The notes below the pieces were generated by a model. The model was given only the letters and a program-made list of their open reading frames with translations. It made no database searches and was not told the DNA's origin. A program made the translations under genes and the position numbers. Shown here one piece after another: positions 1-64,000 of a stretch of 64,000 nucleotides of DNA. How positions within the stretch are numbered: position 1 is the stretch's first letter; each line of letters begins with the position of its first letter. The stretch is from Acidobacteria bacterium Ga0077551 (lineage in GTDB: Bacteria; Pseudomonadota; Alphaproteobacteria; Caulobacterales; Hyphomonadaceae), in NCBI GenBank assembly GCA_001464545.1, contig LNFC01000023.1, forward strand, positions 62,001 through 126,000, given 5' to 3'.

Positions 1-1119
1 CGCGCCAAGGAAGCCCGGCTCTGGCTGTTCGACAGCTGTTTCCCCCTCTGGGCCGAACACGGGCTGACGGATGCCGGTCTGTTTCCCGAAGTCCTTTCGC
101 TGCAGCATGACGAGCTTGCCCGCGGCGTCACGCGCGTGCGGCTTCAGGCGCGGCAGACCTACCTGTTCGCCGAGGCCTGGCGGCTGGGCTGGAAGCGCGA
201 CACCGCCGCCCGCCTCGTCCAGTCCGGCGTCTCGATCCTCACTGGCCCCGCGCTCGCTGCCAGCGGCCTTCCGGGGAAAACCCTGCACGCCGATGGCAGC
301 GGCCTCGCCGACGCCTCGGCGGACCTCTACGACACCGCCTTCGTCCTGTTCGCCCTTGCCGAAGCGGCCAACGGGCCCGGCCCGGCGGGTGAGGCACTGG
401 CGCGTGCCAACGCGGTCCTCGCCGCGCTCGACCGGCTCGCCCGCGACACCGTCCACGGCGGCTATGCCGAGGCCCTGCCCGCACCGGCCGTGCGCCTGCA
501 GAACCCGCACATGCACTTGCTGGAAGCCTGCCTCTCCCTGTACCGCGCCGAGCGCAGCGCTGACCATCTCGCCCGCGCCTCGGAGATCATCCAGCTGTTC
601 GAATCCCGCTTCACCGCCGGCGAAGGCGGGTTGCTGGGCGAGAGGTTTGCGCCCGACTGGTCGGTGCCCACCGGCGAGGCGGCGGAAATCATCGAGCCCG
701 GCCACCAGTTCGAATGGGTCTGGCTGCTGCACACCTGGTCGCGGCTCGCGAACAAGCCGCTGCCGGATGCCGCCACGCGGCTTTATGGCTTCGGCCTGTC
801 CACTCTCGATGAAGCGGGCCGCGCCTGTCAGGAAGTGACCCGCCACGGCATCGCCCACGACGCCTCGCGCCGCACCTGGCCGCAGACCGAAGCGCTGAAA
901 GCCCATCTCGCGATGTACGAGCAGCGCGGCGATGACCGGTTCGCCGCCGCCGCCTGCCGCAGCTTCGATGTGCTGATGGACGAATTCCTCACCGAAGATG
1001 GCGGCTGGATCGATCACTTCTCCGCCGATGGCAGCGTTCTTGCGAAGGACATGCCGGCCTCCACCGGCTACCATGTCGTGCTCGCCTTCGCCGAGCTGAT
1101 CCGCGTCATGGACGCTTGA
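1..1119 (+). CDS. AGE-family epimerase/isomerase, 5' end cut by window edge
   Basis: The reading frame is open from the first base to the TGA at 1117-1119 (372 visible residues), so the true start lies upstream. The protein resembles the N-acylglucosamine 2-epimerase / mannose-6-phosphate isomerase family, cytosolic (alpha/alpha)6-barrel enzymes that isomerise sugars or sugar phosphates. Family signatures visible are RLQARQTYLFAEA near visible residue 46, EPGHQFEWVWLL near 232 (with the family's conserved His and Glu), WPQTEALKAHL, and the C-terminal STGYHVVLAFAELIR. The substrate cannot be told from sequence; mannose-6-phosphate or an aldose is possible. gpmA follows after about 60 bp on the same strand. 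Confidence 0.85.
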   Translation, partial: RAKEARLWLFDSCFPLWAEHGLTDAGLFPEVLSLQHDELARGVTRVRLQARQTYLFAEAWRLGWKRDTAARLVQSGVSILTGPALAASGLPGKTLHADGSGLADASADLYDTAFVLFALAEAANGPGPAGEALARANAVLAALDRLARDTVHGGYAEALPAPAVRLQNPHMHLLEACLSLYRAERSADHLARASEIIQLFESRFTAGEGGLLGERFAPDWSVPTGEAAEIIEPGHQFEWVWLLHTWSRLANKPLPDAATRLYGFGLSTLDEAGRACQEVTRHGIAHDASRRTWPQTEALKAHLAMYEQRGDDRFAAAACRSFDVLMDEFLTEDGGWIDHFSADGSVLAKDMPASTGYHVVLAFAELIRVMDA

Positions 1120-1180
1120 ATTTCTAAAGGGTTACGACGCATAACGCGCCGGATCGCCCCGCCCCATTGTCAGGACACGC

Positions 1181-1894
1181 ATGCCCAAACTCGCCCTCAT
1201 CCGCCACGGACAATCCGCCTGGAACCTCGAGAACCGCTTCACCGGCTGGTGGGACGCCGACCTCACCGCGCAGGGCGAAGCCGAAGCACGCGCCTCCGGC
1301 CAGCTGCTCGCCGCGACCGGCGCCGATTTCCGATACGCCTTCACCAGCGTGCAGACCCGCGCCATCCGCACGCTCTGGCTGGCGCTGACCGAAATGAAGC
1401 GCGCGTGGATCCCGGTCGAGAAAGACTGGCACCTGAACGAGCGCCACTATGGCGGCCTCACCGGCCTCGACAAGGCGGAGACCGCCGCCCAGCACGGCGA
1501 GGACCAGGTTCACATCTGGCGCCGCAGCTATGACATTCCGCCGCCGCCGCTGGCGGCGGGCGGCACCTATGATCTCGCCTCCGATCCGCGCTATCGCGGC
1601 ATCGACATTCCGGACACGGAAAGCCTGAAGACGACGCTGGAGCGCGTGCTGCCCTACTGGCAGTCGCGCATCGCGCCGGTCCTGGCGGACGGAAACGATG
1701 TGCTGGTCGCCGCGCATGGCAACTCGCTGCGCGCGCTGGTCAAGCACCTCTTCAACGTGCCGGACGAGACGATCACCGAGATCGAAATCCCGACCGGCAA
1801 TCCGCTGTTGATCGATCTCGATGCTTCGCTCAAGCCGGTCGCCGTGCGCTATCTCGACGCCGCACGGGCCAAGCCCCTCCCCGCCTTGCCGTGA
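1181..1894 (+). CDS. gpmA: 2,3-bisphosphoglycerate-dependent phosphoglycerate mutase
   Basis: A 237-residue cytosolic glycolytic/gluconeogenic enzyme that interconverts 3- and 2-phosphoglycerate. The N-terminal [10 protein letters not shown] contains the catalytic phospho-acceptor His9 in the RHG motif. [10 protein letters not shown] and ERHYGGLTG (about residue 87) match the dPGM family, and [14 protein letters not shown] carries the second catalytic His (about 179). Length fits the short alphaproteobacterial dPGMs. Its last four bases (GTGA) are shared with the GTG start of the following deaminase gene, which suggests translational coupling. Confidence 0.95.
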
Positions 1895-2349
1895 GCTTCA
1901 AACCAACCCGGCGCCGCGATCAGCGGATGATGGGCCGGGCGCTCGCGCTCGCCGGCCTCAACCAGGGGCTCACCGGCGCCAACCCGTCGGTCGGCTGCGT
2001 CATCCTTGACGCGCGCGGGCACCTTGTCGGCGAAGGCGTCACCGGCCAGGGCGGCCGTCCGCATGCGGAAGAAGTGGCGCTGGACGACGCCGGCGCCCGG
2101 GCAAAAGGCGGAACCGCCTATGTCACGCTAGAGCCTTGCCGCGAACGCTCCAGCGGCGCCGCGTCCTGCTCGAACAAGCTGGTCAGCGCCGGCATCGCCC
2201 GTGTTGTAGTGGCCATCGAAGATCCCCATCCTACCGCGAGAGACGGGATTCGCATCCTGAAAGACGCCGGCGTCCGCGTGGAGATCGGCCGCGGAAAACT
2301 GCGCGCGGCGCGCCTCTATGCCTGGTTCTTCAGGAGCGCCCGGGCGTAA
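1891..2349 (+). CDS. Stand-alone RibD-type cytidine/deoxycytidylate deaminase domain protein
   Basis: A 152-residue zinc deaminase starting at GTG 1891 inside the gpmA stop. The fold signature is clear: [11 protein letters not shown] at residues 58-60 (Zn His and proton-shuttling Glu), and EPC at 81-83 followed by a second Cys at 93 (Zn ligands). This resembles the deaminase half of RibD (diaminohydroxyphosphoribosylaminopyrimidine deaminase, riboflavin synthesis), but the RibD reductase domain is absent. It may therefore act with a separate reductase, or be a deaminase of another pathway. It ends flush against the convergent glycosyltransferase gene, with no bases between the stop codons. 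Confidence 0.75.
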
Positions 2350-3399
2350 TCAGCTATCAAACGGTCCGGCTTGTACGCGGACCTTTTCGTAGAAAGCGAG
2401 TGAGTCGCGCTGGAAGGCGGCTTTCGTGAACTGCGCCTCATAGCTGGCGCGGCCACCCGCCACCAGCTTCTGGGCCAGCGCCTTGTCATAGATGACGCGG
2501 CCGAGCGCCGCCGCGAGCGCGTCGACATCATTCTTCGGCACCAGCAGTCCGTTGACGCCGTCCTTTACATACGCCGCCGGGCCGACCGCGTCGGCGGCCA
2601 CCAGCGGACGGCTCGCCGCCCAGGCGTCCACCGTCACTGTACCGAATGGTTCGTACCGGGACGGAAAGGCCACCACATCACAGGCTGCGAGCAACGCGCC
2701 CCGGTCATTGCGCCAACCAAGAAAGCGCACCCGGTGGTCGAGACCCAGCCGTGTGCACTGCGCCTTTAGCTCGCCTTCGAGCGGGCCCTCCCCTGCGATC
2801 CAGACATGCAGGTCCGGCAACCGCGCGGCTGCCTCGAGCAGGGTGTCGAGCCCTTTCTTCTCGTGCAGCCGGGCGAGCGACAGCGCGACGGGCACGCCTT
2901 CGGGTGTCGTCAGGCTCGCACGCGACACAGGCTCCGTACCCTGAAAGTCTGCGTAGGTATGGATGATTGCGGAGCGGTCTTCGCTGACGCCCTGCTCGCG
3001 GATATGGCGCAGGAGGTCGATCGTCAGCCCGACATGCCAGTCGCAGGTCCGGAACCGGGCAAGCTTGTAGTAGCCGCCATACCAGGCAATGGACCGCGCA
3101 CGGTGCGCCGCCGGCGCGAATTGCCCGGCGCGGCCCATCCAGTATTCGATGACGTCCGGCCGGAATCCGCTGATCGCTTCGGCAAGGATCTTGCGCGTCG
3201 GGAACGGCCAGGAGGTGTTGAAGCTCGCTGTGTCGACGCCGATCCCTGCGCTGGCAAACTTGGCCGTGCGGAACGTGTTGCCCGGCCGCGTCACGACATG
3301 CTGGGCGTGACCCGCCTCGGCCAGCGCCAGCACCGATTCCAGCATGATGTTCTCGGCGCCGCCCTCGTCGGCCCCCGCCATCACATGCATCACCCGCAT
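2350..3399 (-). CDS. GT4-type glycosyltransferase
   Basis: A 349-residue retaining glycosyltransferase of the GT4/group 1 kind, expected to transfer a sugar from a nucleotide donor to an envelope or lipid acceptor. The N-terminal Rossmann half starts VMHVMAGADEGGAENIML. The C-terminal half carries LARLHEKKGLDTLLEAA and the donor-site segment SRYEPFGTVTVDAW. In that segment the usual E-x7-E pair reads E-x7-D. ATG 3399 is preceded by GGGAG at good spacing; a GTG one codon upstream is the alternative. No other polysaccharide genes are adjacent, so the acceptor is unknown. Confidence 0.85.
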   Translation of the reverse strand: MRVMHVMAGADEGGAENIMLESVLALAEAGHAQHVVTRPGNTFRTAKFASAGIGVDTASFNTSWPFPTRKILAEAISGFRPDVIEYWMGRAGQFAPAAHRARSIAWYGGYYKLARFRTCDWHVGLTIDLLRHIREQGVSEDRSAIIHTYADFQGTEPVSRASLTTPEGVPVALSLARLHEKKGLDTLLEAAARLPDLHVWIAGEGPLEGELKAQCTRLGLDHRVRFLGWRNDRGALLAACDVVAFPSRYEPFGTVTVDAWAASRPLVAADAVGPAAYVKDGVNGLLVPKNDVDALAAALGRVIYDKALAQKLVAGGRASYEAQFTKAAFQRDSLAFYEKVRVQAGPFDS

Positions 3400-3540
3400 C
3401 ACCGTCTCCCGCCCCCGCGCTTGATGGGCGGGGGTATCCTGTCGTCCCTGCGATTAGCGGGGAAACTGCCGGCGGGCAAACGGCGCTTGGCAGCCCGGCG
3501 TGAACTGCCTAGACAGGCCCCAGCAACCACGAGTGATCCG

Positions 3541-4533
3541 ATGACCGCCAACCGCCTGTTCGGCGCCGAGACTTCTCCCTACTCGCTGAAGGTGAGATCC
3601 GCGCTCCTGTACAAGGGCGTCGCGTTCGACTGGGTGAGCCGCTCGGTGGCCAACGAGGCGGAGTTCCGCAAGAGCGCGGCGACGCCGACCGTGCCGCTGC
3701 TCCTCTCGCCGCATCACGCGCCTGCGCAGGATTCGACGCTGATCCTCGCCGCGCTGGAAGCGGCCTATCCTGATCCGCCGGCCCAACCGGAAGAACGGGC
3801 CGCGCAGGCCCTGTCCCTGATCCTCGAGGATTACGGGGACGAGTGGCTGAACAAGTGCATGTTCCAGCAGCGCTGGGGCCAGCAGCCGGACCGGGACGCC
3901 GCGGCGCTGCGCGTGCTCGTGCAGCTGAATGACGGCAAGCGGCCGCGCGCGTTCAAGGCGCCGGCCAAGCAGATCGCGACGCGCATGCTCGCCCGCCTGC
4001 CGCTGGTGGGCGCCGAGCCCGAGAATGCGCCGACCCTGGAAAACTCCTACCGGCGCTTTGCGCTGCGGCTGAACACCCACCTGCAGGACCACCTCTTCAT
4101 TTTTGGCGGCCGTCCCAGCGCGGCGGATTTTGCGATTGCCGCGCAGTTCCAGCAAATGCTGACGGACCCCACGCCGGGAACGTGGATCAGGGAGCGCGCG
4201 CCGTTCCTGGTGGCCTGGTGCGAGCTGATGGAAAATCCGAAAGCCTCCGGGCCGTTCGAACCGCTTGCCGCGCTTGAGGCGACGCTGCTGCCGATCTTCG
4301 AGGGCGAAGTCTCGCGCACCTACCTGCCCTGGGCGTTTGCGAACGCGGCGAGTGCGTCGCGCGAGAAGAAGCGCTTCTCGGTCACTTTCGATGACGGATT
4401 GTTCGAGCAGGCCACGCAAACCTATGCCGCGCGGGCGTTCGGGAACGTGCGGGCCGAGATTGCCGCGCGGATGAACGATCCGGCGCTGCCCGTTTTCCTC
4501 GAGGCCGCCGGCGCTTCCACCTTCTTCCGCTGA
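3541..4533 (+). CDS. Glutathione S-transferase family protein
   Basis: A 330-residue protein with a thioredoxin-like N-terminal domain (residues about 4-80, ETSPYSLKVRSALLYKG) and a long helical C-terminal domain including FIFGGRPSAADFAIAAQF, which is typical of GST C-terminal helices. Probably cytosolic and glutathione-binding; the substrate is unknown. The frame stays open far upstream into the antisense of the glycosyltransferase gene, but homology starts at MTANRLFGAE, so ATG 3541 is chosen. The start is about 140 bp from the divergent glycosyltransferase start. A perfect hairpin follows the stop. Confidence 0.85.
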   Translation: MTANRLFGAETSPYSLKVRSALLYKGVAFDWVSRSVANEAEFRKSAATPTVPLLLSPHHAPAQDSTLILAALEAAYPDPPAQPEERAAQALSLILEDYGDEWLNKCMFQQRWGQQPDRDAAALRVLVQLNDGKRPRAFKAPAKQIATRMLARLPLVGAEPENAPTLENSYRRFALRLNTHLQDHLFIFGGRPSAADFAIAAQFQQMLTDPTPGTWIRERAPFLVAWCELMENPKASGPFEPLAALEATLLPIFEGEVSRTYLPWAFANAASASREKKRFSVTFDDGLFEQATQTYAARAFGNVRAEIAARMNDPALPVFLEAAGASTFFR

Positions 4534-4540
4534 AACGGAA

Positions 4541-4570
4541 AACTCCCGCAGGAGGGGCTCTGCGGGAGTT
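4541..4570. terminator. Hairpin between convergent GST and hsp20 genes
   Basis: An 11-bp perfect stem (4541-4551 with 4560-4570, AACTCCCGCAG and its complement) encloses an 8-nt loop. The A-rich left flank and AACT/AGTT ends give it U-ending arms in either direction, so it can serve both convergent genes. Confidence 0.75.
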
Positions 4571-4598
4571 CGTCCGTTAACGGAGGGTCCGGCGCGGA

Positions 4599-5081
4599 TC
4601 AGGCCGCGTCGGAGGCTTTCTTCTTGCCGATCAGGCGCGGCTCGGCCGGAACGGCGGTCTGGCCGATCTCGATCTTGCGGGCTTTCTTCTCTTCGGGGAT
4701 CTCGCGGACGAGATCAATCCGGAGCACGCCGTGCTCAAGATTTGCCCCGGTCACGAGAACGTGATCGGCGAGCTGGAAGCGGCGGATGAAGCTGCGCTGG
4801 GCGATGCCGCGGTGCAGGAAGTTGCGGTCCCCCGCATCCTCGTTCCCGGCTTTCTTGCCGGCGACTGTCAGCAGGCCTTCCTTGGTTTCGATGTCGAGTT
4901 CCGCCTCGGTGAAACCGGCAACCGCGATCTCGACGGCGAAGGCGTCTTCGCCGACGCGCTCGATGTTATATGGGGGATAGCCTTGCGCACCGTCGAGGCG
5001 GGCGGCCTGGTCGATCATGCCGGCGAGGCGGTCGAATCCGACCATCGTGCGGTAGAGGGGGGTGAGGTCAATCGTGCTCAT
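4599..5081 (-). CDS. Small heat-shock protein, Hsp20/IbpA family
   Basis: A 160-residue ATP-independent holdase that binds unfolding proteins in the cytoplasm. An alpha-crystallin domain spans about residues 38-130 (YNIERVGEDAFAVEIAVAGF at its start; LLTVAGKK; IAQRSFIRRFQLADHV; LEHGVLRIDLVRE). The N-terminal arm (LYRTMVGFDRLAGMID) is the class A form seen in IbpA-like rhizobial/Caulobacterales proteins. Start ATG 5081 lies 10 nt after AAGGA, and that SD is buried in a ROSE-like hairpin (annotated separately), predicting translational induction by heat. Confidence 0.93.
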   Translation of the reverse strand: MSTIDLTPLYRTMVGFDRLAGMIDQAARLDGAQGYPPYNIERVGEDAFAVEIAVAGFTEAELDIETKEGLLTVAGKKAGNEDAGDRNFLHRGIAQRSFIRRFQLADHVLVTGANLEHGVLRIDLVREIPEEKKARKIEIGQTAVPAEPRLIGKKKASDAA

Positions 5082-5088
5082 GGAAGTT

Positions 5089-5131
5089 CAGTCCTTTCAC
5101 TAAAAGCAACTGGGGGTGGCAAGAAACACCC
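5089..5131 (-). promoter_or_regulatory. ROSE-like RNA thermometer in the hsp20 leader
   Basis: Read on the minus strand, the leader contains a start-proximal hairpin (5112 to 5089). CAGT-TGCTTT pairs with AAAGG-ACTG around a TAGTG loop. UUGCU faces the SD core AGGA with one bulged G, which is the hallmark of ROSE thermometers known from alphaproteobacterial small heat-shock genes. A second hairpin, GGGTG/CACCC (5131-5114), lies just upstream. The pairing is seen in the sequence; the heat response is inferred. Confidence 0.65.
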
Positions 5132-5284
5132 GGTTTCGGATCGTGTGGACGTCCAGAAATCCGGCCCGGAAACCCGGCGCCGGGAGGGCGTCCCCAGCCG
5201 CGGCCCGCTTTGCGGCACCGTGACAAGCCCTATGTGGGTAGCGTATGGGGTCTATCAAGAGGTCTCGGGGATGGAGAAACACCG

Positions 5285-6175
5285 ATGAAAACACTTTTGC
5301 TCGTGGCCGTATCGGCCCTCGCGCTGGCCGCCTGCACGCCGGCCAAAACCCCTGCCCCGGCCTCGGTCGAAGCGGCCACCGTTGCCGTTGAAACCGCGCC
5401 GGCCATGACCCTCGCCGAAGCGGTCGCCTCCGACCTGCGCAGCGACGAGGAAAAGGCCCGCGATGTCTGGCGCAACCCGGTCAAGACGCTAGAATTCTTC
5501 GGCGTGGAATCGGATGACAAGGTGGTCGAAGTCTGGCCCGGCGGCGGATGGTACACCAACATCCTCGCGCCCTGGCTCGCCTCCGGCGGCGGCACGCTGG
5601 TCGCGGCCGGCTTTGACGCCGCCTCCATCGAGGACGCCGAACGCCGCGCCCGCACGGAGCAGCGCCTCGCCGAGTTCAAGGCGACCTATGCCGACCCCAA
5701 ATTCGGCACCATCGAACACACCGCCTTCTCGGCCACGTCAGGCCCGCTGACGGCGGACGGCACGGCCGATGTCGTCCTGACCTTCCGCAACATCCACAAC
5801 TGGATGGGCGGCGGCTATACCGAGAAATTCTTCGCTGACGCCTATACCGCGCTGAAGCCCGGCGGCGTGCTGGGCGTGGTGGAACACCGCCTGCCCTCGA
5901 CGCAGGCGCAGGACCCCAAAGCGACCAGCGGCTATGTCCACGAGGACTATGTGAAGGCGCTGGCCACCGCTGCCGGTTTCGAGTTCGTGGAAGCGAGCGA
6001 GATCAACGCCAACCCGGCGGACACGGCGGACCACCCGTTCGGCGTCTGGACGCTGCCGCCGAACCTCGCGACCACCGACCGGGACGGCAAGCCGGTCGAA
6101 GGCTTCGACCCGGAGAAGTACAAGGCCATCGGCGAAAGCGACCGGATGACTTTGAAGTTCCGCAAGCCGGAATAG
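5285..6175 (+). CDS. Lipoprotein with methyltransferase-like domain (COG4798 type)
   Basis: A 296-residue predicted lipoprotein. The signal peptide ends in the lipobox LALAAC with Cys17, followed by an Ala/Pro/Val/Glu-rich linker to about residue 45. The rest is a Rossmann methyltransferase-like domain with VVEVWPGGGWYTNILAPWL (SAM-site glycine motif), a VVLTFRNIHNWM segment and LKPGGVLGVVEHR. Such secreted 'predicted methyltransferases' are frequent in alphaproteobacteria, but their substrate is unknown, and SAM availability outside the cytoplasm is an open question. A strong terminator follows directly. Confidence 0.8.
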   Translation: MKTLLLVAVSALALAACTPAKTPAPASVEAATVAVETAPAMTLAEAVASDLRSDEEKARDVWRNPVKTLEFFGVESDDKVVEVWPGGGWYTNILAPWLASGGGTLVAAGFDAASIEDAERRARTEQRLAEFKATYADPKFGTIEHTAFSATSGPLTADGTADVVLTFRNIHNWMGGGYTEKFFADAYTALKPGGVLGVVEHRLPSTQAQDPKATSGYVHEDYVKALATAAGFEFVEASEINANPADTADHPFGVWTLPPNLATTDRDGKPVEGFDPEKYKAIGESDRMTLKFRKPE

Positions 6176-6215
6176 GCTGGCGTTCACGTACTTGCGGGCC
6201 CTGGGACCCGTCCAG

Positions 6216-6250
6216 AAACCGTCCACACGCAGGTGTGGACGGTTTTTCTC
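6216..6250 (+). terminator. Rho-independent terminator after methyltransferase-like gene
   Basis: A 13-bp perfect stem AAACCGTCCACAC / GTGTGGACGGTTT (6216-6228 with 6233-6245) with a 4-nt GCAG loop, followed by TTCTCTTTT. Almost the same stem occurs downstream of the monooxygenase gene at 10376. Confidence 0.9.
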
Positions 6251-6301
6251 TTTTGGATTGGGCCGCGCTTCGTGGCATCGTTCCGGCGGAACCGGCGCGG
6301 T

Positions 6302-7093
6302 TCAGCAGCCCTTGAAGTCGCCCGGACGGCGTTCGTTTACGGCCTTCACGCCCTCGCGGAAATCGTCGGTCTTCATCAGCCATTGCTGCTCTGCAAACTC
6401 GCGGTCCGTCGCCGCACGGACACTCGCAGCGAGATCGGAGCGCAGTGTCTTGCGCGTCGAGCGCACGGCCAGCGGCGCGTTCTCCGCAATCGAGGCTGCA
6501 TGTGTCTTTGCTGCCGCAAGCAGATCCTTCTGGAGGACAATCTCGTTCACCAGTCCGATACGTCGCGCTTCTTCCGCGTCGACGCGCGCACCTGTCAGAA
6601 ACATCACCTCCGCCGGCCCGCGGCCGATCAGGCGAGGCAAGGTGTAGGTCAATCCAAAGCCGGGATGGAAACCCAGTTTCACGAAGTTGGCGGTGAAACG
6701 TGCCTCCGGCGAGGCGATGCGCACATCCGCAACCATCGCAAGCCCCAACCCCGCGCCGACTGCGGCGCCCTGTATCGCGGCCACGATGGGCAACTCCGTC
6801 GAGAACAGCCTTACGGCCTGATCGTAGAGCGGATTCGTGCCGGGCGAGTCGGCACGGGCCGCGATGCCGATTTCATCGGCGCGCCGCGTCAGGTCCGCGC
6901 CGGCGCAGAACACCTTGCCCCGCGTCGCCAGCACAACCGCTCGCGTCGCGCCATCCTTGCCGAGTTCTTCGAGCGCGTCAGCGAGATCGCGCATCAGATC
7001 GACACTCATCGAGTTCACTGGAGGCCGGTCGATGGTGACGGTGGCGACGAAGCCGTGGCGCTCGATATGAATGTCGCCGATGCGGGTGGTCAT
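6302..7093 (-). CDS. Enoyl-CoA hydratase/isomerase (crotonase) family protein
   Basis: A 263-residue crotonase-fold enzyme acting on acyl-CoA thioesters. Visible motifs are VATVTIDRPPVNSMS, FCAGADL (CoA/oxyanion loop 1), AAIQGAAVGAGLGLAMVADV (oxyanion-hole glycine) and TYTLPRLIGRGPA. The first catalytic Glu of true hydratases (usually PE before the LG segment) reads AN at about 135-136, so isomerase or other chemistry is possible. Start MTTRIGDIHIE (ATG 7093) is chosen because it sits 5 bp after the acyl-CoA dehydrogenase stop; a longer frame would overlap it. The two genes likely form a beta-oxidation-type operon. Confidence 0.88.
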   Translation of the reverse strand: MTTRIGDIHIERHGFVATVTIDRPPVNSMSVDLMRDLADALEELGKDGATRAVVLATRGKVFCAGADLTRRADEIGIAARADSPGTNPLYDQAVRLFSTELPIVAAIQGAAVGAGLGLAMVADVRIASPEARFTANFVKLGFHPGFGLTYTLPRLIGRGPAEVMFLTGARVDAEEARRIGLVNEIVLQKDLLAAAKTHAASIAENAPLAVRSTRKTLRSDLAASVRAATDREFAEQQWLMKTDDFREGVKAVNERRPGDFKGC

Positions 7094-7098
7094 CGCGC

Positions 7099-8265
7099 TC
7101 AACGCTTCAACCCCAAGAGATTTCTTGCGACCACCCATTTGTGCACCTCGGTGGGGCCATCATAGATGCGCATCGTGCGCAGGTGACCGGACATGAGGGA
7201 GAGCGGAATCTCTTTCGTCATCCCCATGGCGCCGTACATCTGCATGGCGTGATCGAGCACCTCGTAGGCCATTTCGGTCGAATAGGCCTTCACGGAGGAG
7301 ATATCGGTGCGCACGTCGGCGCCGTTGTCCAGCTTCCAGGCTGTTTCATACGTCATAAGCGTCGCGGCCTTGATGCGCGTCCAGGCGTCAGCGATCCACC
7401 ACTGCACGGACTGGCGGTTCGCGAGCGGCTCGCCGAACACCACGCGCTGCGGCGCATACTCCAGCATCATGTCAAGCGCGCGTTGCGCCATGCCGATCGA
7501 CCAGCTCGCCATCTGCAGGCGCCTCGTGGAAAGCCTCACCTGCATCGGCGCAAAGCCCTGTCCTTCTTTTCCCAACAGGTTCGCCGCCGGCACGCGGCAA
7601 TCTTCGAGCACCACTTCGTAGGTGAACTGGCCGCCCAGCATAGGAATGCGCCGAAGCACGTTGAAGCCGGGCGTGCCGCGGTCCACCAGGAAGGCCGAGA
7701 TGCCGCCGCGCGCGCCTTTCTGCTTGTCGGTCACAGCCATCAGGATAGTGAAGTCAGCCTCCTGCGCGCGGCTGATCCAGATCTTGCGGCCGTTGATGAT
7801 CCAGTCGTCGCCCTCGCGCACGGCGCGGGTGATCATGGCGGCGGGATCGGCGCCCGCGCCCGGCTCGGAAATCCCTATGGCCGAAACCGTGCGCTTCTGC
7901 ACGTAGGGCACGAGATATCGCTCGCGCTGGTCCTCGTTCACCGTCGCCATGAGCATGCGCAGGTTTGGCGAGTCCGGTGGCAGGTAGTAGGGAACGCAGG
8001 TTTTCCCCATCTCGATATTGACGCCGATCATCGCGACGGCCGGCAGGTCCGTTCCGCCCACATCCGCGGGCGCATCCAGTCCCCACAGCCCGAGGTCACG
8101 CGAGCGCGCGTCGATCCGGTCACGCTCTTCCTGGGTCAGATAGGCGCCTTGTCCCTGCGCATCGCGTTCGAGGACCTTTTGCTCGAGCGGGATCAGGTTC
8201 TCCCGCACGAACCGCGCGACAAGCTCCTGCAACATCCTGTGCTCTTCGATGAGTTCGAAATGCAT
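7099..8265 (-). CDS. Acyl-CoA dehydrogenase family protein
   Basis: A 388-residue flavoprotein that oxidises acyl-CoA to the trans-2-enoyl-CoA, feeding the adjacent crotonase. Domains: N-terminal helical (FELIEEHRMLQELVARFV), middle beta domain with the FAD signature ISEPGAGADPAAMITRA and GRKIWISRA, and C-terminal helical domain with MYGAMGMTKE and IYDGPTEVHKWVVARNLLGL (motif of the ACAD10/11-like branch). ATG 8265 is preceded by GGGAGG at about 6 nt, so it is preferred over an in-frame ATG eight codons upstream. The physiological chain length is unknown. Confidence 0.92.
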   Translation of the reverse strand: MHFELIEEHRMLQELVARFVRENLIPLEQKVLERDAQGQGAYLTQEERDRIDARSRDLGLWGLDAPADVGGTDLPAVAMIGVNIEMGKTCVPYYLPPDSPNLRMLMATVNEDQRERYLVPYVQKRTVSAIGISEPGAGADPAAMITRAVREGDDWIINGRKIWISRAQEADFTILMAVTDKQKGARGGISAFLVDRGTPGFNVLRRIPMLGGQFTYEVVLEDCRVPAANLLGKEGQGFAPMQVRLSTRRLQMASWSIGMAQRALDMMLEYAPQRVVFGEPLANRQSVQWWIADAWTRIKAATLMTYETAWKLDNGADVRTDISSVKAYSTEMAYEVLDHAMQMYGAMGMTKEIPLSLMSGHLRTMRIYDGPTEVHKWVVARNLLGLKR

Positions 8266-8602
8266 GAAAACCTCCCGCCGGTCTGACACCGATGGGGCGA
8301 ACGTGGACTTGCATCCTGGGGAAGTAAAGTCGCCCGGATCGCAAGTCCGGCCTCATGCTTCGAGACGATGGCCGCGCAGGCGACAGGTGTTGTTGATGAG
8401 GAGCGCGCAAAAGATGAGCCTCCGTCCGGCTACGCCGGTTGACGGCTACGGCGCACGAGAGAGCATGGGCTTATGGGGGCCCTCGGACTCTGACGCGGCG
8501 TGAAGGGGGGCGGCTGACTATACCGGGGGGGCACATTGAGGCATCAATATCCCGGATAACAGCCGGGTGCCCGCGAGCAGCCGCATGAGGGAGGATATCG
8601 CC
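8266..8602. other. 337-bp divergent intergenic region
   Basis: No credible gene. It must hold the divergent promoters of the acyl-CoA dehydrogenase and monooxygenase genes. A G7 run occurs near 8524 and a short CCCGG/CCGGG inverted repeat near 8561-8577. I see no confident operator or promoter pair. Confidence 0.5.
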
Positions 8603-10345
8603 ATGGCCACTTCGTCGCCGTCCACATCTGCACAGCCGATTGATGCCCTGATTGTCGGGGCGGGGTTTGCGGGCATGTACATGCTGCACAAGCTGCGCGG
8701 GCTGGGCTTCAATCCGCAGGTGGTGGAAGCGGGCACCGGCGTCGGCGGCACCTGGTACTGGAACCGGTATCCCGGCGCGCGGGTGGATATCCAGAGCCTG
8801 GAATACAGCTTCGGCTTCGATGAGGAGCTGGAGAAGGAATGGCGCTGGTCCGAGCGCTATGCGCCGCAGCCGGAGCTGCTGAAGTATGCCGAGCATGTGG
8901 CCGAGCGGTTCGACCTGAAGCGCGACATCCGGTTCAACACGCGGGTGACGGCGGCGCACTGGGACGAGGCGGCGCAGGTCTGGAAGGTCGAGACGGACGC
9001 GGGCGAGGCCATGCAGTGCCGGCACCTGATCCTCGCGACGGGGTGCCTCTCCATCCCGACGGATGTGACCTTCCCCGGGCTCGACACGTACACGGGCGCG
9101 GTCTACCGCACCTCGCGCTGGCCGCATGAGGGTGTGGACTTCTCCGGGCAGCGCGTCGGCATCATCGGCACGGGGTCGTCCGCGATCCAGTCGATCCCGA
9201 TCATTGCGCAGCAGGCCGAGCGCCTGACCGTGTTCCAGCGTACGCCGAACTATTCGATGCCGGCGCATAATGGCCCGATCCCGGACGCCGATTTCGAGGC
9301 CTGGTCGAAGGACCCGCGCGGCTACCGCGCCGCCTCGCGTGACACGGTGGGCGGCTTCCAGAACGAGGCCTCCGAAGCGATGGCGACCGCGACCGCGCCG
9401 GAGGAAATCCGCGCCGAGCTGGAGCGGCGCTGGGCCTGGGGCGGTTTCCGCATCCTCGGCGCGTTTGCCGACACGGCGGTTGACCCGGAAGCGAACCGGA
9501 TCGTGCAGGAATTCATTGCCGAAAAGATCCGGCAGCAGGTGGCCGATCCGGCAGTGGCGGAGAAGCTGACGCCGAAGGATCACCCGTTCGGCACCAAGCG
9601 GCCGTGCGTGGACACGGGCTATTATGCGACGTTCAACCGGCCGAATGTGGAACTGGTGGACCTGCGCGCGGAGCCGCTGGCGGGGTTCACGGCGGAGGGG
9701 ATCAAGACGTCGGCGAAGGAGTATGCATTTGACGCCGTGGTGCTGGCCACGGGCTTCGATGCGATGACCGGGGCGATTGACCGGATCGACCTGCGCGGTG
9801 TGGGCGGACGGCGGATCAAGGATCACTGGGCCGAGGGGCCGCGCACCTATCTGGGGCTGATGGTGGCGGGCTTTCCGAACCTGTTCACGATCACCGGGCC
9901 CGGCAGCCCTTCGGTGCTGACCAACATGATCAATTCCATCGAGCAGCATGTCGAATGGATCGCCGATTGCCTCGTGTCGCTGAAACAGCGCCAGCAGACG
10001 AGCATCGAGGCGAGCGAAGAGGCGGAAGCGGCCTGGTGCCGGCATTCGACCGAAGCGGTGACGCCGACGATGCTGCCGCAGGCCAATAGCTGGTACATGG
10101 GCGCCAACGTGCCCGGCAAGCCGCGGATGTTCATGCCGTATGCGGGCGGGCTCAATACGTACACGGAGATCTGCAAACAGGTGGTCGGCAAGGGCTATGA
10201 GGGCTTCATCATCCGGCAGGGCGACCGGGTGCTGTCGGAGTCGCGGGCGTTTACCAGCCAGCCGGCGCCGGGCGAGATTCCCGAGAACCTGCTGCCGATC
10301 ATCGTCGGGCGCCTGATGGCGGCGGGGCTGATGCCGGCGGAGTAA
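8603..10345 (+). CDS. Flavin-containing monooxygenase of Baeyer-Villiger type
   Basis: A 580-residue FAD/NADPH enzyme of the cyclohexanone/phenylacetone monooxygenase class, which inserts oxygen next to a ketone to give an ester or lactone. The FAD Rossmann motif is IVGAGFAGMYMLHKL near the N-terminus; GTWYWNRYPGARVD and SLEYSFGF are family signatures; the NADPH Rossmann motif is GIIGTGSSAIQ. The fingerprint FxGxxxHxxxWP reads YTGAVYRTSRWP (163-174), with Arg169 where His is usual. ATG 8603 has GAGGGAGGA upstream. A TetR gene follows, and beta-oxidation-type genes are divergent upstream, suggesting catabolism of a ketone or cyclic compound (inference). Confidence 0.88.
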   Translation: MATSSPSTSAQPIDALIVGAGFAGMYMLHKLRGLGFNPQVVEAGTGVGGTWYWNRYPGARVDIQSLEYSFGFDEELEKEWRWSERYAPQPELLKYAEHVAERFDLKRDIRFNTRVTAAHWDEAAQVWKVETDAGEAMQCRHLILATGCLSIPTDVTFPGLDTYTGAVYRTSRWPHEGVDFSGQRVGIIGTGSSAIQSIPIIAQQAERLTVFQRTPNYSMPAHNGPIPDADFEAWSKDPRGYRAASRDTVGGFQNEASEAMATATAPEEIRAELERRWAWGGFRILGAFADTAVDPEANRIVQEFIAEKIRQQVADPAVAEKLTPKDHPFGTKRPCVDTGYYATFNRPNVELVDLRAEPLAGFTAEGIKTSAKEYAFDAVVLATGFDAMTGAIDRIDLRGVGGRRIKDHWAEGPRTYLGLMVAGFPNLFTITGPGSPSVLTNMINSIEQHVEWIADCLVSLKQRQQTSIEASEEAEAAWCRHSTEAVTPTMLPQANSWYMGANVPGKPRMFMPYAGGLNTYTEICKQVVGKGYEGFIIRQGDRVLSESRAFTSQPAPGEIPENLLPIIVGRLMAAGLMPAE

Positions 10346-10375
10346 GCGGGGCTGCCTCCAGAAGACTGAGATCAG

Positions 10376-10416
10376 AAACCGTCCACGCGCCCCCCCCCCC
10401 CGCGTGGACGGTTTTT
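10376..10416 (+). terminator. Rho-independent terminator with a C-run loop
   Basis: A 14-bp perfect stem (10376-10389 with 10401-10414, AAACCGTCCACGCG and complement) is followed by TTTCTTT. The loop is 11 C residues, making a run of 12 C with the stem base (10390-10401). The stem repeats the terminator at 6216 with only its inner bases changed. Confidence 0.9.
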
Positions 10417-10429
10417 CTTTGGCGGAGGA

Positions 10430-10459
10430 TTGACTTACAAACCGACCGGTTGGTATGTG
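10430..10459 (+). promoter_or_regulatory. Promoter with overlapping TetR-type operator
   Basis: TTGACT (10430-10435) is a good -35 box; a weak -10, TATGTG, lies at 10454-10459. Between them is the near-palindrome ACCGACC-GGTTGGT (10441-10454, one mismatched pair), which closely resembles operators of TetR-family repressors. Its position between -35 and -10 predicts autorepression of the downstream tetR gene. Confidence 0.6.
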
Positions 10460-10481
10460 TGTGGACAGGAGACCCTACGCT

Positions 10482-11132
10482 GTGACCCAACCGACCCCTT
10501 CCCCATCGAAAGCCGCGCCCCGGCGCAGTCCGGGCGAGACACGCGAGGTGTTGATGGAGGCGGCGTTCGGGCTGGTGCGGCGGCAGGGGCTGGCGGCGAC
10601 CAGCGTGGACGAGATCTGCGCGGCGGCGGGCGTGTCTAAGGGCGCGTTCTTCCATCACTTCAAGTCGAAGGACGAACTGGCGGCGGCGGCAGGGTATCAC
10701 TGGTCGGCGGTGACCGAGCCTTTCTTCGAGACGGCGCCCTATCACGCGCCGGACGATCCGCTGGCGCGCGTGCTCGGCTATATCGACCTGCGCGGCGAGA
10801 TGATGGCGGGCGAGATTGCCGAGTTCACGTGTTTCGCCGGCACGATGGTGCAGGAGGCCTGGGCGACGAGCCCAGCGGTGCGCGCGGCGGCCTGGGACAG
10901 CATGAGCCGGCACGCGGACGCGCTGGTCGCGGACATCGAGGCGGCGAAAGTCTCGCGCGGGGTCGAGCTCGATGCGCGGGGCCTCGCGCTGCACATGGTG
11001 GCCGTGGTGCAGGGCGCGTTCATCCTCGCGAAGGCGAGCGGAGACGCGGCGCTGGGCGCGGCGAGCACAGCGCACCTGCGCCGTTATGTGGAACTTCTGT
11101 TCGCCGCGCCCGGGAAGCTGAATGATGCGTAG
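10482..11132 (+). CDS. TetR/AcrR-family transcriptional regulator
   Basis: A 216-residue one-component repressor. The N-terminal HTH domain spans roughly residues 17-65 (SPGETREVLMEAAFGLVRRQ, then TSVDEICAAAGVSKGAFFHH). The C-terminal helical domain (EFTCFAGTMVQEAWATSPAV) resembles TetR proteins of the NemR/YcdC kind. GTG 10482 is chosen because AGGAG lies 11 nt upstream and the upstream ATG 10455 lies inside the promoter/operator with no SD. The ligand is unknown. Its stop overlaps a decayed reductase fragment, implying that the gene once led an operon with it and the SRPBCC gene. Confidence 0.9.
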   Translation: MTQPTPSPSKAAPRRSPGETREVLMEAAFGLVRRQGLAATSVDEICAAAGVSKGAFFHHFKSKDELAAAAGYHWSAVTEPFFETAPYHAPDDPLARVLGYIDLRGEMMAGEIAEFTCFAGTMVQEAWATSPAVRAAAWDSMSRHADALVADIEAAKVSRGVELDARGLALHMVAVVQGAFILAKASGDAALGAASTAHLRRYVELLFAAPGKLNDA

Positions 11133-11255
11133 GCTGACGATCCTTGATTGCATCTCGCTCGACGGGATCATCCAGGCGCCCGGCGCGGCATTGGCCGCAG
11201 GCTGGGGGCGCGATCACCGAAACGTTCAATGCGTCGACGAAAACCGTGGCGCCCC
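11122..11255 (+). pseudogene. Remnant of a RibD-C/dihydrofolate-reductase-like gene
   Basis: From ATG 11125 the frame reads MRRLTILDCISLDGIIQAPG, a good match to the N-terminus of DHFR/RibD-C-domain proteins (typically about 180-200 residues). Immediately after, the next recognisable family segment, GGAITETFNASTKTVA, appears in another frame (11204-11251), where intact homologues have some 60-70 residues in between. The rest of the protein is missing. The gene therefore has an internal deletion, a frame change and loss of its C-terminus. Its start overlaps the tetR stop, the relic of a coupled operon. Identification rests on remembered family motifs, not a search. Confidence 0.65.
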
Positions 11256-11351
11256 TTCGGACCGGACTGCCTCGGCTGCCGGCCGGCGACGGCGCAAGGA
11301 ACGTGACATTCGCAACAGACACGAACTGAACCGAACTCAGGAGAGACTGAC

Positions 11352-11825
11352 ATGACCGCCCCTTCCCCCGCCAAACATATGTTGACCCTCGATCGCCTGC
11401 TGGACGCGCCGGTGGAGAATGTCTGGCGCTGCTGGAGCGAGCCGAAGCTGCTGGAGGAATGGTTTTGCCCGAAGCCCTGGCGAGCGACCGAGGTGGCGAT
11501 GGACCTGCGGCCCGGCGGCGAGATGACCTCGATTTTCCGGGGGCCGGATGGGGAGTCCTTCCCGAACGCAGGTGTGTACCTCGTGGTGGAGCCGATGCGG
11601 CGGATCGTGTCGACGGACGCGTTCCGGGCCGGGTGGGTGCCGTCAGAGCGCGCCTATATGGTAACCGAGACGCTGCTGACGGAAGCCGGGCAAGGCCGCA
11701 CACACATGATCTGGCGCGCGCTGCACTGGAGCGAGGAGACGATGAAAGAGCACGAGGCCATGGGCTTCCATGACGGCTGGGGCGCCGCGGCCGCGCAGCT
11801 TGAAGCGCTGGCAAAAAACCTCTGA
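11352..11825 (+). CDS. SRPBCC (AHSA1-like) domain protein
   Basis: A 157-residue helix-grip protein with a hydrophobic cavity, of the Activator-of-Hsp90-ATPase-homology-1-like group. It starts LTLDRLLDAPVENVWRCWSE and contains LLEEWFCPKPW, MDLRPGGEM and the C-terminal MGFHDGWGAAAAQLEAL, all hallmarks of the family. Bacterial members bind unknown small hydrophobic ligands and are often encoded beside regulators, as here with tetR. ATG 11352 follows CAGGAGAGACTGAC, a good RBS. The convergent phosphodiesterase gene ends 4 bp after its stop. Confidence 0.85.
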   Translation: MTAPSPAKHMLTLDRLLDAPVENVWRCWSEPKLLEEWFCPKPWRATEVAMDLRPGGEMTSIFRGPDGESFPNAGVYLVVEPMRRIVSTDAFRAGWVPSERAYMVTETLLTEAGQGRTHMIWRALHWSEETMKEHEAMGFHDGWGAAAAQLEALAKNL

Positions 11826-11829
11826 CGCG

Positions 11830-13344
11830 TCAGCTGGCCTGCGCCCAGCTTGCACCGCCGGCCAGCATTTCGAAGCGCTTTTCGAGATTGCGCGCCGACA
11901 TCGCGCGGCCGAACAGGTAGCCTTGCAGGCTGCTGCAGCCGAGGGACTTGAGCAGGATGGATTGCATCTCGGTCTCGACGCCTTCGGCGACGATCTCGAG
12001 ATTGCTGGCGCGCGCCCATTGAACGAGCGTGCTGACAAGCATCGCGACGCGGTCGCTGGTTTCCATTTCGCCGATCAGCGAGCGGTCGAGCTTGATCTTG
12101 CTGAACGGCAGGCCGACCAGCGAGCGCAGGTTGGAGTAGCCGGTGCCGAAATCATCGAGGGCAATGCGCACGCCGGTGCGCGTCAGTTCGAACAACTGTT
12201 CCCGCATCAGATCGAGGTTTTCGATGAAGACGGCCTCGGTGACTTCGACGACCAGGGATTCGAGCGGAAAACCGGTGGCGGCCACCGTGGCCGCGAATTC
12301 CTGGGCAAAACCGGGCGCCATCAGGTCGCGCGGCGAGACGTTGACGCTGATCTCGCGGACGCGGCCCGAGCGGAGCCAGGGCAAGGCCTGGATACAGGCC
12401 TGCTGGACGAGCCAGCTGTCGAGGGCCACGCGCTGGCCCATGTCCTCGGCAAGCGGCAGGAACTCGCCCGGCGCAATCAGGCAGCCCTGCTCCGGCCAGC
12501 GGGCGAGCACTTCCAGTGAAATGGCCTCTGGATCGCGGGGGTGGATGATGGGCTGGAACCAGGGCTCGATCTCTCGGCGCTGGATCGCGCCGCGCAGCAG
12601 GATTTCGAGTTGCTGGCGGCGCTCGGTCTCGGCCAGCAGCTTCTCGTCGAACCAGTAGACACCGCGCGCCTTTTCGGCGCGGCATTTCACGAGCGCGGAA
12701 TCGGCGGCCAGACGCAGCGCATTGGTGGTCCGCTCGGCGAGGTTGGTGCCGGCGGCCGCCATGGCGACCTCAACCCGCACTTCGCGCCCGTCGAGCAGGA
12801 TCGGCTGCTCGATCAGGGTCAGGATCTCGTTCCCGAGATCTTCAATGCCGCTCGCCCCGGCCTCGAGGAGGATGGCGAACTCGGTGCCGCTGAAGCGGCC
12901 TGCAACGGCGGAGTACCTGCTGGCCACTGTGTGCAGCCGCTCGGCAACGCCCCGCAGCACCGCGTCCCCGCCCCGAGGACCGAGCGCCGCGTTGATGAAC
13001 TGGAAATGCTGCAGGTTGACGAGGAAAAGCCAGACATGCTCGCCCTGCGGCCGCCTGGCGGCGAGGCGCTCGTCAATCAGGTCGAGCAAGGCGCTGCGGT
13101 TGGGCAGCTGGGTCAGAAAGTCCGTACGCGACATCGTCAGTACACGGTCGCGCTCGACCTTCAGCGCCCGCACCTGTTTCTCCAGCGCGGCATGCGCTTC
13201 GATCAGGGCGGCGTTGGAGTTGTAGAGCTCAAGCGACTTTTGCTCCAGGATCCGCTCGGCTTCCTTGCGCGCCAGCTTCTCGCGGGACATCCGCCGCTGC
13301 AGCAGCTCGAGATCAGTCGAGGTAGATTTCGGGAACTGGACCAT
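11830..13344 (-). CDS. c-di-GMP phosphodiesterase with degenerate GGDEF and EAL domains
   Basis: A 504-residue protein. An N-terminal coiled coil (about 10-70) leads into a GGDEF-fold domain (about 72-235) whose signature reads SGTEF at 152-156, so cyclase activity is unlikely. A C-terminal EAL domain (about 245-495) keeps the phosphodiesterase residues: EVL at 278-280 (EAL position), NVSPRDL, VVEVTEAVF, LDDFGTGYSNLRSL, KLDRSLI, AEGVETE and LQGYLFG. It should hydrolyse c-di-GMP to pGpG. It is encoded with the upstream H-NOX gene, sharing one base in TGATG, and matches the known H-NOX-associated c-di-GMP enzyme (HaCE) arrangement. Confidence 0.92.
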   Translation of the reverse strand: MVQFPKSTSTDLELLQRRMSREKLARKEAERILEQKSLELYNSNAALIEAHAALEKQVRALKVERDRVLTMSRTDFLTQLPNRSALLDLIDERLAARRPQGEHVWLFLVNLQHFQFINAALGPRGGDAVLRGVAERLHTVASRYSAVAGRFSGTEFAILLEAGASGIEDLGNEILTLIEQPILLDGREVRVEVAMAAAGTNLAERTTNALRLAADSALVKCRAEKARGVYWFDEKLLAETERRQQLEILLRGAIQRREIEPWFQPIIHPRDPEAISLEVLARWPEQGCLIAPGEFLPLAEDMGQRVALDSWLVQQACIQALPWLRSGRVREISVNVSPRDLMAPGFAQEFAATVAATGFPLESLVVEVTEAVFIENLDLMREQLFELTRTGVRIALDDFGTGYSNLRSLVGLPFSKIKLDRSLIGEMETSDRVAMLVSTLVQWARASNLEIVAEGVETEMQSILLKSLGCSSLQGYLFGRAMSARNLEKRFEMLAGGASWAQAS

Positions 13345-13886
13345 CAGGAGGCTCGGGCGAGGGTAAACCGTACGGATTTCACTTCGGCCTCGTCATGCGC
13401 GGCGGCGGTGATGTGGACCGGCTCATCGAAGATCGTGCTGCAACCATGGAACAGGCCGAACGCCAGGTTTTCCAGCCCGCGGGACGAGACATAGTCGATC
13501 ACCAGCCGGTCCTGTTCGCGCGAGACCGTGTGGAAGCGCGGCAGTTCCGCATCCGGATAGAGCTTCATCACTTCAACGTGGATATGGGAATCGACCGATT
13601 CCACGAAGTCGAAGAAGTCCGGCACCTTGAAATGCTGCGGATAGGCCTTGTGGAAGGTCTCGGCCAGACGCCCGCCGAACTCGTGCAGGATCGACACCGG
13701 GTCGCGGCCGGACAGTTCTGCCAGCGCCCCGATAAGTTTACCCATCTCCTCGCAAGGGTAGGTGCCGACGCTCGTATAGACGCCGCCCGAGGCGAGATCG
13801 CAGGCGTCGATCACGCTTTCGACCATGGCCGGGCCGAGGGCCTCCTCCACATGGTCGAGAAACTCGGTGAAAACGATGCCCTTCAT
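13344..13886 (-). CDS. H-NOX heme-nitric-oxide-binding sensor protein
   Basis: A 180-residue stand-alone H-NOX domain, a cytosolic b-type heme gas sensor. Signatures: MKGIVFTEFLDHVEEALG start, SVGTYPCEEM, proximal heme ligand His103 in IHVEVMKLYPDAELP, Pro116 that kinks the heme, and the propionate-binding YxSxR motif YVSSR (132-136). The residue nine after that Tyr, which is Tyr140 in the oxygen-binding Thermoanaerobacter protein, is Leu141 here, so NO-selective binding is predicted. ATG 13886 has AGGAGG upstream. It is coupled by a 1-base overlap to the EAL protein it probably controls, linking NO to c-di-GMP level and biofilm/motility decisions. Confidence 0.92.
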   Translation of the reverse strand: MKGIVFTEFLDHVEEALGPAMVESVIDACDLASGGVYTSVGTYPCEEMGKLIGALAELSGRDPVSILHEFGGRLAETFHKAYPQHFKVPDFFDFVESVDSHIHVEVMKLYPDAELPRFHTVSREQDRLVIDYVSSRGLENLAFGLFHGCSTIFDEPVHITAAAHDEAEVKSVRFTLARAS

Positions 13887-14061
13887 GCCCAGGCCCTCCT
13901 GACGAGAGCTTACTAGAAAGAAAGGGTTGCAGAACCTTTACAGCGATCTTCTGCATTTATGCGACCGGTAGCAATTTCTGGCAACCGGGCCGGGTCCGCG
14001 GCGGCGCTTGAAGCCGGCGGGCAGAGCCTGTAACGCGCGGAGGCGCGATGCGAGGCCACCG

Positions 14062-14670
14062 ATGCGACACCTGTTTGCGACGCTGATTGACGAGATGACG
14101 CTGGGTGACGCGGCCCTGCGGGGCAGTCTGGAGCGGGCCGTCTGGGTCTTGTCCGAGGACGACACCGCCGGCAATGACTGGTGCGAGCGGGAGGGGTATC
14201 CGGGGTATACCTCCTACGCCTCGCTGGATGACCTGCCGGAGCGGTTTCCGGAATTCGGCGCTCTGAAGAAGCTGCTCGACAGGGCAGCGGCGAAATTTGC
14301 GGCGGCGCTGCACTGGGACATGGACGGGCTGGCGCTGGAGCTCGACGCGCTGTGGGTTAACGTGCTCGGCGAGGGCGGGCACCATTCCGGGCATATCCAT
14401 CCGGGCTCGGTCATTTCGGGCACCTATTATGTCTGCGTACCGGAAGGCGCGGGGCGCATCCGGTTCGAGGATCCGCGTTTGCCGATGATGATGGCGGCGC
14501 CGCAGCTGGTGGACGAGGCGCCGGAAGCGGCCCGGCGGTTCGTCTACGTGACGCCGGCGGAGGGGATGTGCCTGATGTGGGAGAGCTGGCTGCGGCATGA
14601 GGTGATGCCAAGCGCGAGCGAAGAGGCGCGGATCAGCGTGAGCTTCAATTATGCGGTGCGGCGGAAGTAG
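14062..14670 (+). CDS. Putative 2OG-Fe(II) oxygenase (TIGR02466-like)
   Basis: A 202-residue protein of the double-stranded beta-helix dioxygenase type. WVNVLGEGGHHSGHIHPGS supplies candidate iron ligands, followed by SGTYYVCVPEGAGRIRFED, WESWLRHEV (distal His) and RISVSFNY (Arg for 2-oxoglutarate). These resemble TIGR02466-type proteins, of unknown substrate, found in marine bacteria and phages. ATG 14062 starts the conserved MRHLFATLIDE; the longer frame upstream adds only Arg-rich sequence. Confidence 0.7.
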   Translation: MRHLFATLIDEMTLGDAALRGSLERAVWVLSEDDTAGNDWCEREGYPGYTSYASLDDLPERFPEFGALKKLLDRAAAKFAAALHWDMDGLALELDALWVNVLGEGGHHSGHIHPGSVISGTYYVCVPEGAGRIRFEDPRLPMMMAAPQLVDEAPEAARRFVYVTPAEGMCLMWESWLRHEVMPSASEEARISVSFNYAVRRK

Positions 14671-14766
14671 GCCGCGCGCCGCTCACATGGCGGAAGAGTC
14701 ATGCGCGCGAGGTGGCGCTGGCGGGGAAGTTCGCGCAGGATCGGAGCCTTGGACAGGAGGCGCCTG

Positions 14767-15630
14767 ATGGCAGACACACCGGTAACGGAGGCGTGGGATT
14801 TCGGGCGCGGGCACGCGGGCTATGTCTGGCGCAGCCCCTCGCCCCGGGCGAAGCTGCTGCTGGCGCATGGTTATGGCGAGTATGCCGAGCGCTACATCGA
14901 ACACTATCACCGGCTGATCCCGCACCTCGTGGCGCTGGGCTTTGATGTGCATGCGTTTGACCTGGAAGGGCACGGGCGCACGGATGGGGCGCGGGGCGTG
15001 GCGGACATGCACAAGGCGGTGGCGGACCATATCGCGGCGCGCGCGGCGCTGACCGAAGACGGCGCGCCGGTATTCCTGTTCGGACATTCGCTCGGCGGGC
15101 TGGTAACGGCGGCGAGCGTTGCAAAGTCGCCCGGCGGGGTGGCGGGCGTGGTGCTGAGCGCGCCGGCGATCCTGGTCGAGATCGGCGGGGCGCTGAAGGC
15201 GGTGGCAGGGCTGGTCTCGGCGGCGGCGCCGGGCGCGCGGCTGACGCCGCCGATTGCGCCAGAGAGCCTGTCGCGGATTCCGGAAGAGGTTGAGGCGTAC
15301 AGGTCGGACCCGATGATCTGCCTTCTGCCGCCTTCGGCGCGGCTGGGGGCGACCGCGATTGCGGTGTCGGAGGATGGCTGGCGCCGGTACGACACCTGGC
15401 GCGCGCCGGTGCTGGTGGTGCACGGGGCGAAGGATGAAGCGACCCCGACGAAGGGGTCCGCGCGGTTCTTCGGGATGATCCGTGCCGCCGACAAGACGCT
15501 GGAGATATTCCCCGAGGGGTATCACGAGCTGCTCAATGACCTCGACCGGGACGCGGCACGCACGCTGATCCTTAGCTGGCTGGAAGCGAGGCTGCCTGCG
15601 TTAACACACGCGGGGGCGCTCCTGTCTTGA
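14767..15630 (+). CDS. Alpha/beta hydrolase, lysophospholipase/monoacylglycerol lipase type
   Basis: A 287-residue serine hydrolase of the COG2267 kind. Conserved pieces are LLLAHGYGEYAERY (oxyanion region), FDLEGHGRTDGARG, the nucleophile elbow GHSLGGL, the catalytic Asp in VVHGAKDEATP and the catalytic His in GYHELLND. It probably hydrolyses monoacylglycerol-like or lysophospholipid esters in the cytosol or at the membrane. ATG 14767 is chosen for its GGAGG at 14755-14759; the frame upstream lacks family sequence. Confidence 0.88.
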   Translation: MADTPVTEAWDFGRGHAGYVWRSPSPRAKLLLAHGYGEYAERYIEHYHRLIPHLVALGFDVHAFDLEGHGRTDGARGVADMHKAVADHIAARAALTEDGAPVFLFGHSLGGLVTAASVAKSPGGVAGVVLSAPAILVEIGGALKAVAGLVSAAAPGARLTPPIAPESLSRIPEEVEAYRSDPMICLLPPSARLGATAIAVSEDGWRRYDTWRAPVLVVHGAKDEATPTKGSARFFGMIRAADKTLEIFPEGYHELLNDLDRDAARTLILSWLEARLPALTHAGALLS

Positions 15631-15699
15631 CGTTGCGGCCTCGCCGCTGCATCGGGGCGATCTAATTCCTCCCCTGCCCCGCCGAAGGAACTGCGCGCC

Positions 15700-16233
15700 A
15701 TGGACCTTTCCAAGATCAAGACCGGGAACAATCCGCCGGACGACGTGAACGTGCTGATCGAGGTTCCGCTGGGCGGGGACGCGATCAAGTATGAGATTGA
15801 CAAGGAATCCGGCGCGATGTTCGTGGACCGGTTCCTCTACACCGAGATGCGCTATCCCTGTAATTACGGGTTCGTGCCGCATACGATGAGCCTCGACGGG
15901 GATCCGATCGACGTGATGGTGGTGGGCAACCGCCCGCTGGTGCCGGGCTCGGTGCTGCGGGCGCGCCCGGTCGGTGTGCTGATGATGACCGACGACAAGG
16001 GCCAGGACGAGAAGATCCTCGCCGTGCCGCACCCGAAAACGACCGCCTATTACGACAAGATCGCCACCTATCACGACCTGCCGCAGACGCTGATCGACAA
16101 GATCCAGCACTTCTTCCAGCACTACAAAGACCTCGAACAGGGCAAGTGGACGCGCGTCGAAGGCTGGTACGGCGTCGACAAGGCGCGCGAACTGATCCGC
16201 GACGCGGTGGAGCGCGGGAAGAAAGCGGGCTGA
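15700..16233 (+). CDS. ppa: Inorganic pyrophosphatase (family I)
   Basis: A 177-residue soluble Mg-dependent enzyme that hydrolyses pyrophosphate and so pulls biosynthetic reactions forward. Family motifs: VLIEVPLGGDAIKYEIDKES, the signature DGDPIDVMVV (metal-binding Asp cluster), RPVGVLMMTDDKGQDEKILA and HYKDLEQGKW. Length is normal for bacterial family I enzymes. It is followed 11 bp later by the 3' end of the convergent tRNA-Ala gene. Confidence 0.97.
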   Translation: MDLSKIKTGNNPPDDVNVLIEVPLGGDAIKYEIDKESGAMFVDRFLYTEMRYPCNYGFVPHTMSLDGDPIDVMVVGNRPLVPGSVLRARPVGVLMMTDDKGQDEKILAVPHPKTTAYYDKIATYHDLPQTLIDKIQHFFQHYKDLEQGKWTRVEGWYGVDKARELIRDAVERGKKAG

Positions 16234-16244
16234 GCCTCAAAGCA

Positions 16245-16320
16245 TGGTGGAGACGAGGAGGATCGAACTCCCGGCCTCGGCATTGCGAACGCCGCGCTCT
16301 ACCATCTGAGCTACGTCCCC
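16245..16320 (-). tRNA. tRNA-Ala, anticodon CGC
   Basis: Read on the minus strand, a 76-nt cloverleaf folds fully. The acceptor is GGGGACG/CGTCTCC with one G-U pair, the D arm GCTC-AGATGGTA-GAGC, the anticodon stem CGGCG/TGCCG with loop TTCGCAA (anticodon CGC, reading GCG), and the T arm GGGAG-TTCGATC-CTCCT. CCA is encoded at 16247-16245. Confidence 0.95.
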
Positions 16321-16910
16321 ACGCGGGCGGAAATATAGCGATGCGTTTTTCGGAGCGGAAGTGGGGCCGGCGAGGCTCCCCCTCCGCTTCGCGGCTTGCG
16401 CAACAAGCTCCGCCCCCTCCCGAAACAAAATCCGCAAACGTCTCAAGCGCTTGAAAAATTTCTCCGGAAACCTTGCGCCACACCCCTCCGCGCAGTGCTG
16501 TACTCAGTCTCACCCCCGCACACCGTCAAACCGTCGGATATAGGCCGCAGGCCGAAATCTGACACCCCCGAGAGCCAGCGATACCGAACGATACCGAACG
16601 ATACCAAGTGATACAAAATGAGAATCAATGAGAAGGAATCGACACGCCGAGCGCACGGCCCGCAACAGGATGAGGCCGTCTGGCGACGGCAAGAGAGAAC
16701 TTGTGCCTACACAGAAACGCGCGGTGACAAGATAAAACCCATGCCCGTCGAGCCGGTATGAAATCCGACCCCAGACCTTGCGCAACACCTCCGCCCACGG
16801 ATCTATGGAAAACAGACGGATTCAGGACTTTCACCCGATTTCGTGGATCGTCATCACAGGCGTTGGCCCTCACCGTAAACCGGGAAAGAAACCAGCGCGC
16901 GCTTCCAAAC
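16321..16910. other. 590-bp gene-free region with short repeats
   Basis: Only short, unconvincing frames are present. It includes the tRNA-Ala promoter side (an AT-rich TATATT on the minus strand near 16333-16338), a decamer tandem repeat at 16579-16614, and imperfect copies of a CTTGCGCAACA(C)CTCCGC-like sequence near 16395, 16470 and 16777. There is no protein homology that I recognise. Confidence 0.5.
16579..16614. repeat. Tandem decamer repeat
   Basis: Units CGATACCGAA, CGATACCGAA, CGATACCAAG and TGATAC follow directly on each other: two perfect copies, one diverged copy and one partial copy of a 10-bp period, in the gene-free stretch upstream of tRNA-Ala. Confidence 0.85.
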
Positions 16911-17534
16911 TCAGGGCGCGACGATCTCGAAGCGCTTCGTGTTCGGGTTCCGCCAGTGGAGTTCGCCGTGTTTGATCGCAAACCAGGCGCCGTGGAGTTC
17001 GAGTTCGCCGGCGGTAACCTTTTCGGCGACCCAGGGAAAGCTCATCAGGTTTTCGAGCGAGGTTTCGATGCCTTCGAGTTCGAGCGCGAATTGCGGGTTC
17101 AGCGAGCCGCTTTCCATGACCCGGGCGCGGGCGCCGTCCAGCAGCTTGACCCAGGGGGCCACGAATTCGCCGATCAGCGGGCTTTTGGATTCGGTCAGCG
17201 AGGCAGTGACGCCACCGCAGCCGCCATGGCCCATGACCACGATATGGCGCACTTTCAGGACCCGGACCGCAAATTCGAGCGCCGACGAGACGCCGTGCAG
17301 GCCGCCGTCGGGTTTATAGGGAGGCACGAGATTGGCGACGTTGCGGACAACGAACATCTGGCCGGGGGCGGCGTTGAAGATGTCCGACGGCTCGGCCCGG
17401 CTGTCGGCGCAGGCGATCAGCATGACACCCGGATCCTGGCCCTCCCCCAGTTCGCGGTAAAGCTGGACCTGTTCGGCATAGACACCGGCGCGGAACCGCC
17501 GATAGCCGGCGATGAGATCGTCCACAGTCTTCAT
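16911..17534 (-). CDS. Beta-class carbonic anhydrase
   Basis: A 207-residue zinc enzyme interconverting CO2 and bicarbonate. Zinc/active-site motifs: ACADSRAEP (first Cys, and the Asp-Arg dyad), VRNVANLVPPY, and VVMGHGGCGGV (His and second Cys ligand). The C-terminal half (ELELHGAWFAIKHGELHW) matches bacterial beta-CAs. ATG 17534 (MKTVDDLIAGYRRF) follows AGGAG at 5 nt and fits the family N-terminus; 27 extra codons upstream are not conserved. A tetR-family gene is divergent. Confidence 0.95.
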   Translation of the reverse strand: MKTVDDLIAGYRRFRAGVYAEQVQLYRELGEGQDPGVMLIACADSRAEPSDIFNAAPGQMFVVRNVANLVPPYKPDGGLHGVSSALEFAVRVLKVRHIVVMGHGGCGGVTASLTESKSPLIGEFVAPWVKLLDGARARVMESGSLNPQFALELEGIETSLENLMSFPWVAEKVTAGELELHGAWFAIKHGELHWRNPNTKRFEIVAP

Positions 17535-17694
17535 CTCTGCTCCTGATAGTTTCTTCTTATGGACCGCAGGCGAGATACGCATTTCCTGACTGGCCGCAAG
17601 CAATTTCGAAACCAATTGCCATCTAGAACGGAACGATCTGTTTCGCCCGACCGCCGATTCTGGCTATAACCGCGCGGGGCCCAAGGAGTTCACG

Positions 17695-18324
17695 ATGGAT
17701 ACGCCGACCGACACGCAGAACGCTGCCCCCGCCGCGGGAGGCACCGGCGCGAAGTCCCGCAAGGGACCGACGCGCAGCGAAGTGTCGAAATCTGCAATTC
17801 TCGAGGCGGCCCGCGAGGAAATGGCAGAGAATGGCTGGCGGGGCTTCAGCGTCGACTCGGTGGCCAAGCGCGCCAGCGCCTCCAAACAGACCATCTATCG
17901 CTGGTGGCCGTCGATCGGCGCAATGTGTGTGGACGCCGCCCTCGCCCTGATCCCGGACGCCCCGGAAGGCGGGCGCGACCCGCAGGAGCGCATTACCGCG
18001 CTGATCATTCCGCTGGAAGCCGCCGCCCGGACCGGACAGGGCCATGCCGTGCTGCGCGTGGCGCTGCTGGCGGCCGCCGATGACAAGGAAGCAGGCGAAG
18101 TCTGGCGCGCCTGGGTCGGCCGCGACATCCGCCAACCGCTGCGCATGTTGCTGGCGGAACTCGCCGCAAAACGCGTGATCCGCCGCGATTTCGAGCTGGA
18201 TGACGTGATCGAGCAGCTGCTGGGGCCGATCTTCCACCGGCTGACGATTATGCGGGCGCCGGTCAAGGAAGGCTTCTGCGCCGACCAGTCGGCGGCGTTC
18301 CTCAGGACGTATGGGGCGTTCTAA
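17695..18324 (+). CDS. TetR/AcrR-family transcriptional regulator
   Basis: A 209-residue regulator with a low-complexity Ala/Pro/Gly N-terminus. The HTH spans about residues 27-72 (SAILEAAREEMAENGWRGFS, VAKRASASKQTIYRWW). The C-terminal ligand domain carries LLGPIFHRLTIMRAPV, typical of the TetR_C_16-like group. Effector and targets are unknown. It is divergent from carbonic anhydrase and convergent with rcdA, 6 bp away. Confidence 0.88.
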   Translation: MDTPTDTQNAAPAAGGTGAKSRKGPTRSEVSKSAILEAAREEMAENGWRGFSVDSVAKRASASKQTIYRWWPSIGAMCVDAALALIPDAPEGGRDPQERITALIIPLEAAARTGQGHAVLRVALLAAADDKEAGEVWRAWVGRDIRQPLRMLLAELAAKRVIRRDFELDDVIEQLLGPIFHRLTIMRAPVKEGFCADQSAAFLRTYGAF

Positions 18325-18330
18325 GGCCGG

Positions 18331-18873
18331 CTACTTCCGGCGCCAAACCATCAAGGGATCGAAAGCGCCGGTTTCGGCGGCTTTCTGGAGTTGGGCGATC
18401 TGGTCGGAGACGGCGTTGGTCGCGGGCTTGGCCGACGTGGCGCGGTAGAGCGCGGCGTCCAGCCGGCAGATCTGCTCATACAGGGCTTCGGTGCGGCCGA
18501 CGAGTTCAAGGAAACGCGGCGGCAAGCCCTTGCCCTGCTGGGCGACGGCGTCCAGCGGGGGATCGTCCCGGCGGATGCGATACTTGTAGGAATTGGCGTC
18601 TTCGCGGCGCATTTCGCCGTCGCGCACGGCTTTCTGCATCACCAGCCAGGACGCGGCCTGCATCAGGCGGGTCGTCAGCTCCATGCTCCAGGCGGAATAG
18701 ATCAGGCTGGCTTCGCGCGGCAGCGTCTTGGCCTGATCGCGGCCCGGGCCATCCAGGTAGGAGGCGGTTTCCTCGACGAGGGCCATGCCGCGCGTGAACA
18801 CGGTGTCGAAAAGCTTTCCGCCGGTGAAGGCCTCGGTCGGCCCCGAGGGCCCCACCGGATCACGTTCTGCCAT
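18331..18873 (-). CDS. rcdA: RcdA-like regulator of CtrA degradation (DUF1465)
   Basis: A 180-residue helical-bundle protein of the DUF1465 family. In Caulobacter, RcdA is an adaptor that, with CpdR and PopA, delivers CtrA and other substrates to ClpXP at the swarmer-to-stalked transition. Conserved segments are FTRGMALVEETASYLDG, YSAWSMELTTRLMQAASWL, MQKAVRDGEM and LPPRFLELVGRTEALYEQI. The symbol is assigned from family resemblance. Its presence agrees with the CtrA-type boxes at the origin and at mnmG in this window. Confidence 0.82.
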   Translation of the reverse strand: MAERDPVGPSGPTEAFTGGKLFDTVFTRGMALVEETASYLDGPGRDQAKTLPREASLIYSAWSMELTTRLMQAASWLVMQKAVRDGEMRREDANSYKYRIRRDDPPLDAVAQQGKGLPPRFLELVGRTEALYEQICRLDAALYRATSAKPATNAVSDQIAQLQKAAETGAFDPLMVWRRK

Positions 18874-18935
18874 GCACCCACTCCGCTTTACCGCGTCCGA
18901 ACGCCAAACCTTAAAGGCCAGCCCTTTCGCGAGGC

Positions 18936-19121
18936 TTAATTATCTCCCCCGAACAGCGCGTCCGCAGCACGCTTCTGGGCCTTCTTCTTCTCGATCTCGG
19001 CCTCGCAGGCCGCGATCTCGGACTTCAAATGCGCAATGCGCACTTCGAGTTCCGCAACCGACATCTGATCTATGGCCTGGGTGCGCTTCACCAGCACCGG
19101 CTCTTCATCTGGCATGGCCAT
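18936..19121 (-). CDS. DUF1192 small coiled-coil protein
   Basis: A 61-residue protein, mostly a single helix: MSVAELEVRIAHLKSEIAAC continuing with Glu/Lys-rich heptads. It matches the DUF1192 family, short proteins conserved in alphaproteobacteria beside a quinone oxidoreductase gene, as here (divergent, 92 bp apart). The function is not known. An in-frame Met two codons in is the alternative start. Confidence 0.8.
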   Translation of the reverse strand: MAMPDEEPVLVKRTQAIDQMSVAELEVRIAHLKSEIAACEAEIEKKKAQKRAADALFGGDN

Positions 19122-19213
19122 GGGCGGCTCCCGTTCAACGGTTTCAGAAAAGCAGAAAGACGGGCTAGAAGCGACTCCGAATCCACCCCCCGCCCCTGAC
19201 GAAAGGCGCCGAC

Positions 19214-20188
19214 ATGACCGCCACGATGCACGCCGCGTTTGCCCCTGCCGGCGAAAAACTGGTTCTGACCGAAATGCCCCGCACCGCGCCGGGCCCCGGC
19301 GAAGTGCAGATCGAAGTGGCGGCGGCCGGACTGAACCGGGCCGACCTCGCCCAGAAGGCCGGCGCCTATCCGCCGCCGCCGGGCGCCTCGCCGATCCTTG
19401 GACTCGAGGTGTCCGGCATCGTCTCGGCCGTTGGTCCGGGCACGGAGCGCTACAAGGTGGGCGACCGGGTGGCGGCGCTGCTGGCGGGCGGCGGATACGC
19501 GAGCCATGTCTGCGCCGATGAAGGCTCGGTTCTCCCCGTCCCTTCCGGGTTTGATTTGGCGCTGGCCTGCTGTTTTCCCGAAGCGCTGTTCACGGTGTGG
19601 GCGAACGTGTTTGACCGGGCGGGGCTGAAGCCGGGCGAGACATTCCTCTGCCATGGCGCGACCAGCGGCATCGGCGTGATGGCGCTGCAGATGGCGAAGG
19701 TCTGGGGCGCGCCGAAGATTTTCGGCACGGCCGGATCGGAAGAGAAGTGCGCTCTCGCGCGCGAGTTGGGCGCAACACGCGCGATCAATTACCGCGAGGA
19801 AGCATTCGAGGAGATCGTGAAAGCCGAGGGCGGCGCGGATGTGACGCTCGACATGGTGGGAGGAGACTACATCCAGAAGAACATCTCGGCGGCGAAGCTG
19901 GATGGGCGGATCATCAACATCGCCTATCAGGACGGCTTTGCCGCGAGCGTGAATTTCGCGCCGGTGCTGATCAAGCGGCTGTCGCTGATGGCGACGACGT
20001 TGCGGGCGCGGCCCGTGCCGGAGAAGCGGCGCATCCGCGACGCGGTGGAGCGCGATTTCTGGCCGCATGTGCTGTCGGGGCGGATCCGGCCGGTGCTGGA
20101 CGGCACATTTCCGCTGGCCGAGGCGGAAGCGGCGCTGGCGCGCATGAACCATGGCGGGCATTCAGGGAAAATCCTGCTGCGGCCCTAG
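19214..20188 (+). CDS. NAD(P)H quinone oxidoreductase, zinc-free MDR family
   Basis: A 324-residue medium-chain dehydrogenase/reductase. The N-terminal GroES-like domain has LNRADLAQKAGAYPPPPGAS and LGLEVSGIVSAVGPG, and the Rossmann domain has FLCHGATSGIGVMALQMAK, close to the QOR/PIG3 group. It lacks the structural Cys cluster and catalytic zinc ligands of alcohol dehydrogenases, so an NADPH-dependent reductase of quinones or enones is likely. In many alphaproteobacteria it sits between DUF1192 and trcR (DUF1013), as here. Confidence 0.92.
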   Translation: MTATMHAAFAPAGEKLVLTEMPRTAPGPGEVQIEVAAAGLNRADLAQKAGAYPPPPGASPILGLEVSGIVSAVGPGTERYKVGDRVAALLAGGGYASHVCADEGSVLPVPSGFDLALACCFPEALFTVWANVFDRAGLKPGETFLCHGATSGIGVMALQMAKVWGAPKIFGTAGSEEKCALARELGATRAINYREEAFEEIVKAEGGADVTLDMVGGDYIQKNISAAKLDGRIINIAYQDGFAASVNFAPVLIKRLSLMATTLRARPVPEKRRIRDAVERDFWPHVLSGRIRPVLDGTFPLAEAEAALARMNHGGHSGKILLRP

Positions 20189-20236
20189 TCGGACGCAGAT
20201 CTAGAATTTGCTGGCGAACGGGGACACAGCGAAAAC

Positions 20237-20977
20237 ATGCAAACCAAAACTTTGATTGCCGCGCTGCTGGCGCTGGGCCTGCTGACCGCCTGCACGCAAG
20301 CGGCGCCTGAGAGCGAGGCGGCCGTTGCCGAGGTGGCTGTTCCAGAACCTGAGGCTGAAGCGCCGGAAGCGTCCATCGAGGAAGACGAACCAGAAGCTGA
20401 CCTCGGACGGCCGTGGAACGAGCAAGGGATGTACTGCTGCCACTATGAGGTGATGACCTATCCGCCGCCGCTCGGCAGCAACGGCGAGACGACCACATTC
20501 GACTCCGATTCAACAAGCGCCTACGGGTTTACTGGCGCCGTCACCTTTTCCGTCTTGCCCATTCCGGACGGTTGGAAGTCTCCGACCCATCCCGTGCGCA
20601 TGCAAGGCGCCAACGGGTTGTCATACGACCTGGATATCGTCGCCGATGGCGGTGTCGACGCGATCGGCACGCTCGACTGGTCCGAAATCATGATGCGGCC
20701 CATCGGCATGGCGGACTACCTGAGCGAGGCCGCCGAGGAGGCGGGCACGCTGGTTTTCGTCTTTGAGGTCAAGCCGGCTGACGCGGTTGAAGCCGCCCCC
20801 GCCGGTCCTTCATGCGGGAGGGCGCCCCGATACATCGCCCTGACCGCGCAATGGGGAGGCCCTGACGAGGACTATCTCACGCTGGCGACGTTCAGTGACG
20901 GTCCTTGGCCGGCAAACGCGGACCGACTGTGCGGGGTTTTCAATTATGCCCCGGGTGTGATTTCCGCCGGAGACTAG
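20237..20977 (+). CDS. Hypothetical lipoprotein
   Basis: A 246-residue protein of unknown function. The signal peptide MQTKTLIAALLALGLLTAC ends in a lipobox (Cys19), and then comes an acidic Ala/Pro/Glu linker to about residue 56. The mature domain has GMYCCHYEVMTYPPPL, several Cys residues and Trp-rich strands, suggesting a beta-rich periplasmic or outer-membrane domain. It is inserted between the usually adjacent quinone oxidoreductase and trcR genes, so it may be lineage-specific. I recognise no family. Confidence 0.75.
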   Translation: MQTKTLIAALLALGLLTACTQAAPESEAAVAEVAVPEPEAEAPEASIEEDEPEADLGRPWNEQGMYCCHYEVMTYPPPLGSNGETTTFDSDSTSAYGFTGAVTFSVLPIPDGWKSPTHPVRMQGANGLSYDLDIVADGGVDAIGTLDWSEIMMRPIGMADYLSEAAEEAGTLVFVFEVKPADAVEAAPAGPSCGRAPRYIALTAQWGGPDEDYLTLATFSDGPWPANADRLCGVFNYAPGVISAGD

Positions 20978-21046
20978 TAGGCCTTTCCAGCAGGCTGCTT
21001 CTGGCGTATAGCGCGCCTCAAGGTATCCAGTCGTCCTGGACCCCAA

Positions 21047-21073
21047 CCGCCCGGCACCCCAAGTGCCGGGCGG
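21047..21073 (+). terminator. Strong hairpin upstream of trcR
   Basis: An 11-bp perfect stem CCGCCCGGCAC / GTGCCGGGCGG (21047-21057 with 21063-21073) and a CCCAA loop. The tail CTGCATTT is only weakly U-rich, so it may end the lipoprotein transcript or structure the trcR leader. Confidence 0.55.
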
Positions 21074-21109
21074 CTGCATTTCAGGCGGCAGATTTTTGAG
21101 GAGATTTCC

Positions 21110-21781
21110 ATGTCTGACGTTCTCATGCCGCGCGCCACTGCTGTCTGGCTGCTCGACAACACCACGCTGACCTTCGCGCAGATCGCGAAATTCTGCGGCC
21201 TGCACCACCTCGAAGTGAAGGGCATCGCGGACGGCGATGTCGCCGAGAACATGCGCGGCGTGGACCCGATCGCCGGCGGCATCCTCTCGCGCGAGGAAAT
21301 CGCGCTGGGCGAAGCTGATGCCAGCCATGACCTCAAGGTCGAACAGTCGCGCATCGACCATATCCCACAGCCGAAGCGCAAGGGCAGCCGCTACACGCCG
21401 GTTATCCGCCGCGCCGACAAGCCGGACGCCGTGGCCTGGTTCATCCGCCACCACCCGGAAGTGCCGGACGCGCAGATCATCAAGCTGATCGGCACCACGA
21501 AAGCGACGATCAACAACGTGCGCGACAAGTCGCACTGGAACGCCACCAACATCAAACCGGTGGACCCGGTGACGCTGGGCCTGTGCAGCCAGATCGAACT
21601 CGACGAAGTCATCGCGAAAGCCGCCGACAAGCGCCGCAAGATGGACGCCGAGAAAGCCGCGCGTTCCGAAGGCCCGGGCCTTGCCCCCGCGCAGGACACG
21701 CCCGCGCCGTTCGTGCCTGAGCCGGAAGAAGATCGCCGCAGGACGTTCTCGGCTGACGACGTGTTCCGCGATTTCGAGTGA
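21110..21781 (+). CDS. trcR: TrcR-like cell-cycle transcriptional regulator (DUF1013)
   Basis: A 223-residue protein of the DUF1013 family, known in Caulobacterales and other alphaproteobacteria as the essential, cell-cycle-linked RNA-polymerase-associated regulator TrcR. Conserved sequence: ATAVWLLDNTTLTFAQIAKF, FCGLHHLEVKGIADGDVA, RGVDPIAGGILSREEIA, YTPVIRRADKPDAVAW, and an HTH-like AQIIKLIGTTKATINNVRDK. The C-terminal 40 residues are charged and Pro-rich. GAGGAGATTT gives a good RBS. A terminator follows at once, so it is monocistronic or the last gene of its unit. Confidence 0.88.
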   Translation: MSDVLMPRATAVWLLDNTTLTFAQIAKFCGLHHLEVKGIADGDVAENMRGVDPIAGGILSREEIALGEADASHDLKVEQSRIDHIPQPKRKGSRYTPVIRRADKPDAVAWFIRHHPEVPDAQIIKLIGTTKATINNVRDKSHWNATNIKPVDPVTLGLCSQIELDEVIAKAADKRRKMDAEKAARSEGPGLAPAQDTPAPFVPEPEEDRRRTFSADDVFRDFE

Positions 21782-21783
21782 TG

Positions 21784-21806
21784 CCCGCCGGGCGGGCGGG
21801 TTTTTT
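21784..21806 (+). terminator. Rho-independent terminator after trcR
   Basis: Stem CCCGCC / GGCGGG (21784-21789 with 21795-21800), loop GGGCG, followed by six T residues (21801-21806) just after the trcR stop. Confidence 0.9.
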
Positions 21807-21859
21807 GATTGGTCGCCGCGTTTTCCCGAAAACAGGTCCCCACTTTTCGGAACGCCGCT

Positions 21860-22378
21860 CTAGTCCGCCCGCCTGAGGAAAACATAGAAGGCCCCTGCCC
21901 CGCCATGCTTGGGGTGCGACTCGGCATAGCCCGATACGAGGCGCCGCGCGCCGGGGGATTCGAGCCAGAGCAGGAAGTTGCGGCGCAGGACGCCCTGGCC
22001 TTCCTTGCCCTTGCCGGTGATGACAAGCACGCAGCGCGCACCGTCCGTCTGCTGATGTTCGAGGAATGAAGGCAATGCGCGTGAGGCGCTGGCCTGCGTA
22101 TGGCCGTGTAGGTCGAACCGCGCGGCGATGGAGAGATTGCCGCGCCGGACTTTCTTCTCGCCGCCGCGCTCGGCGGGCGGTGCAGGCGTTTTCGGCGTTT
22201 CCGGTTTTAGTGATCTGGGCGCGGCCTTGGGCGGCGGCGCATCGAGTTCCGTGCGGCCGGACTCCAGCGCGGCGGACAATTCCTCGAGGTCGGCGGCGCG
22301 CTTGCCGATGGGTTTGACCGTCGCGGCGACGCGGGCCCAGGCGCGGGCCTCTTCGGGCGACAGGTTGCGGCGTGTCAT
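21860..22378 (-). CDS. Smr-domain protein
   Basis: A 172-residue protein whose C-terminal 85 residues form a Smr (small MutS-related) nuclease-like domain: FDLHGHTQASA (LDLHG motif), VLVITGKGKEGQGVLR and HPKHGGAGAFYVFLRR. The N-terminal part is basic and Pro-rich. Smr domains nick or bind structured DNA or RNA; the cellular role of the short alphaproteobacterial form is unclear. Its ATG overlaps the mltA stop by 4 nt, a common pairing in this group. Confidence 0.92.
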   Translation of the reverse strand: MTRRNLSPEEARAWARVAATVKPIGKRAADLEELSAALESGRTELDAPPPKAAPRSLKPETPKTPAPPAERGGEKKVRRGNLSIAARFDLHGHTQASASRALPSFLEHQQTDGARCVLVITGKGKEGQGVLRRNFLLWLESPGARRLVSGYAESHPKHGGAGAFYVFLRRAD

Positions 22379-23589
22379 CCGCCGGTCTGGCCGGGACTGT
22401 CGATACTGGCGACGAGGCCGGCTTCGAACATCCGCTCCACGACGGCGCGCGGCAGCAGCACCCAGAGGCGGCCCTTAGCGTTCATCGTGCCGGCGCGGTT
22501 GCCGGCATCGACCCCGGTGCCGAAATAGATGTCGCCGCGGACCGGGCCTTTGATGGCGCCACCGGTGTCCTGCGCGATCAAGAGGCCGGACCACTCGCCG
22601 CCAAGGCCCGGCGCCGTCGTCTGCACGAACATCGGCACGCCGAGGGCGTGGAATTCGGGATCGACCGCCATCGAGCCGAGCGGGGTCAGAGGCACATTGT
22701 GGGCGCCGTTCGGGCCGAGATTCGGGTCGCCTTCGGGGAGCGACTGGAAGAAAACGAAGCGCGGATTGATGTTCATCGCCTCGCGCACTTCGGCGGCGCT
22801 GGCGCGGTCCATCCAGCCCCGGATGCCCTGCATCGAGCCTTCAGCGCGGGTGATGCGGCCGGTTTCGATCAGCCAGTTGGCGACCGACTTGAAGGGTTGG
22901 CCGTTATGGGCGGCGTAGGCGGCGCGCATCGTGCTGCCATCCGGAAAGGTCAGCCGGCCGGAGCCCTGGACCTGCAGGAAGAACACGTCCGCCGGATGCG
23001 CGTAGGCGATGGCCGGGCCGCCGCGCGCGGTAATGTCGGCGCGGGCCGGATAGGGCCGGGTCGAGCCGTCCGGCAGTTTCTGGAGCGGGCTGTCACCATT
23101 GGCAACGAAATCGGAGGGGACGGAGAAGACCGGTTCAGTGAAAACGCCCTCGGGCGCGCGGCGGGCTTCGTAGCGCGGCTCGAAATAACCGGTGAACTTG
23201 TCCTTGCCTTCCCGGTCGATGATCTCGAGCGGGACGAACTGGGTTTCGAAAATCTTGCGGGCCGCCGCCTCGCCCTGAGCGGATTCGAGTGCGGCGCAGC
23301 CTGGTTGCCAGTCCCCGGCCGTTCCGGCCCAGGGGGCGCCGCGCGACAGGGCCGCGTCAAAGGCGCGGCGGTTGAAGCGGTCGCACGTGCGCCGGAAGGC
23401 CTCGACGGGCGCGGCGAGCGGGGCTGCGCCCCAGCCCGGCAGCTCCAGGTAGGTGGCGGGGTTTGCAGAGGGCGGCGGACCGGAGATTCCGGAGCCCCCG
23501 GGGACCGGGCGATGTTCGATTGGCGCAGGCGCCGTCTGGCAGGCCGACAGGATCAGGGCGAGCGGGAGAAGGAATCTGAGATGTCGCAT
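22375..23589 (-). CDS. mltA: Membrane-bound lytic murein transglycosylase A
   Basis: A 404-residue outer-membrane lipoprotein (signal LLPLALILSAC, Cys17) that cleaves glycan strands with formation of 1,6-anhydroMurNAc. The MltA domain spans about 110-290 (KFTGYFEPRYEARR, FFLQVQGSGRLTFPDGS, PFKSVANWLI). The C-terminal 3D domain contains QDTGGAIKGPVRGDIYFGTG with the catalytic Asp. Length is usual for the family. It is read in one unit with the Smr gene, and probably with the Tim44-domain gene 61 bp upstream. Confidence 0.95.
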   Translation of the reverse strand: MRHLRFLLPLALILSACQTAPAPIEHRPVPGGSGISGPPPSANPATYLELPGWGAAPLAAPVEAFRRTCDRFNRRAFDAALSRGAPWAGTAGDWQPGCAALESAQGEAAARKIFETQFVPLEIIDREGKDKFTGYFEPRYEARRAPEGVFTEPVFSVPSDFVANGDSPLQKLPDGSTRPYPARADITARGGPAIAYAHPADVFFLQVQGSGRLTFPDGSTMRAAYAAHNGQPFKSVANWLIETGRITRAEGSMQGIRGWMDRASAAEVREAMNINPRFVFFQSLPEGDPNLGPNGAHNVPLTPLGSMAVDPEFHALGVPMFVQTTAPGLGGEWSGLLIAQDTGGAIKGPVRGDIYFGTGVDAGNRAGTMNAKGRLWVLLPRAVVERMFEAGLVASIDSPGQTGG

Positions 23590-23650
23590 GCCTGCGGATA
23601 TGCCGCGAAACGGCCCGGGCTGTCACCCGGCGATTCACCTTGCAGGAGAG

Positions 23651-24265
23651 TCAGGCGGCGACGTCCACGTCGTCCAGCAGCCAGTTCGGATCGTTCGAGG
23701 CGACCTCGCGCTTGAAGGTCCAGATTTCCTTCGCCGTGCGGGTCACCTCGCCGTCGCCCAGCTCGGCTTCGTAGCGCACCGACACACGGGCGATGCCGGC
23801 TTCGAGGTCGGCGCGGTCGATCTCGGCGCGCTTGATGCGCAGCAGCTCGAAGGCCCGGTCGTTGGAGGTCTCGCGCGCCGAGATGGCCGCGTCCCAGGCT
23901 TCGTAGACGTCATCGTCCAGCAGCGGGCGCAGCGCCGCGCGGTCGCCGCGCGCATAGGCGCCGACGATCATCGTGTAGGCGGCCTTGGCGCCGCGCAGGA
24001 ATTCTTCCGCCGAGAAAGAGCTGTCGGCATTGTAGATTTCCTCAAGCCCGCCGGCGGCCGGGCCGGTGAAGATCGGGCGTTCGGGCTCGGAACGGCGCGG
24101 CACGGGGGCATGCGCCTCGGGCGCGCCGCCTCGCTGTTCCGGCGCGGGCGCCGGGCGCTGCATCGGCCGCTCGTCCCCTCCCCGGCCGAGGGCCACATAG
24201 AGACGCCACAGCACGAACAGCGCCACGGCAGCCAGGATGAGGACTTCGATCACGGGATTGGACAT
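23651..24265 (-). CDS. Tim44/TimA-domain membrane-anchored protein
   Basis: A 204-residue protein with one N-terminal membrane segment (VIEVLILAAVALFVLWRLYV), a Pro-rich linker (about 30-75) and a C-terminal Tim44-like domain (SFSAEEFLRGAKAAYTMIVG, SVRYEAELGDGEVTRTAKEI). Bacterial relatives of mitochondrial Tim44 (TimA in Caulobacter) associate with the inner membrane; a part in protein translocation is inferred only. Divergent secB, 148 bp away, fits a protein-export neighbourhood. Confidence 0.88.
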   Translation of the reverse strand: MSNPVIEVLILAAVALFVLWRLYVALGRGGDERPMQRPAPAPEQRGGAPEAHAPVPRRSEPERPIFTGPAAGGLEEIYNADSSFSAEEFLRGAKAAYTMIVGAYARGDRAALRPLLDDDVYEAWDAAISARETSNDRAFELLRIKRAEIDRADLEAGIARVSVRYEAELGDGEVTRTAKEIWTFKREVASNDPNWLLDDVDVAA

Positions 24266-24413
24266 TTTAGGGGCGAGTTCCTCAGTTTATCCACAGGAGT
24301 AAGGGTTAGATAGTGCAGGCCAGACGGACGTGCCAGCCTTTGCGTTGCGCGGCCAAGGGGCGCATGCTAGGCGCGAGGCCCGGCAGCCACCCGGACAGAG
24401 TAGAGGATTTATA

Positions 24414-24905
24414 ATGACAGATACCAGCGCGCCCGCAAACCCCACTCCCGGCGGCCCGGCGCAGCCTGCGCCCTCGCTGCGGGTTCTTGGCCAGTATGTG
24501 AAGGATCTGTCATTCGAAAATCCAGGCCATGCGCCGGTCCAGACCCAGCCGAACATCGATCTCGGGATCGATGTGGGCGCTGCCCCGCATGTCGACGGCA
24601 ACGGCCTGTTCGAGGTGTCCCTGAAGCTCTCCGCCAAGGCCTCGTCTGGCGAGACGACGCTGTTCATCACCGAACTCGACTATGCGGGCCTGTTCCAGCT
24701 GTCGAACGTGACCGAAAAGCAGATCGAGCCGATGCTGCTGATCGAATGCCCGCGCCTCCTGTTCCCGTTCGCGCGCCGCATCATCGCCGAAATCACGCGC
24801 GAAGGCGGCTTCCCGCCCCTGTTGATCGATCCGGTCGACTTCGTGCAGCTCTACCAGGCCCAGTACCGCAAGGCCGCCGAGCGTGCGGGTGAGACACCCG
24901 CCTGA
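24414..24905 (+). CDS. secB: Protein-export chaperone SecB
   Basis: A 163-residue cytosolic tetrameric chaperone that keeps preproteins unfolded and hands them to SecA. Signatures: LGQYVKDLSFENPGHA, LSAKASSGETTLFITELDYA, LLIECPRLLFPFARRIIAE and GGFPPLLIDPVDFVQLY. ATG 24414, preceded by AGAGGA, starts the family N-terminus; the frame upstream is not conserved. The convergent dnaQ gene ends 4 bp after its stop. Confidence 0.96.
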   Translation: MTDTSAPANPTPGGPAQPAPSLRVLGQYVKDLSFENPGHAPVQTQPNIDLGIDVGAAPHVDGNGLFEVSLKLSAKASSGETTLFITELDYAGLFQLSNVTEKQIEPMLLIECPRLLFPFARRIIAEITREGGFPPLLIDPVDFVQLYQAQYRKAAERAGETPA

Positions 24906-24908
24906 TCC

Positions 24909-25610
24909 TTAATGGATGGCTTTCCAGAGCGCGCCGGCGCCGAGCTTTTCAATGAGCGCGGCATGGGCGGCGAGTTCTTCCTCCGTCGCCGATGAAGCAA
25001 GCGGTTTCGGCCGCTGAAGCGCGGGCGGACGCACCGGGCCGCCTTCCAGGTCATTCGCGGCGTCGAAGCTGAACGCGCGGGCGCGCCCGCCGAGCAGTTC
25101 GAGATAGACGCTTGCAAGCAACTGGCTGTCGAGCAGCGCGCCGTGGAAGGTGCGGCTTTCGAGGGAAATGTCGAAACGCTTGCAGAGCGCATCGAGGCTG
25201 GCCGGGGCGCCGGGAAAGCGTTTGCGCGCCATCGCCACCGTGTCGATCCAGCGCTCGTCCGGGATCGGTGGGCGGTCGCAGCGGGCGAGTTCGGCGTTGA
25301 GGAAGCCGCGGTCGAACGCGGCATTGTGCGCGACGAGCGTCGCGTCGCCCAGGAAGCTGAGGAAGGCATCGACGATATCGGGATGTTCGAAGGGCGGCTG
25401 GTCCTTCAGGTCCGCGTCGGTGATGCCGGTGATGCGGATGGTGGCTTCGGAGACCTGCCGGCCGGGATTGATCAGGCGGCGGAAAGTGCGCCCGGTCGGG
25501 ATATGGTTGATCAGCTCGACGGCGCCGATCTCGATCACGCGGTCGCCGTCCGCCGGATTGAGACCGGTGGTTTCGGTATCGAAGGCGATTTCGCGGATCC
25601 GGGCGGTCAT
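24909..25610 (-). CDS. dnaQ: DNA polymerase III epsilon subunit (3'-5' exonuclease)
   Basis: A 233-residue proofreading subunit of the replicative polymerase. Exo I is [20 protein letters not shown] (catalytic Asp-x-Glu), Exo II is [16 protein letters not shown], and Exo III-epsilon is [20 protein letters not shown] with catalytic His and Asp. The C-terminal alpha-binding tail is short but present. It is last in a chain of five minus-strand genes joined by 4-nt overlaps (ppsR-maf-aroE-coaE-dnaQ), the classic origin-flanking order of Caulobacter relatives. Confidence 0.96.
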
Positions 25611-26215
25611 GCGTTTCTCTCGGCAGCGAGGCGAATCATCAGGGCGACTATGGCGCGAACCTGGTCGCGGGCAAAGTCGAAGCCATGCGCGGAGGAGAGG
25701 ATGAAATCGGCGCGGGCGCGCTTGTCGGCGTCGGGCATCTGGCGCGCGAGGATTGCTTCGAAGGTTTCCGGCGTCATGCCCGGCCGCGCGAGGACGCGCT
25801 CGCGCTGGACCTCCGCCGGGGCGGTGACGACGAGCGTGAAATCGCAGTGCCGGTTTCCGCCGGTCTCGAACAGGAGTGGGATGTCGATGACGGCGAACGG
25901 CGCGCCTGTCGCATGGGCGCTGCGGCGGAAATCAATCTGCGCGGCGCCGGCGAGCGGATGGACGATGCCTTCCAGCTGCTTCATCGCGTCCGGATCGTCG
26001 AGCACGCGGGTGCGCAGGCGCGTGCGATCGACCGCGCCGCCTTCGGTGACACCCGGAAAGGCCGCCTCGATGGGGGCAACGGCCGCGCCGCCCTCGGCAT
26101 AGAGCGCGTGTACGGCGGCGTCGGCGTCATAGACGGGCACGCCCTCTTCGCGAAAGAGCGTCGCGGTGGCGGACTTGCCCATACCTATGGAACCCGTCAG
26201 TCCAAGGATGATCAT
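25607..26215 (-). CDS. coaE: Dephospho-CoA kinase
   Basis: A 202-residue P-loop kinase for the last step of coenzyme A synthesis. It starts [20 protein letters not shown] (Walker A) and continues with [34 protein letters not shown] and [16 protein letters not shown]. The in-frame region upstream of ATG 26215 is Arg-rich antisense sequence and is excluded; the chosen start overlaps the aroE stop by 4 nt, and its stop overlaps dnaQ by 4 nt. Confidence 0.96.
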
Positions 26216-27027
26216 TGGACAGCCTCCAGAAGCGAGCGTGCGCGGGCGTGCGCGGCGGCGAGATCCGGCGCGGCGCCGAACCAGAGTTCGAAACTGAGCG
26301 AGGCCTGCGCGACCAGCATGCCGAGCCCGTCCAGCGCGCGCCAACCCTTGCGGCGCGCCTCGGCGAGCGCGGCGGCGGCGCCCTTGCCATAGCTGATGTC
26401 ATAGAAGATGCCGCCGGCGGATTCCGGCAGCCTGAGCGTCTCGCCGGAATGGCCGAGGCTCAATGTGTTGATGACGACGCTGGCGCGCGAGAGCTGGGCG
26501 AGGCCGTCTTCCAGAGACAAGATGCGCGCCGCGGGCGCGAGATCGAGTGCGAGGGATTCGGCGCGGGCGATCGTCCGGTTGCAGAGGGTCAGGCGCGCGC
26601 CGCGCCGGGCGAGCACATCCGCGACAGCGCGGGCCGAGCCCCCTGCCCCGAGCAGGAAGACTTCGCGGCCCTCTACGTTGATATCGCCATAGTCGAGCGT
26701 CAGGGCGAAACCGGGCGCGTCGGTGTTCTCGGCATGCCACTGGCCTTCCGGCGTGCGTACCAGCGTGTTGGCGGCGCCGAGTCGCCGGGCCGTATCACTC
26801 GCGGTGGCGGCGAGGCGGAGCACGCTTTCCTTGTGCGGCAGTGTGACGTTGAGGCCGATGGCCTCGTGCGCACACAAAGATTCCAGCGAGGCGGCGAGCT
26901 CGTCCGCCTTCACTTCGATGGCAGCGTAGACAGCGTCGATGCCGTTCTCGCGCAGCCAGTGATTGTGGATATAGGGGGAGAGCGAGTGGGCGACCGGATC
27001 GCCGATGACGCCGAGGAGCCTGGTCAT
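26212..27027 (-). CDS. aroE: Shikimate dehydrogenase
   Basis: A 271-residue NADP-dependent enzyme reducing 3-dehydroshikimate to shikimate in aromatic amino acid synthesis. Signatures: [20 protein letters not shown] (shikimate site), [18 protein letters not shown] with the catalytic Lys, NTDAPGF with the catalytic Asp, and the Rossmann motif [19 protein letters not shown] 27027 lies in a 4-nt overlap with the maf stop, and its own stop overlaps coaE by 4 nt, so it is translationally coupled on both sides. Confidence 0.96.
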
Positions 27028-27620
27028 TGTGGCAGGACCTTCCGGACACGGAGATAGTCTAGGAGCGGCAACAGCGGCAGGCCAAGGATCGAGAAATAGT
27101 CGCCCTCGATGCGGGAGAAAAGCTGCGCGCCGTGGCTTTCGAGCTGGTAGGCGCCGACTGTCGTGAGCAGCGTGTCGCCGCAGCGGGCCACATAGTCGTC
27201 GATGAATTCTGGCGAGAGCGTGCGCATCGTGAGCTTCGGGCGCGCGAGATGGCGCCACACGGAACGGCCCTCCTCGCAGACGACGATGGCGGTCTCCAGC
27301 GTATGCGATTTTCCGGAGAGGCGGATGAGGTGGCTTTTCGCCTCCGCCAGATCGCGCGGCTTGTCGAACGCTTCTTCGTCGAGCGCGAGCATCTGGTCGC
27401 CGCCGATCACAAGTCCGGGCCGCGACTGCGACACGCGGATGGCTTTCATCTCGGCGAGCTGCATGGCCTGGTCGCGCACGGACACGCCGTCTGCACGCAT
27501 CGCGGTGCGGTACGAATCTTCATCGACGTTTGGCGCAACGGCTTCGGCGCTGACGCCGGCAGCCGTCAGCAAGGCGCGGCGGCTGGCGCTGCCGGAAGCG
27601 AGCGTAACGGCGAGGCTCAC
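27024..27620 (-). CDS. maf: Maf-like nucleotide pyrophosphatase
   Basis: A 198-residue housekeeping NTP pyrophosphatase that removes modified or non-canonical nucleotides and is linked to septum control. Signatures: LASGSASRRALLTAAG (phosphate loop), VIGGDQMLALDEEAFDKP, LSGKSHTLETAIVV and GAYQLESHGAQLFSRIEGDY. Start GTG 27620 overlaps the ppsR stop (GTGA); the frame upstream is not conserved. It sits on the leftward side of the origin together with ppsR. Confidence 0.94.
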   Translation of the reverse strand: MSLAVTLASGSASRRALLTAAGVSAEAVAPNVDEDSYRTAMRADGVSVRDQAMQLAEMKAIRVSQSRPGLVIGGDQMLALDEEAFDKPRDLAEAKSHLIRLSGKSHTLETAIVVCEEGRSVWRHLARPKLTMRTLSPEFIDDYVARCGDTLLTTVGAYQLESHGAQLFSRIEGDYFSILGLPLLPLLDYLRVRKVLPQ

Positions 27621-28459
27621 GGATGGCCCCGGCGTTCGTGCAGAAGGTTTAGGATCGCGGCGGCGGTTTCTTCGACCGAGCGGCGCGAGACGTCGATGGT
27701 CTTCCACTGGTTGCGCTGGAACAGGCGGTTCGCCTGCGTGATTTCCTCGCGCACGGCCTCTTCGTCGGCATAGTCGCCAGCGTCATCCTGGTTGAGCGAG
27801 ATGAGGCGCTGCCTGCGGATCTGGACGAGACGCTCTGCGGAAATCTTCAGGCCGACGACGAGCGGACCCTTGTCGCCCATCTTCTCCAGGAAGTCCGGCA
27901 ACGGGGCGCCCGGCACCAGCGGGATGTTGCCGGCGCGGACCTTGCGGTTGGCGAGATAGACGCAGGTCGGCGTCTTCGACGTGCGGCTGACCCCCAGCAG
28001 GATGACATCGGCGCCGATCAGGCTTTCCATGTTCTGGCCGTCATCGTGCGCGAGCGTGAAGTTGATCGCTTCCATCCGCTCGAAATAATCCTCGTCCATC
28101 GCGTGCTGGCCGGCGACACGGTTGTTGGCGGCGACGCCGAGATGGCGGCTCAGCATCGCGATCGAGGGATCGAGGACTGGCAGCGTCGGAATACTCCGCT
28201 CACGGCAGAAGGATTCAAGGCGGGCGCGCAGGCCGGAATCGGAGATGGTGTACCAGACGACACCGGGCGCCGCCTCGATCTCGCGGGTAACGCGTTCGAG
28301 CTGGCGCTCGGAGCGGACAAGGTAATAGTTGTGCTCCAGCGGCTGGACATTCTCGAACTGCGCGCAGGCGGCGCGCTGCACGGCGTTCAGTGTCTCGCCG
28401 GTGGAGTCCGAGACGAGGTGCACATTGAAGTAGATGGCGGGCCGGGTAGGGCGTGTCAT
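27617..28459 (-). CDS. ppsR: Pyruvate, phosphate dikinase regulatory protein / PEP synthetase regulator (DUF299)
   Basis: A 280-residue bifunctional kinase/pyrophosphorylase controlling PPDK or PEP synthetase by phosphorylation of the swivelling domain. Signatures: FNVHLVSDSTGETLNAVQRA and a P-loop-like GVSRTSKTPTCVYLANRK, then KVRAGNIPLVPG. This is the RP001/CC_0001-type gene that flanks the replication origin opposite hemE in Caulobacter and Rickettsia. Start ATG 28459 fits the family; the longer frame enters the origin region. First gene of the leftward five-gene chain. Confidence 0.92.
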   Translation of the reverse strand: MTRPTRPAIYFNVHLVSDSTGETLNAVQRAACAQFENVQPLEHNYYLVRSERQLERVTREIEAAPGVVWYTISDSGLRARLESFCRERSIPTLPVLDPSIAMLSRHLGVAANNRVAGQHAMDEDYFERMEAINFTLAHDDGQNMESLIGADVILLGVSRTSKTPTCVYLANRKVRAGNIPLVPGAPLPDFLEKMGDKGPLVVGLKISAERLVQIRRQRLISLNQDDAGDYADEEAVREEITQANRLFQRNQWKTIDVSRRSVEETAAAILNLLHERRGHP

Positions 28460-28497
28460 GTGCCTGTCTTGCCGGGGCTTCCTTCTTTGCACAAGGG

Positions 28498-28515
28498 TTG
28501 TGACTCGCCTGTGGA
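28498..28515 (+). repeat. 18-bp direct repeat in origin region, copy 1
   Basis: TTGTGACTCGCCTGTGGA; copy 2 at 28679-28696 differs at one base. Each copy joins a GACTC methylation site to a TGTGGA DnaA-like half. Confidence 0.85.
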
Positions 28516-28554
28516 ATGCGCTGCAGCCCACAGGGACTCACACGCATTCCACAG
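28509..28554. repeat. 12-bp perfect inverted repeat in origin region
   Basis: CTGTGGAATGCG (28509-28520) and CGCATTCCACAG (28543-28554), 22 bp apart. Each arm contains a DnaA-box-like TGTGGAA element. Confidence 0.85.
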
Positions 28555-28616
28555 CTGGGAGAATTCGACTCCCGCGCGGTCACGGCCTGTTCCGTCCTGT
28601 GATTCCCCTTGAGGCT

Positions 28617-28631
28617 TTAACGTTGCGTTAA
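28617..28631. promoter_or_regulatory. Perfect CtrA box (TTAA-N7-TTAA) in origin region
   Basis: TTAA-CGTTGCG-TTAA matches the full CtrA consensus. In Caulobacter, CtrA bound at such boxes in Cori blocks replication initiation in swarmer cells. Confidence 0.75.
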
Positions 28632-28678
28632 CCATTGAGAGTCGCCGGGAATCTGCTCGCCTGTCAGGCGAGCGGCGC

Positions 28679-28696
28679 TTGTGACTCGCTTGTGGA
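28679..28696 (+). repeat. 18-bp direct repeat in origin region, copy 2
   Basis: TTGTGACTCGCTTGTGGA, 17 of 18 bases equal to the copy at 28498; it runs into TGTGGATTT and the adjacent GGTGGACAA. Confidence 0.85.
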
Positions 28697-28803
28697 TTTT
28701 GGTGGACAAAGCCGTTGAAACGAGGCTCTCCAACCTATCTGCAGCTTCATAACTATAAGCGCCCTGACGGGCTCGTTTGAAATGGGATGAAAAGGGGAAG
28801 GTG

Positions 28804-29841
28804 ATGACGGCCACCAGCGGGAAAAAATTTCTGGATGTGCTTTCAGGTCAGGCGGTCTCCCCTCCCCCAGTCTGGATGATGCGGCAGGCTGGCCGGCACC
28901 TTCCGGAATATCTCGAAACCCGCTCACGCGCGCGCGACTTTCTCGACTTCTGTTATACGCCGTCCCTGGCGGCTGAGGCGACGCTGCAGCCGGTGCGCCG
29001 GTATGGCATGGACGCGGCCATCCTGTTTGCCGACATCCTGCTGATCCTTGATGCCATGGGTCTCGGCGTCACGTTCGAAAAGGGCGAAGGCCCCCTGGTC
29101 GAAGTGATTAACACGCCGTCAGACCTGCAGCGGGTCAAACCGCAGGCGGCTGCCGACAAGCTGTCGCCCGTCTATGAAACGGTTTCGCGGGTGAAGGCCG
29201 AACTGCCGCCATCCTGCGCGCTGATCGGGTTTGCCGGGTCGCCCTGGACCGTGACGCTGTATGCTGTCGAAGGCCGGGGCAAGACCGACAAGTCGATGGC
29301 CTGGTGCTGGGCGCATGGACGCCCGGATGATCTGGCGGCGGCGATGGACCTCGTCGGCGAAGCGACCGCGCATTACCTCGCCCGCCAGGTCGAAGCGGGC
29401 GCCGATGCGCTGATGCTGTTCGACAGCTGGGCGGAAGGCCTGCCGGACAATATCTTCGAGGAAGTCATCATTGCGCCGACCAAGAAACTGGTGGCGCGCC
29501 TGCGCGGCATGGGCGTGACCGTGCCGATCATCGGCTTTCCGCGCGGGGCGGGCGTCATGGTGCCGGACTACGTGGCCGCAACGGGCGTTACGGGCGTAGG
29601 CCTCGATACCGCGGCCCTGCCGAAATTCATCAACAGCACCCTGCCCCCGAATTTCCCGGTTCAGGGCCATCTCGATCCCTTGCTCCTGATCGAGGGAGGT
29701 GCGCGTCTTGACGCACGGGTGGACCAACTTCTGGACGCCTATCGCGGCCGGCCCCATATCTTCAATCTTGGCCACGGGGTTCGTCCGGAAACCCCGATTG
29801 CGAACGTCGAGCGCGTTCTGGCCCGGATTCGAAAAGGATAA
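28804..29841 (+). CDS. hemE: Uroporphyrinogen decarboxylase
   Basis: A 345-residue cytosolic enzyme converting uroporphyrinogen III to coproporphyrinogen III in heme synthesis. Signatures: PPPVWMMRQAGRHLPEY (the two Arg of the active site), ILFADILLILDAMGLGV with the catalytic Asp, IGFAGSPWTVTLYAVEGRG, and the C-terminal FNLGHGVRPETP. ATG 28804 lies 6 nt after AAAGGGG; TTG and GTG codons just upstream are weaker choices. It begins the rightward hemE-hemH-hemJ unit beside the putative origin. Confidence 0.97.
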   Translation: MTATSGKKFLDVLSGQAVSPPPVWMMRQAGRHLPEYLETRSRARDFLDFCYTPSLAAEATLQPVRRYGMDAAILFADILLILDAMGLGVTFEKGEGPLVEVINTPSDLQRVKPQAAADKLSPVYETVSRVKAELPPSCALIGFAGSPWTVTLYAVEGRGKTDKSMAWCWAHGRPDDLAAAMDLVGEATAHYLARQVEAGADALMLFDSWAEGLPDNIFEEVIIAPTKKLVARLRGMGVTVPIIGFPRGAGVMVPDYVAATGVTGVGLDTAALPKFINSTLPPNFPVQGHLDPLLLIEGGARLDARVDQLLDAYRGRPHIFNLGHGVRPETPIANVERVLARIRKG

Positions 29842-29849
29842 GCCTGCCG

Positions 29850-30923
29850 ATGGGCCGCAAGATCGCCGTTGTATTGTTCAATCTCGGCGGTCCGGACAAA
29901 CCCGCGTCGGTGCAGCCGTTCCTCAAGAACCTGTTCCGCGATCCCGCAATCATTCGGGCGCCGCTGCCGATCCGCTGGTTGCTGGCGCGTCTGATTTCCC
30001 GCACGCGCGCGCCGGCGGTGATCAAGAATTATGCGATGATGGATGCCGGCGGGGGCTCTCCCCTGCTTCGCGAAACCGAGCTTCAGGCCCGGGCGCTGGA
30101 AGCCGAGCTGGCGAAGATCCTGCCCGGCAACGAAGTCAAATGCTTCATTGCGATGCGCTACTGGCACCCGTTCACGGAAGAAGCCGCAGCCGACGTGAAG
30201 CGGTGGGGCGCTGATGATGTGGTGCTATTGCCGCTCTATCCGCAATTTTCGACGACCACGACGGGTTCGTCCCTGACGGCCTGGAAGGCGGCGTTCAAGG
30301 GTCAGGCGAAGACGGTCTGCTGCTATCCCTTCGACGAAAACTTTGTGGCGGCGCATGTCGACCGGATCATGGGCGGCCACCGGCGCGCGGGCGAACCGGA
30401 GCAGGTGACCTTGCTGCTTTCGGCACACGGCTTGCCGGAACAGGTGGTCCGCGAGGGCGATCCCTATCAGTGGCAATGCGAGGCGCTGGCCGAAATGATT
30501 GCCGGCCGCGTGCCGGCGCATTGGGAAGTGATCCCCTGCTACCAGTCCCGTGTCGGGCCGCTGAAATGGATCGGCCCGGCCACCGAGGCGGAAGTTGAGC
30601 GCGCCGCGAAAGCGAAGAAGCACATCTTGATCGCGCCGATTGCGTTCGTCTCGGAGCATATCGAAACGCTGGTCGAGCTGGGCGAAGAATACCGCCTCGT
30701 CGCCGAAGCCGATGGCGCGGCGAGCTACACGCGCGTTGAAGCGCTGGGGACGCATCCCGGGTTTATCCGGACCTTGGCCGATGAAACCGTGGCTGCCCTC
30801 GGCATGAAGGGCGAGATCCGGTCCTGTGCAGGCGGCCGGCTTTGCCCGTCGGACTGGACGGGATGCCCGCATGCCGTCACACAGCAGAAGGCAGGCGAGC
30901 GCGTTGTCGAGCGGGCACTCTGA
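29850..30923 (+). CDS. hemH: Ferrochelatase
   Basis: A 357-residue enzyme inserting ferrous iron into protoporphyrin IX, peripheral at the inner membrane. Signatures: VVLFNLGGPDKPASVQPFL, the catalytic His in LLLSAHGLPEQVVREGDPY, and IAPIAFVSEHIETLVELGEE with the conserved Glu. The tail contains three Cys within CAGGRLCPSDWTGC, which may ligate a [2Fe-2S] cluster as in some alphaproteobacterial ferrochelatases. It is 8 bp after hemE and 9 bp before hemJ. Confidence 0.96.
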   Translation: MGRKIAVVLFNLGGPDKPASVQPFLKNLFRDPAIIRAPLPIRWLLARLISRTRAPAVIKNYAMMDAGGGSPLLRETELQARALEAELAKILPGNEVKCFIAMRYWHPFTEEAAADVKRWGADDVVLLPLYPQFSTTTTGSSLTAWKAAFKGQAKTVCCYPFDENFVAAHVDRIMGGHRRAGEPEQVTLLLSAHGLPEQVVREGDPYQWQCEALAEMIAGRVPAHWEVIPCYQSRVGPLKWIGPATEAEVERAAKAKKHILIAPIAFVSEHIETLVELGEEYRLVAEADGAASYTRVEALGTHPGFIRTLADETVAALGMKGEIRSCAGGRLCPSDWTGCPHAVTQQKAGERVVERAL

Positions 30924-30932
30924 GGGACCGGA

Positions 30933-31364
30933 ATGGAAATCTATCTCTGGGTAAAGTCGGCCCATATCGTCTTCGTGATTGCCCTGATGGCCGGCCTGCT
31001 GATTTTTCCCCGCTACAAGATCCATCAGCTCTCCAGCCGGCCGGGCGAACCACTGTTTGAGACGATGAAAGATGCGTCGGCGCGCCTGAAGCGTATCATC
31101 CTGACGCCCAGCCTTCTCCTGGTCTGGGGATTCGGCATCTGGATGCTTGTGCTGAACCCAGACTTGCTGTCGCAGGGGTGGATGCACGTGAAACTGGCGT
31201 TGGTCGCCGTGATCACTGCCGTGCACGCCTATTTCATGGTGCTGGGCAAGAAGGTGGATGCGGTCACCGGCACCGTCCAGGCGAAAACCCTGCGGATGCT
31301 GAACGAAGTGCCGTTCATCCTGATGATCGGTGTCGTGATCATGGTCATTGTCCGGCCATTCTGA
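30933..31364 (+). CDS. hemJ: HemJ-type protoporphyrinogen oxidase
   Basis: A 143-residue inner-membrane protein with four predicted helices (VKSAHIVFVIALMAGLLIF; IILTPSLLLVWGFGIWML; HVKLALVAVITAVHAYFMVL; VPFILMIGVVIMVIV). It is of the UPF0093/HemJ family, heme-containing oxidases of protoporphyrinogen IX that replace HemG/HemY. The conserved His of SAHI and the Lys in MHVKL are present. Position directly after hemH completes the terminal heme pathway. A GAGGGA element gives the RBS. Confidence 0.9.
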   Translation: MEIYLWVKSAHIVFVIALMAGLLIFPRYKIHQLSSRPGEPLFETMKDASARLKRIILTPSLLLVWGFGIWMLVLNPDLLSQGWMHVKLALVAVITAVHAYFMVLGKKVDAVTGTVQAKTLRMLNEVPFILMIGVVIMVIVRPF

Positions 31365-31503
31365 CCGCGGATCCTTTCCGGCTTGACGTTCCCGGACAAA
31401 TTGGCGATGAGGGGTGCATGCCGGTGCGCCCAGTCCTTGTGGTGCCACCCATTTTTCCCTGACCGGCACCCCCTCGCTAGATCCAAAATCCGGACCGTTC
31501 CGA

Positions 31504-32793
31504 ATGGCTTCCTCGATGCTCGACAACCTCACCAGTGTAACTTTGCGCGAACTCAAGGCGAAATCGCCTGAGGAATTGCTGCTCTACGCCGAGGAGCTCG
31601 AGGTCGAAAATGCATCCTCAATGCGTACCCAGGATATGCTGTTCGCGATCTTGAAGGAGCTGGCGGACAGCGAAGTGGAGATCACGGGCCAGGGCGTGCT
31701 CGAGGTCCTGGTCGACGGCTTCGGCTTCCTGCGCTCGCCGGAATCGAACTACCTGCCAGGCCCGGACGACATCTATGTCAGCCCCGAAGTCCTCAAGAAA
31801 GCGAACATCCGCACCGGCGACACGGTCGAAGGGCCGATCATTGCCCCGCAGGATTCCGAGCGCTACTTCGCCCTGACCGATGTCAGCCGGATCAATTTCG
31901 AAGACCCGGACAAGGCCAACAAGAAAGTCCACTTCGACAACCTGACGCCGCTCTATCCGGACCGCCGCCTGAAAATGGAGAGCCGCGATCCGACCAAGAA
32001 GGATCGCTCCGGCCGGGTCATCGACATCGTGGCCCCGATCGGCAAGGGCCAGCGCGCCCTGATCGTCGCCCCGCCCCGGACAGGTAAAACGGTGCTGATG
32101 CAGAACATCGCGTCGGCCATCGAAGAGAACCATCCCGAGTGCTACCTGATCGTCCTGCTGATCGACGAGCGCCCGGAAGAAGTGACCGACATGCGCCGCA
32201 CGGTGAAGGGCGAAGTGATCGCCTCGACCTTTGACGAGCCGGCGACCCGCCACGTCCAAGTGGCCGAAATGGTCATCGAGAAAGCCAAACGCCTCGTCGA
32301 GCACAAGCGCGACGTGGTCATCCTTCTCGACTCGATCACGCGTCTCGGCCGCGCCTACAACACGACCGTCCCCTCCTCCGGCAAGGTGCTGACCGGCGGT
32401 GTGGATGCCAACGCCTTGCAACGCCCGAAGCGTTTCTTCGGCGCGGCGCGCAATGTCGAGAATGGCGGATCGCTGACGATTGTTGCCACCGCCCTGATCG
32501 ATACCGGCTCGCGCATGGACGAGGTCATCTTCGAAGAGTTCAAGGGCACGGGTAACTCCGAGATCGTCCTTGACCGGAAGATCGCCGACAAGCGGACCTT
32601 CCCGGCGCTCGACATCATGAAGTCCGGCACGCGGAAAGAAGAACTCATCACGCCGCAGGACCAGCTGTCGAAGATCTACATTCTCCGCCGCATCCTTGGC
32701 CCGATGGGAACCTCGGACGCAATCGACTTCCTGATCGACAAGCTGCGCCAGACGAAGACCAACGACGAGTTCTTCGAAGCGATGAAGAACTGA
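31504..32793 (+). CDS. rho: Transcription termination factor Rho
   Basis: A 429-residue hexameric RNA helicase. N-terminal domain [23 protein letters not shown]-binding cold-shock domain about 55-130 ([20 protein letters not shown]); Walker [16 protein letters not shown] near 189; Walker B region [15 protein letters not shown]; and the R-loop region ending [14 protein letters not shown]. The start is uncertain: ATG 31504 lacks a clear SD, and ATG 31516 (MLDNLTSV) is equally possible. It follows hemJ by about 140 bp and precedes mnmE by 16 bp. Confidence 0.97.
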
Positions 32794-32809
32794 CGGGAGG
32801 CGCCTGCCG

Positions 32810-34141
32810 ATGGGCACGCGCGACACCATCTGCGCCCTCGCCTCGGGCGCGCCGCCTTCGGCGATTGCGGTTGTCCGGATTTCGGGTCCGGCCGTCTACG
32901 AGATCGGCGCCTTGTTGCTGTCGGGCGGTTTGCCTGCGGCCCGGCGCGGAACCCTCACAAGGCTGAGCGACCGGGACGGCAACCTGGTCGATGAGGGCAT
33001 TGCCCTCTTCTCCCCTGCCCCCAACTCCTACACCGGCGAAGACACGCTCGAACTCTTCCTGCATGGCGGACCTGCGGTCATCACCCATGCGCTTGCCGCG
33101 CTGACGTCCATGGCGGACGTCCGGCTCGCCGACCCGGGGGAGTTTACCCGCCGCGCATTCGAAGCCGGAAAACTGAACCTGACCCAGGCCGAAGGCGTGG
33201 CTGATCTCATCGAAGCCGAGACCCTTGCCCAGAAAGGCCAGGCCCTCCGCCAGCTGTCCGGCGGACTGTCCGCGACCTATTCATCATGGCGCGATGAGTT
33301 GATGGGACTTCTTGCTCTGGTGGAGGTCTTGATCGACTTTCCGGATGAGGGCGATGTGTCTTCGGACGTTGCCGAACCGGTCCGGAACCGGGTCGCCGGG
33401 TTAATCAAAGATGTAGAAGCGGCCCTCGGGGATGGCGGGATCGGCGAACGCATCCGGGACGGATTCCGCATCGCGATCATCGGCGCGCCGAATGCCGGCA
33501 AGTCCACGCTCCTCAACCAGCTCGCCGGACGCGAGGCCGCCATCGTCACGGCCCGGCCGGGAACCACCCGCGACGTGATCGAGATCCGCCGGGTGCTCGG
33601 CGGCCAGGTTGTCTGGATCGCGGACACAGCAGGACTGCGCGAGACCGACGACGAGATCGAGGCGGAAGGAATCCGGCGGGCCAGGATGACGGCAGAGGAC
33701 GCCGACCTCTGCCTCCTCCTGATCGATGCGTCTGATCCGGGCGCCCCCCCTCCCCTCCCCTTCCCGCCGCCGAAGGGGATAATTGTGGTGAACAAGTCGG
33801 ACCTCGCCGGCTCCGGCGTGCTGCCCGCATCTGACTTTATTATATGTGCGAAGGACGGCGCCGGGATCGAAGCGCTGGAAGCCGGGCTCGGCACACGCAT
33901 CTCGGCGCTGGCCGGATCGGTCGAATCCCCGGTCATCACCCGTGCCCGCCACCGGGAGAAACTGACCCGCGGCCTCGCGGCCCTTGCCTCGGCGAAGGCG
34001 GCGCTCGACCAGGAGCTCGGCTTCGAACTGGTCGCCGAAGACCTCCGCCTCGCCATCCGCGAGATGCAATCGATCGTCGGCGAGATCGGGGTCGAGGATG
34101 TTCTCGGCGCCGTCTTCTCCCGCTTCTGCATCGGGAAATAG
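32810..34141 (+). CDS. mnmE: tRNA uridine-5-carboxymethylaminomethyl(34) synthesis GTPase MnmE
   Basis: A 443-residue GTPase that with MnmG modifies U34 of tRNAs. The N-terminal folate-binding domain has [13 protein letters not shown] and [18 protein letters not shown]; the helical domain follows; the G domain has [20 protein letters not shown] (225), [24 protein letters not shown] and VVNKSDL; the C-terminus is the catalytic CIGK motif. A Pro-rich insert (about 310-320) encoded by a C/T-rich run lies before NKSDL. mnmG follows after 65 bp. Confidence 0.96.
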
Positions 34142-34192
34142 GCTCTAGGGAATCCCCTCCCCCGGCGTTATATACCCGGCCTCAGCCCCTGC

Positions 34193-34207
34193 TTAAGAGA
34201 TGGTTAA
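34193..34207. promoter_or_regulatory. Perfect CtrA box touching the mnmG start codon
   Basis: TTAA-GAGATGG-TTAA ends on the A of the mnmG ATG. A TTATAT -10-like element lies upstream at 34168-34173, so bound CtrA would sit downstream of a promoter there and repress it. The match is exact; binding is not shown. Confidence 0.55.
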
Positions 34208-36072
34208 TGCCGCACGCGGCCGACTTTGATGTGATCGTGATCGGCGGCGGCCATGCCGGCTGCGAAGCTGCGGCGGCCTCTGCCCGCTTCGGCGCGCGCA
34301 CGGCGCTCGTCACCCACAAGCGGTCGACTATCGGCGAGATGAGTTGCAACCCGGCCATCGGCGGTCTTGGCAAAGGTCACCTCGTCCGGGAGATCGATGC
34401 GCTCGACGGCGTCATGGGACGTATGGCCGACAAGGCCGGCATCCAGTTCCGGATGCTCAACCGGTCGAAGGGTCCGGCCGTCTGGGGCCCCCGCGCGCAG
34501 ATCGACCGGAAGCTTTACCGCGAAGCGATGCAAGCCGAACTCGGCGCGTACCCGAACCTGACGATCATCGAGGACGGCGCCGACGATCTGATCGTCGAAG
34601 ACGGACACATGGCCGGGATCACCGGACTCTCTGGAACCGTTTACCGCGCGGCCAAGGTCGTGATTACGACCGGCACCTTCCTGAAGGGCGTCATCCATAT
34701 CGGCGCCAAGCGGATACCGGCTGGCCGGGTTGGCGAAGCGCCGGCCATCGGATTGTCGGACCGGCTCTACGCGCTCGGCCTTCCGATGGGGCGCCTCAAG
34801 ACAGGGACGCCCGCGCGGCTCGATGGCCGCACGATCCATTGGGACCGGCTCGAGATGCAGCCGGCGGATGACCAGCCGATCCCGTTCAGCTTCCTGACCA
34901 CCCGGATCGATGTGCCCCAGGTTGCCTGCGGCATTACCTGGACGACGCCCGAGACCCACGCGATCATCGACGCGAACCTCAACCAGTCGGCGGTCTATTC
35001 CGGCGCGATTGCCGGACGCGGGCCCCGCTATTGCCCTTCGATCGAAGACAAGGTCCACCGGTTCGCCGACCGGGATCGCCACCAGATCTTCCTCGAGCCG
35101 GAAGGCCTCGACGACCACACCGTCTATCCGAACGGCATCTCGACCTCTCTGCCGGAAGAGATCCAGGACCAGTTTGTCCGGACGATCCCCGGCCTGGAGG
35201 ATGTTGTCATCCTCCAGCACGCCTATGCCATAGAGTACGACTATGTGGACCCGCGCGCGCTTTCGCCGGCGCTCGAAGTGAAGGCGCTCGCCGGCCTCTA
35301 TCTCGCCGGTCAGATCAACGGCACGACCGGATATGAGGAAGCCGGCGCCCAAGGCCTGATGGCGGGTCTTAATGCGGCCCGTGCGGCGGCCGGAAAAGAC
35401 CCCGTCATCTTCGACCGGGCCGAGGCCTATATCGGCGTTCTGATAGATGACCTCGTGACCCGGGGTGTCACCGAGCCCTATCGTATGTTCACATCGCGCG
35501 CCGAATACCGTCTCGCGCTCCGGGCCGACAATGCCGACCAGCGTCTCACGCCGCGCGGACTTGATGCCGGATGCGTCGGTCCGGAACGCGCCGCAATGTT
35601 TCACGTGAAACATCGGGCGCTGGATGAGGCTCGGGCGAAACTCAAATCCTTGACCCTGTCTCCCGCCGCCGCGGTAAAGGCGGGTTGGACCATCAATCAG
35701 GATGGCCGCGTCCGGTCGGCCTGGGAGTATCTCTCCTACAAGGACATCACGCTGACCCATCTCCGCGCCGTCTGGCCGGAGTTGGAATCGATCCCGGACG
35801 CGATTGGCGCGCAGATCGAGATTGAAGCGCTGTATGCCGCTTACCTTGACCGGCAGTCGGATGACGTCGCCGCGCTCCGGCGCGATGAATCTCTGACGCT
35901 GCCCGAGAGTCTCGACTATGATGCCATTGGAGGTCTCTCGAACGAGGTCCGGTCCAAGCTCAAGGCCGTGCGTCCGATGACCCTCGGCCAGGCGGCGCGA
36001 ATCGAGGGTGTCACACCCGGGGCCTTGACCGCACTGCTCGGTCACGTGAAACGCGTCCGGCGAACAGGCTAG
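34207..36072 (+). CDS. mnmG: tRNA uridine-5-carboxymethylaminomethyl(34) synthesis enzyme MnmG (GidA)
   Basis: A 621-residue FAD enzyme and partner of MnmE. The N-terminal FAD motif is [19 protein letters not shown]; then [40 protein letters not shown], the catalytic-loop [38 protein letters not shown] and the C-terminal helical domain ending LGHVKRV. ATG 34207 fits the family; the longer upstream frame is mnmE in another frame. A perfect parS palindrome is embedded at 35597-35612. Confidence 0.97.
35597..35612. other. parS: parS centromere site within mnmG
   Basis: Perfect 16-bp palindrome TGTTTCACGTGAAACA, identical to the widespread ParB-binding consensus; the symmetry extends to 18 bp (35596-35613). 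It encodes MFHVKH in the mnmG frame and is about 1.1 kb from parA. Confidence 0.95.
36038..36053. other. Degenerate parS-like half site at end of mnmG
   Basis: TCGGTCACGTGAAACG matches 12 of 16 parS bases, including the uninterrupted TCACGTGAAAC core, between the two perfect sites. It may be a weak ParB site or a codon-driven chance match. Confidence 0.35.
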
Positions 36073-36090
36073 ATCCGGGCAGCATATAGA

Positions 36091-36714
36091 ATGACAGACA
36101 ATAACGACCGCGCGGCCTTTCTGGCCGCCCACTATGTTTCACGTGAAACATTGGCCAAGCTCGACATCATCATCGAGACGCTCGACCATTGGCGAACGCG
36201 GAGCAATCTGATCGGCCCGAAAGAGTGGCCGCAGATCTGGGCGCGGCATGTCGGCGACTCCGTCCAGCTGCTCGACCGGATCCCGGACACGGCCCGCGTG
36301 GTCGACCTCGGATCGGGCGCCGGCTTTCCCGGATTGATTCTCGCGGCCGCCCGTCCGGCGGGTCATGTGACGATGATCGAAAGCGTCGGAAAGAAATGTG
36401 CGTTTCTGCGCGCCGCCATCGAAGCCGCTGACTTACCTGCCGAAGTCCATCAAGGGCGGGTCGAAGCAGCGCCCCCGATCGCCGCTGCTTACGTCACTGC
36501 ACGCGCTTTTGCCCCGCTCCCGGAGCTCCTCGATTATGCCGCGCCCTGGCTGTGCAAAGGGGCAACAGGGGTGTTCCCGAAGGGCGAACGCTGGAAAGAA
36601 GAATTGACGGCAGCCCAGCAAAGGTGGAATTTCGCGTATCAAGCGATTCCAAGTCGCAGCGGTGGTGCCGGGGTAATTTTAATCGTCAGGGAAGCGGCAC
36701 GTCGTCATGGCTAA
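36091..36714 (+). CDS. rsmG: 16S rRNA (guanine527-N7)-methyltransferase
   Basis: A 207-residue SAM methyltransferase (GidB) modifying G527 of 16S rRNA. Signatures: LDHWRTRSNLIGPKEWPQIW, RHVGDSVQLLDRIP, the SAM motif VVDLGSGAGFPGLILAAARP, VGKKCAFLRAAIEAADL and VTARAFAPLPELLDYA. A perfect parS site is embedded at 36135-36150. Its last 8 bases overlap parA, so the mnmG-rsmG-parA-parB genes form one tight unit. Confidence 0.96.
   Translation: MTDNNDRAAFLAAHYVSRETLAKLDIIIETLDHWRTRSNLIGPKEWPQIWARHVGDSVQLLDRIPDTARVVDLGSGAGFPGLILAAARPAGHVTMIESVGKKCAFLRAAIEAADLPAEVHQGRVEAAPPIAAAYVTARAFAPLPELLDYAAPWLCKGATGVFPKGERWKEELTAAQQRWNFAYQAIPSRSGGAGVILIVREAARRHG
36135..36150. other. parS: parS centromere site within rsmG
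   Basis: A second perfect TGTTTCACGTGAAACA palindrome (18-bp symmetry 36134-36151), encoding CDS residues YVSRETL. It lies 538 bp from the first parS and about 0.6 kb before parA. Confidence 0.95.
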
Positions 36715-37513
36715 GCCTAGGATATTTGCAGTTGTGAACCAGAAGGGCGGAGTCGGAAAAACGACGACGTCGATTAACCTTGGCACGGCGCTTGCCGCCG
36801 TCGGGCGCCGGGTCCTGATCGTCGACTTCGACGCGCAGGGGAACGCCTCGACCGGCCTGGGCATCTCCCGGGCGGAGCGCCTCCAGACGTCTTATGATCT
36901 TGTGGTCGACCGGATCCCGCTTGAGGAAGCTGTCCTCTCCACCATCGTGCCGCGCCTCGACATCATTCCCGGCGACGAGAACCTGTCAGGCGTCGAGACC
37001 GAACTCGCGGGCGATGCCCACCGGTCCTACCGGCTCAAGGAAGCGCTGCAGACCTATATCGCGCGCGCCGAGACCGGCGACCTCGTGAAGTACGACTATG
37101 TCCTGATCGACTGCCCACCGTCGCTGTCGGCCCTGACGATGAACGCCATGACGGCGGCCGATGCGCTGCTCGTTCCGCTGCAGTGCGAGTTCCTGGCGCT
37201 TGAAGGTTTGTCGCAGCTCCTGCGCACGGTCGAGGTGGTCCGCTCGGGTCTCAACCCGACGCTTGAAATCCAGGGCGTGGTCCTGACCATGTATGACCGG
37301 CGCAATTCGCTGTCTGACCAGGTGGCCAACGAAGTGCGCTCCTTCTTCGGCTCCAAGGTCTACAATACGGTCATCCCGCGCAACGTGCGCCTGTCCGAAG
37401 CACCATCCTTCGGCAAGCCGGCTCTCCTTTATGATTATCGCTGCCCGGGCAGCGAGGCGTACATCCGTCTCGCTTCGGAGGTCCTGCAGCGCGAGAAGGC
37501 GAGGGTGGCATGA
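36707..37513 (+). CDS. parA: Chromosome-partitioning ATPase ParA (Soj)
   Basis: A 268-residue deviant-Walker ATPase that binds DNA nonspecifically and moves ParB-parS complexes poleward. The Walker A' is VNQKGGVGKTTTSINLGTA; A' partner region VLIVDFDAQGNASTGLGI; Walker B VLIDCPPSLSALTMNAM; and the C-terminal VIPRNVRLSEAPSFGKPALL is typical of chromosomal ParA/Soj. Overlaps rsmG by 8 bp and parB by 4 bp. Essential for cell-cycle progression in Caulobacter relatives. Confidence 0.98.
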   Translation: MAKPRIFAVVNQKGGVGKTTTSINLGTALAAVGRRVLIVDFDAQGNASTGLGISRAERLQTSYDLVVDRIPLEEAVLSTIVPRLDIIPGDENLSGVETELAGDAHRSYRLKEALQTYIARAETGDLVKYDYVLIDCPPSLSALTMNAMTAADALLVPLQCEFLALEGLSQLLRTVEVVRSGLNPTLEIQGVVLTMYDRRNSLSDQVANEVRSFFGSKVYNTVIPRNVRLSEAPSFGKPALLYDYRCPGSEAYIRLASEVLQREKARVA

Positions 37514-38448
37514 GCGCAGATCCCCAGGATGACGGCCGCCGCGCCTCGCGGCTCGGACGAGGCCTTTCGGCCCTGATCGGCGAAGTCGAGGCCATGGGTG
37601 TGCGCTCGCCCGCGGCAACTGTACCAGCCCCGGATGTTCCGCCCACGGAACGACCGAACGAGATCGCGCTCGACCTGATCCGCCGTAACCCGGCCCAGCC
37701 GCGCCGCAGCTTCGATGATGGCGAACTGCGTGAGCTTTCGGAATCGCTGAAGACCAAAGGCGTCCTCCAGGCGATCCTCGTTCGCCCCGATCCGAAAGAG
37801 GCCGGCAAGTTCCAGATCATCGCCGGGGAGCGCCGCTGGCGTGCCGCGCGCATGGCGGGGCTCACCCATATCCCTGCCGTCGTCAAAGACGTCGACGAAC
37901 TCGCCCTCCTCGAGATCGGCATCATCGAGAACGTCCAGCGCGCCGACCTCAACCCGGTCGACGAGGCAGAGGCCTATGACGCGCTGATCAAGCGCTTCGG
38001 CCGCACCCAGGACAGTCTCGCGACCAGCGTCGGCAAGAGCCGCGCCCATATCACCAATACGCTCCGCTTGCTCCAGCTTCCGGAAGGCGCGCGCCGCCAT
38101 ATCCGCGAAGGCCGCATCAGCGCCGGCCATGCCCGCGCGGCGCTCGGTTGCGCCAACCCCGAGGCGCTCATCGAGCTTGCCATCGAAAAGGGCCTCAGTG
38201 TTCGCGAAGTCGAGGCCAAGGCCCGCGAGTCGCGTGAGGCGACCCTCGAGACCAAGTCGATGCCGCCGAAGCCAGTCATGGAAAAGGACGTCGATACCGA
38301 AGCCCTCGAAGCGGACATCAGCCGCGAGCTGGGCCTCGTAGTCGATATCCGCCATGGCCGGGAAGGGGGCGAGATCCGGATCAAGTACCGCGACCTCGAA
38401 CAGCTCGACGAAGTCTGCAAACGCCTGACAGCGAAGCGCAAGCTCTAA
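37510..38448 (+). CDS. parB: Chromosome-partitioning protein ParB
   Basis: A 312-residue CTP-dependent DNA clamp that loads at parS and spreads. N-terminal RLGRGLSALIGEVEAMG (ParA-contact region); the CTPase/ParB-N domain about 55-145 with GGELRE-like helix, NPAQPRRSF and the clamp motif IIAGERRWRAARMAGL; HTH QDSLATSVGKSRAHITNTLR; and a C-terminal dimer domain with IRIKYRDLEQLDEVCKRL. Two perfect parS sites lie within 2 kb upstream. Confidence 0.98.
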   Translation: MSADPQDDGRRASRLGRGLSALIGEVEAMGVRSPAATVPAPDVPPTERPNEIALDLIRRNPAQPRRSFDDGELRELSESLKTKGVLQAILVRPDPKEAGKFQIIAGERRWRAARMAGLTHIPAVVKDVDELALLEIGIIENVQRADLNPVDEAEAYDALIKRFGRTQDSLATSVGKSRAHITNTLRLLQLPEGARRHIREGRISAGHARAALGCANPEALIELAIEKGLSVREVEAKARESREATLETKSMPPKPVMEKDVDTEALEADISRELGLVVDIRHGREGGEIRIKYRDLEQLDEVCKRLTAKRKL

Positions 38449-38456
38449 GCGGCGAT

Positions 38457-38480
38457 CGAAGGCGCTAGCGCGCGCCTTCG
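38457..38480. terminator. Hairpin between convergent parB and holA
   Basis: A 9-bp stem CGAAGGCGC / GCGCCTTCG (38457-38465 with 38472-38480) with a TAGCGC loop, overlapping the holA stop codon. There is no T run, so it may act as a bidirectional barrier rather than a classic terminator. Confidence 0.45.
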
Positions 38481-39496
38481 GCAACCCTTGCCAAGTCGTT
38501 AATCAGTAGACGGACGATTGGCTCGGCCGTCTGCCCCGCCGTCTTGGCCTGGCGCTCGGCATCGTGGATCCGCTCCATGATCCGCATCAGGCGCCTCGGG
38601 GTCCAGGTATTCATCCGCTTGCGGAAGGCCGGCCAGTCTTTCTCCCAGACCGGTGGTCGAAGGCTGCGGCCTGCGTTGGCATCTCCCGCCGCGACCTTTT
38701 CATGCGCGCTCAGCATCCGGAGGGTCTCCATTTGCAGCGACCGCAGGATCGAGATCGGACTCGTGCCCGCCTCGTTCAGACGGTCGAGCGCCGTGTGCGC
38801 CTCCGCCGGGCGGCCTTCGAGCGCCGCGATCAGCACCCCGCTCATATCCTGGCGCAGGGTGGTCGCCGTCAGCGCACGCACGTCGTCGGTCGACACGCTT
38901 CGCCCCAATCCCCGCACATAGAGGGCCAGCTTCTCGATCTCGGAATTTGCGATCGCCCGGTGGCCGGGCAAGTCGGCGCAGAAGACCTCAAGCGCTGCGT
39001 CGTCGATCACGGCGCCTTCCGCCATCAGTGCGGCGCGCACCCGGTCGCCGATGTCGCCGGCTTCCTCGGCGAAGAGCTGTAGGCAAGCCGTGCGCTTCGC
39101 CTTCTCCGCCGCGCCGCGCAGTTTTGACTTGGCGGCGAGGCTCCCGGTCTCGATCACCAGCTTTGCGGCGTACCGCCCGGGCGAGGCATCTCCCGCCTCG
39201 ATCGCCTCGATCAGCAGGGCCGCAATCTTGTCGCCGCCGGTGCGCACCCGTACGCCCCGTTTGTCGCCGAGCAGCGAGACGGCTTCGAGCGCGTCGAACA
39301 GGAGGGAGGGATCCTTGCGGATCGCATCATCGTCCAGAACGGTGACCTCGAGCCCGGCCTTGCCGCCCCAGGCCGACAGCACGGCTTGCGCGGCGTCCGA
39401 GGCGAGACCTTCATCGTCGGAAAAGGCGAGCACCGCCCAGATGTCGTCTCCGGGGCGCCGGGCGAAAGTTTCCGCCTGCTTGCCCTTGAGCAGCAT
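38465..39496 (-). CDS. holA: DNA polymerase III delta subunit
   Basis: A 343-residue clamp-loader subunit that opens the beta clamp. Domains: N-terminal RecA-like (LLKGKQAETFARRPGDDIWA; AWGGKAGLEVTVLDD), middle AAA-lid (FCADLPGHRAIANSEIEKLA, a conserved delta motif) and a C-terminal helical domain (ALEGRPAEAHTALDRLNEAG). It shares a base with the lptE stop (TAATG) and follows leuS-lptE on the minus strand, the conserved alphaproteobacterial order. Confidence 0.94.
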   Translation of the reverse strand: MLLKGKQAETFARRPGDDIWAVLAFSDDEGLASDAAQAVLSAWGGKAGLEVTVLDDDAIRKDPSLLFDALEAVSLLGDKRGVRVRTGGDKIAALLIEAIEAGDASPGRYAAKLVIETGSLAAKSKLRGAAEKAKRTACLQLFAEEAGDIGDRVRAALMAEGAVIDDAALEVFCADLPGHRAIANSEIEKLALYVRGLGRSVSTDDVRALTATTLRQDMSGVLIAALEGRPAEAHTALDRLNEAGTSPISILRSLQMETLRMLSAHEKVAAGDANAGRSLRPPVWEKDWPAFRKRMNTWTPRRLMRIMERIHDAERQAKTAGQTAEPIVRLLINDLARVAEGAR

Positions 39497-39981
39497 TACT
39501 GGGACGCGAACTTCAGGCGGATGTCATCCGCGATCCGCTTGGCGAGCATGCGCATCGCCCGGTCGGACGCGCTGGTCTGCGCCGCGATGTCGCCGAACGG
39601 CGAGTCGGGAACCAGGAATCCGGTCTCGACATTCACGCTGCCGGACACCGAAACCGTCTCGCCCGTCATGGAATAAGCCCCGGTCGCCAGGACGCTGGAG
39701 CGCGAGGCGGCCCCGTCCGGCTGGAAGGCGAGACGTGAGAGCTGGTCATCCAGGTCAACCTTCAGGGTCACCTGCTCCGTCAGGCCCGGCACGCCGAGCG
39801 CCAGTTCCTGCAGCAGGGCCTGGCGCAGCATGTGCCCCGGCCTGCCCCGGATCTCTGCGACCTGGATCAGCCCGGCATCAGCGTACTTGCCGTCCACCGG
39901 CGCATAGACCGGCTGGAATCCGCAGGCGCTGAGGGAGGCGCTTGAGGCAGCGATAAGCAGGGCGGCGATGAGGCGTTTCAT
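39496..39981 (-). CDS. lptE: LPS assembly lipoprotein LptE
   Basis: A 161-residue outer-membrane lipoprotein that plugs the LptD barrel for lipopolysaccharide export. Signal peptide [20 protein letters not shown] with lipobox Cys20, then GFQPVYAP, the canonical LptE N-terminus. The mature part is beta/alpha: [15 protein letters not shown] and [23 protein letters not shown] 39981 overlaps the leuS stop by 4 nt; its stop overlaps holA by one base. Confidence 0.9.
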
Positions 39982-42575
39982 GCCACGACGATATTCACGA
40001 TGCGTCCGGGCACGACAATGGTTTTCTTCACGTCCTTTCCGGTGATGAAGCCGGCAACCTCCGGCAACGCACGTGCCGCCGCCTCGACCGCCTCGTTTCC
40101 GAGGTCCTTCGTTACCGTGATTTCGCCGCGCCGTTTGCCGTTCACCTGCACCGCCAGCGTGACCGTATCCTCGGTGATCAGGGCGGCGTCTGCCTCCGGC
40201 CAGGGAGCGGCAGAGACGAGCCCCTGCCCGCCGATCCGCTCCCAGGTACTCTCGGCGAGGTGGGGCATGAACGGGGTCAGGCAGCGCGCCAGCATGGAGA
40301 CCGCTTCGGCGCGGGCGCCGAGCAGGTCTCCGGGCGCTTCCGCCTTCTTCAGCGCATTCACCCATTCATAGATGGTCGCGATCGCGGAATTGAACCGGAA
40401 CTCGTCGATGGCCTTGTCGATGGCTTTCGCCGCGCGGTGGCTCACCCGGCGCAGGTCCAGCGACGCGGCGTCCTCGCCGGGGGCAGGGTAGGGGGCCGCC
40501 GGAAGGCTGTCGGCCAGACTCCAGATGCGCTGCGCAAACCGGCCGGCGCCTTCGACGCCCGACTGGGTCCATTCGACATCCCGCTCGGGCGGCGAGTCCG
40601 ACAACATGAACCAGCGCGCGACATCGGCGCCGTAGGTCGCAACGATCCCGTCGGGATCGACCGTGTTCTTCTTGGACTTCGACATCTTCTCGATGGCGCC
40701 GGCTTCGACATGTTCGCCGGTCGCCGTCTCGATCCAGTGATTGTCACGCTTCTCGACCGCGCCGGGCTCCAGCCAGCGGCCGTCTCCTGCGCGGTAGGTC
40801 TCGTGTGTCACCATGCCTTGCGTGAAGAGGCCCGCGAACGGCTCACCGACCGGCAGGTCCAGTTCGCCGACATCCCGCATCGCGCGCGCGAAAGCGCGGG
40901 AATAGAGAAGGTGCAGCACGGCATGTTCGACGCCGCCGATGTACTGATCGACGGGCAGCCAGTAGGCGCGCTCCGCCGGATCGCTGATCGAGGCGAAGCG
41001 GGCATAATACCAGGAGCTGTCCACGAATGTGTCCAGCGTGTCGGTCTCCCGGCGCGCCGGGTTTCCGCAGGTCGGGCAGTTTACGTGTTTCCAGGTCGGG
41101 TGATGGTCCAGCGGATTGCCCGGCTTGTCGAAGGCCACATCCTCCGGCAGGCGCACCGGCAACATCTTCGCGGGCACCGGGACGACGCCGCAGACCCCGC
41201 AATAGATCACCGGGATCGGGCAGCCCCAATAGCGCTGGCGCGAGAAGCCCCAGTCGCGCAGGCGGTAATTGACCGTACCCTGACCATGCTCGGACGCCTC
41301 GAGTTTCGAGATCGCCAGCCGATTGGCTTCGTCCACGGCAAGCCCGTCAAGGAAGCCGGAATTGAAGATACGCCCCGGACCGGTATAGGCCTTGTCGTCA
41401 ACGCGGAAGTCTTCCGCAGCGGTGTCCGGCGGCAGGACAACCGGCGTCACCGGCAGGGCGAACTTGCGCGCAAAATCGAGATCGCGCTGGTCGTGCGCCG
41501 GGCAGCCGAAGATCGCGCCGCTGCCATAGCTCGACAGCACGAAGTTGGCGGACCAGACCGGCAAGGTGCAGGACGGATCGAAGGGATGGCGCACGCGCAC
41601 GCCCAGATCGACGCCCAGCTTGGGCGCCTTCTCGATGGCTTCTTCCGATGTGCCGATGCGCGAGGCTTCCATGATGAAAGCCGCGACAGCGGGATTCTGT
41701 GCCGCAATCGAGCGCGTCAGCGGATGGTCGGGTGCGAGCGCGATGAAGCTCGCGCCGAACAAGGTGTCAGGACGCGTCGTGTAGACTTCGATTGGATCTG
41801 TCGCATGGTTCCGGCCGCTCTCCGCGCCCGCTGCCGCCAGAAACTCCGGCACTTCGGCGATGTCCCACCAGACCAGCGCGCCTTCCGACTTGCCGATCCA
41901 GTTTGCCTGCATCGTGCGGACCTTCTCGGGCCAGCGCTCCAGTTTCTGGACCTCCGTGAGCAGATCATCCGCATACGCCGTGATCTTGAAGAACCACTGC
42001 GTCAGGTCGCGCTGTTCGACCAGCGCGCCCGACCGCCAGCCGCGCCCGTCGATCACCTGCTCGTTGGCGAGCACGGTATTGTCGACCGGGTCCCAGTTCA
42101 CTTTCGAGGCCTTGCGATAGACGAGGCCCTTCTCGAGGAATTTCAGGAACAGCGCCTGCTGCGCGCCGTAGTATTCCGGATCGCAGGTCGCAAACTCGCG
42201 GCTCCAGTCCAGCGACAGGCCGAGCTTCTTGAACTGCGCCTTCATCGCGTCGATGTTGGCATAGGTCCATTTGCCCGGATCGATGCCGCGTTCCATCGCG
42301 GCGTTCTCGGCCGGCAGGCCAAACGCGTCCCAGCCCATCGGGTGGAGCACATTGTATCCCTTGGCGCGGCGGTGACGGGCGACGACATCGCCCATAGCGT
42401 AGTTGCGCACGTGCCCCATATGCAGGCGGCCGGAAGGGTAGGGGAACATCTCGAGGACGTAAGCCTTCGGCGCTCCCGGCGCTTCGGCGGGAGACCGGGT
42501 GCGGAACAGGTCGGCTGCGGCCCAGGCGTCACGCCACCGGGGCTCCGCAGCTTGCGGATCATATCGGGTTGCCAT
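39978..42575 (-). CDS. leuS: Leucyl-tRNA synthetase
   Basis: An 865-residue class I synthetase. The HIGH-type motif is in [19 protein letters not shown] near residue 45-60; the zinc-binding CGVCGVVP...CPTC insertion is present; the CP1 editing domain has [18 protein letters not shown] and [17 protein letters not shown] with the editing Asp; KMSKS is in [16 protein letters not shown] near 630. Full length. It is first in a leuS-lptE-holA translationally coupled unit that converges on parB. Confidence 0.97.
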
Positions 42576-42622
42576 CCGGCGCTCCCATCAAGGCATCAGA
42601 AGTAAGGTCGAAGTCCGGCGCT

Positions 42623-43048
42623 TTAGCCGATCTCGGATGCCTTAAGAAGTCGGGCCCGCTCAAGAATCTTGTTCTCGAGCTGCTGGCCGGTTTCAGAATC
42701 CACCACCGCGTCAGTCCAGGTACCCTCGGTATTGACCTGGCGATAGACGCTGACCTTGACGCCGTCGGCGCGTAGTCGCGAGTCCAGGATAAAGACCGTT
42801 GCCTTGATCCGCTCGGCGGGCGCACCCTCGAACGACTTCCAGTCATAGATGACGAGCCCGCCGAGGGCGTCGGCGCTGACCAGCGGCAGAGGCGCCATCG
42901 TGTCGAGCGTGGCGCGCCACAGGTAGGGGTTTACGGCGCCCACTGATTCCGCAGCAGCGTCGGCAGCCGAGTTGGATTTGCCGCCCGACAGGCATCCGCT
43001 CAGGGCGATCATCGCTGCAAAAGCGGCGGCAGTCATCGGCTTCATCAT
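42623..43048 (-). CDS. DUF3576 family lipoprotein
   Basis: A 141-residue exported protein: MMKPMTAAAFAAMIALSGC is a lipoprotein signal with the lipobox Cys19. The mature domain (VNPYLWRATLDTMAPLPLVS, VIYDWKSFEGAPAERIKATV, EGTWTDAVVDSETGQQLENK) matches DUF3576, a conserved alphaproteobacterial family encoded next to leuS. The function is unknown; envelope biogenesis is a guess from context with lptE. ATG 43048 or the next codon, with AGGAA upstream. Confidence 0.85.
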   Translation of the reverse strand: MMKPMTAAAFAAMIALSGCLSGGKSNSAADAAAESVGAVNPYLWRATLDTMAPLPLVSADALGGLVIYDWKSFEGAPAERIKATVFILDSRLRADGVKVSVYRQVNTEGTWTDAVVDSETGQQLENKILERARLLKASEIG

Positions 43049-43166
43049 CGTTGTGTTCCTGCGTGCAAGACCTTGTTCACGGGGCGTGTATAACAACGCA
43101 GGTATGGCCTCGCCAGTGTCGTTCTGCGCATGGCCCGAACCGGACACATCGCGAGGGAGTATCTCG

Positions 43167-44351
43167 ATGCGGCAACATCTGACAGGTCTGGCGATCATGA
43201 TGGCCGTGGGCGCGGCGCCCGCCTCGGCTCAGGATGTCTGGGATGAGCCCGGCGGCATCGAAACCGAGGCGACCTACGAGGCGGCGGTTGTCGCGGCCAC
43301 GGACGCCGACGAGTCCTTTCTCTATACGGTGCGCGGCGCCTTCGCCGCAAACCTCGTGCTCGACAATGGCGCCGAGGTCGGCTTTCGCGCCTCGGGCGGC
43401 TTCGACAAGGACTCACCCGCTCGGGCGGGGTTCAGCGGTGTGTTCGGTCCTAACCAGCCCGTGCCAACCCCTTCCGGCGCGTTCAGCGGCCTGGCCCGCG
43501 GCTCCGCCGCCGAGGATGCAGGGCCCCGCGGGCGCATCGAAACCGGATACATCTATATAGAGGGCGGATACGGCGAGGTGCGCGCCGGCCTCGATGAAGG
43601 CATCGCCGCGCGCTTCTTCGAGGGCGCCCCGACGCTGTTTCGCCATGCGGCGCTGGTCAACCCGTCGCTCGACCCGACCGGCCGGACGATCGCGCGCACC
43701 GACCATGACCTCACCGGTCCGTCCCTCAAGGTGAGTTACGCCACCCCGCGCATCCTCGGCGCTCGGGCCGGGGTGTCGCTGACGCCGGAGGCCAATGCCG
43801 GCGGCCTGGACCGTGATCCCGTCCGCGATCTCGGCGGGGCGTCGCAGCCGGACATCGAAAACGCCGTCGAAGTCGGTCTCAACGTCTCCCGCCGTCTGCC
43901 GCGCAGCGGCGTCCGCCTGCGGGCCGGGGCGGCCTGGAGCCAGGCCGATGCGGCGCAGGCCGCGCTTCCCGGCGTCTACGACACGGTCGAGACCTGGTCT
44001 GCCGGTGGGTCTGTGGAATTCTCCTCGCTGGCCTTCGGAGCGAGCTATCTCGACACCAATAACGGCTTTGCCCTCGGCAACGGGGATTATACCGCCCTGT
44101 CCGCTGCCCTGCGCCTGACGCTCGGCAAGATCGACGCCGGGTTCGAGCTGGCGAATGCGGAGGACGAGGGAATCGGCGCCGAATCGGAGTCGCTGGGCCT
44201 GTCGCTGGGCCGGAATTTCGGCGATCAGGTCCGCGTTGTCGGAGGCTGGCAGTGGCGCGACACCCGCTATACGGGAAACCCGCTCCCCCTGGCGCCCCAA
44301 ATACGCGAAGAGGCCGATGGCATTGTGATCGAAATCACACTGTCAGGCTAA
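43167..44351 (+). CDS. Outer-membrane porin
   Basis: A 394-residue protein with a clear signal peptide (MRQHLTGLAIMMAVGAAPAS, cleavage after ASA about residue 21). Amphipathic beta strands follow throughout, e.g. FLYTVRGAFAANLVLDNGAE, RIETGYIYIEGGYGEVRAGL and FEFSSLAFGASYLD-like strands, and the final strand DGIVIEITLSG. The constriction-type GEVRAGLDEGIAARFF region resembles Rhodobacter-like general porins. Substrate unknown. GAGGGA precedes ATG 43167. Confidence 0.82.
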   Translation: MRQHLTGLAIMMAVGAAPASAQDVWDEPGGIETEATYEAAVVAATDADESFLYTVRGAFAANLVLDNGAEVGFRASGGFDKDSPARAGFSGVFGPNQPVPTPSGAFSGLARGSAAEDAGPRGRIETGYIYIEGGYGEVRAGLDEGIAARFFEGAPTLFRHAALVNPSLDPTGRTIARTDHDLTGPSLKVSYATPRILGARAGVSLTPEANAGGLDRDPVRDLGGASQPDIENAVEVGLNVSRRLPRSGVRLRAGAAWSQADAAQAALPGVYDTVETWSAGGSVEFSSLAFGASYLDTNNGFALGNGDYTALSAALRLTLGKIDAGFELANAEDEGIGAESESLGLSLGRNFGDQVRVVGGWQWRDTRYTGNPLPLAPQIREEADGIVIEITLSG

Positions 44352-44371
44352 AAGCCTAGAGTTTCAAATTG

Positions 44372-44386
44372 TTAATCTTTCATTAG
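44372..44386. promoter_or_regulatory. Near-consensus CtrA-type site upstream of NtrZ-like gene
   Basis: TTAA-TCTTTCA-TTAG, one base from TTAA-N7-TTAA, 41 bp before the start codon. Suggestive only. Confidence 0.3.
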
Positions 44387-44426
44387 CAATCCGCGCAGAC
44401 TATCTCGGTTGCCTAGGATCTCATTC

Positions 44427-44888
44427 ATGCGCGCTCGTTTCGCCCTCTCTTTTGCCTTCGCTGCGGCGGCCTTCTCGGCCCCGGCGCTCGCACAGGTGCG
44501 CGCGGGCGATGACGCCATCCGGATCGAAGCGCCCACCGCCTCGGAAACCCCCTCGGCCCGGGCCGAGTGGTATCGCCAGTTCTCAGAAGCCAAGCCGGCT
44601 GAAAACCGTCCGCAATGGCAGGCTGAGCCGTCGCAAGATTTCTCGATGCGTCTCGGCGGCGATTCACGCTGGGAACTTAGCGTCGACAAGTTTACCCGCC
44701 TCGGCACGTCGCCGCTCCCCCGCGAGGAAGTCCAGGCCGGCGCGACCTTCAAGATCACGCCGCGCTTCTCGGTTGGCGGCGAAGTCAGCATCCGCGCGGA
44801 TGAACTGAACGGGCTGAACGATTCCGCCCGTTGGGAAAATCAGGACGTCGAAGCCGGCATCCGGCTGAAATCGGCCTTCAAGTTCTGA
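44427..44888 (+). CDS. Small periplasmic beta-rich protein, possibly NtrZ-like
   Basis: A 153-residue exported protein. Signal peptide MRARFALSFAFAAAAFSAPA with cleavage after LAQ-type residue about 23, an Arg/Trp-containing linker, then SRWELSVDKFTRLGTSPLP and the conserved-looking C-terminus VQAGATFKITPRFSVGGEVS ending in IRLKSAFKF. This resembles the NtrZ periplasmic regulator family of Caulobacterales, but I cannot verify that. An outer-membrane strand-like C-terminal Phe is also notable. It ends in an 11-bp overlap with the convergent TenI-like gene. Confidence 0.55.
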   Translation: MRARFALSFAFAAAAFSAPALAQVRAGDDAIRIEAPTASETPSARAEWYRQFSEAKPAENRPQWQAEPSQDFSMRLGGDSRWELSVDKFTRLGTSPLPREEVQAGATFKITPRFSVGGEVSIRADELNGLNDSARWENQDVEAGIRLKSAFKF

Positions 44889-45510
44889 TTTCCGGCCGGA
44901 AGCCCGCCATTCCGTCCACCGCCGCAAATCCTGCCGTTCCAGCGATAGCGCCTGCATTTTCAGGCGTCACACCGCCCAGTGCATAAACGGTAAGTCCCGC
45001 GTCCCGGACCAGTTGGCGAAACCGGAGCGCGCCCATCGCAGTTCCCGCACTCGCGCTGCGTGACGCGAACACGGTCGACAGCAGCACCGCGTCCACCGGC
45101 AAACCTGCCGCCCTCTGCAACTCCCGGCCAGAATGCGCGCTGACTGTCTGCAAGGCGAACCGGGTCTGCCACCGGCGCGCTTCGTGCCTCAGCCGGAAAG
45201 GCCAGTGTACCCCGTCCGCGCCCACGTTCGCGGCCAGTGCGGGATCCGCCGCCACCAGAAAGGCGAGCCCGCGGCGCGCGCATATCCAGGCCAGCGTTTG
45301 GGCCACGCCCTCTCGGTCCGCCGCGCCAAAATGGCGGTAGATGACGCCAAATCCCGCCGGAAGGCCGCTCGCAATCGCCGCAGGGTCCGGTGTCCGCGCC
45401 GGATCGGTCACGAACCAGGCGGGGGGCAGGGCAGGGGGCAGGTGCGCGGCGCTGAGGCGCGCAGCGGCGATCAGCTTGCGCTGCGCCCGGCTTTGGGGTT
45501 CTAGGCTCAT
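44878..45510 (-). CDS. Thiamine-phosphate synthase / TenI-like protein
   Basis: A 210-residue TIM-barrel protein of the ThiE/TenI group. PPAWFVTDPARTPDPAAI resembles the ThiE start (l-iTD), GVIYRHFGAADREGVAQTLA follows, and the phosphate-binding end reads TVYALGGVTPENAGAIAG. The substrate-binding motifs of true ThiE (e.g. HlGq-D) are not obvious (ADGVHWPFRL), so TenI-like or orphan activity is possible. ATG 45510 is divergent from yggS with only 4 bp between start codons, so the promoters must overlap neighbouring coding sequence. Confidence 0.75.
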   Translation of the reverse strand: MSLEPQSRAQRKLIAAARLSAAHLPPALPPAWFVTDPARTPDPAAIASGLPAGFGVIYRHFGAADREGVAQTLAWICARRGLAFLVAADPALAANVGADGVHWPFRLRHEARRWQTRFALQTVSAHSGRELQRAAGLPVDAVLLSTVFASRSASAGTAMGALRFRQLVRDAGLTVYALGGVTPENAGAIAGTAGFAAVDGMAGFRPEIRT

Positions 45511-45514
45511 CCCC

Positions 45515-46174
45515 ATGACCGATACGCCGGAAGCCGGAATTTCCAAACGCCGCGATGCGATCCTCGCGCAGCTCGCCGCTGCGGCCACCCCGCCGCCCGT
45601 GCTGGTGGCTGTCTCCAAGACACAGCCGGACGAAGCGCTCGAAGAGGCGCTCGCCACCGGCCAGCGGGTGTTCGGCGAAAACCGCGTCCAGGAGGCCGAA
45701 GCCCACTGGGAGTCCCGCCGCGCGCGCTTTCCGGATCTCGAACTGCACCTGATCGGCCCGCTTCAGTCGAACAAGGCGGAGGACGCGGTCCGCCTCTGCG
45801 ATGTGATCCAGACGCTCGACCGGCCGAAGCTCGCCGATGCGCTGGCCGCCGCCATGGCAAAAGTCGGCCGCCGTCCATGCCTGATGATCCAGGTGAATAC
45901 GGGCGAAGAGCCGCAGAAAGCCGGCGTTTCGCCCGCCGATCTGCCTGCCTTGCTGGTTCATGCGCGTGCCAAAGGCCTCGAAATCGAAGGCCTGATGTGC
46001 ATCCCGCCCGTGGGCGAACCGGCCGGGCCGCACTTTGCCCTACTCGCCAAACTCGCCCGCGCACACGGATTGACGTCTCTTTCGATGGGGATGAGCGGAG
46101 ACTACGAACTCGCCGCCCGTTACGGCGCGACCCATGTGCGCGTGGGCACGGCGCTGTTTGGTGAGCGAGTCTAG
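45515..46174 (+). CDS. yggS: YggS-family pyridoxal-phosphate homeostasis protein
   Basis: A 219-residue PLP-binding (alpha/beta)8-barrel protein without known catalytic activity, involved in vitamin B6 and amino acid balance. Signatures: VLVAVSKTQPDEALEEALAT with the PLP Lys, FGENRVQEA, HLIGPLQSNKAEDAV, LMIQVNTGEEPQKAG and SLSMGMSGDYELAARYGATH, then RVGTALFG. ATG 45515 is the conserved start. It overlaps the end of the convergent L,D-transpeptidase gene by 4 bp. Confidence 0.96.
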   Translation: MTDTPEAGISKRRDAILAQLAAAATPPPVLVAVSKTQPDEALEEALATGQRVFGENRVQEAEAHWESRRARFPDLELHLIGPLQSNKAEDAVRLCDVIQTLDRPKLADALAAAMAKVGRRPCLMIQVNTGEEPQKAGVSPADLPALLVHARAKGLEIEGLMCIPPVGEPAGPHFALLAKLARAHGLTSLSMGMSGDYELAARYGATHVRVGTALFGERV

Positions 46175-46680
46175 GCCCGGATCTCGATCACCGAGCCGCT
46201 GCCGAGCAACCTCAGCACGGCTCGCAAGTCTGGCTCCGCCAGCGCGATGCAGCCTTCCGTTGGCACATACCCGGCCCGCGCCACATGCAGGAAGATCGCG
46301 CTTCCCATCCCCGCCACGACGGGATCATCATTGTAGCCGAGCTCGACGACCAGGTCATAAAGCCCATCTTCCCGCCAGAGCCGCTCATGGCTGCCCCGGC
46401 AGGGCAGGGGCACGAGGCGGTTATAGCTCGGCTCAGACGGGTCATCGCTCCACCCGTCTTCCGGCTTCAGGCCGATGGCGGGCAGTCCGGTTTCGGGCGG
46501 CGGTCCCTTGTCCGGCCGGTAAAACACCCGCCGCACCGGCCAGGCGCCGATCGGCGAGGCTCCGTCGCCTTCGCGCTTGGCCTCTGCGGGTTTCACGCCG
46601 CCCTTTCCGAGCGCGCAGCGCAATTCGAGGCCTTCGCCTTCAAAACGCCCGTCTGCAAAGGCAGTGAAATGGCTTGCCAG
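46171..46680 (-). CDS. L,D-transpeptidase (YkuD-like) with probable CTG start
   Basis: A 169-residue protein with a YkuD-type catalytic core: LRCALGKGGVKPAEAKREGD, GASPIGAWPVRRVFYRPDKG, and HVARAGYVPTEGCIALAEPD with catalytic His, Gly and Cys. This short family lacks a signal peptide and forms peptidoglycan cross-links or modifications. Family-like sequence (FTAFADGRFEGEGLELRC) continues upstream of the first usual start (TTG 46623) to an in-frame stop, with no ATG or GTG. CTG 46680 has GGGAG 7 nt upstream, so it is proposed as the start; TTG 46623 is the conservative alternative. Confidence 0.75.
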   Translation of the reverse strand: MASHFTAFADGRFEGEGLELRCALGKGGVKPAEAKREGDGASPIGAWPVRRVFYRPDKGPPPETGLPAIGLKPEDGWSDDPSEPSYNRLVPLPCRGSHERLWREDGLYDLVVELGYNDDPVVAGMGSAIFLHVARAGYVPTEGCIALAEPDLRAVLRLLGSGSVIEIRA

Positions 46681-46797
46681 TCTCGGCTCCCGGGATTGTT
46701 ATTGGCGTCAGGTGACGCGCCGAACTATGCAGCCCGCCATGCCCGGCGCCAAGAGGTGCCCGGCCTAAGCCCATGCAGGCGTTGAAGGATTTTCGTG

Positions 46798-47484
46798 ATG
46801 TCGGCCAGGAAACACATTCTCATCGTCGATGACGAGGCCGACTTTCGCGACACGCTCGCCGAACAGTTCGAGCTGAGCGAGGGCTTCCAGGTCACAAGTG
46901 CGGGAACCGGTGAAGACGCGCTGACGCTCGCCGCCGCCCAGCGCGTCGACATCATCGTGCTGGATGTCGACATGCCCGGCATCAACGGCATCGAGACCTG
47001 CAAGCGCCTGCGCGCCGCCGGCATCCGCGCGCCGATCATCATGCTGACGGGCCGCACCGGTGAGGCCGACACGGTCGCCGGGCTCGATGCCGGCGCCAAC
47101 GACTATGTCGCGAAGCCCTTCACCTTCTCGGTCCTGCTTGCCCGCGTGCGCGCCCAGCTGCGCAGTTTCGAGCAGACAGAAGACGCGACGTTCGAGATCG
47201 GCCCTTACGAGTTCCGCCCCTCGACCAAGACTTTGCGTACGAAGGAAGGCAAACGCATCCGGCTGACGGAGAAGGAAACCGAGATCCTGAAGTACCTCTA
47301 CCGGGCAGGGGGAAAAGCCGTCGCGCGCGAGACGCTGCTGTCGGAAGTCTGGGGCTACAACGCCGCCGTCACCACCCACACGCTTGAGACGCACATCTAC
47401 CGCCTCCGCCAGAAGGTCGAGCCCGATCCCGGCAACGCACGCCTGCTGATGACCGATCCCGGCGGGTACAGGCTGCAGGTCTAG
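46798..47484 (+). CDS. OmpR/PhoB-family response regulator (CenR-like)
   Basis: A 228-residue regulator. The receiver domain (5-120) has the acidic pair DDE, the phospho-Asp in IIVLDVDMPGINGIE, the Thr of MLTGRTGEADTVAGLDAGAN and the Lys in YVAKPF. The winged-helix domain (130-228) has RIRLTEKETEILKYLYRAGG and TTHTLETHIYRLRQKVEPDP. No kinase gene is adjacent. The sequence resembles the alphaproteobacterial CenR-type envelope regulator, which is plausible beside an L,D-transpeptidase gene, but this is inference. AAGGA precedes ATG 46798; GTG 46795 is an alternative. Confidence 0.92.
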   Translation: MSARKHILIVDDEADFRDTLAEQFELSEGFQVTSAGTGEDALTLAAAQRVDIIVLDVDMPGINGIETCKRLRAAGIRAPIIMLTGRTGEADTVAGLDAGANDYVAKPFTFSVLLARVRAQLRSFEQTEDATFEIGPYEFRPSTKTLRTKEGKRIRLTEKETEILKYLYRAGGKAVARETLLSEVWGYNAAVTTHTLETHIYRLRQKVEPDPGNARLLMTDPGGYRLQV

Positions 47485-48290
47485 GCCTTCACCTCGACAC
47501 TGATCGGTGCGTGGTCGGACGGCTTCCACCCGCCGCGCCAGGCAAGATGCACGCGGTAGCTGTCCACCTTTGTCTCGCTGAGTGCTTCCTTGTTGGCCCA
47601 GATATGGTCGAGCCGCCGGCCCTTGTTGGCGGCCGCCCAGTCGGCCGCGCGGTAGCTCCACCAGGTGTAGAGCTTGTGCTCGGCCGGAACGGCGAGACGC
47701 GCGATGTCCGCGAACCCGGCGCCTTTCCGCCCGTCCTCCAGCCGCTCGGTTTCTTCCGGTGTATGCGAGACGATCCCCAGCAGCTGCTTGTGCGACCAGA
47801 CATCATGCTCCTGCGGCGCAACGTTCAGGTCGCCGACGAGAATCCGCGGCACGCCCTTTTTCAGTTTCTTGTATCCCGGCCCCAGCCGGTCGAGGAAATC
47901 CAGCTTGTGCGCGAACTTCTCGTTCACCGCCGCGTCCGGCACATCACCGCCGGCCGGCAGGTAGATGTTATGGATCTCGAGGCCTGATTTCAGCCGCGCG
48001 GCAATCACGCGCGCATGGTTCTCGCGGCAAAGGTCCGGCGTATCGACCAGCTCGATCGGTGTGCGCGAGGCAATCGCGACGCCCGCATGCCCGCCGCGCT
48101 GGCCGCGCATCAGGACATGCGCAAAGCCCATCTCCTTGAACGCCTTCAGCGGAAACTCCGCGTCCTGACACTTGGTTTCCTGAAGGCAGATGACGTCCGG
48201 ATTCTCGGCCGCGACAAAGCCTTCGATATTCGGCGCGCGCAGGCGCACCGAGTTGATGTTCCAGCTGACGATTCTGAGGGGCTTGGGCAT
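47481..48290 (-). CDS. xth: Exodeoxyribonuclease III (AP endonuclease)
   Basis: A 269-residue Mg-dependent nuclease of base-excision repair. Signatures: LRIVSWNINSVRLRAPNIEG, CLQETKCQDAEFPLKAF (metal Glu), HNIYLPAGGDVPD, ILVGDLNVAPQEHDVW (Asp-x-Asn), YTWWSYRAADWAANKG-type segment, RLDHIWANK and KPSDHAPISVEV with the catalytic Asp-His. Convergent 4-bp overlap with the response regulator gene. Confidence 0.96.
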   Translation of the reverse strand: MPKPLRIVSWNINSVRLRAPNIEGFVAAENPDVICLQETKCQDAEFPLKAFKEMGFAHVLMRGQRGGHAGVAIASRTPIELVDTPDLCRENHARVIAARLKSGLEIHNIYLPAGGDVPDAAVNEKFAHKLDFLDRLGPGYKKLKKGVPRILVGDLNVAPQEHDVWSHKQLLGIVSHTPEETERLEDGRKGAGFADIARLAVPAEHKLYTWWSYRAADWAAANKGRRLDHIWANKEALSETKVDSYRVHLAWRGGWKPSDHAPISVEVKA

Positions 48291-48586
48291 CCGGATGGAG
48301 TAGAGCGCCGCCCTGCAAAGCGAAACCCGGTTCTTGGGGAAAGGCGTGAAATTTCGAAATCCCGCCCCAAAAACATCAACGCACCCGAACGCGGGGAGTT
48401 CGGGCGCGCCGGACGCTTTTGACGGCGTCTTTGATTTGACCCTGGCAAGTTGCCACTGGTCTCGGCGGATCGGAAGGTTCGCAGCGGGGGGTCAATGCTG
48501 CGCGGGGTTTCCTTGCCGTCGATAGTGGCAATAATGTCACTGCCGATCAGATTCGCAAGTTAATTGAAGGTAACTCCGCCCGCCGG
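48291..48586. other. 296-bp intergenic region between xth and lolA
   Basis: No gene seen. It holds the xth promoter side and a perfect odd palindrome TGGCAA-G-TTGCCA (48443-48455), a possible operator. I see no T-rich terminator after lolA. Confidence 0.45.
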
Positions 48587-49243
48587 TCAGCGGTTGTCGA
48601 AATCCTTCAGGATGAACAGGCGCGGGTTCAGCTTGGCGCCGGTTTCCACGCCGCTCAGCAGCACCGAGGTGCGTCCGCCATTGGCGTCCACCGTCCGCCA
48701 GCCGGTCAGCGCATTGTCTGCCAGCACAACGGTCAGCGTCCCGTCCATCTCGCCGGTCTTGTCCCGCACCGTGATGTTCGTCTGGTCGCCCATCCGGCGC
48801 ACATCCACCACTTCGGCTTCCTTCTCGAAATCCAGCGTGCTCGACAGCAGCAGCGATAGCGGCGTCGAGGCGAGCGGCACCCGGTCGGTCGTCTCGAGGT
48901 CGGAATCCTGCAGCGCCACGGTCGTCCCGTCGCTCACCAGCACCAGCGGCACCGGATCGTCGTAGTCAAACCGCACCTTGCCGGGCCGCGACATCGCGAA
49001 CTGGCCAGTGGAATAGGAGCCATCCGGCGAATACTGTTCGAACTTGCCGCGCGCGGTCTTCACGGCGGCAAGCGCCTTGGCGGCTTCCTTCAACAGTTTC
49101 GAGCGCTCGGCGGCGGTCAGCGGCGCGGCGGCCGGGGCAGGAGCCGAAACGGACGGGCTGGTCGGGGCCTGTTTCAGGCCCATCGTCAGGGGCGCGCCCA
49201 TGATAAGGGCGGCGGCGCTGATACTGGCGATCAAGTTCATCAT
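48587..49243 (-). CDS. lolA: Outer-membrane lipoprotein carrier LolA-like protein
   Basis: A 218-residue periplasmic protein with a signal peptide (MMNLIASISAAALIMGAP) and an Ala/Pro linker. The LolA fold has ALAAVKTARGKFEQYSPDGS, STGQFAMSRPGKVRFDYDDP, LLLSSTLDFEKEAEVV and ITVRDKTGEMDGTLTVVL. It shuttles lipoproteins from LolCDE to the outer membrane. The alphaproteobacterial order ftsK-lolA-xth is recognisable here, with several genes between ftsK and lolA. Confidence 0.9.
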   Translation of the reverse strand: MMNLIASISAAALIMGAPLTMGLKQAPTSPSVSAPAPAAAPLTAAERSKLLKEAAKALAAVKTARGKFEQYSPDGSYSTGQFAMSRPGKVRFDYDDPVPLVLVSDGTTVALQDSDLETTDRVPLASTPLSLLLSSTLDFEKEAEVVDVRRMGDQTNITVRDKTGEMDGTLTVVLADNALTGWRTVDANGGRTSVLLSGVETGAKLNPRLFILKDFDNR

Positions 49244-49438
49244 GTGTCGGGTCTCCTTATGACCTTGAGCCGGGGTTTACAGGTAGGCGTCTGAACCCGG
49301 CCTAAACAGGGCGGTTGGCTGGCGTTTATGCAATAACCTACGCCGATCCCAGCTGTACCAGCCCCTCCGGCTTGCAGATTTTCCGCCGGCGTCCCATCTT
49401 GCGGCCTGAAACTCACGATATCGCAAGGGACACCCGAC

Positions 49439-50326
49439 ATGGCCACCGCAGGTCTGCAACACACATCGGACGGCACCGACCAGGGCTTCATGGCCGATGT
49501 AGTCGAAGCCTCCATGACCCAGCCGGTCATCGTCGACTTCTGGGCCCCCTGGTGCGGCCCCTGCCGCACGCTCGGCCCGATCCTCGAGCGCGTCGTCGAG
49601 GGCAAGAAGGGCGCGGTGAAGCTCGTCAAGATCAACACCGAAGAGCACAATGCCTATGCCTCACAGCTCGGCGTGCGTTCCATCCCCGCCGTCTACGCCT
49701 TCCACAAGGGCCGCCCGGTGGACGGCTTCATGGGCGCGCTGCCGGAATCGCAGGTCTCCGCCTTCATCGAACGCCTCCTCGGCGGCACCGACAATGCGCA
49801 GGTCATCGCCGAAGCCCTCACCCAGGCCGAAGCCGCCAGCCAGGGGGGCGACATTGCGCTCGCCGCCGAAATCTACGCCGCCGTGATCCAGGAAGACCCT
49901 GAAAACACCGCCGCCATCGCCGGCCTCGCGCGCTGCTACCTCGCCAATGGCGATACCGAGCGCGCCCTCGCCACGCTGGAGATGGTGCCGCCCGCCAAGA
50001 AGAATGAAAGCGTTGTCAAAAGCGTCCGCCTCGCCATCGAGATGGCGGCCGACGCCCCGGCGCCGACCGAACTCGACGCGGCCCTGTCCGCCGTCAGCGC
50101 CAATCCCGGCGACCATGCCAAGCGCTACGAACTCGCCGAACAGTACGCTGCCGCAGGCCGCTACAAGGACGCCGCCGATCACCTGCTGATCATCCTCTCC
50201 GCCAAGCTCGGCTGGGAAGACGGCAAGGCGAAGACCAAACTGCTGCAGGTCTTCGAGGCTGCCGGCCCCGCCGACCCGGTCACCATCGAGGGCCGCCGGC
50301 GTCTCGCTTCGCTGATGTTTGCCTGA
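49439..50326 (+). CDS. YbbN/CnoX-type thioredoxin-domain co-chaperone
   Basis: A 295-residue protein. The N-terminal thioredoxin domain (about 10-115) has VIVDFWAPWCGPCRTLGPIL with an intact CGPC pair and GVRSIPAVYAFHKGRPVDGF. The C-terminal TPR-like region (130-295) has AAEIYAAVIQEDPENTAAIA, KRYELAEQYAAAGRYKDAAD and the closing ATIEGRRRLASLMFA-type helix. Homologues protect substrates from oxidation and pass them to GroEL or DnaK. It heads a likely four-gene unit with the Lon-N, Trm112 and DUF971 genes. Confidence 0.92.
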   Translation: MATAGLQHTSDGTDQGFMADVVEASMTQPVIVDFWAPWCGPCRTLGPILERVVEGKKGAVKLVKINTEEHNAYASQLGVRSIPAVYAFHKGRPVDGFMGALPESQVSAFIERLLGGTDNAQVIAEALTQAEAASQGGDIALAAEIYAAVIQEDPENTAAIAGLARCYLANGDTERALATLEMVPPAKKNESVVKSVRLAIEMAADAPAPTELDAALSAVSANPGDHAKRYELAEQYAAAGRYKDAADHLLIILSAKLGWEDGKAKTKLLQVFEAAGPADPVTIEGRRRLASLMFA

Positions 50327-50374
50327 TCAAGGATTTGCCCCACCTTCTGTCCAGCAAAGCCGGAAGGGCCTGAC

Positions 50375-51019
50375 ATGTCGCAGTACCGAAAGACCGCAGA
50401 CCTGCCGGACACGCTCCCCGTGTTCCCGCTGCCGGGCGCGCTGGTGTTCCCGCGCTGGGACCTGCCGCTCAACATCTTCGAGCCGCGCTATCTCAACATG
50501 TTCGATGACGCGATGCGCGGCCACCGGCTGATCGGCATGGTCCAGTCGATGGGCGGGACGCGCGAGCGCCCCGAAATTGCGCGTGTCGGCTGCGCCGGGC
50601 GCATCACCAGCTATGCCGAGACCGACGATGGCCGCTACCTCGTAACACTCACCGGCATCTGCCGCTTTGCCGTGAAGCAGGAGCTCGCCGTCACCACGCC
50701 CTACCGGCAGGTCACGCCCCGCTGGGACGCCTTCGCCGCCGATCTTTATCCCGCCTCCGAGGACGGCTTGCCGGATCGCAGCGAGCTGATCCTGTCGCTG
50801 CGCACATATGCTGCCACGCACGGCCTGCAGGCAGACTGGAGCGCGGTCGAAGATGCGCCGATGGAAACGCTGGTCCATGCGCTTGCCGCCGGGTGCCCGT
50901 TCCCCGCGCCGGAGAAACAGGCGCTGCTCGAAGCGGTGAGCCTCGCTGACCGGGCCCGCACATTGATCGCCCTGATGGCCATGAGCGCCGGTGGCGGCGA
51001 CGATGGCCCCGTGCAATAG
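50375..51019 (+). CDS. LON peptidase substrate-binding (N-terminal) domain protein
   Basis: A 214-residue protein comprising only the Lon N-terminal domain: [40 protein letters not shown] and [20 protein letters not shown], with a helical C-terminal part ([19 protein letters not shown]). There is no ATPase or protease domain. Stand-alone forms are common in alphaproteobacteria beside a YbbN-type thioredoxin gene; the role is unknown, perhaps substrate recognition. Confidence 0.92.
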
Positions 51020-51027
51020 AGCGCGCC

Positions 51028-51300
51028 ATGAGCGAATCTGATACCCCCGCTGAATTCGTGCCCAACGGCGTCGATCCGCGCCTGCTGGAATTGCTGATCT
51101 GCCCGGTCACCCGCCAGCCGCTTGTGTATGACCGCGCCGCCAATGAACTGATCTCGGCCAAGGCGCGCCTCGCCTATCCGATCCGCGGCGGCATCCCCAT
51201 TATGCTGGAAGAGGAAGCCCGCGACATGGATGTGTTGCCGGATCTCTCCGGCGGCACGGACGAATCTCCTCAGGGTACGGAAACAGGGGGGGGGACATGA
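51028..51300 (+). CDS. Trm112/YcaR family protein
   Basis: A 90-residue small protein with [20 protein letters not shown] and [20 protein letters not shown], the Trm112 core. Only one Cys (ICP) of the eukaryotic zinc pair is kept, as in many bacterial forms. In other organisms Trm112 proteins activate methyltransferases. Its 3' end holds a run of nine G (51286-51294) just before the TGA, which overlaps the ATG of the DUF971 gene by 4 nt. Confidence 0.88.
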
Positions 51301-51602
51301 CCGCCCCCGCCTGGCCCGCCCGCCTCACCTTCCGCGCCGGCGCGCAGGAACTCGTCGCCGAATTCGATGACGGCAAGTCCGGCCGCGTGCCCTACAAGCG
51401 CCTGCGCGCGGAAAGTCCGTCTGCGGAAGTCCAGGGTCATGGCCGTGGCCCCAAGCCACCGCAAAAGCCCGTGCCAGATGACATCCGTGTACTGAAGGCC
51501 GAGCCCGTCGGCCGCTACGCCCTGCGTCTTTTCTTCTCCGACGGCCATTCCAGCGGGCTTTACACCTGGAACATCCTCCGCGCCTTGACGGTCGGAGATT
51601 AG
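51297..51602 (+). CDS. DUF971 (GBBH-like N-terminal domain) protein
   Basis: A 101-residue protein: [59 protein letters not shown]. It matches DUF971, the N-terminal domain of gamma-butyrobetaine hydroxylase, which in bacteria occurs alone and is suspected to take part in Fe-S or metal handling. It is translationally coupled to the Trm112 gene by a 4-nt overlap. Confidence 0.9.
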
Positions 51603-51643
51603 CCACGGGGCCAAGCAAAGCCCAACCAAGCCTCTCCCAAACC

Positions 51644-52882
51644 CTACCGCATCAGGCTCGGCAAATGCGCCTGGTCCGCGCTCGCCTGCCGCGCCAGCGC
51701 CCGGCGCAGCGGCGCGATCCGGTTGGCAGCGGTCAGCGCCAGGCCGCGCAGCGGCTTGAGGAAGGCATTATCGTTGGAGAAGGCGCGGTCGATCAGGTCC
51801 ATCGCCATGGCCGTCGCCGCCGAGTCGAAGCGGCGCCATTCCTGGTAGCGCGCGAGCACCGTGTCGCTGCCGGGATCGAGCCCGGTCTCGCGGGCCTCTG
51901 TCATTACGTCGATCAGCGCGCCGACATCCTTGAAGCCGAGGTTCAGGCCTTGTCCGGCCAGCGGATTGATCCGGTGCGCCGCGTCGCCCAGCAAGGCGGT
52001 TCGCGGGCCTGCCATCTTCCCGGCAATCTGCATCACCAGCGGATAGGAAAGGGGAGGCCCGTCCAGCTGCATCTCGCCCGCGAAGTCTGCGAAGCGCGCA
52101 TTCAGTTCCGCCTCGATCGCGTCCTTCGGCAGTTTCGCCAGCGTCTCGGCGGCTCCGGTCTTCATGTACCAGGCGAGGTTGGCGCGGTTGCCCGGCAGGG
52201 GCAGGGTCGCAAAAGGGCCTTCCGGCGTGAACAGCTGGCGGGCGATCCCGTGATGCGGGCGGCTCAGGGTCACGTCCGCCGCGAAGACCGATTTTCCATA
52301 CGCGCGCCCTTCGGTCGGAATGCCGAGGGATTGGCGTACCGCCGAATGGATCCCGTCACAGGCCGCGACCAGCCCGGCCCGGATCACGCGCCCATCCTCC
52401 AGTGAAATTTCCGCCCCGCCGGGGCCGGTCGTCATGCCCGAAAACCGGGCGCCGCGCAGCCAGGTCAGGCCCGGTATCTCCGCCGTCCGGCGGTCCAGCG
52501 CGGCCTGGAGGGCGCCGGCAGGCACCATCTGGCCCAACGGTTCGCCGCTGGCGTCCGGGTCCAGGTCCTCCGTGGAGAAGGCCGCGTGCGGCGCGCCGAA
52601 CCAATGGGTGCCGCCATCCTCCGCGTCGAGGCCGTTGAGGGGCGTCGTCTGATCCGCCAGTTCGGGGCCGATGCCCGTCGCCCGGAGCAGGCGCCAACTC
52701 CCGCGCACCACGGCGAAAGTCCTTGTATCTGTTGTATTTGCACCGGTCGCCGGCCGGCCATCGATCAGCGTGACGGCAAACCCGGCCTGCGCGGCGAGGA
52801 TCGCCAGCGACGTGCCGACGGGCCCCGCACCAACGACCGCGAGTTCACAGGGGGCAGAGGGGGCGAAACGTGTTTCCGTCAT
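51644..52882 (-). CDS. UbiH/UbiF/VisC/COQ6-family FAD hydroxylase
   Basis: A 412-residue FAD monooxygenase, probably hydroxylating the ubiquinone ring. N-terminal FAD motif ELAVVGAGPVGTSLAILAAQ; the mid DG motif VAACDGIHSAVRQSLG; the C-terminal FAD ribityl motif TALLGDAAHRINPLAGQGLN followed by GFKDVGALIDVM. Which ring position it modifies cannot be read from sequence. ATG 52882 is the family start; 25 extra in-frame codons upstream are ignored. Convergent with the DUF971 unit, divergent from amt. Confidence 0.9.
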   Translation of the reverse strand: MTETRFAPSAPCELAVVGAGPVGTSLAILAAQAGFAVTLIDGRPATGANTTDTRTFAVVRGSWRLLRATGIGPELADQTTPLNGLDAEDGGTHWFGAPHAAFSTEDLDPDASGEPLGQMVPAGALQAALDRRTAEIPGLTWLRGARFSGMTTGPGGAEISLEDGRVIRAGLVAACDGIHSAVRQSLGIPTEGRAYGKSVFAADVTLSRPHHGIARQLFTPEGPFATLPLPGNRANLAWYMKTGAAETLAKLPKDAIEAELNARFADFAGEMQLDGPPLSYPLVMQIAGKMAGPRTALLGDAAHRINPLAGQGLNLGFKDVGALIDVMTEARETGLDPGSDTVLARYQEWRRFDSAATAMAMDLIDRAFSNDNAFLKPLRGLALTAANRIAPLRRALARQASADQAHLPSLMR

Positions 52883-52940
52883 GTGAAAGAGGTAGCGATG
52901 CTGCACCGCGGCGTCCAGCGATGGCACCGAATTGGGCGTT

Positions 52941-52956
52941 TGGCCGCAAGCGTGCA
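52941..52956 (+). promoter_or_regulatory. Candidate sigma-54 promoter upstream of amt
   Basis: TGGCCGCAAGCGTGCA has the -24 GG and -12 GC separated by exactly 10 bp, as sigma-54 promoters require; the inner bases fit only partly. Nitrogen-limitation control of amt would be expected. Confidence 0.35.
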
Positions 52957-53099
52957 CAAGCTTTAACCAACGCCCCCCCGAATCACGTCCGGCCTACGAC
53001 TGCCGTGCGACTTTTCCGGGCAGCCGAAATCATATCGGCTCCGGGAGAGCGCGGGGGGTCCCCGCTCTGCAGGACTGCAACAGACAGAAGGAGGGGCCA

Positions 53100-54461
53100 A
53101 TGGGCCAATTGACTGGACGATGGATCCGCGGGGCGATGCTTGCGCCGCTATCGGTACTCACAGCGGGGTTGGCGTGGGCACAGGAAGAGGCGCCTTTGAG
53201 CCTTGAAGAGCGTTTGGCAGCGCTTGAGACGGCCACCACGGTGCCGGCTTATGTCGACAACAGCTACCTGTTCCTGATCGGTGGTCTCATCGTGATGTTC
53301 ATGGCGGCCGGGTTCTGCATGCTCGAGGCTGGCCTCGTGCGCTCCAAGAACGCCGCCATGCAGTCGATGAAGAACGTGCTGCTCTTCGCAGTCGCCGGTC
53401 TTCTTTTCTGGCTCACCGGCTACAACCTCGCCTATCCGGGCGACGCGAGCCTGTTCTCTGGCCTGCTGCCGACAAATCTCGCCATCTGGGCGCCGGCGCC
53501 ACTTGAGGAAGCCAATGGCGGTTACTCGTCGGGTTCCGACTGGTTCTTCCAGATGGTGTTCGTTGCCACCGCCGCCTCGATCGTCTCGGGCACGGTTGCA
53601 GAGCGCGTCAAGCTCATCCCCTTCCTGATCTTCACGGTCGTGCTTACCGGCTTCATCTACCCGGTTGTCGTCTCGTGGGAGTGGGGTGGCGGCTACCTGG
53701 ACTCCGTGTGGAGCTTCTCGGATTTCGCAGGCTCGACGCTGGTTCACTCGGTCGGCGGCTGGGCAGCGCTCACCGGCGCCCTGATCATCGGGCCACGTCT
53801 CGGCAAGTATTCCGGCAAGACGGTCAACCCGATGCCGGGCTCCAACATCCCGCTCGCGGCCCTCGGCACCCTGATCCTGTGGCTCGGCTGGTTCGGCTTC
53901 AACGGCGCCTCGCAACTCGCCGCCGGCACCATCACGGACATCAACTCCGTGTCGATCATCTTCGTGAACACCAACATGGCTGCTGTCGGCGGTACGCTCG
54001 CCGCCGCCATCACCACGGCGATTCTCTACAAGGGCAAGATCGACGCAACCATGGTTTTCAACGGTGTCATCGGCGGCCTTGTGTCGATCACCGCTGAGCC
54101 GCTGGCCCCGACCATCGGCCAAGCCGTCCTGATCGGCGCCGTCGGCGGCGTACTTGTCGTCCTCGCCGTGCGCGCGCTCGACATGCTCAAGATCGACGAC
54201 GTTGTCGGCGCCATCCCGGCCCACCTTGTGTGCGGTATCTGGGGCACGATGATCGTTCCGTTCTCGAACAGCGGCGCAACCTATGCAGGACAGGGCGTGG
54301 GTGTTCTGCTCACCGGCGCTTTCGTGGTCGTGGCTTCCGCCATCGTGTGGCTCCTGCTCAAGTTCACGATCGGGGTCCGAGCAAGCGAGGAAGAAGAGAT
54401 GGCAGGCATGGACCGCACTGAAGTCGGCCTCGAAGCCTATCCGGAGTTCTCCAGCCGCTAA
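53100..54461 (+). CDS. amt: Ammonium transporter (Amt family)
   Basis: A 453-residue inner-membrane channel with a signal peptide (TAGLAWA-QEE) and 11 helices. Signatures: FMAAGFCMLEAGLVRSKNA, the twin-His residues in STLVHSVGGWAALTGALIIG and GAIPAHLVCGIWGTMIVPF, and WLGWFGFNGAS. AAGGAGGGG gives a strong RBS. No glnK (PII) gene is beside it, although amt and glnK are usually paired. The C-terminal tail (EEEEMAGMDRTEVGLEAYPE) is the cytosolic PII-contact type. Confidence 0.96.
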   Translation: MGQLTGRWIRGAMLAPLSVLTAGLAWAQEEAPLSLEERLAALETATTVPAYVDNSYLFLIGGLIVMFMAAGFCMLEAGLVRSKNAAMQSMKNVLLFAVAGLLFWLTGYNLAYPGDASLFSGLLPTNLAIWAPAPLEEANGGYSSGSDWFFQMVFVATAASIVSGTVAERVKLIPFLIFTVVLTGFIYPVVVSWEWGGGYLDSVWSFSDFAGSTLVHSVGGWAALTGALIIGPRLGKYSGKTVNPMPGSNIPLAALGTLILWLGWFGFNGASQLAAGTITDINSVSIIFVNTNMAAVGGTLAAAITTAILYKGKIDATMVFNGVIGGLVSITAEPLAPTIGQAVLIGAVGGVLVVLAVRALDMLKIDDVVGAIPAHLVCGIWGTMIVPFSNSGATYAGQGVGVLLTGAFVVVASAIVWLLLKFTIGVRASEEEEMAGMDRTEVGLEAYPEFSSR

Positions 54462-54487
54462 GGCGAGACTTCAAAACACCATCCAGG

Positions 54488-54522
54488 CGCCCCGGTTGAG
54501 AAATCAGCCGGGGCGTTCTGCT
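54488..54522 (+). terminator. Terminator after amt
   Basis: Stem CGCCCCGG / CCGGGGCG (54488-54495 with 54508-54515) followed by TTCTGCTTT, 27 bp after the amt stop. Confidence 0.75.
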
Positions 54523-54674
54523 TTGCTATCGAAAATTTAAGCTCGCCGGATTCCAGCAGATTCCGGCCTTCCGGGCCGAAAAACCTGCGAATTCCACAGG
54601 CTGCGTTTGCGGCATGTTAAGCCTAACAGGCGAAACCTGACGCTCCGTCCCCGCCATTACCGGAGCCTCCCCTC

Positions 54675-57140
54675 ATGCAAGACACCGCGATCCGGGACGA
54701 AGACCTGCGCACTGTCAGCGATCCGGTCTGGCGGATCCTGACCGGCGCGGCCGCGTTCGGGGCAGGGGTGTTCGTGTGCGGCAGTGTCGGCTCCTACCTG
54801 CCGTCCGATCCCAGCTGGAACGCCGCCACCGGCGCCAGTGTGCAGAACCTGTTCGGCTCGGCCGGCGCGGTGTTCGCCGATCTCGCGCGCCAGCTGCTCG
54901 GCTGGTCCGGCTGGATCGCCGGCCTCGCGCTGATGATCGGCGGCGCCATGCGCGCCGTACTCGTCGGCAAGCCGCGCATCCGCCGCTGGATGTATGGCGC
55001 CGTGGCCGTGCCGCTCTCGGCCGCTGCCTTTGCCGCCTGGCCCGTACCGGAAACCTGGCCCCTAAGCGCCGGCCTCGGCGGCATGTTCGGCGACGGCGTG
55101 TTCAATCTGGCCGTCCTGCCGTTCCGCGCCCTGATGCTGCCCGCGCCCGAAAGCTGGGCCGGCTTCCTGCTTGGCGGCGCCGCGCTCTGGGCCGGCCTGT
55201 CCGCGCTCGGCTTCCAGCGCCGCGACGCGAAACTCCTCTCCGAAACCGCTGCCCGCTCCGGCAAGACGGCCGTCGTCGGCGCCGCTGGCCTCGGCGGCCT
55301 CCTGATCCGCGTCGGCCACTCGCTCGCCGCCCGCCAGCCGGTCCGCATGGACGAGAACGACGTGCCGGCCTCCAATGACCGCACGCTGATCATCAAGCAT
55401 GACGATGACTATGTGCCGAGCGCCCGCTACCTGCCGTCGGACAATGACGCCGATGAAGACGACAGCCGCTACGGCGCCGCCGCCTGGGACGACGACGAGG
55501 ACGGCGAAGAAGCCGAAGCCGCCCCTCCGCCGCCGGGCCTGCGCTTCGCCGTACCGCGCCAGACGCCGAAGACAACCGCTGCCCCGAAAGTCGCCGCGCC
55601 CACCCGCCGCCGCACCTCGACGCGCCTGCCGTCGCTTGATCTGCTGCAGGTCCCCGAAGAGCGCCGCGAAACCTTCGACGAAGACGCCCTGCTGGCCAAA
55701 GCCGAGCGCCTCTCCGCCGTGCTGAAAGAGTTCGGCATCCAGGGCCGCATCAAGGAAGTGCGCCCAGGCCCCGTGATCACCCTGTTCGAGATGGAGCCGG
55801 CCCCCGGCGTCAAATCCTCGCGCGTCATCACGCTGGCCGACGACATTGCCCGCTCGATGAGCGCCGTCTCCGCCCGCGTCGCCGTCGTGCCCGGCAAGAA
55901 CGCGATCGGCATCGAACTGCCCAACGACGAGCGCGAGAAGGTCTTCCTGCGCTCCATCCTCCAGTCGGACGCCTATGTGAACTCGCGCGCCTCGCTGCCT
56001 GTCGCCCTCGGCGAAGACATCGGCGGCCAGCCGACCGTCGTGGACCTTGCCCGCATGCCCCACCTGCTCGTCGCCGGCACGACCGGTTCGGGTAAATCGG
56101 TCGGCGTCAACGCGATGATCCTGTCGCTGCTCTATCGCCATACGCCGGAACAGGTCCGCCTGATCCTGATCGACCCGAAGAAGCTCGAATTCACCGTCTA
56201 CGAAGGCATCCCGCACCTGCTGGCTCCGGTCATCACCAAGGCGCCGGAAGCCGTCAACGCGCTCAAATGGGCCGTGCGCGAAATGGAAAACCGTTACGAG
56301 CTGATGTCCAAGGCAGGCGTGCGCAACCTCGCCGGCTTCAACGAGAAAGCCTCGAAATACCGTGCCGCCGGCGAGCCGCTGGTGCGCAAGGTCCAGACCG
56401 GTCTCGACGCCGGCGGCAAGCCGATGTTCGAAACCGAGATGCTGCCGCTCGACCATATCCCGCAGATCGTCGTCGTGATCGACGAGATGTCGGACCTGAT
56501 GGTCGTCGCCGGCAAGGAAATCGAAGGCTGCCTCCTGCGCCTCGCCCAGATGGCCCGCGCCGCCGGCATCCACCTGATCACCGCCACGCAGCGTCCGTCC
56601 GTGGACGTCATCACCGGCACGATCAAGGCGAACTTCCCGACCCGTATCTCCTACATGGTCACCAACAAGGTCGACAGCCGCACCATCCTCAACGAGCAGG
56701 GCGCCGAACAGCTGCTCGGCAACGGCGACCTCCTCCACCAGGAACCCGGCAAGAAAACCCAGCGCCTGCACGGCCCCTTCGTCTCCGACGAGGAAGTCTG
56801 CGCGGTGGCCGACTGGCTGCGCGAACAGGGCGAGCCGGACTATGTCATGGACATCGTCGAAGCCAAGGATGACGGCTCTTCGGGCTCCCCGGTGATGGAC
56901 GCCATGCTCGGCATGGGTGAAGGCGGCGGTGGCGGCGATGATGACGACGCGCTCTTCGCTGAAGCGGTCTCGGTCGTGATCCGCGACCAGCGCGCCTCCA
57001 CCTCCTATCTCCAGCGCCGCCTCAAGGTCGGCTATAACAAGGCCGCCGGTCTGATCGACCGCCTCGAGGAAGAGGGCGTCATCTCCGCCCCGAACCACGC
57101 CGGCAAACGCGAAGTCCTCACCAAGGCGAAGGCTGCCTAG
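54675..57140 (+). CDS. ftsK: DNA translocase FtsK
   Basis: An 821-residue divisome protein that pumps chromosome termini at the septum and activates XerCD. The N-terminal about 170 residues carry four membrane helices (e.g. LLGWSGWIAGLALMIGGAM); a Pro/Asp-rich linker spans 220-325; the alpha/beta motor domain has Walker A GTTGSGKSVGVN near 468, Walker B QIVVVIDEMSDLMVV and TQRPSVDVITGTIKANFPTR; the C-terminal gamma winged helix reads ASTSYLQRRLKVGYNKAAGL. A hairpin follows the stop. Confidence 0.97.
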   Translation: MQDTAIRDEDLRTVSDPVWRILTGAAAFGAGVFVCGSVGSYLPSDPSWNAATGASVQNLFGSAGAVFADLARQLLGWSGWIAGLALMIGGAMRAVLVGKPRIRRWMYGAVAVPLSAAAFAAWPVPETWPLSAGLGGMFGDGVFNLAVLPFRALMLPAPESWAGFLLGGAALWAGLSALGFQRRDAKLLSETAARSGKTAVVGAAGLGGLLIRVGHSLAARQPVRMDENDVPASNDRTLIIKHDDDYVPSARYLPSDNDADEDDSRYGAAAWDDDEDGEEAEAAPPPPGLRFAVPRQTPKTTAAPKVAAPTRRRTSTRLPSLDLLQVPEERRETFDEDALLAKAERLSAVLKEFGIQGRIKEVRPGPVITLFEMEPAPGVKSSRVITLADDIARSMSAVSARVAVVPGKNAIGIELPNDEREKVFLRSILQSDAYVNSRASLPVALGEDIGGQPTVVDLARMPHLLVAGTTGSGKSVGVNAMILSLLYRHTPEQVRLILIDPKKLEFTVYEGIPHLLAPVITKAPEAVNALKWAVREMENRYELMSKAGVRNLAGFNEKASKYRAAGEPLVRKVQTGLDAGGKPMFETEMLPLDHIPQIVVVIDEMSDLMVVAGKEIEGCLLRLAQMARAAGIHLITATQRPSVDVITGTIKANFPTRISYMVTNKVDSRTILNEQGAEQLLGNGDLLHQEPGKKTQRLHGPFVSDEEVCAVADWLREQGEPDYVMDIVEAKDDGSSGSPVMDAMLGMGEGGGGGDDDDALFAEAVSVVIRDQRASTSYLQRRLKVGYNKAAGLIDRLEEEGVISAPNHAGKREVLTKAKAA

Positions 57141-57178
57141 CCTTCCGGTAACAAACTTTGGTGGGAAACAAAGGCAAA

Positions 57179-57212
57179 GGCTCCCGACCTCCCAAAGATG
57201 GAGGCGGGAGCC
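57179..57212. terminator. Hairpin between convergent ftsK and aldo/keto reductase genes
   Basis: Stem GGCTCCCG-(A)-CCTCC / GGAGG-CGGGAGCC, 13 paired bases with one bulged A and a 7-nt loop; preceded by AAAGGCAAA and followed by TGATCGTTTA, so usable from both sides. Confidence 0.7.
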
Positions 57213-57252
57213 TGATCGTTTATGGGCGGAGCGCTTCTCGCCTCACGGAGCC

Positions 57253-58269
57253 TCACCCCATCGGATACAGAATGTCCTTCGTCACTGCATCACACGCCTT
57301 CATCACCTCCGGCGACAGCTCCAGGTCAATCGCAGCCAGGATGTCCGCGAGCTGATCAAACTTCGAGACGCCAACAATCGTCGAGGCCACGAAGTCATGC
57401 TGCTTCGACCAGGCCGTCGCCAGCGTCACCACGCTGATGCCGGCGTCCGCCGCGATCTTCATGTAGCGCTCGGTCGCCGCCAGTGACTTCTCGTTGACGA
57501 AGCGCTTCGCCATGCTGGCCTGCCGTCCGCCAAGCTTCAGGTAGGAGGAGAACCGCGCGCCGTCCGGCGTCGCCCCGCCATTATACTTGCCCGAAAGCAC
57601 GCCGCCGCCGATCGGGGAATAGGGGATCAGGCTCACGCCTTCTTCCTTGCAAACCTTCGACAGCGCATCCTCGAACCGCCGGTTGTTCAGTGAGAAATTG
57701 TTCTGGATCGTCTGGTAGCGGACCGTGCCGAGCCGCTCCGAGGTCGCGATCGACTTCATCAGGCCCCAGGCATCCTCGTTCGAGCAGCCGACAATCCGCA
57801 CGATGCCCTCGCGCGCCAGTTCGTCCAGCGTGTCCATCGTCTCGTCATAGGCGGTGCCATGGTCCGGCCAATGGGTCTGGTAGAGGTCAATGTAATCCGT
57901 CTGCAGACGGTCAAGGCTCGCCTCCACCGCGCGGCGGATATTGTGCCGATCGAGCGCCGTCATGCCGGCGCGCTGCGATCCCTTGATCCAGCCATGCGAT
58001 GGCCCGCACACCTTGGTGGCAAGGATGATCGAGTCGCGGTCCTTGGTCTGCATCCAGCGCCCGAAGATTTCCTCCGTTCGCCCGGCCCATTTGGAATCCG
58101 GTGGCACGGGATAGTTCTCGGCCGTGTCGTAGAAATTGATACCCGCCTCATAGCTTGCATCGAGGATGCGGAAGGCCTCGGCCTCGTCTGTCTGCGAGCC
58201 GAAGGTCATCGTGCCCATGCAGATGTCGGACACGAAGATCGGGCTCTTGCCCAGGCGGCGCTGTTTCAT
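57253..58269 (-). CDS. Aldo/keto reductase
   Basis: A 338-residue NADPH-dependent (beta/alpha)8 reductase of the AKR potassium-channel-beta/YajO-like group. Signatures: the catalytic Asp/Tyr in NFYDTAENYPVPP, Lys in IILATKVCG, His in YIDLYQTHWPDHG, ALSKVCKEEGVSLIPYSPIG, and the C-terminal cofactor segment STIVGVSKFDQLADILAAID. The substrate is unknown. ATG 58269 starts the family sequence MKQRRLGKSPIFVSDICMG. Confidence 0.94.
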   Translation of the reverse strand: MKQRRLGKSPIFVSDICMGTMTFGSQTDEAEAFRILDASYEAGINFYDTAENYPVPPDSKWAGRTEEIFGRWMQTKDRDSIILATKVCGPSHGWIKGSQRAGMTALDRHNIRRAVEASLDRLQTDYIDLYQTHWPDHGTAYDETMDTLDELAREGIVRIVGCSNEDAWGLMKSIATSERLGTVRYQTIQNNFSLNNRRFEDALSKVCKEEGVSLIPYSPIGGGVLSGKYNGGATPDGARFSSYLKLGGRQASMAKRFVNEKSLAATERYMKIAADAGISVVTLATAWSKQHDFVASTIVGVSKFDQLADILAAIDLELSPEVMKACDAVTKDILYPMG

Positions 58270-58328
58270 GGTCTCATCCCTTTGAGTTCACGGCAGAGCC
58301 TAACGCCGTGCGCGCATTCCGCCAGTGG

Positions 58329-59942
58329 TCAAGCGGGTGATCTTTCACCTGCCGCAAGGCAACCCGCCGCTTCCAGGATGTCCAGCGCCGGTTTCAGCCC
58401 CGCCTCATACCGCTTCCAGCGTCCCAGCGCGGTCGTGTACAGCGGCTCTCGCACCTGCGCTGAACTGGCGGTCGCCACCGGCGCGGCATTCTCGTGGAAG
58501 GCCAGGCACTGCTCCTCGAAGGGCAGGCCGCAGAAATCCAGCAGCCGCCGCGCTTCCGTTTCAAGGTCCGCCACTACCCGCTCATAGTGCACCACGGTGA
58601 ACCGCTCCGGCGGCAGCTCATGCTCGAAGTGCCGGACCATCCGGTCGAACTGCACAAAGTAGCGCGCCGTGTCCTCCAGCGTGTAGGCATAGTTGTAGTA
58701 TGAGAAGCTCGTCGCAAACATCTGCCGGTAGTTCGACAGCACGGTATCGGCCGGATGGCGCCGCAGGCAAACGACGCGCGCCTCGGGAAGCGCCGCAAGG
58801 ATCACCGGGGCAAGCAGTATGTTCAATGGCATCTTGTCGGTGAACCGCCCGGACAGCCCGAGCGAGTCGCGAACGCTTTGCACATAGCGCGCCCCCAGCT
58901 GTGTCAGGTCTGCCCCCGCTGCCGCGTCCAGCGTCTCCGGATCAAGCACCAGGTTCGACGGCGTCTTTGCCATGCGCTTGAGGCAAAGCGCAAAGTCCGT
59001 CAGTTCCCCGGCAGAGGTCAGCTGGCTATGGCTGGAAAGGATCCGGTCCACCAAAGTCGTGCCCGTCCGCGGCATGCCGCAGATGAACACCGGCGCGCCC
59101 ACTGCCGCGTTCGTCCGTCCCCGGAGCGTTCCGGCCGAGCGGATCGCCGCCTCGAACAGCGCGGCATCCGCCCTTGCGTCATGCGAGACGGTCGCCCGCT
59201 TGCCCACCTTCGCCCGCGCCAGCCAATGCAGCGCCGCCCCGGGCGCCTTCAGGTCCTCATGCGCCTTCGCCAGCGCATGCCCGATCCGAAGCGCTGCATC
59301 AGGATCGTCCGCATGCGGCGCAAACAGCGCTTCCAGCGCGGCGATCTCGTTGTACGCCTCAATTTGCCGGGTGATCTGCACGATGGCCGGCAGGCCGCGC
59401 GTATCTCCCCGGTCAGCCGCGGCGCAGGCCCCGTAGGCCGCCCGCGCGCCGTCCATGTCGCCCGCAAACTGCAGCGCGGCGCCGTAATTGTACTGGTAGT
59501 TCGCGTTGCCCGGTTCGGCCTCGGTCGCGCGCGCATAGAAGGGCAGGGCCTCGCCGTGCAGTCCCGCCCGGCTCAGTACCACGCCGACCGTATCCAGCGT
59601 GAACGCATCCTCCGGCAACAAGGCGCCCGCGCGCCGGGCTGCGTCCACCGCTTCCGCCCTTCGCGACAGCGCGATCAGGCACCGCGCCCGCTGGGCATGG
59701 GCGCCGGCATGATCCGGTGCCCGCTCAAGCGCAGCGCGAAACAGCTCTTCGGCCCGGGCGAAATTCCCGTGATCGCTCGTCAGCAGGCCGAGCAGATAGA
59801 ACGCCTCGGCATTGTCCGGCGCCGTCTTCAGCACTTCGACGCAAAGCGCGTGCGCCTCCCGGTAGGCCTTCCGCGACAGAAGGCGCGCCGCCTCGGCAAG
59901 CTTGGGATCGCCGGGCCCGGGAAGTGATGAAAAATTGTGCAC
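58329..59942 (-). CDS. TPR-repeat sulfotransferase
   Basis: A 537-residue protein. The N-terminal half (about 8-250) is a series of TPR repeats (AYREAHALCVEVLKTAPDNA, NFARAEELFRAALERAPDHA, LPFYARATEAEPGNANYQYN). The C-terminal half is a sulfotransferase domain: 5'-phosphosulfate loop GMPRTGTTLVDRILSSHSQL, a 3'-phosphate motif VVCLRRHPADTVLSNYRQMF and FTDKMPLNILLAPVILAALP. It uses PAPS to sulfate an unknown acceptor. GTG 59942 (VHNFSSLPG) is chosen with GGAG 6 nt upstream; a much longer open frame upstream is antisense to the receptor gene. Confidence 0.88.
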   Translation of the reverse strand: MHNFSSLPGPGDPKLAEAARLLSRKAYREAHALCVEVLKTAPDNAEAFYLLGLLTSDHGNFARAEELFRAALERAPDHAGAHAQRARCLIALSRRAEAVDAARRAGALLPEDAFTLDTVGVVLSRAGLHGEALPFYARATEAEPGNANYQYNYGAALQFAGDMDGARAAYGACAAADRGDTRGLPAIVQITRQIEAYNEIAALEALFAPHADDPDAALRIGHALAKAHEDLKAPGAALHWLARAKVGKRATVSHDARADAALFEAAIRSAGTLRGRTNAAVGAPVFICGMPRTGTTLVDRILSSHSQLTSAGELTDFALCLKRMAKTPSNLVLDPETLDAAAGADLTQLGARYVQSVRDSLGLSGRFTDKMPLNILLAPVILAALPEARVVCLRRHPADTVLSNYRQMFATSFSYYNYAYTLEDTARYFVQFDRMVRHFEHELPPERFTVVHYERVVADLETEARRLLDFCGLPFEEQCLAFHENAAPVATASSAQVREPLYTTALGRWKRYEAGLKPALDILEAAGCLAAGERSPA

Positions 59943-60107
59943 AGCGTCTCCGCAGCGTGCACCGGCACGCCCATACTGTGTTCTTTTTGCTGCATTTGCA
60001 TCGAAATTGGAAGCAATCGCCTTGGCCCGGCTTGCGCGTGTTTCACCTCGCCAATTGATGGGTCCGCAGAGGGGCGGCCTTAAAAATCCGCAAGCAAGGA
60101 AAAACTC

Positions 60108-62612
60108 ATGTCCCGCAAACATCTTCTGCTGACCGCGAGCGCGGCCGTGCTCGCATCCAGCTTCGCGCTGACCGCCGCAGCCCAGGAGGCAGCCCCGGCA
60201 GCCGACTCCGAACTGCGCGTCACCGCAGTTACCGTTACAGCCACCCGCCGCGCCGAGAGCGTGCAGGATGTGCCGCTGAACATTGCCGCGATCGGCGGTG
60301 AGCAGATCGAGGAGCAAGGCTTCGACGAACTCGCCGACGTGCTCGCCTATGTGCCCGGCATCAACGTCATCGACCGTGGCGGCCGGCAAGGCAACCCGAT
60401 CATCGTGCGCGGCCTGAACGCCGACGGTCTCGGCTCCGGCGATGGCAACAATGACGGCGGCGGCACGGTCGCCACCTATATCGGTGAGGTCCCGGTCTTC
60501 GTCGACCTGAAGCTCAATGACTTGGAGCGCGTCGAAGTCCTGCTCGGCCCGCAAGGCACGCTCTACGGCGCCGGCACGCTCGGCGGCGCCATCCGCTACA
60601 TCCCAAAGAAGCCGGATTTTGATGGCGACGCGCTGGATGTCCGCACCGAGCTTTCCCAGTATTCCGAAGCCGACGACATTTCCTATGACACCGGCTTCAC
60701 ATTCAACAAGGCGCTGGCGCCGAACTTTGCGGTGCGCGGCTCGATCGATTTCGAGAAGGATTCCGGCTTCATAGACTATCCTTTCGTGGTCCGAGAGATC
60801 GGCGTGTCTGATCCGGACCCGGACTTTACCGATCCATCGGACGTGGCGGCCAACCTGCGCCGGGTCAACGATGCCGACGGCGAGGACGTCCTCTCGGCAC
60901 GCCTCGCAGCCCGCTGGGCGCCGCTCGACTGGCTTGACGGAACGCTGACCTATTACGTCCAACAATCCGACATCGAAGGCCGCCGCGGCTCCTCCGCGCG
61001 CTCCACCGTTCCGGCCGGCGAGTACGAGCTCGGCAAGCGGGTGGAAGAGCCGAACGAGATCACCAACCAGCTGCTCGCCCTGGAAGTCGTCGCCGATCTC
61101 GGCTTTGCCGAACTCACCTCGGCCACTGGCTATTCGAAATTCAACGACATCGGCCAGCGCGACCAGACAGACCTGCTGATCACACTAGAATACAGCTATG
61201 AAGCCTTCCCGACCTTCACGTCCTTCACGCGGGAGAAAGGCAAGCAGGACCGGATCAACCAGGAGCTTCGCCTTGTCTCGACCACCGATGGCCCGCTCAA
61301 CTGGATCGCCGGCGTCTTCTACAACCAGTTCGAGAGTGCAGGTTATTCGGCGGAGTACACGCCCGGCTACGCAGACTTCGCCGGCTTCAACCGCGCGGAC
61401 GACCTTGAGTATTACTCGCAAGCGTATTCGAAACTCGAGGAGTCTGCCTTCTTCGGAGAGATTGGCTACGATCTGACAGACAAGTGGACGGTCACAGTCG
61501 GTGGACGCTACTACCAGTATGAACTCGAATCCTTCAGCGACGTCGATTTCCCGCTGTTCGATGCCGGTTTCCAGACTGTTGGCGTGAGCTCCTTGCAATC
61601 CAGTCTCGAGGCGGACTTTGCGGCCGGCAGCCCGAATGGGACCGAGAAGACGGGCCAGTCCGACGAAGGCACGCTATTCAAGTTCAACACAGCCTACCAG
61701 TTCACGGACGATATTCTTGGCTATTTGACCGTCTCTGAAGGCTACCGTATCGGAAACGAGAACGGCGTGCCGGAATGTCCCGCCTTTGATCCGCTTGCGC
61801 CGAACGTCCAGGGCGCCTGCGCCCTCGCGCCCGGCCAGCAGTTCGGGCCGAACCCCGGCGATGTCTCGACGCGCGACGAGCGGCAGTACCTGCCTGACAC
61901 GACCACCAACTACGAAGTCGGCTTCAAGACGACACTGGCGAATGGCCGTGTCACGCTGAACGGCGCCGCCTACTTCATCGAGTGGACGGATCCGCAACTG
62001 ACCTCGGCGACGATCAACGCCTCGATCCCGATCACGGTCAACGCCGACGGCGCCGAGTCCAAGGGCATCGAGTTCAACGGCGAGTGGCTGATCTCCGAGG
62101 CGCTTTCGGTGCGCGGCAGCTACAGCCATTCCGAAGCTTCGTTGACAGCGCTCGCGCCGGGCCTTGTCGGTTCAATCACGCCGCCGGGCTTCGGCACGAT
62201 CCTGATCGACGGCGAGGACGGGGACCGCCTTCCGGGCTCGCCGGAGGACCAGTTCTCCGTGTTCGGAACCTATGTGCATCAGTTGACGGCGGACCGCACA
62301 CTGACCTTCAATGGCGGCTATGCCTGGCAGGGCGACGTGCTTTCCCGCACGGGCGACCGGGGCGGTGGGCTGACGCTGGATGCATATGGCGTCGCGAACG
62401 TCTCGGCCGTGTACGATACCGGCCCCTGGGCCGCCTCGCTGTTCATCAACAACCTGTTCGACGAGTATTATGAGACCGGCGTGGTCTCGTCCTCGCTGTT
62501 CAACCAGGTGCTGACGGACGCCGGTGGCGACCCGGTCTATACCCGCAGCTACTTCACCTATGTCGGAGCCCCGCGCGTCATCGGCGTGCGGTTCAATTAC
62601 AGCTTCGAATAA
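60108..62612 (+). CDS. TonB-dependent outer-membrane receptor
   Basis: An 834-residue receptor: signal peptide (LASSFALTAAAQ, cleavage about residue 26), a TonB-box-like VTAVTVTATRR, a plug domain about 48-170 (VQDVPLNIAAIGGEQIEEQG, VEVLLGPQGTLYGAGTLGGA), then a 22-strand barrel ending GVRFNYSFE with the C-terminal aromatic signature. FecA/IroN-like plug but no FecR/sigma genes nearby; the ligand is unknown. It is of the large family used by Caulobacterales for glycans and other nutrients. A terminator follows. Confidence 0.95.
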   Translation: MSRKHLLLTASAAVLASSFALTAAAQEAAPAADSELRVTAVTVTATRRAESVQDVPLNIAAIGGEQIEEQGFDELADVLAYVPGINVIDRGGRQGNPIIVRGLNADGLGSGDGNNDGGGTVATYIGEVPVFVDLKLNDLERVEVLLGPQGTLYGAGTLGGAIRYIPKKPDFDGDALDVRTELSQYSEADDISYDTGFTFNKALAPNFAVRGSIDFEKDSGFIDYPFVVREIGVSDPDPDFTDPSDVAANLRRVNDADGEDVLSARLAARWAPLDWLDGTLTYYVQQSDIEGRRGSSARSTVPAGEYELGKRVEEPNEITNQLLALEVVADLGFAELTSATGYSKFNDIGQRDQTDLLITLEYSYEAFPTFTSFTREKGKQDRINQELRLVSTTDGPLNWIAGVFYNQFESAGYSAEYTPGYADFAGFNRADDLEYYSQAYSKLEESAFFGEIGYDLTDKWTVTVGGRYYQYELESFSDVDFPLFDAGFQTVGVSSLQSSLEADFAAGSPNGTEKTGQSDEGTLFKFNTAYQFTDDILGYLTVSEGYRIGNENGVPECPAFDPLAPNVQGACALAPGQQFGPNPGDVSTRDERQYLPDTTTNYEVGFKTTLANGRVTLNGAAYFIEWTDPQLTSATINASIPITVNADGAESKGIEFNGEWLISEALSVRGSYSHSEASLTALAPGLVGSITPPGFGTILIDGEDGDRLPGSPEDQFSVFGTYVHQLTADRTLTFNGGYAWQGDVLSRTGDRGGGLTLDAYGVANVSAVYDTGPWAASLFINNLFDEYYETGVVSSSLFNQVLTDAGGDPVYTRSYFTYVGAPRVIGVRFNYSFE

Positions 62613-62675
62613 ACTAGTCTGAAGCAGGCTGGGCGAGAGCCTGGCCTGACGGGGCACCGGGGGGTGTCAGACGGG

Positions 62676-62705
62676 AAAAGGCCGCCTGCAAGGGCGGCCT
62701 TTTTT
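62676..62705 (+). terminator. Rho-independent terminator after TonB-dependent receptor
   Basis: An 11-bp perfect stem AAAAGGCCGCC / GGCGGCCTTTT (62676-62686 with 62693-62703), a 6-nt loop, and a T run to 62705. Confidence 0.95.
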
Positions 62706-62752
62706 GTATTCACCCTTGAACCTCTCTCCAGCCTGCGGGAGAGGGGAGCAGG

Positions 62753-64000
62753 TCAGTCCGCCAACCCGTCAAAAAACACGGCGCCATCCTTCATCACGAA
62801 GTCGACGTCTTCCAGCTCGCGAACGTCCGCCAGCGGATCACCCATCACCGCGATGATGTCGGCGCGCTTGCCGGCCGTGAGGCTGCCGATCTCGCCGGCG
62901 AGGCCGAAGAGTTCGGCATTTCCGATCGTGGCGGCGCGGATCGCATCGGCCGGGCTCATGCCCCATTTGACCATGAAGGCAAACTGCCGCGCGTTGAGGC
63001 CGTGGGTGTAGACGCCCGCATCGGTGCCGAACGCGATCTTTGCGCCGGCCTTCACGGCGGCCTGGAAGCGCTCGCGCTGCGCCTGACCGACGATCTTCTC
63101 CTTCTCCAGAGACTCCGGAAGAATGCCGGCCGCTTCGCCTTCGCCGAGGATGAAGTCCGACACGTAAATATCCATCGACAGGAAGATGCCCTTCTTGATC
63201 GCGGCCTTGAGGCTCTCGTCGGTGATCAGGCTCGCATGCTCGATTGAATCGACGCCCGCCTCGATGGCGGTGGCAATGCCCTTGGCGCCGTGGGCGTGCA
63301 CGGCGACCTTGAGGCCAAGCTCGTGCGCCTCGTCGACGATCGCCTTCATTTCCTCCAGCGTGAATTGCTGCGCGCCGATGGTCGTGCCTTTCGACAGCAC
63401 GCCGCCGGTGCCGCAGAACTTGATCACCTCAGCGCCGTATTTCTTGTTCTCGCGCACCTTCTGGCGCACCGCCCACGGACCATCGGCGACGCCGCCGCCA
63501 ACCGCGCGGTCTTCATACGGCAGGAGGTTGTTGTCGCAGTGCCCGCCGGTGATGCCGATCGACTGGCCGGCCGGAATGATCCGCGGGCCGGGCACTTCGC
63601 CGGAATCGATGGCGTCCTTGAGGTCGACATCCGCAAAGCCCGGGCCGCCAAGATTGCGTACGGTCGTGAAGCCGGCGCGCAGCGTCTTCTCCGCGTTCGC
63701 GACGCCGGAGATGGCGGAGCGCGAAGTGGAAACCGCGAGGCGGCGATAGCCGTGCAGGTCGGACCGGCTGGTCAGGTGGACATGGCTGTCGGACAGGCCG
63801 GGCAGCAGGAAGGCGCCTTTCATCTCGATCCGGGGTACGCCCGAGGCGCCGAGCGTGCCGGCCCGGCCCACCGCCTTGATGCGGCCGTCCTCGATCAGGA
63901 TGTCATGATCCTTCATCACGGTGCCGCGCTCGACATCGATAACATGGCCGCCGGAAAGAAGGATCGTCTCGGCTGCGGCGCCGAGGCTGAGGGCGAGGAG
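62753..64000 (-). CDS. Secreted metal-dependent amidohydrolase, 5' end cut by window edge
   Basis: The frame continues through the window end; 415 residues are visible and the true start lies beyond 64000. The first visible residues (LLALSLGAAA then ETILLSGGHVIDVE) look like the end of a signal peptide. The amidohydrolase barrel has metal ligands HVH in SDSHVHLTSR, the bridging Lys in VIKFCGTGGV, His in KVAVHAHGAKG and SIEHASLI, and Asp in IAFGTDAGVYTHG. It resembles Xaa-Pro dipeptidase/imidazolonepropionase-like members. The substrate may be a proline dipeptide or another amide. Confidence 0.92.
   Translation of the reverse strand, partial: LLALSLGAAAETILLSGGHVIDVERGTVMKDHDILIEDGRIKAVGRAGTLGASGVPRIEMKGAFLLPGLSDSHVHLTSRSDLHGYRRLAVSTSRSAISGVANAEKTLRAGFTTVRNLGGPGFADVDLKDAIDSGEVPGPRIIPAGQSIGITGGHCDNNLLPYEDRAVGGGVADGPWAVRQKVRENKKYGAEVIKFCGTGGVLSKGTTIGAQQFTLEEMKAIVDEAHELGLKVAVHAHGAKGIATAIEAGVDSIEHASLITDESLKAAIKKGIFLSMDIYVSDFILGEGEAAGILPESLEKEKIVGQAQRERFQAAVKAGAKIAFGTDAGVYTHGLNARQFAFMVKWGMSPADAIRAATIGNAELFGLAGEIGSLTAGKRADIIAVMGDPLADVRELEDVDFVMKDGAVFFDGLAD

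Follow-up and report, generated by a model that had tools for sequence, protein, structure and literature searches.

Does the short gap between the divergent genes ppsR and hemE hold the chromosomal replication origin of this bacterium, and how are the DnaA-like motifs and the methylation sites inside it related to each other? The window in which we addressed these questions is the whole stretch of 64,000 nucleotides that was analysed, itself part of a 246,081-base contig in a draft assembly of 3.08 Mb and 25 contigs; the dnaA gene of the source genome lies on another contig than the gap. A preliminary description had placed a likely origin between divergent ppsR and hemE, and family scans above curated cut-offs confirmed both genes and the coordinates of the 344-bp interval that separates ppsR (minus strand) from hemE (plus strand). 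It had also reported that the genes switch from leftward to rightward at this point. This holds for the adjacent genes, which run outward on both sides (leftward ppsR, maf, aroE, coaE, and dnaQ; rightward hemE, hemH, hemJ, rho, mnmE, mnmG, rsmG, parA, and parB, with the labels maf, hemJ, aroE (partial query), and parA given to model matches below curated cut-offs); farther from the gap the strands are mixed, as for secB at 24330 on the plus strand. Using the parS 16-mer as a query, we found two perfect matches, and these and parAB stand 7-8 kb from the gap. The features of the locus are as follows:

27617-28459, minus strand: ppsR-type gene (PEP synthase/PPDK regulator family), left flank; family scan above the curated cut-off
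28460-28803, no strand: putative Cori-type chromosome replication origin (ppsR-hemE gap); gene context, H. neptunium mapping, and skew in closed congeners
28804-29841, plus strand: hemE, right flank; family scan above the curated cut-off
35597-35612, no strand: parS-type centromere site 1; perfect match to the 16-mer
36135-36150, no strand: parS-type centromere site 2; perfect match to the 16-mer
36707-37513, plus strand: parA-like partition gene; below model cut-offs
37510-38448, plus strand: parB, partition gene; family scan

The genus of the window is presumably Hyphomonas, in keeping with this layout, with H. neptunium probably a congener; genome G042 of our collection is presumably H. neptunium itself. 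The published sources are cited here for the available parts of their text. The preliminary description regarded the placement of the origin as established for relatives, and this is borne out by marker-frequency sequencing in H. neptunium, which puts the maximum, and with it the origin, near hemE, with two parS sites and with parAB about 7 kb off (PMC6650430, in part), the same layout as around the gap of the window. The position itself is already known for that species from this work, in which neither GC skew nor the dnaA gene nor DnaA sites were clearly informative (PMC6650430, in part), and CtrA ChIP-seq revealed binding at the same origin (PMC7200025, in part). We consider it almost certain that the ppsR-hemE gap is where a Cori-type chromosomal origin lies; by extension from relatives, it would function in the source species as an origin of this type, dependent on DnaA.

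A comparison across the family is consistent with this placement. Of 103 family genomes with a ppsR match, 90 were taken in. The distance between ppsR and hemE was 332-399 bp in 87 of the 88 family loci measured, and 338-347 bp in 39 loci of the genus (L103 apart). The 88th locus, L103, measured 754 bp in a poor, 74%-complete draft; it was included in the composite counts given below, and was left out of the family alignment (87 sequences) and the parsimony set (40 members). Its extra ~410 bp (genome G066, gap positions ~180-600) carry a small open reading frame that looks zinc-ribbon-like by eye, and represent either a misassembly or an insertion. The genus set comprised 42 genomes, from which L086 was left out for having no hemE match on its stretch, yielding 41 origins. 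In the family alignment the conserved blocks of the gap are the TGTG cores, the CtrA-type box, and an AT-rich element before hemE, and the TGTG cores are invariant over 40 genus members. The gap is thus built to a plan, with near-fixed length and conserved blocks.

The dnaA gene is no marker of the origin in this genus. In Caulobacter, dnaA lies near Cori, whereas in six closed congeners (G074, G075, G055, G042, G046, and G062; some genome lengths rounded) it was found 0.48-0.60 Mb from the gap. It is on the ppsR side in five of these and on the hemE side in G046; a distance kept at ~0.48-0.60 Mb on either side is what would be expected for inversions symmetric about the origin.

Cumulative GC skew had been named in the preliminary description as a check on the origin, with a minimum at another locus, for example near dnaA, counting against it. 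Within the window this check goes the wrong way: the cumulative skew peaks near 31 kb instead of reaching a minimum there, and the skew is positive to the left of the gap and negative to the right (8000-62000), even though the genes on either side keep the conserved order. The inversion is also seen at third codon positions, determined with a rough gene caller that calls some antisense frames, and the 246,081-base contig is a mosaic of both skew signs. We therefore rejected local GC skew as proof of an origin in the source genome; with its reversal at the gap and its patchwork of signs along the contig, it is unable to place the origin there, and neither supports nor refutes it.

At the level of the genus the same check favours the gap. 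We performed a skew test on 20-kb stretches from three closed congeners (40, 20, and 20 stretches), fixing the terminus exactly opposite the origin, and found that the best split into arms was the origin interval containing the gap in all three. For G074, the best interval was 1155-1270 kb, which takes in the gap (1242.6-1242.9 kb) and was equalled by none of 20,000 permutations; for G062 it was 1215-1330 kb, with the gap just below 1293.2 kb (P = 0.0002); and for G042 it included 0, the position of the gap (P = 0.015). When two breaks were left free, G074 again gave the gap as its best fit; G062 preferred a first break at 640-830 kb and ranked the gap interval second, and G042 preferred one at 30-122 kb and ranked the interval holding 0 third. 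With the terminus held opposite, then, skew in these three closed congeners does not point to another locus.

Next, we characterized the elements of the gap itself. GANTC is the methylation site of CcrM, and DnaA boxes were scored against the consensus TGTGNATAA. Parsimony steps are the numbers of changes on the tree described below:

28499-28506, plus strand: composite A, weak DnaA-like box TGTGACTC with CcrM site GACTC; parsimony steps N 5, G 0, A 1, T 2, C 2
28510-28518, plus strand: second DnaA-like box TGTGGAATG, 11 bp from composite A; motif scan
28535-28542, minus strand: composite inv, TGTGAGTC with CcrM site; parsimony steps N 5, other four positions 0
28545-28553, minus strand: second DnaA-like box TGTGGAATG, 11 bp from composite inv; motif scan
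28567-28571, no strand: CcrM site GACTC with no DnaA-like box; parsimony steps 1, 0, 0, 1, 1
28598-28605, plus strand: single composite TGTGATTC with CcrM site, without a TGTG box at 11 bp; parsimony steps N 5, G 0, A 0, T 0, C 1
28617-28631, no strand: CtrA-type box TTAACGTTGCGTTAA (TTAA-N7-TTAA); motif scan, and CtrA ChIP-seq in H. neptunium (PMC7200025, in part)
28639-28643, no strand: CcrM site GAGTC, unconserved in the genus; parsimony steps 7, 10, 11, 7, 7
28649-28653, no strand: CcrM site GAATC, poorly conserved in the genus; parsimony steps 7, 1, 3, 1, 3
28680-28687, plus strand: composite B, TGTGACTC with CcrM site; parsimony steps N 4, G 0, A 0, T 0, C 2
28691-28699, plus strand: second DnaA-like box TGTGGATTT, 11 bp from composite B; motif scan
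28747-28764, no strand: conserved AT-rich element before hemE (family consensus ~TAATAATNATAAGNGCCC), a candidate unwinding or promoter element; family alignment

The preliminary description had counted DnaA-like motifs, a CtrA box, and many GANTC sites within 190 bp. The methylation sites stood up well: there are seven GANTC in the gap (starts at 28502, 28535, 28567, 28601, 28639, 28649, and 28683), and this 190-bp cluster is the densest in the window, which holds 124 GANTC in total (Poisson P = 1.3 × 10−7 for at least seven per 190 bp). None of 3000 dinucleotide shuffles of the gap reached seven, the mean being 1.5, indicating that the origin is enriched in methylation sites. The one CtrA-type box also stood; a strict TTAA-N7-TTAA occurs at 28617 and at one other place in the window, and a strict box was found in 31 of 40 genus gaps. 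At 28651-28666, a second CtrA-type element of the family consensus is degraded in the species of the window. The DnaA-like motifs are present only in degenerate form. The sequence TTATNCACA is absent from the gap, its sole copy in the 64-kb window being at 24287, and every TGTG box in the gap is weak by the consensus (5-7 of 9 positions), with 6 or 7 of 9 for the boxes described. The predicted degenerate boxes read TGTGGA at 28510 and 28691 and TCCACA at 28548. DnaA-like boxes in family gaps are often paired at an 11-bp pitch, that is, two 9-mers with 2 bp between; in the window, the pairs A (28499/28510) and B (28680/28691) are both direct, and inv (28553/28542, minus strand) is reversed.

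DnaA-like motifs and GANTC sites in the gap are partly the same sequences. The composite TGTGANTC is a weak DnaA-like TGTG box in which the final base of TGTG starts GANTC, so that the last five bases are a CcrM site; in the genus, most pairs have one box of this form. All four copies in the 64-kb window fall in the gap; their total is at chance level (4 against 4.4 expected), and the placement alone is unusual. With the exception of 28598, each of the four has a partner box at a distance of 11 bp, or one helical turn. Across the 41 origins of the genus we found 171 copies of TGTGANTC, 3-5 apiece, where shuffles of the gap of the window give 0.05, and for 131 of these 171 a TGTG box stands at a distance of exactly 11 bp; each origin holds 5-10 GANTC, and the gap of G042 has five TGTGANTC and nine GANTC. 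Congener DNA sampled to a total of 1.6 Mb contained no 360-bp stretch with more than two TGTGANTC. Searching 26 of the 42 genus genomes for TGTGANTCNNNTGTGGA, we found it in all 26, in one or two copies and always beside ppsR; its backwards control was found in none of them.

Outside the genus, the composite is hardly above chance: of 273 genomes of the order, 5 contain TGTGANTCNNNTGTGGA and 3 contain its backwards control. The five comprise G078, G177, and G277, with the hit in the ppsR-hemE gap, and G215 and G219, with neither gene in the 2-kb stretches. Two of these loci, L243 (G177) and L276 (G277), belong to one genus of a different family and each have a single TGTGANTCNNNTGTGGA in their ppsR-hemE gap, where it lies on the opposite strand; this is possibly an independent gain, seen in few cases. 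In other families of the order, 19 of 20 gaps were measured (L241 was dropped for having no hemE match), with a single TGTGANTC in 3 and none in 16.

We had also considered that each composite might be a weak box with a clearly better partner, and this was dropped: over the 41 origins, composites match the consensus at a mean of 6.1 of 9 positions and all TGTGG boxes at 6.5, and in the species of the window composites match at 6 of 9 and their partners at 6, 6, and 7. Among the open-licence papers of PubMed Central that were listed for the subject, we came across no description of CcrM sites overlapping DnaA boxes. GANTC positions in Caulobacter origins may be given by Shaheen et al. 2009 and Taylor et al. 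2011. What is new here is that CcrM sites are built into several DnaA-like boxes of a Cori-type origin.

To assess selection on these sites, we counted parsimony changes at each position of the four composite slots of the window, using a tree of 40 genus members based on the initial 800 bases of hemE. Summed over the slots, these came to 0 for G, 1 for A, 19 for N, 2 for T, and 5 for C, and the picture was the same over 30 bootstrap trees. The share of changes at N among those at A, N, T, and C has a binomial P of 9 × 10−7, to be read with the slots having been picked on the species of the window and the genus members being related. GANTC was missing from slot A in 6, from inv in 0, from the single slot in 1, and from B in 2 of 40 origins. 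Selection for GANTC inside DnaA-like boxes is strongly indicated by this pattern. This pattern is absent from the three GANTC that lie outside boxes, and conservation of GANTC as a general property was rejected: the sites at 28639 and 28649 are unconserved, that at 28567 has no free N, and arrays in the neighbouring genus have no clean pattern.

All 28 origins from the neighbouring genus have TGTGGA as the first box of their left pair. At this box, positions 5 and 6 show no changes and positions 7 and 8 show 6 and 7, respectively, whereas the genus of the window has TGTGANTC there; the constraint on the left pair thus differs between the genera. Three loci of the neighbouring genus (L143, L152, and L138) hold tight GANTC arrays at gap ~90-130, with a 6-bp pitch and three then two sites. 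The pair GAATCcGACTC, which resembles these 6-bp arrays, occurs in part of the genus of the window (L105).

Three other explanations bear on these observations. A possible but unlikely one accepts the gap as the origin and has the GANTC sites serve GcrA-sigma70 promoters of hemE and ppsR, with the overlap with boxes a by-product of crowding. GcrA is encoded in the genome, its binding in Caulobacter depends on N6-adenosine methylation (PMC3667746, in part), and the gaps of related genera also carry GANTC clusters outside DnaA-like boxes. However, crowding poorly explains four slots that share the same overlap with N free and A, T, and C mostly fixed, or the 3-5 composites in 41 of 41 origins. 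A promoter and terminator scan of the gap, of a kind that is weak in this group, gave nothing useful beyond a single sigma70-like site on the minus strand, and the available text of PMC7200025 mentions GcrA at the ctrA promoter, not at the origin.

It is less probable still that TGTGANTC is simply the box preferred by the DnaA of this genus, with CcrM and methylation irrelevant. The invariant TGTG cores would fit such a preference, and a shifted specificity is possible as residues beside the DnaA signature differ, for instance LYAHR or LYAFR in the genus against LHAWR or IHAWR in its neighbour. Yet the signature DHTT itself is kept in all 13 readable proteins among 15 DnaA (G055 and G042 left out), the next residue being V in 12 and I in one, and an altered DnaA was rejected as the cause of the box form. 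Moreover, TGTGGA is retained in many second boxes of the same origins, and a preference fixing G, A, T, and C with only the middle base free would have to coincide with the CcrM site. Finally, that the gap is merely a divergent regulatory region with the origin elsewhere, for example near dnaA, is scarcely credible: the inverted skew of the window and the distant dnaA of the six closed congeners would suit it, but the H. neptunium marker frequency (PMC6650430, in part) and the skew of three closed congeners speak against it.

We return to a Cori-type origin whose weak DnaA-like boxes bear CcrM sites. C. crescentus Cori is alike in that hemE flanks it (PMC6650430, in part), that it has CtrA sites and only moderate or very weak DnaA sites, the weak ones dependent on cooperation (PMC4468827, in part), and that it holds several GANTC (PMC3973325, in part). 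The boxes of the window should likewise be weak; in Cori, the weakest boxes need the cooperation of neighbours (PMC4468827, in part). Cori differs in having five CtrA binding sites (PMC4468827, in part) against one strict box in the gap of the window, and, as far as Cori is known here from the literature alone, in that some weak sites of the window are GANTC sites, mostly in an 11-bp register with another box. For H. neptunium, the term "DnaA box" does not occur in the main text of PMC6650430, nor "GANTC" in that of PMC7200025.

Another parallel in arrangement is E. coli oriC, where methylation sites (GATC) lie inside or overlap low-affinity DnaA sites, DnaA sites 2 bp apart give an 11-bp pitch for 9-mers, and SeqA bound to hemimethylated GATC blocks the low-affinity sites (PMC8488378, in part). 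The pair of enzyme and site is Dam and GATC there and CcrM and GANTC in the genus of the window, and alphaproteobacteria have no SeqA homolog (PMC6090056, in part). Origins rich in the adenine-methylation site of the host are also known from repABC replicons and from Vibrio cholerae ori2; binding of RctB to ori2 iterons is methylation-dependent, and binding of RepC in vitro is methylation-independent (PMC6090056, in part). Those origins use RepC or RctB (PMC6090056, in part), whereas the gap of the window would be a main-chromosome origin using DnaA.

These parallels suggest a mechanism. DnaA would spread cooperatively over the weak boxes of the gap. The boxes would be fully methylated before firing, hemimethylated after passage of the fork, and restored by CcrM late in the cycle; the methylation state would alter the filling of the boxes, directly or through a reader protein, and altered filling would help to hold firing to once per cycle, with CtrA at 28617 as a second brake. 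The genome encodes GcrA as well as a CcrM-like methyltransferase of 360 amino acids (specificity presumed), which has a RAMA domain. That CcrM methylation controls DnaA loading on the predicted weak boxes is a tentative proposal, to which we give less than an even chance; we lowered our estimate because the partner boxes are hardly stronger by consensus. Counting against it, initiation is normal in C. crescentus without CcrM (PMC3973325, in part); overproduction of CcrM there is reported to add chromosome copies (PMC3973325, in part). Somewhat more doubtful is the evolutionary form of the idea, in which the genus, independently of Dam and SeqA, would have evolved an origin with CcrM sites as weak DnaA boxes, where hemimethylation keeps new origins refractory until late CcrM, possibly through a reader of hemimethylated GANTC. 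Taken as a whole, a Cori-type origin with GANTC-bearing weak DnaA-like boxes, where methylation acting on DnaA loading is the most tentative part, is a probable reading.

The genus of the window very probably includes a cultivable model, H. neptunium. Degenerate boxes of the kind described here could explain why searches for DnaA sites in H. neptunium were unclear (PMC6650430, in part). For C. crescentus, the answer on the role of CcrM in origin firing is "not required" (PMC3973325, in part), and the genus of the window appears to have the CcrM site fixed inside weak DnaA-like boxes. With the site apparently fixed in these boxes genus-wide, a role of CcrM in firing would be directly testable by four one-base changes.
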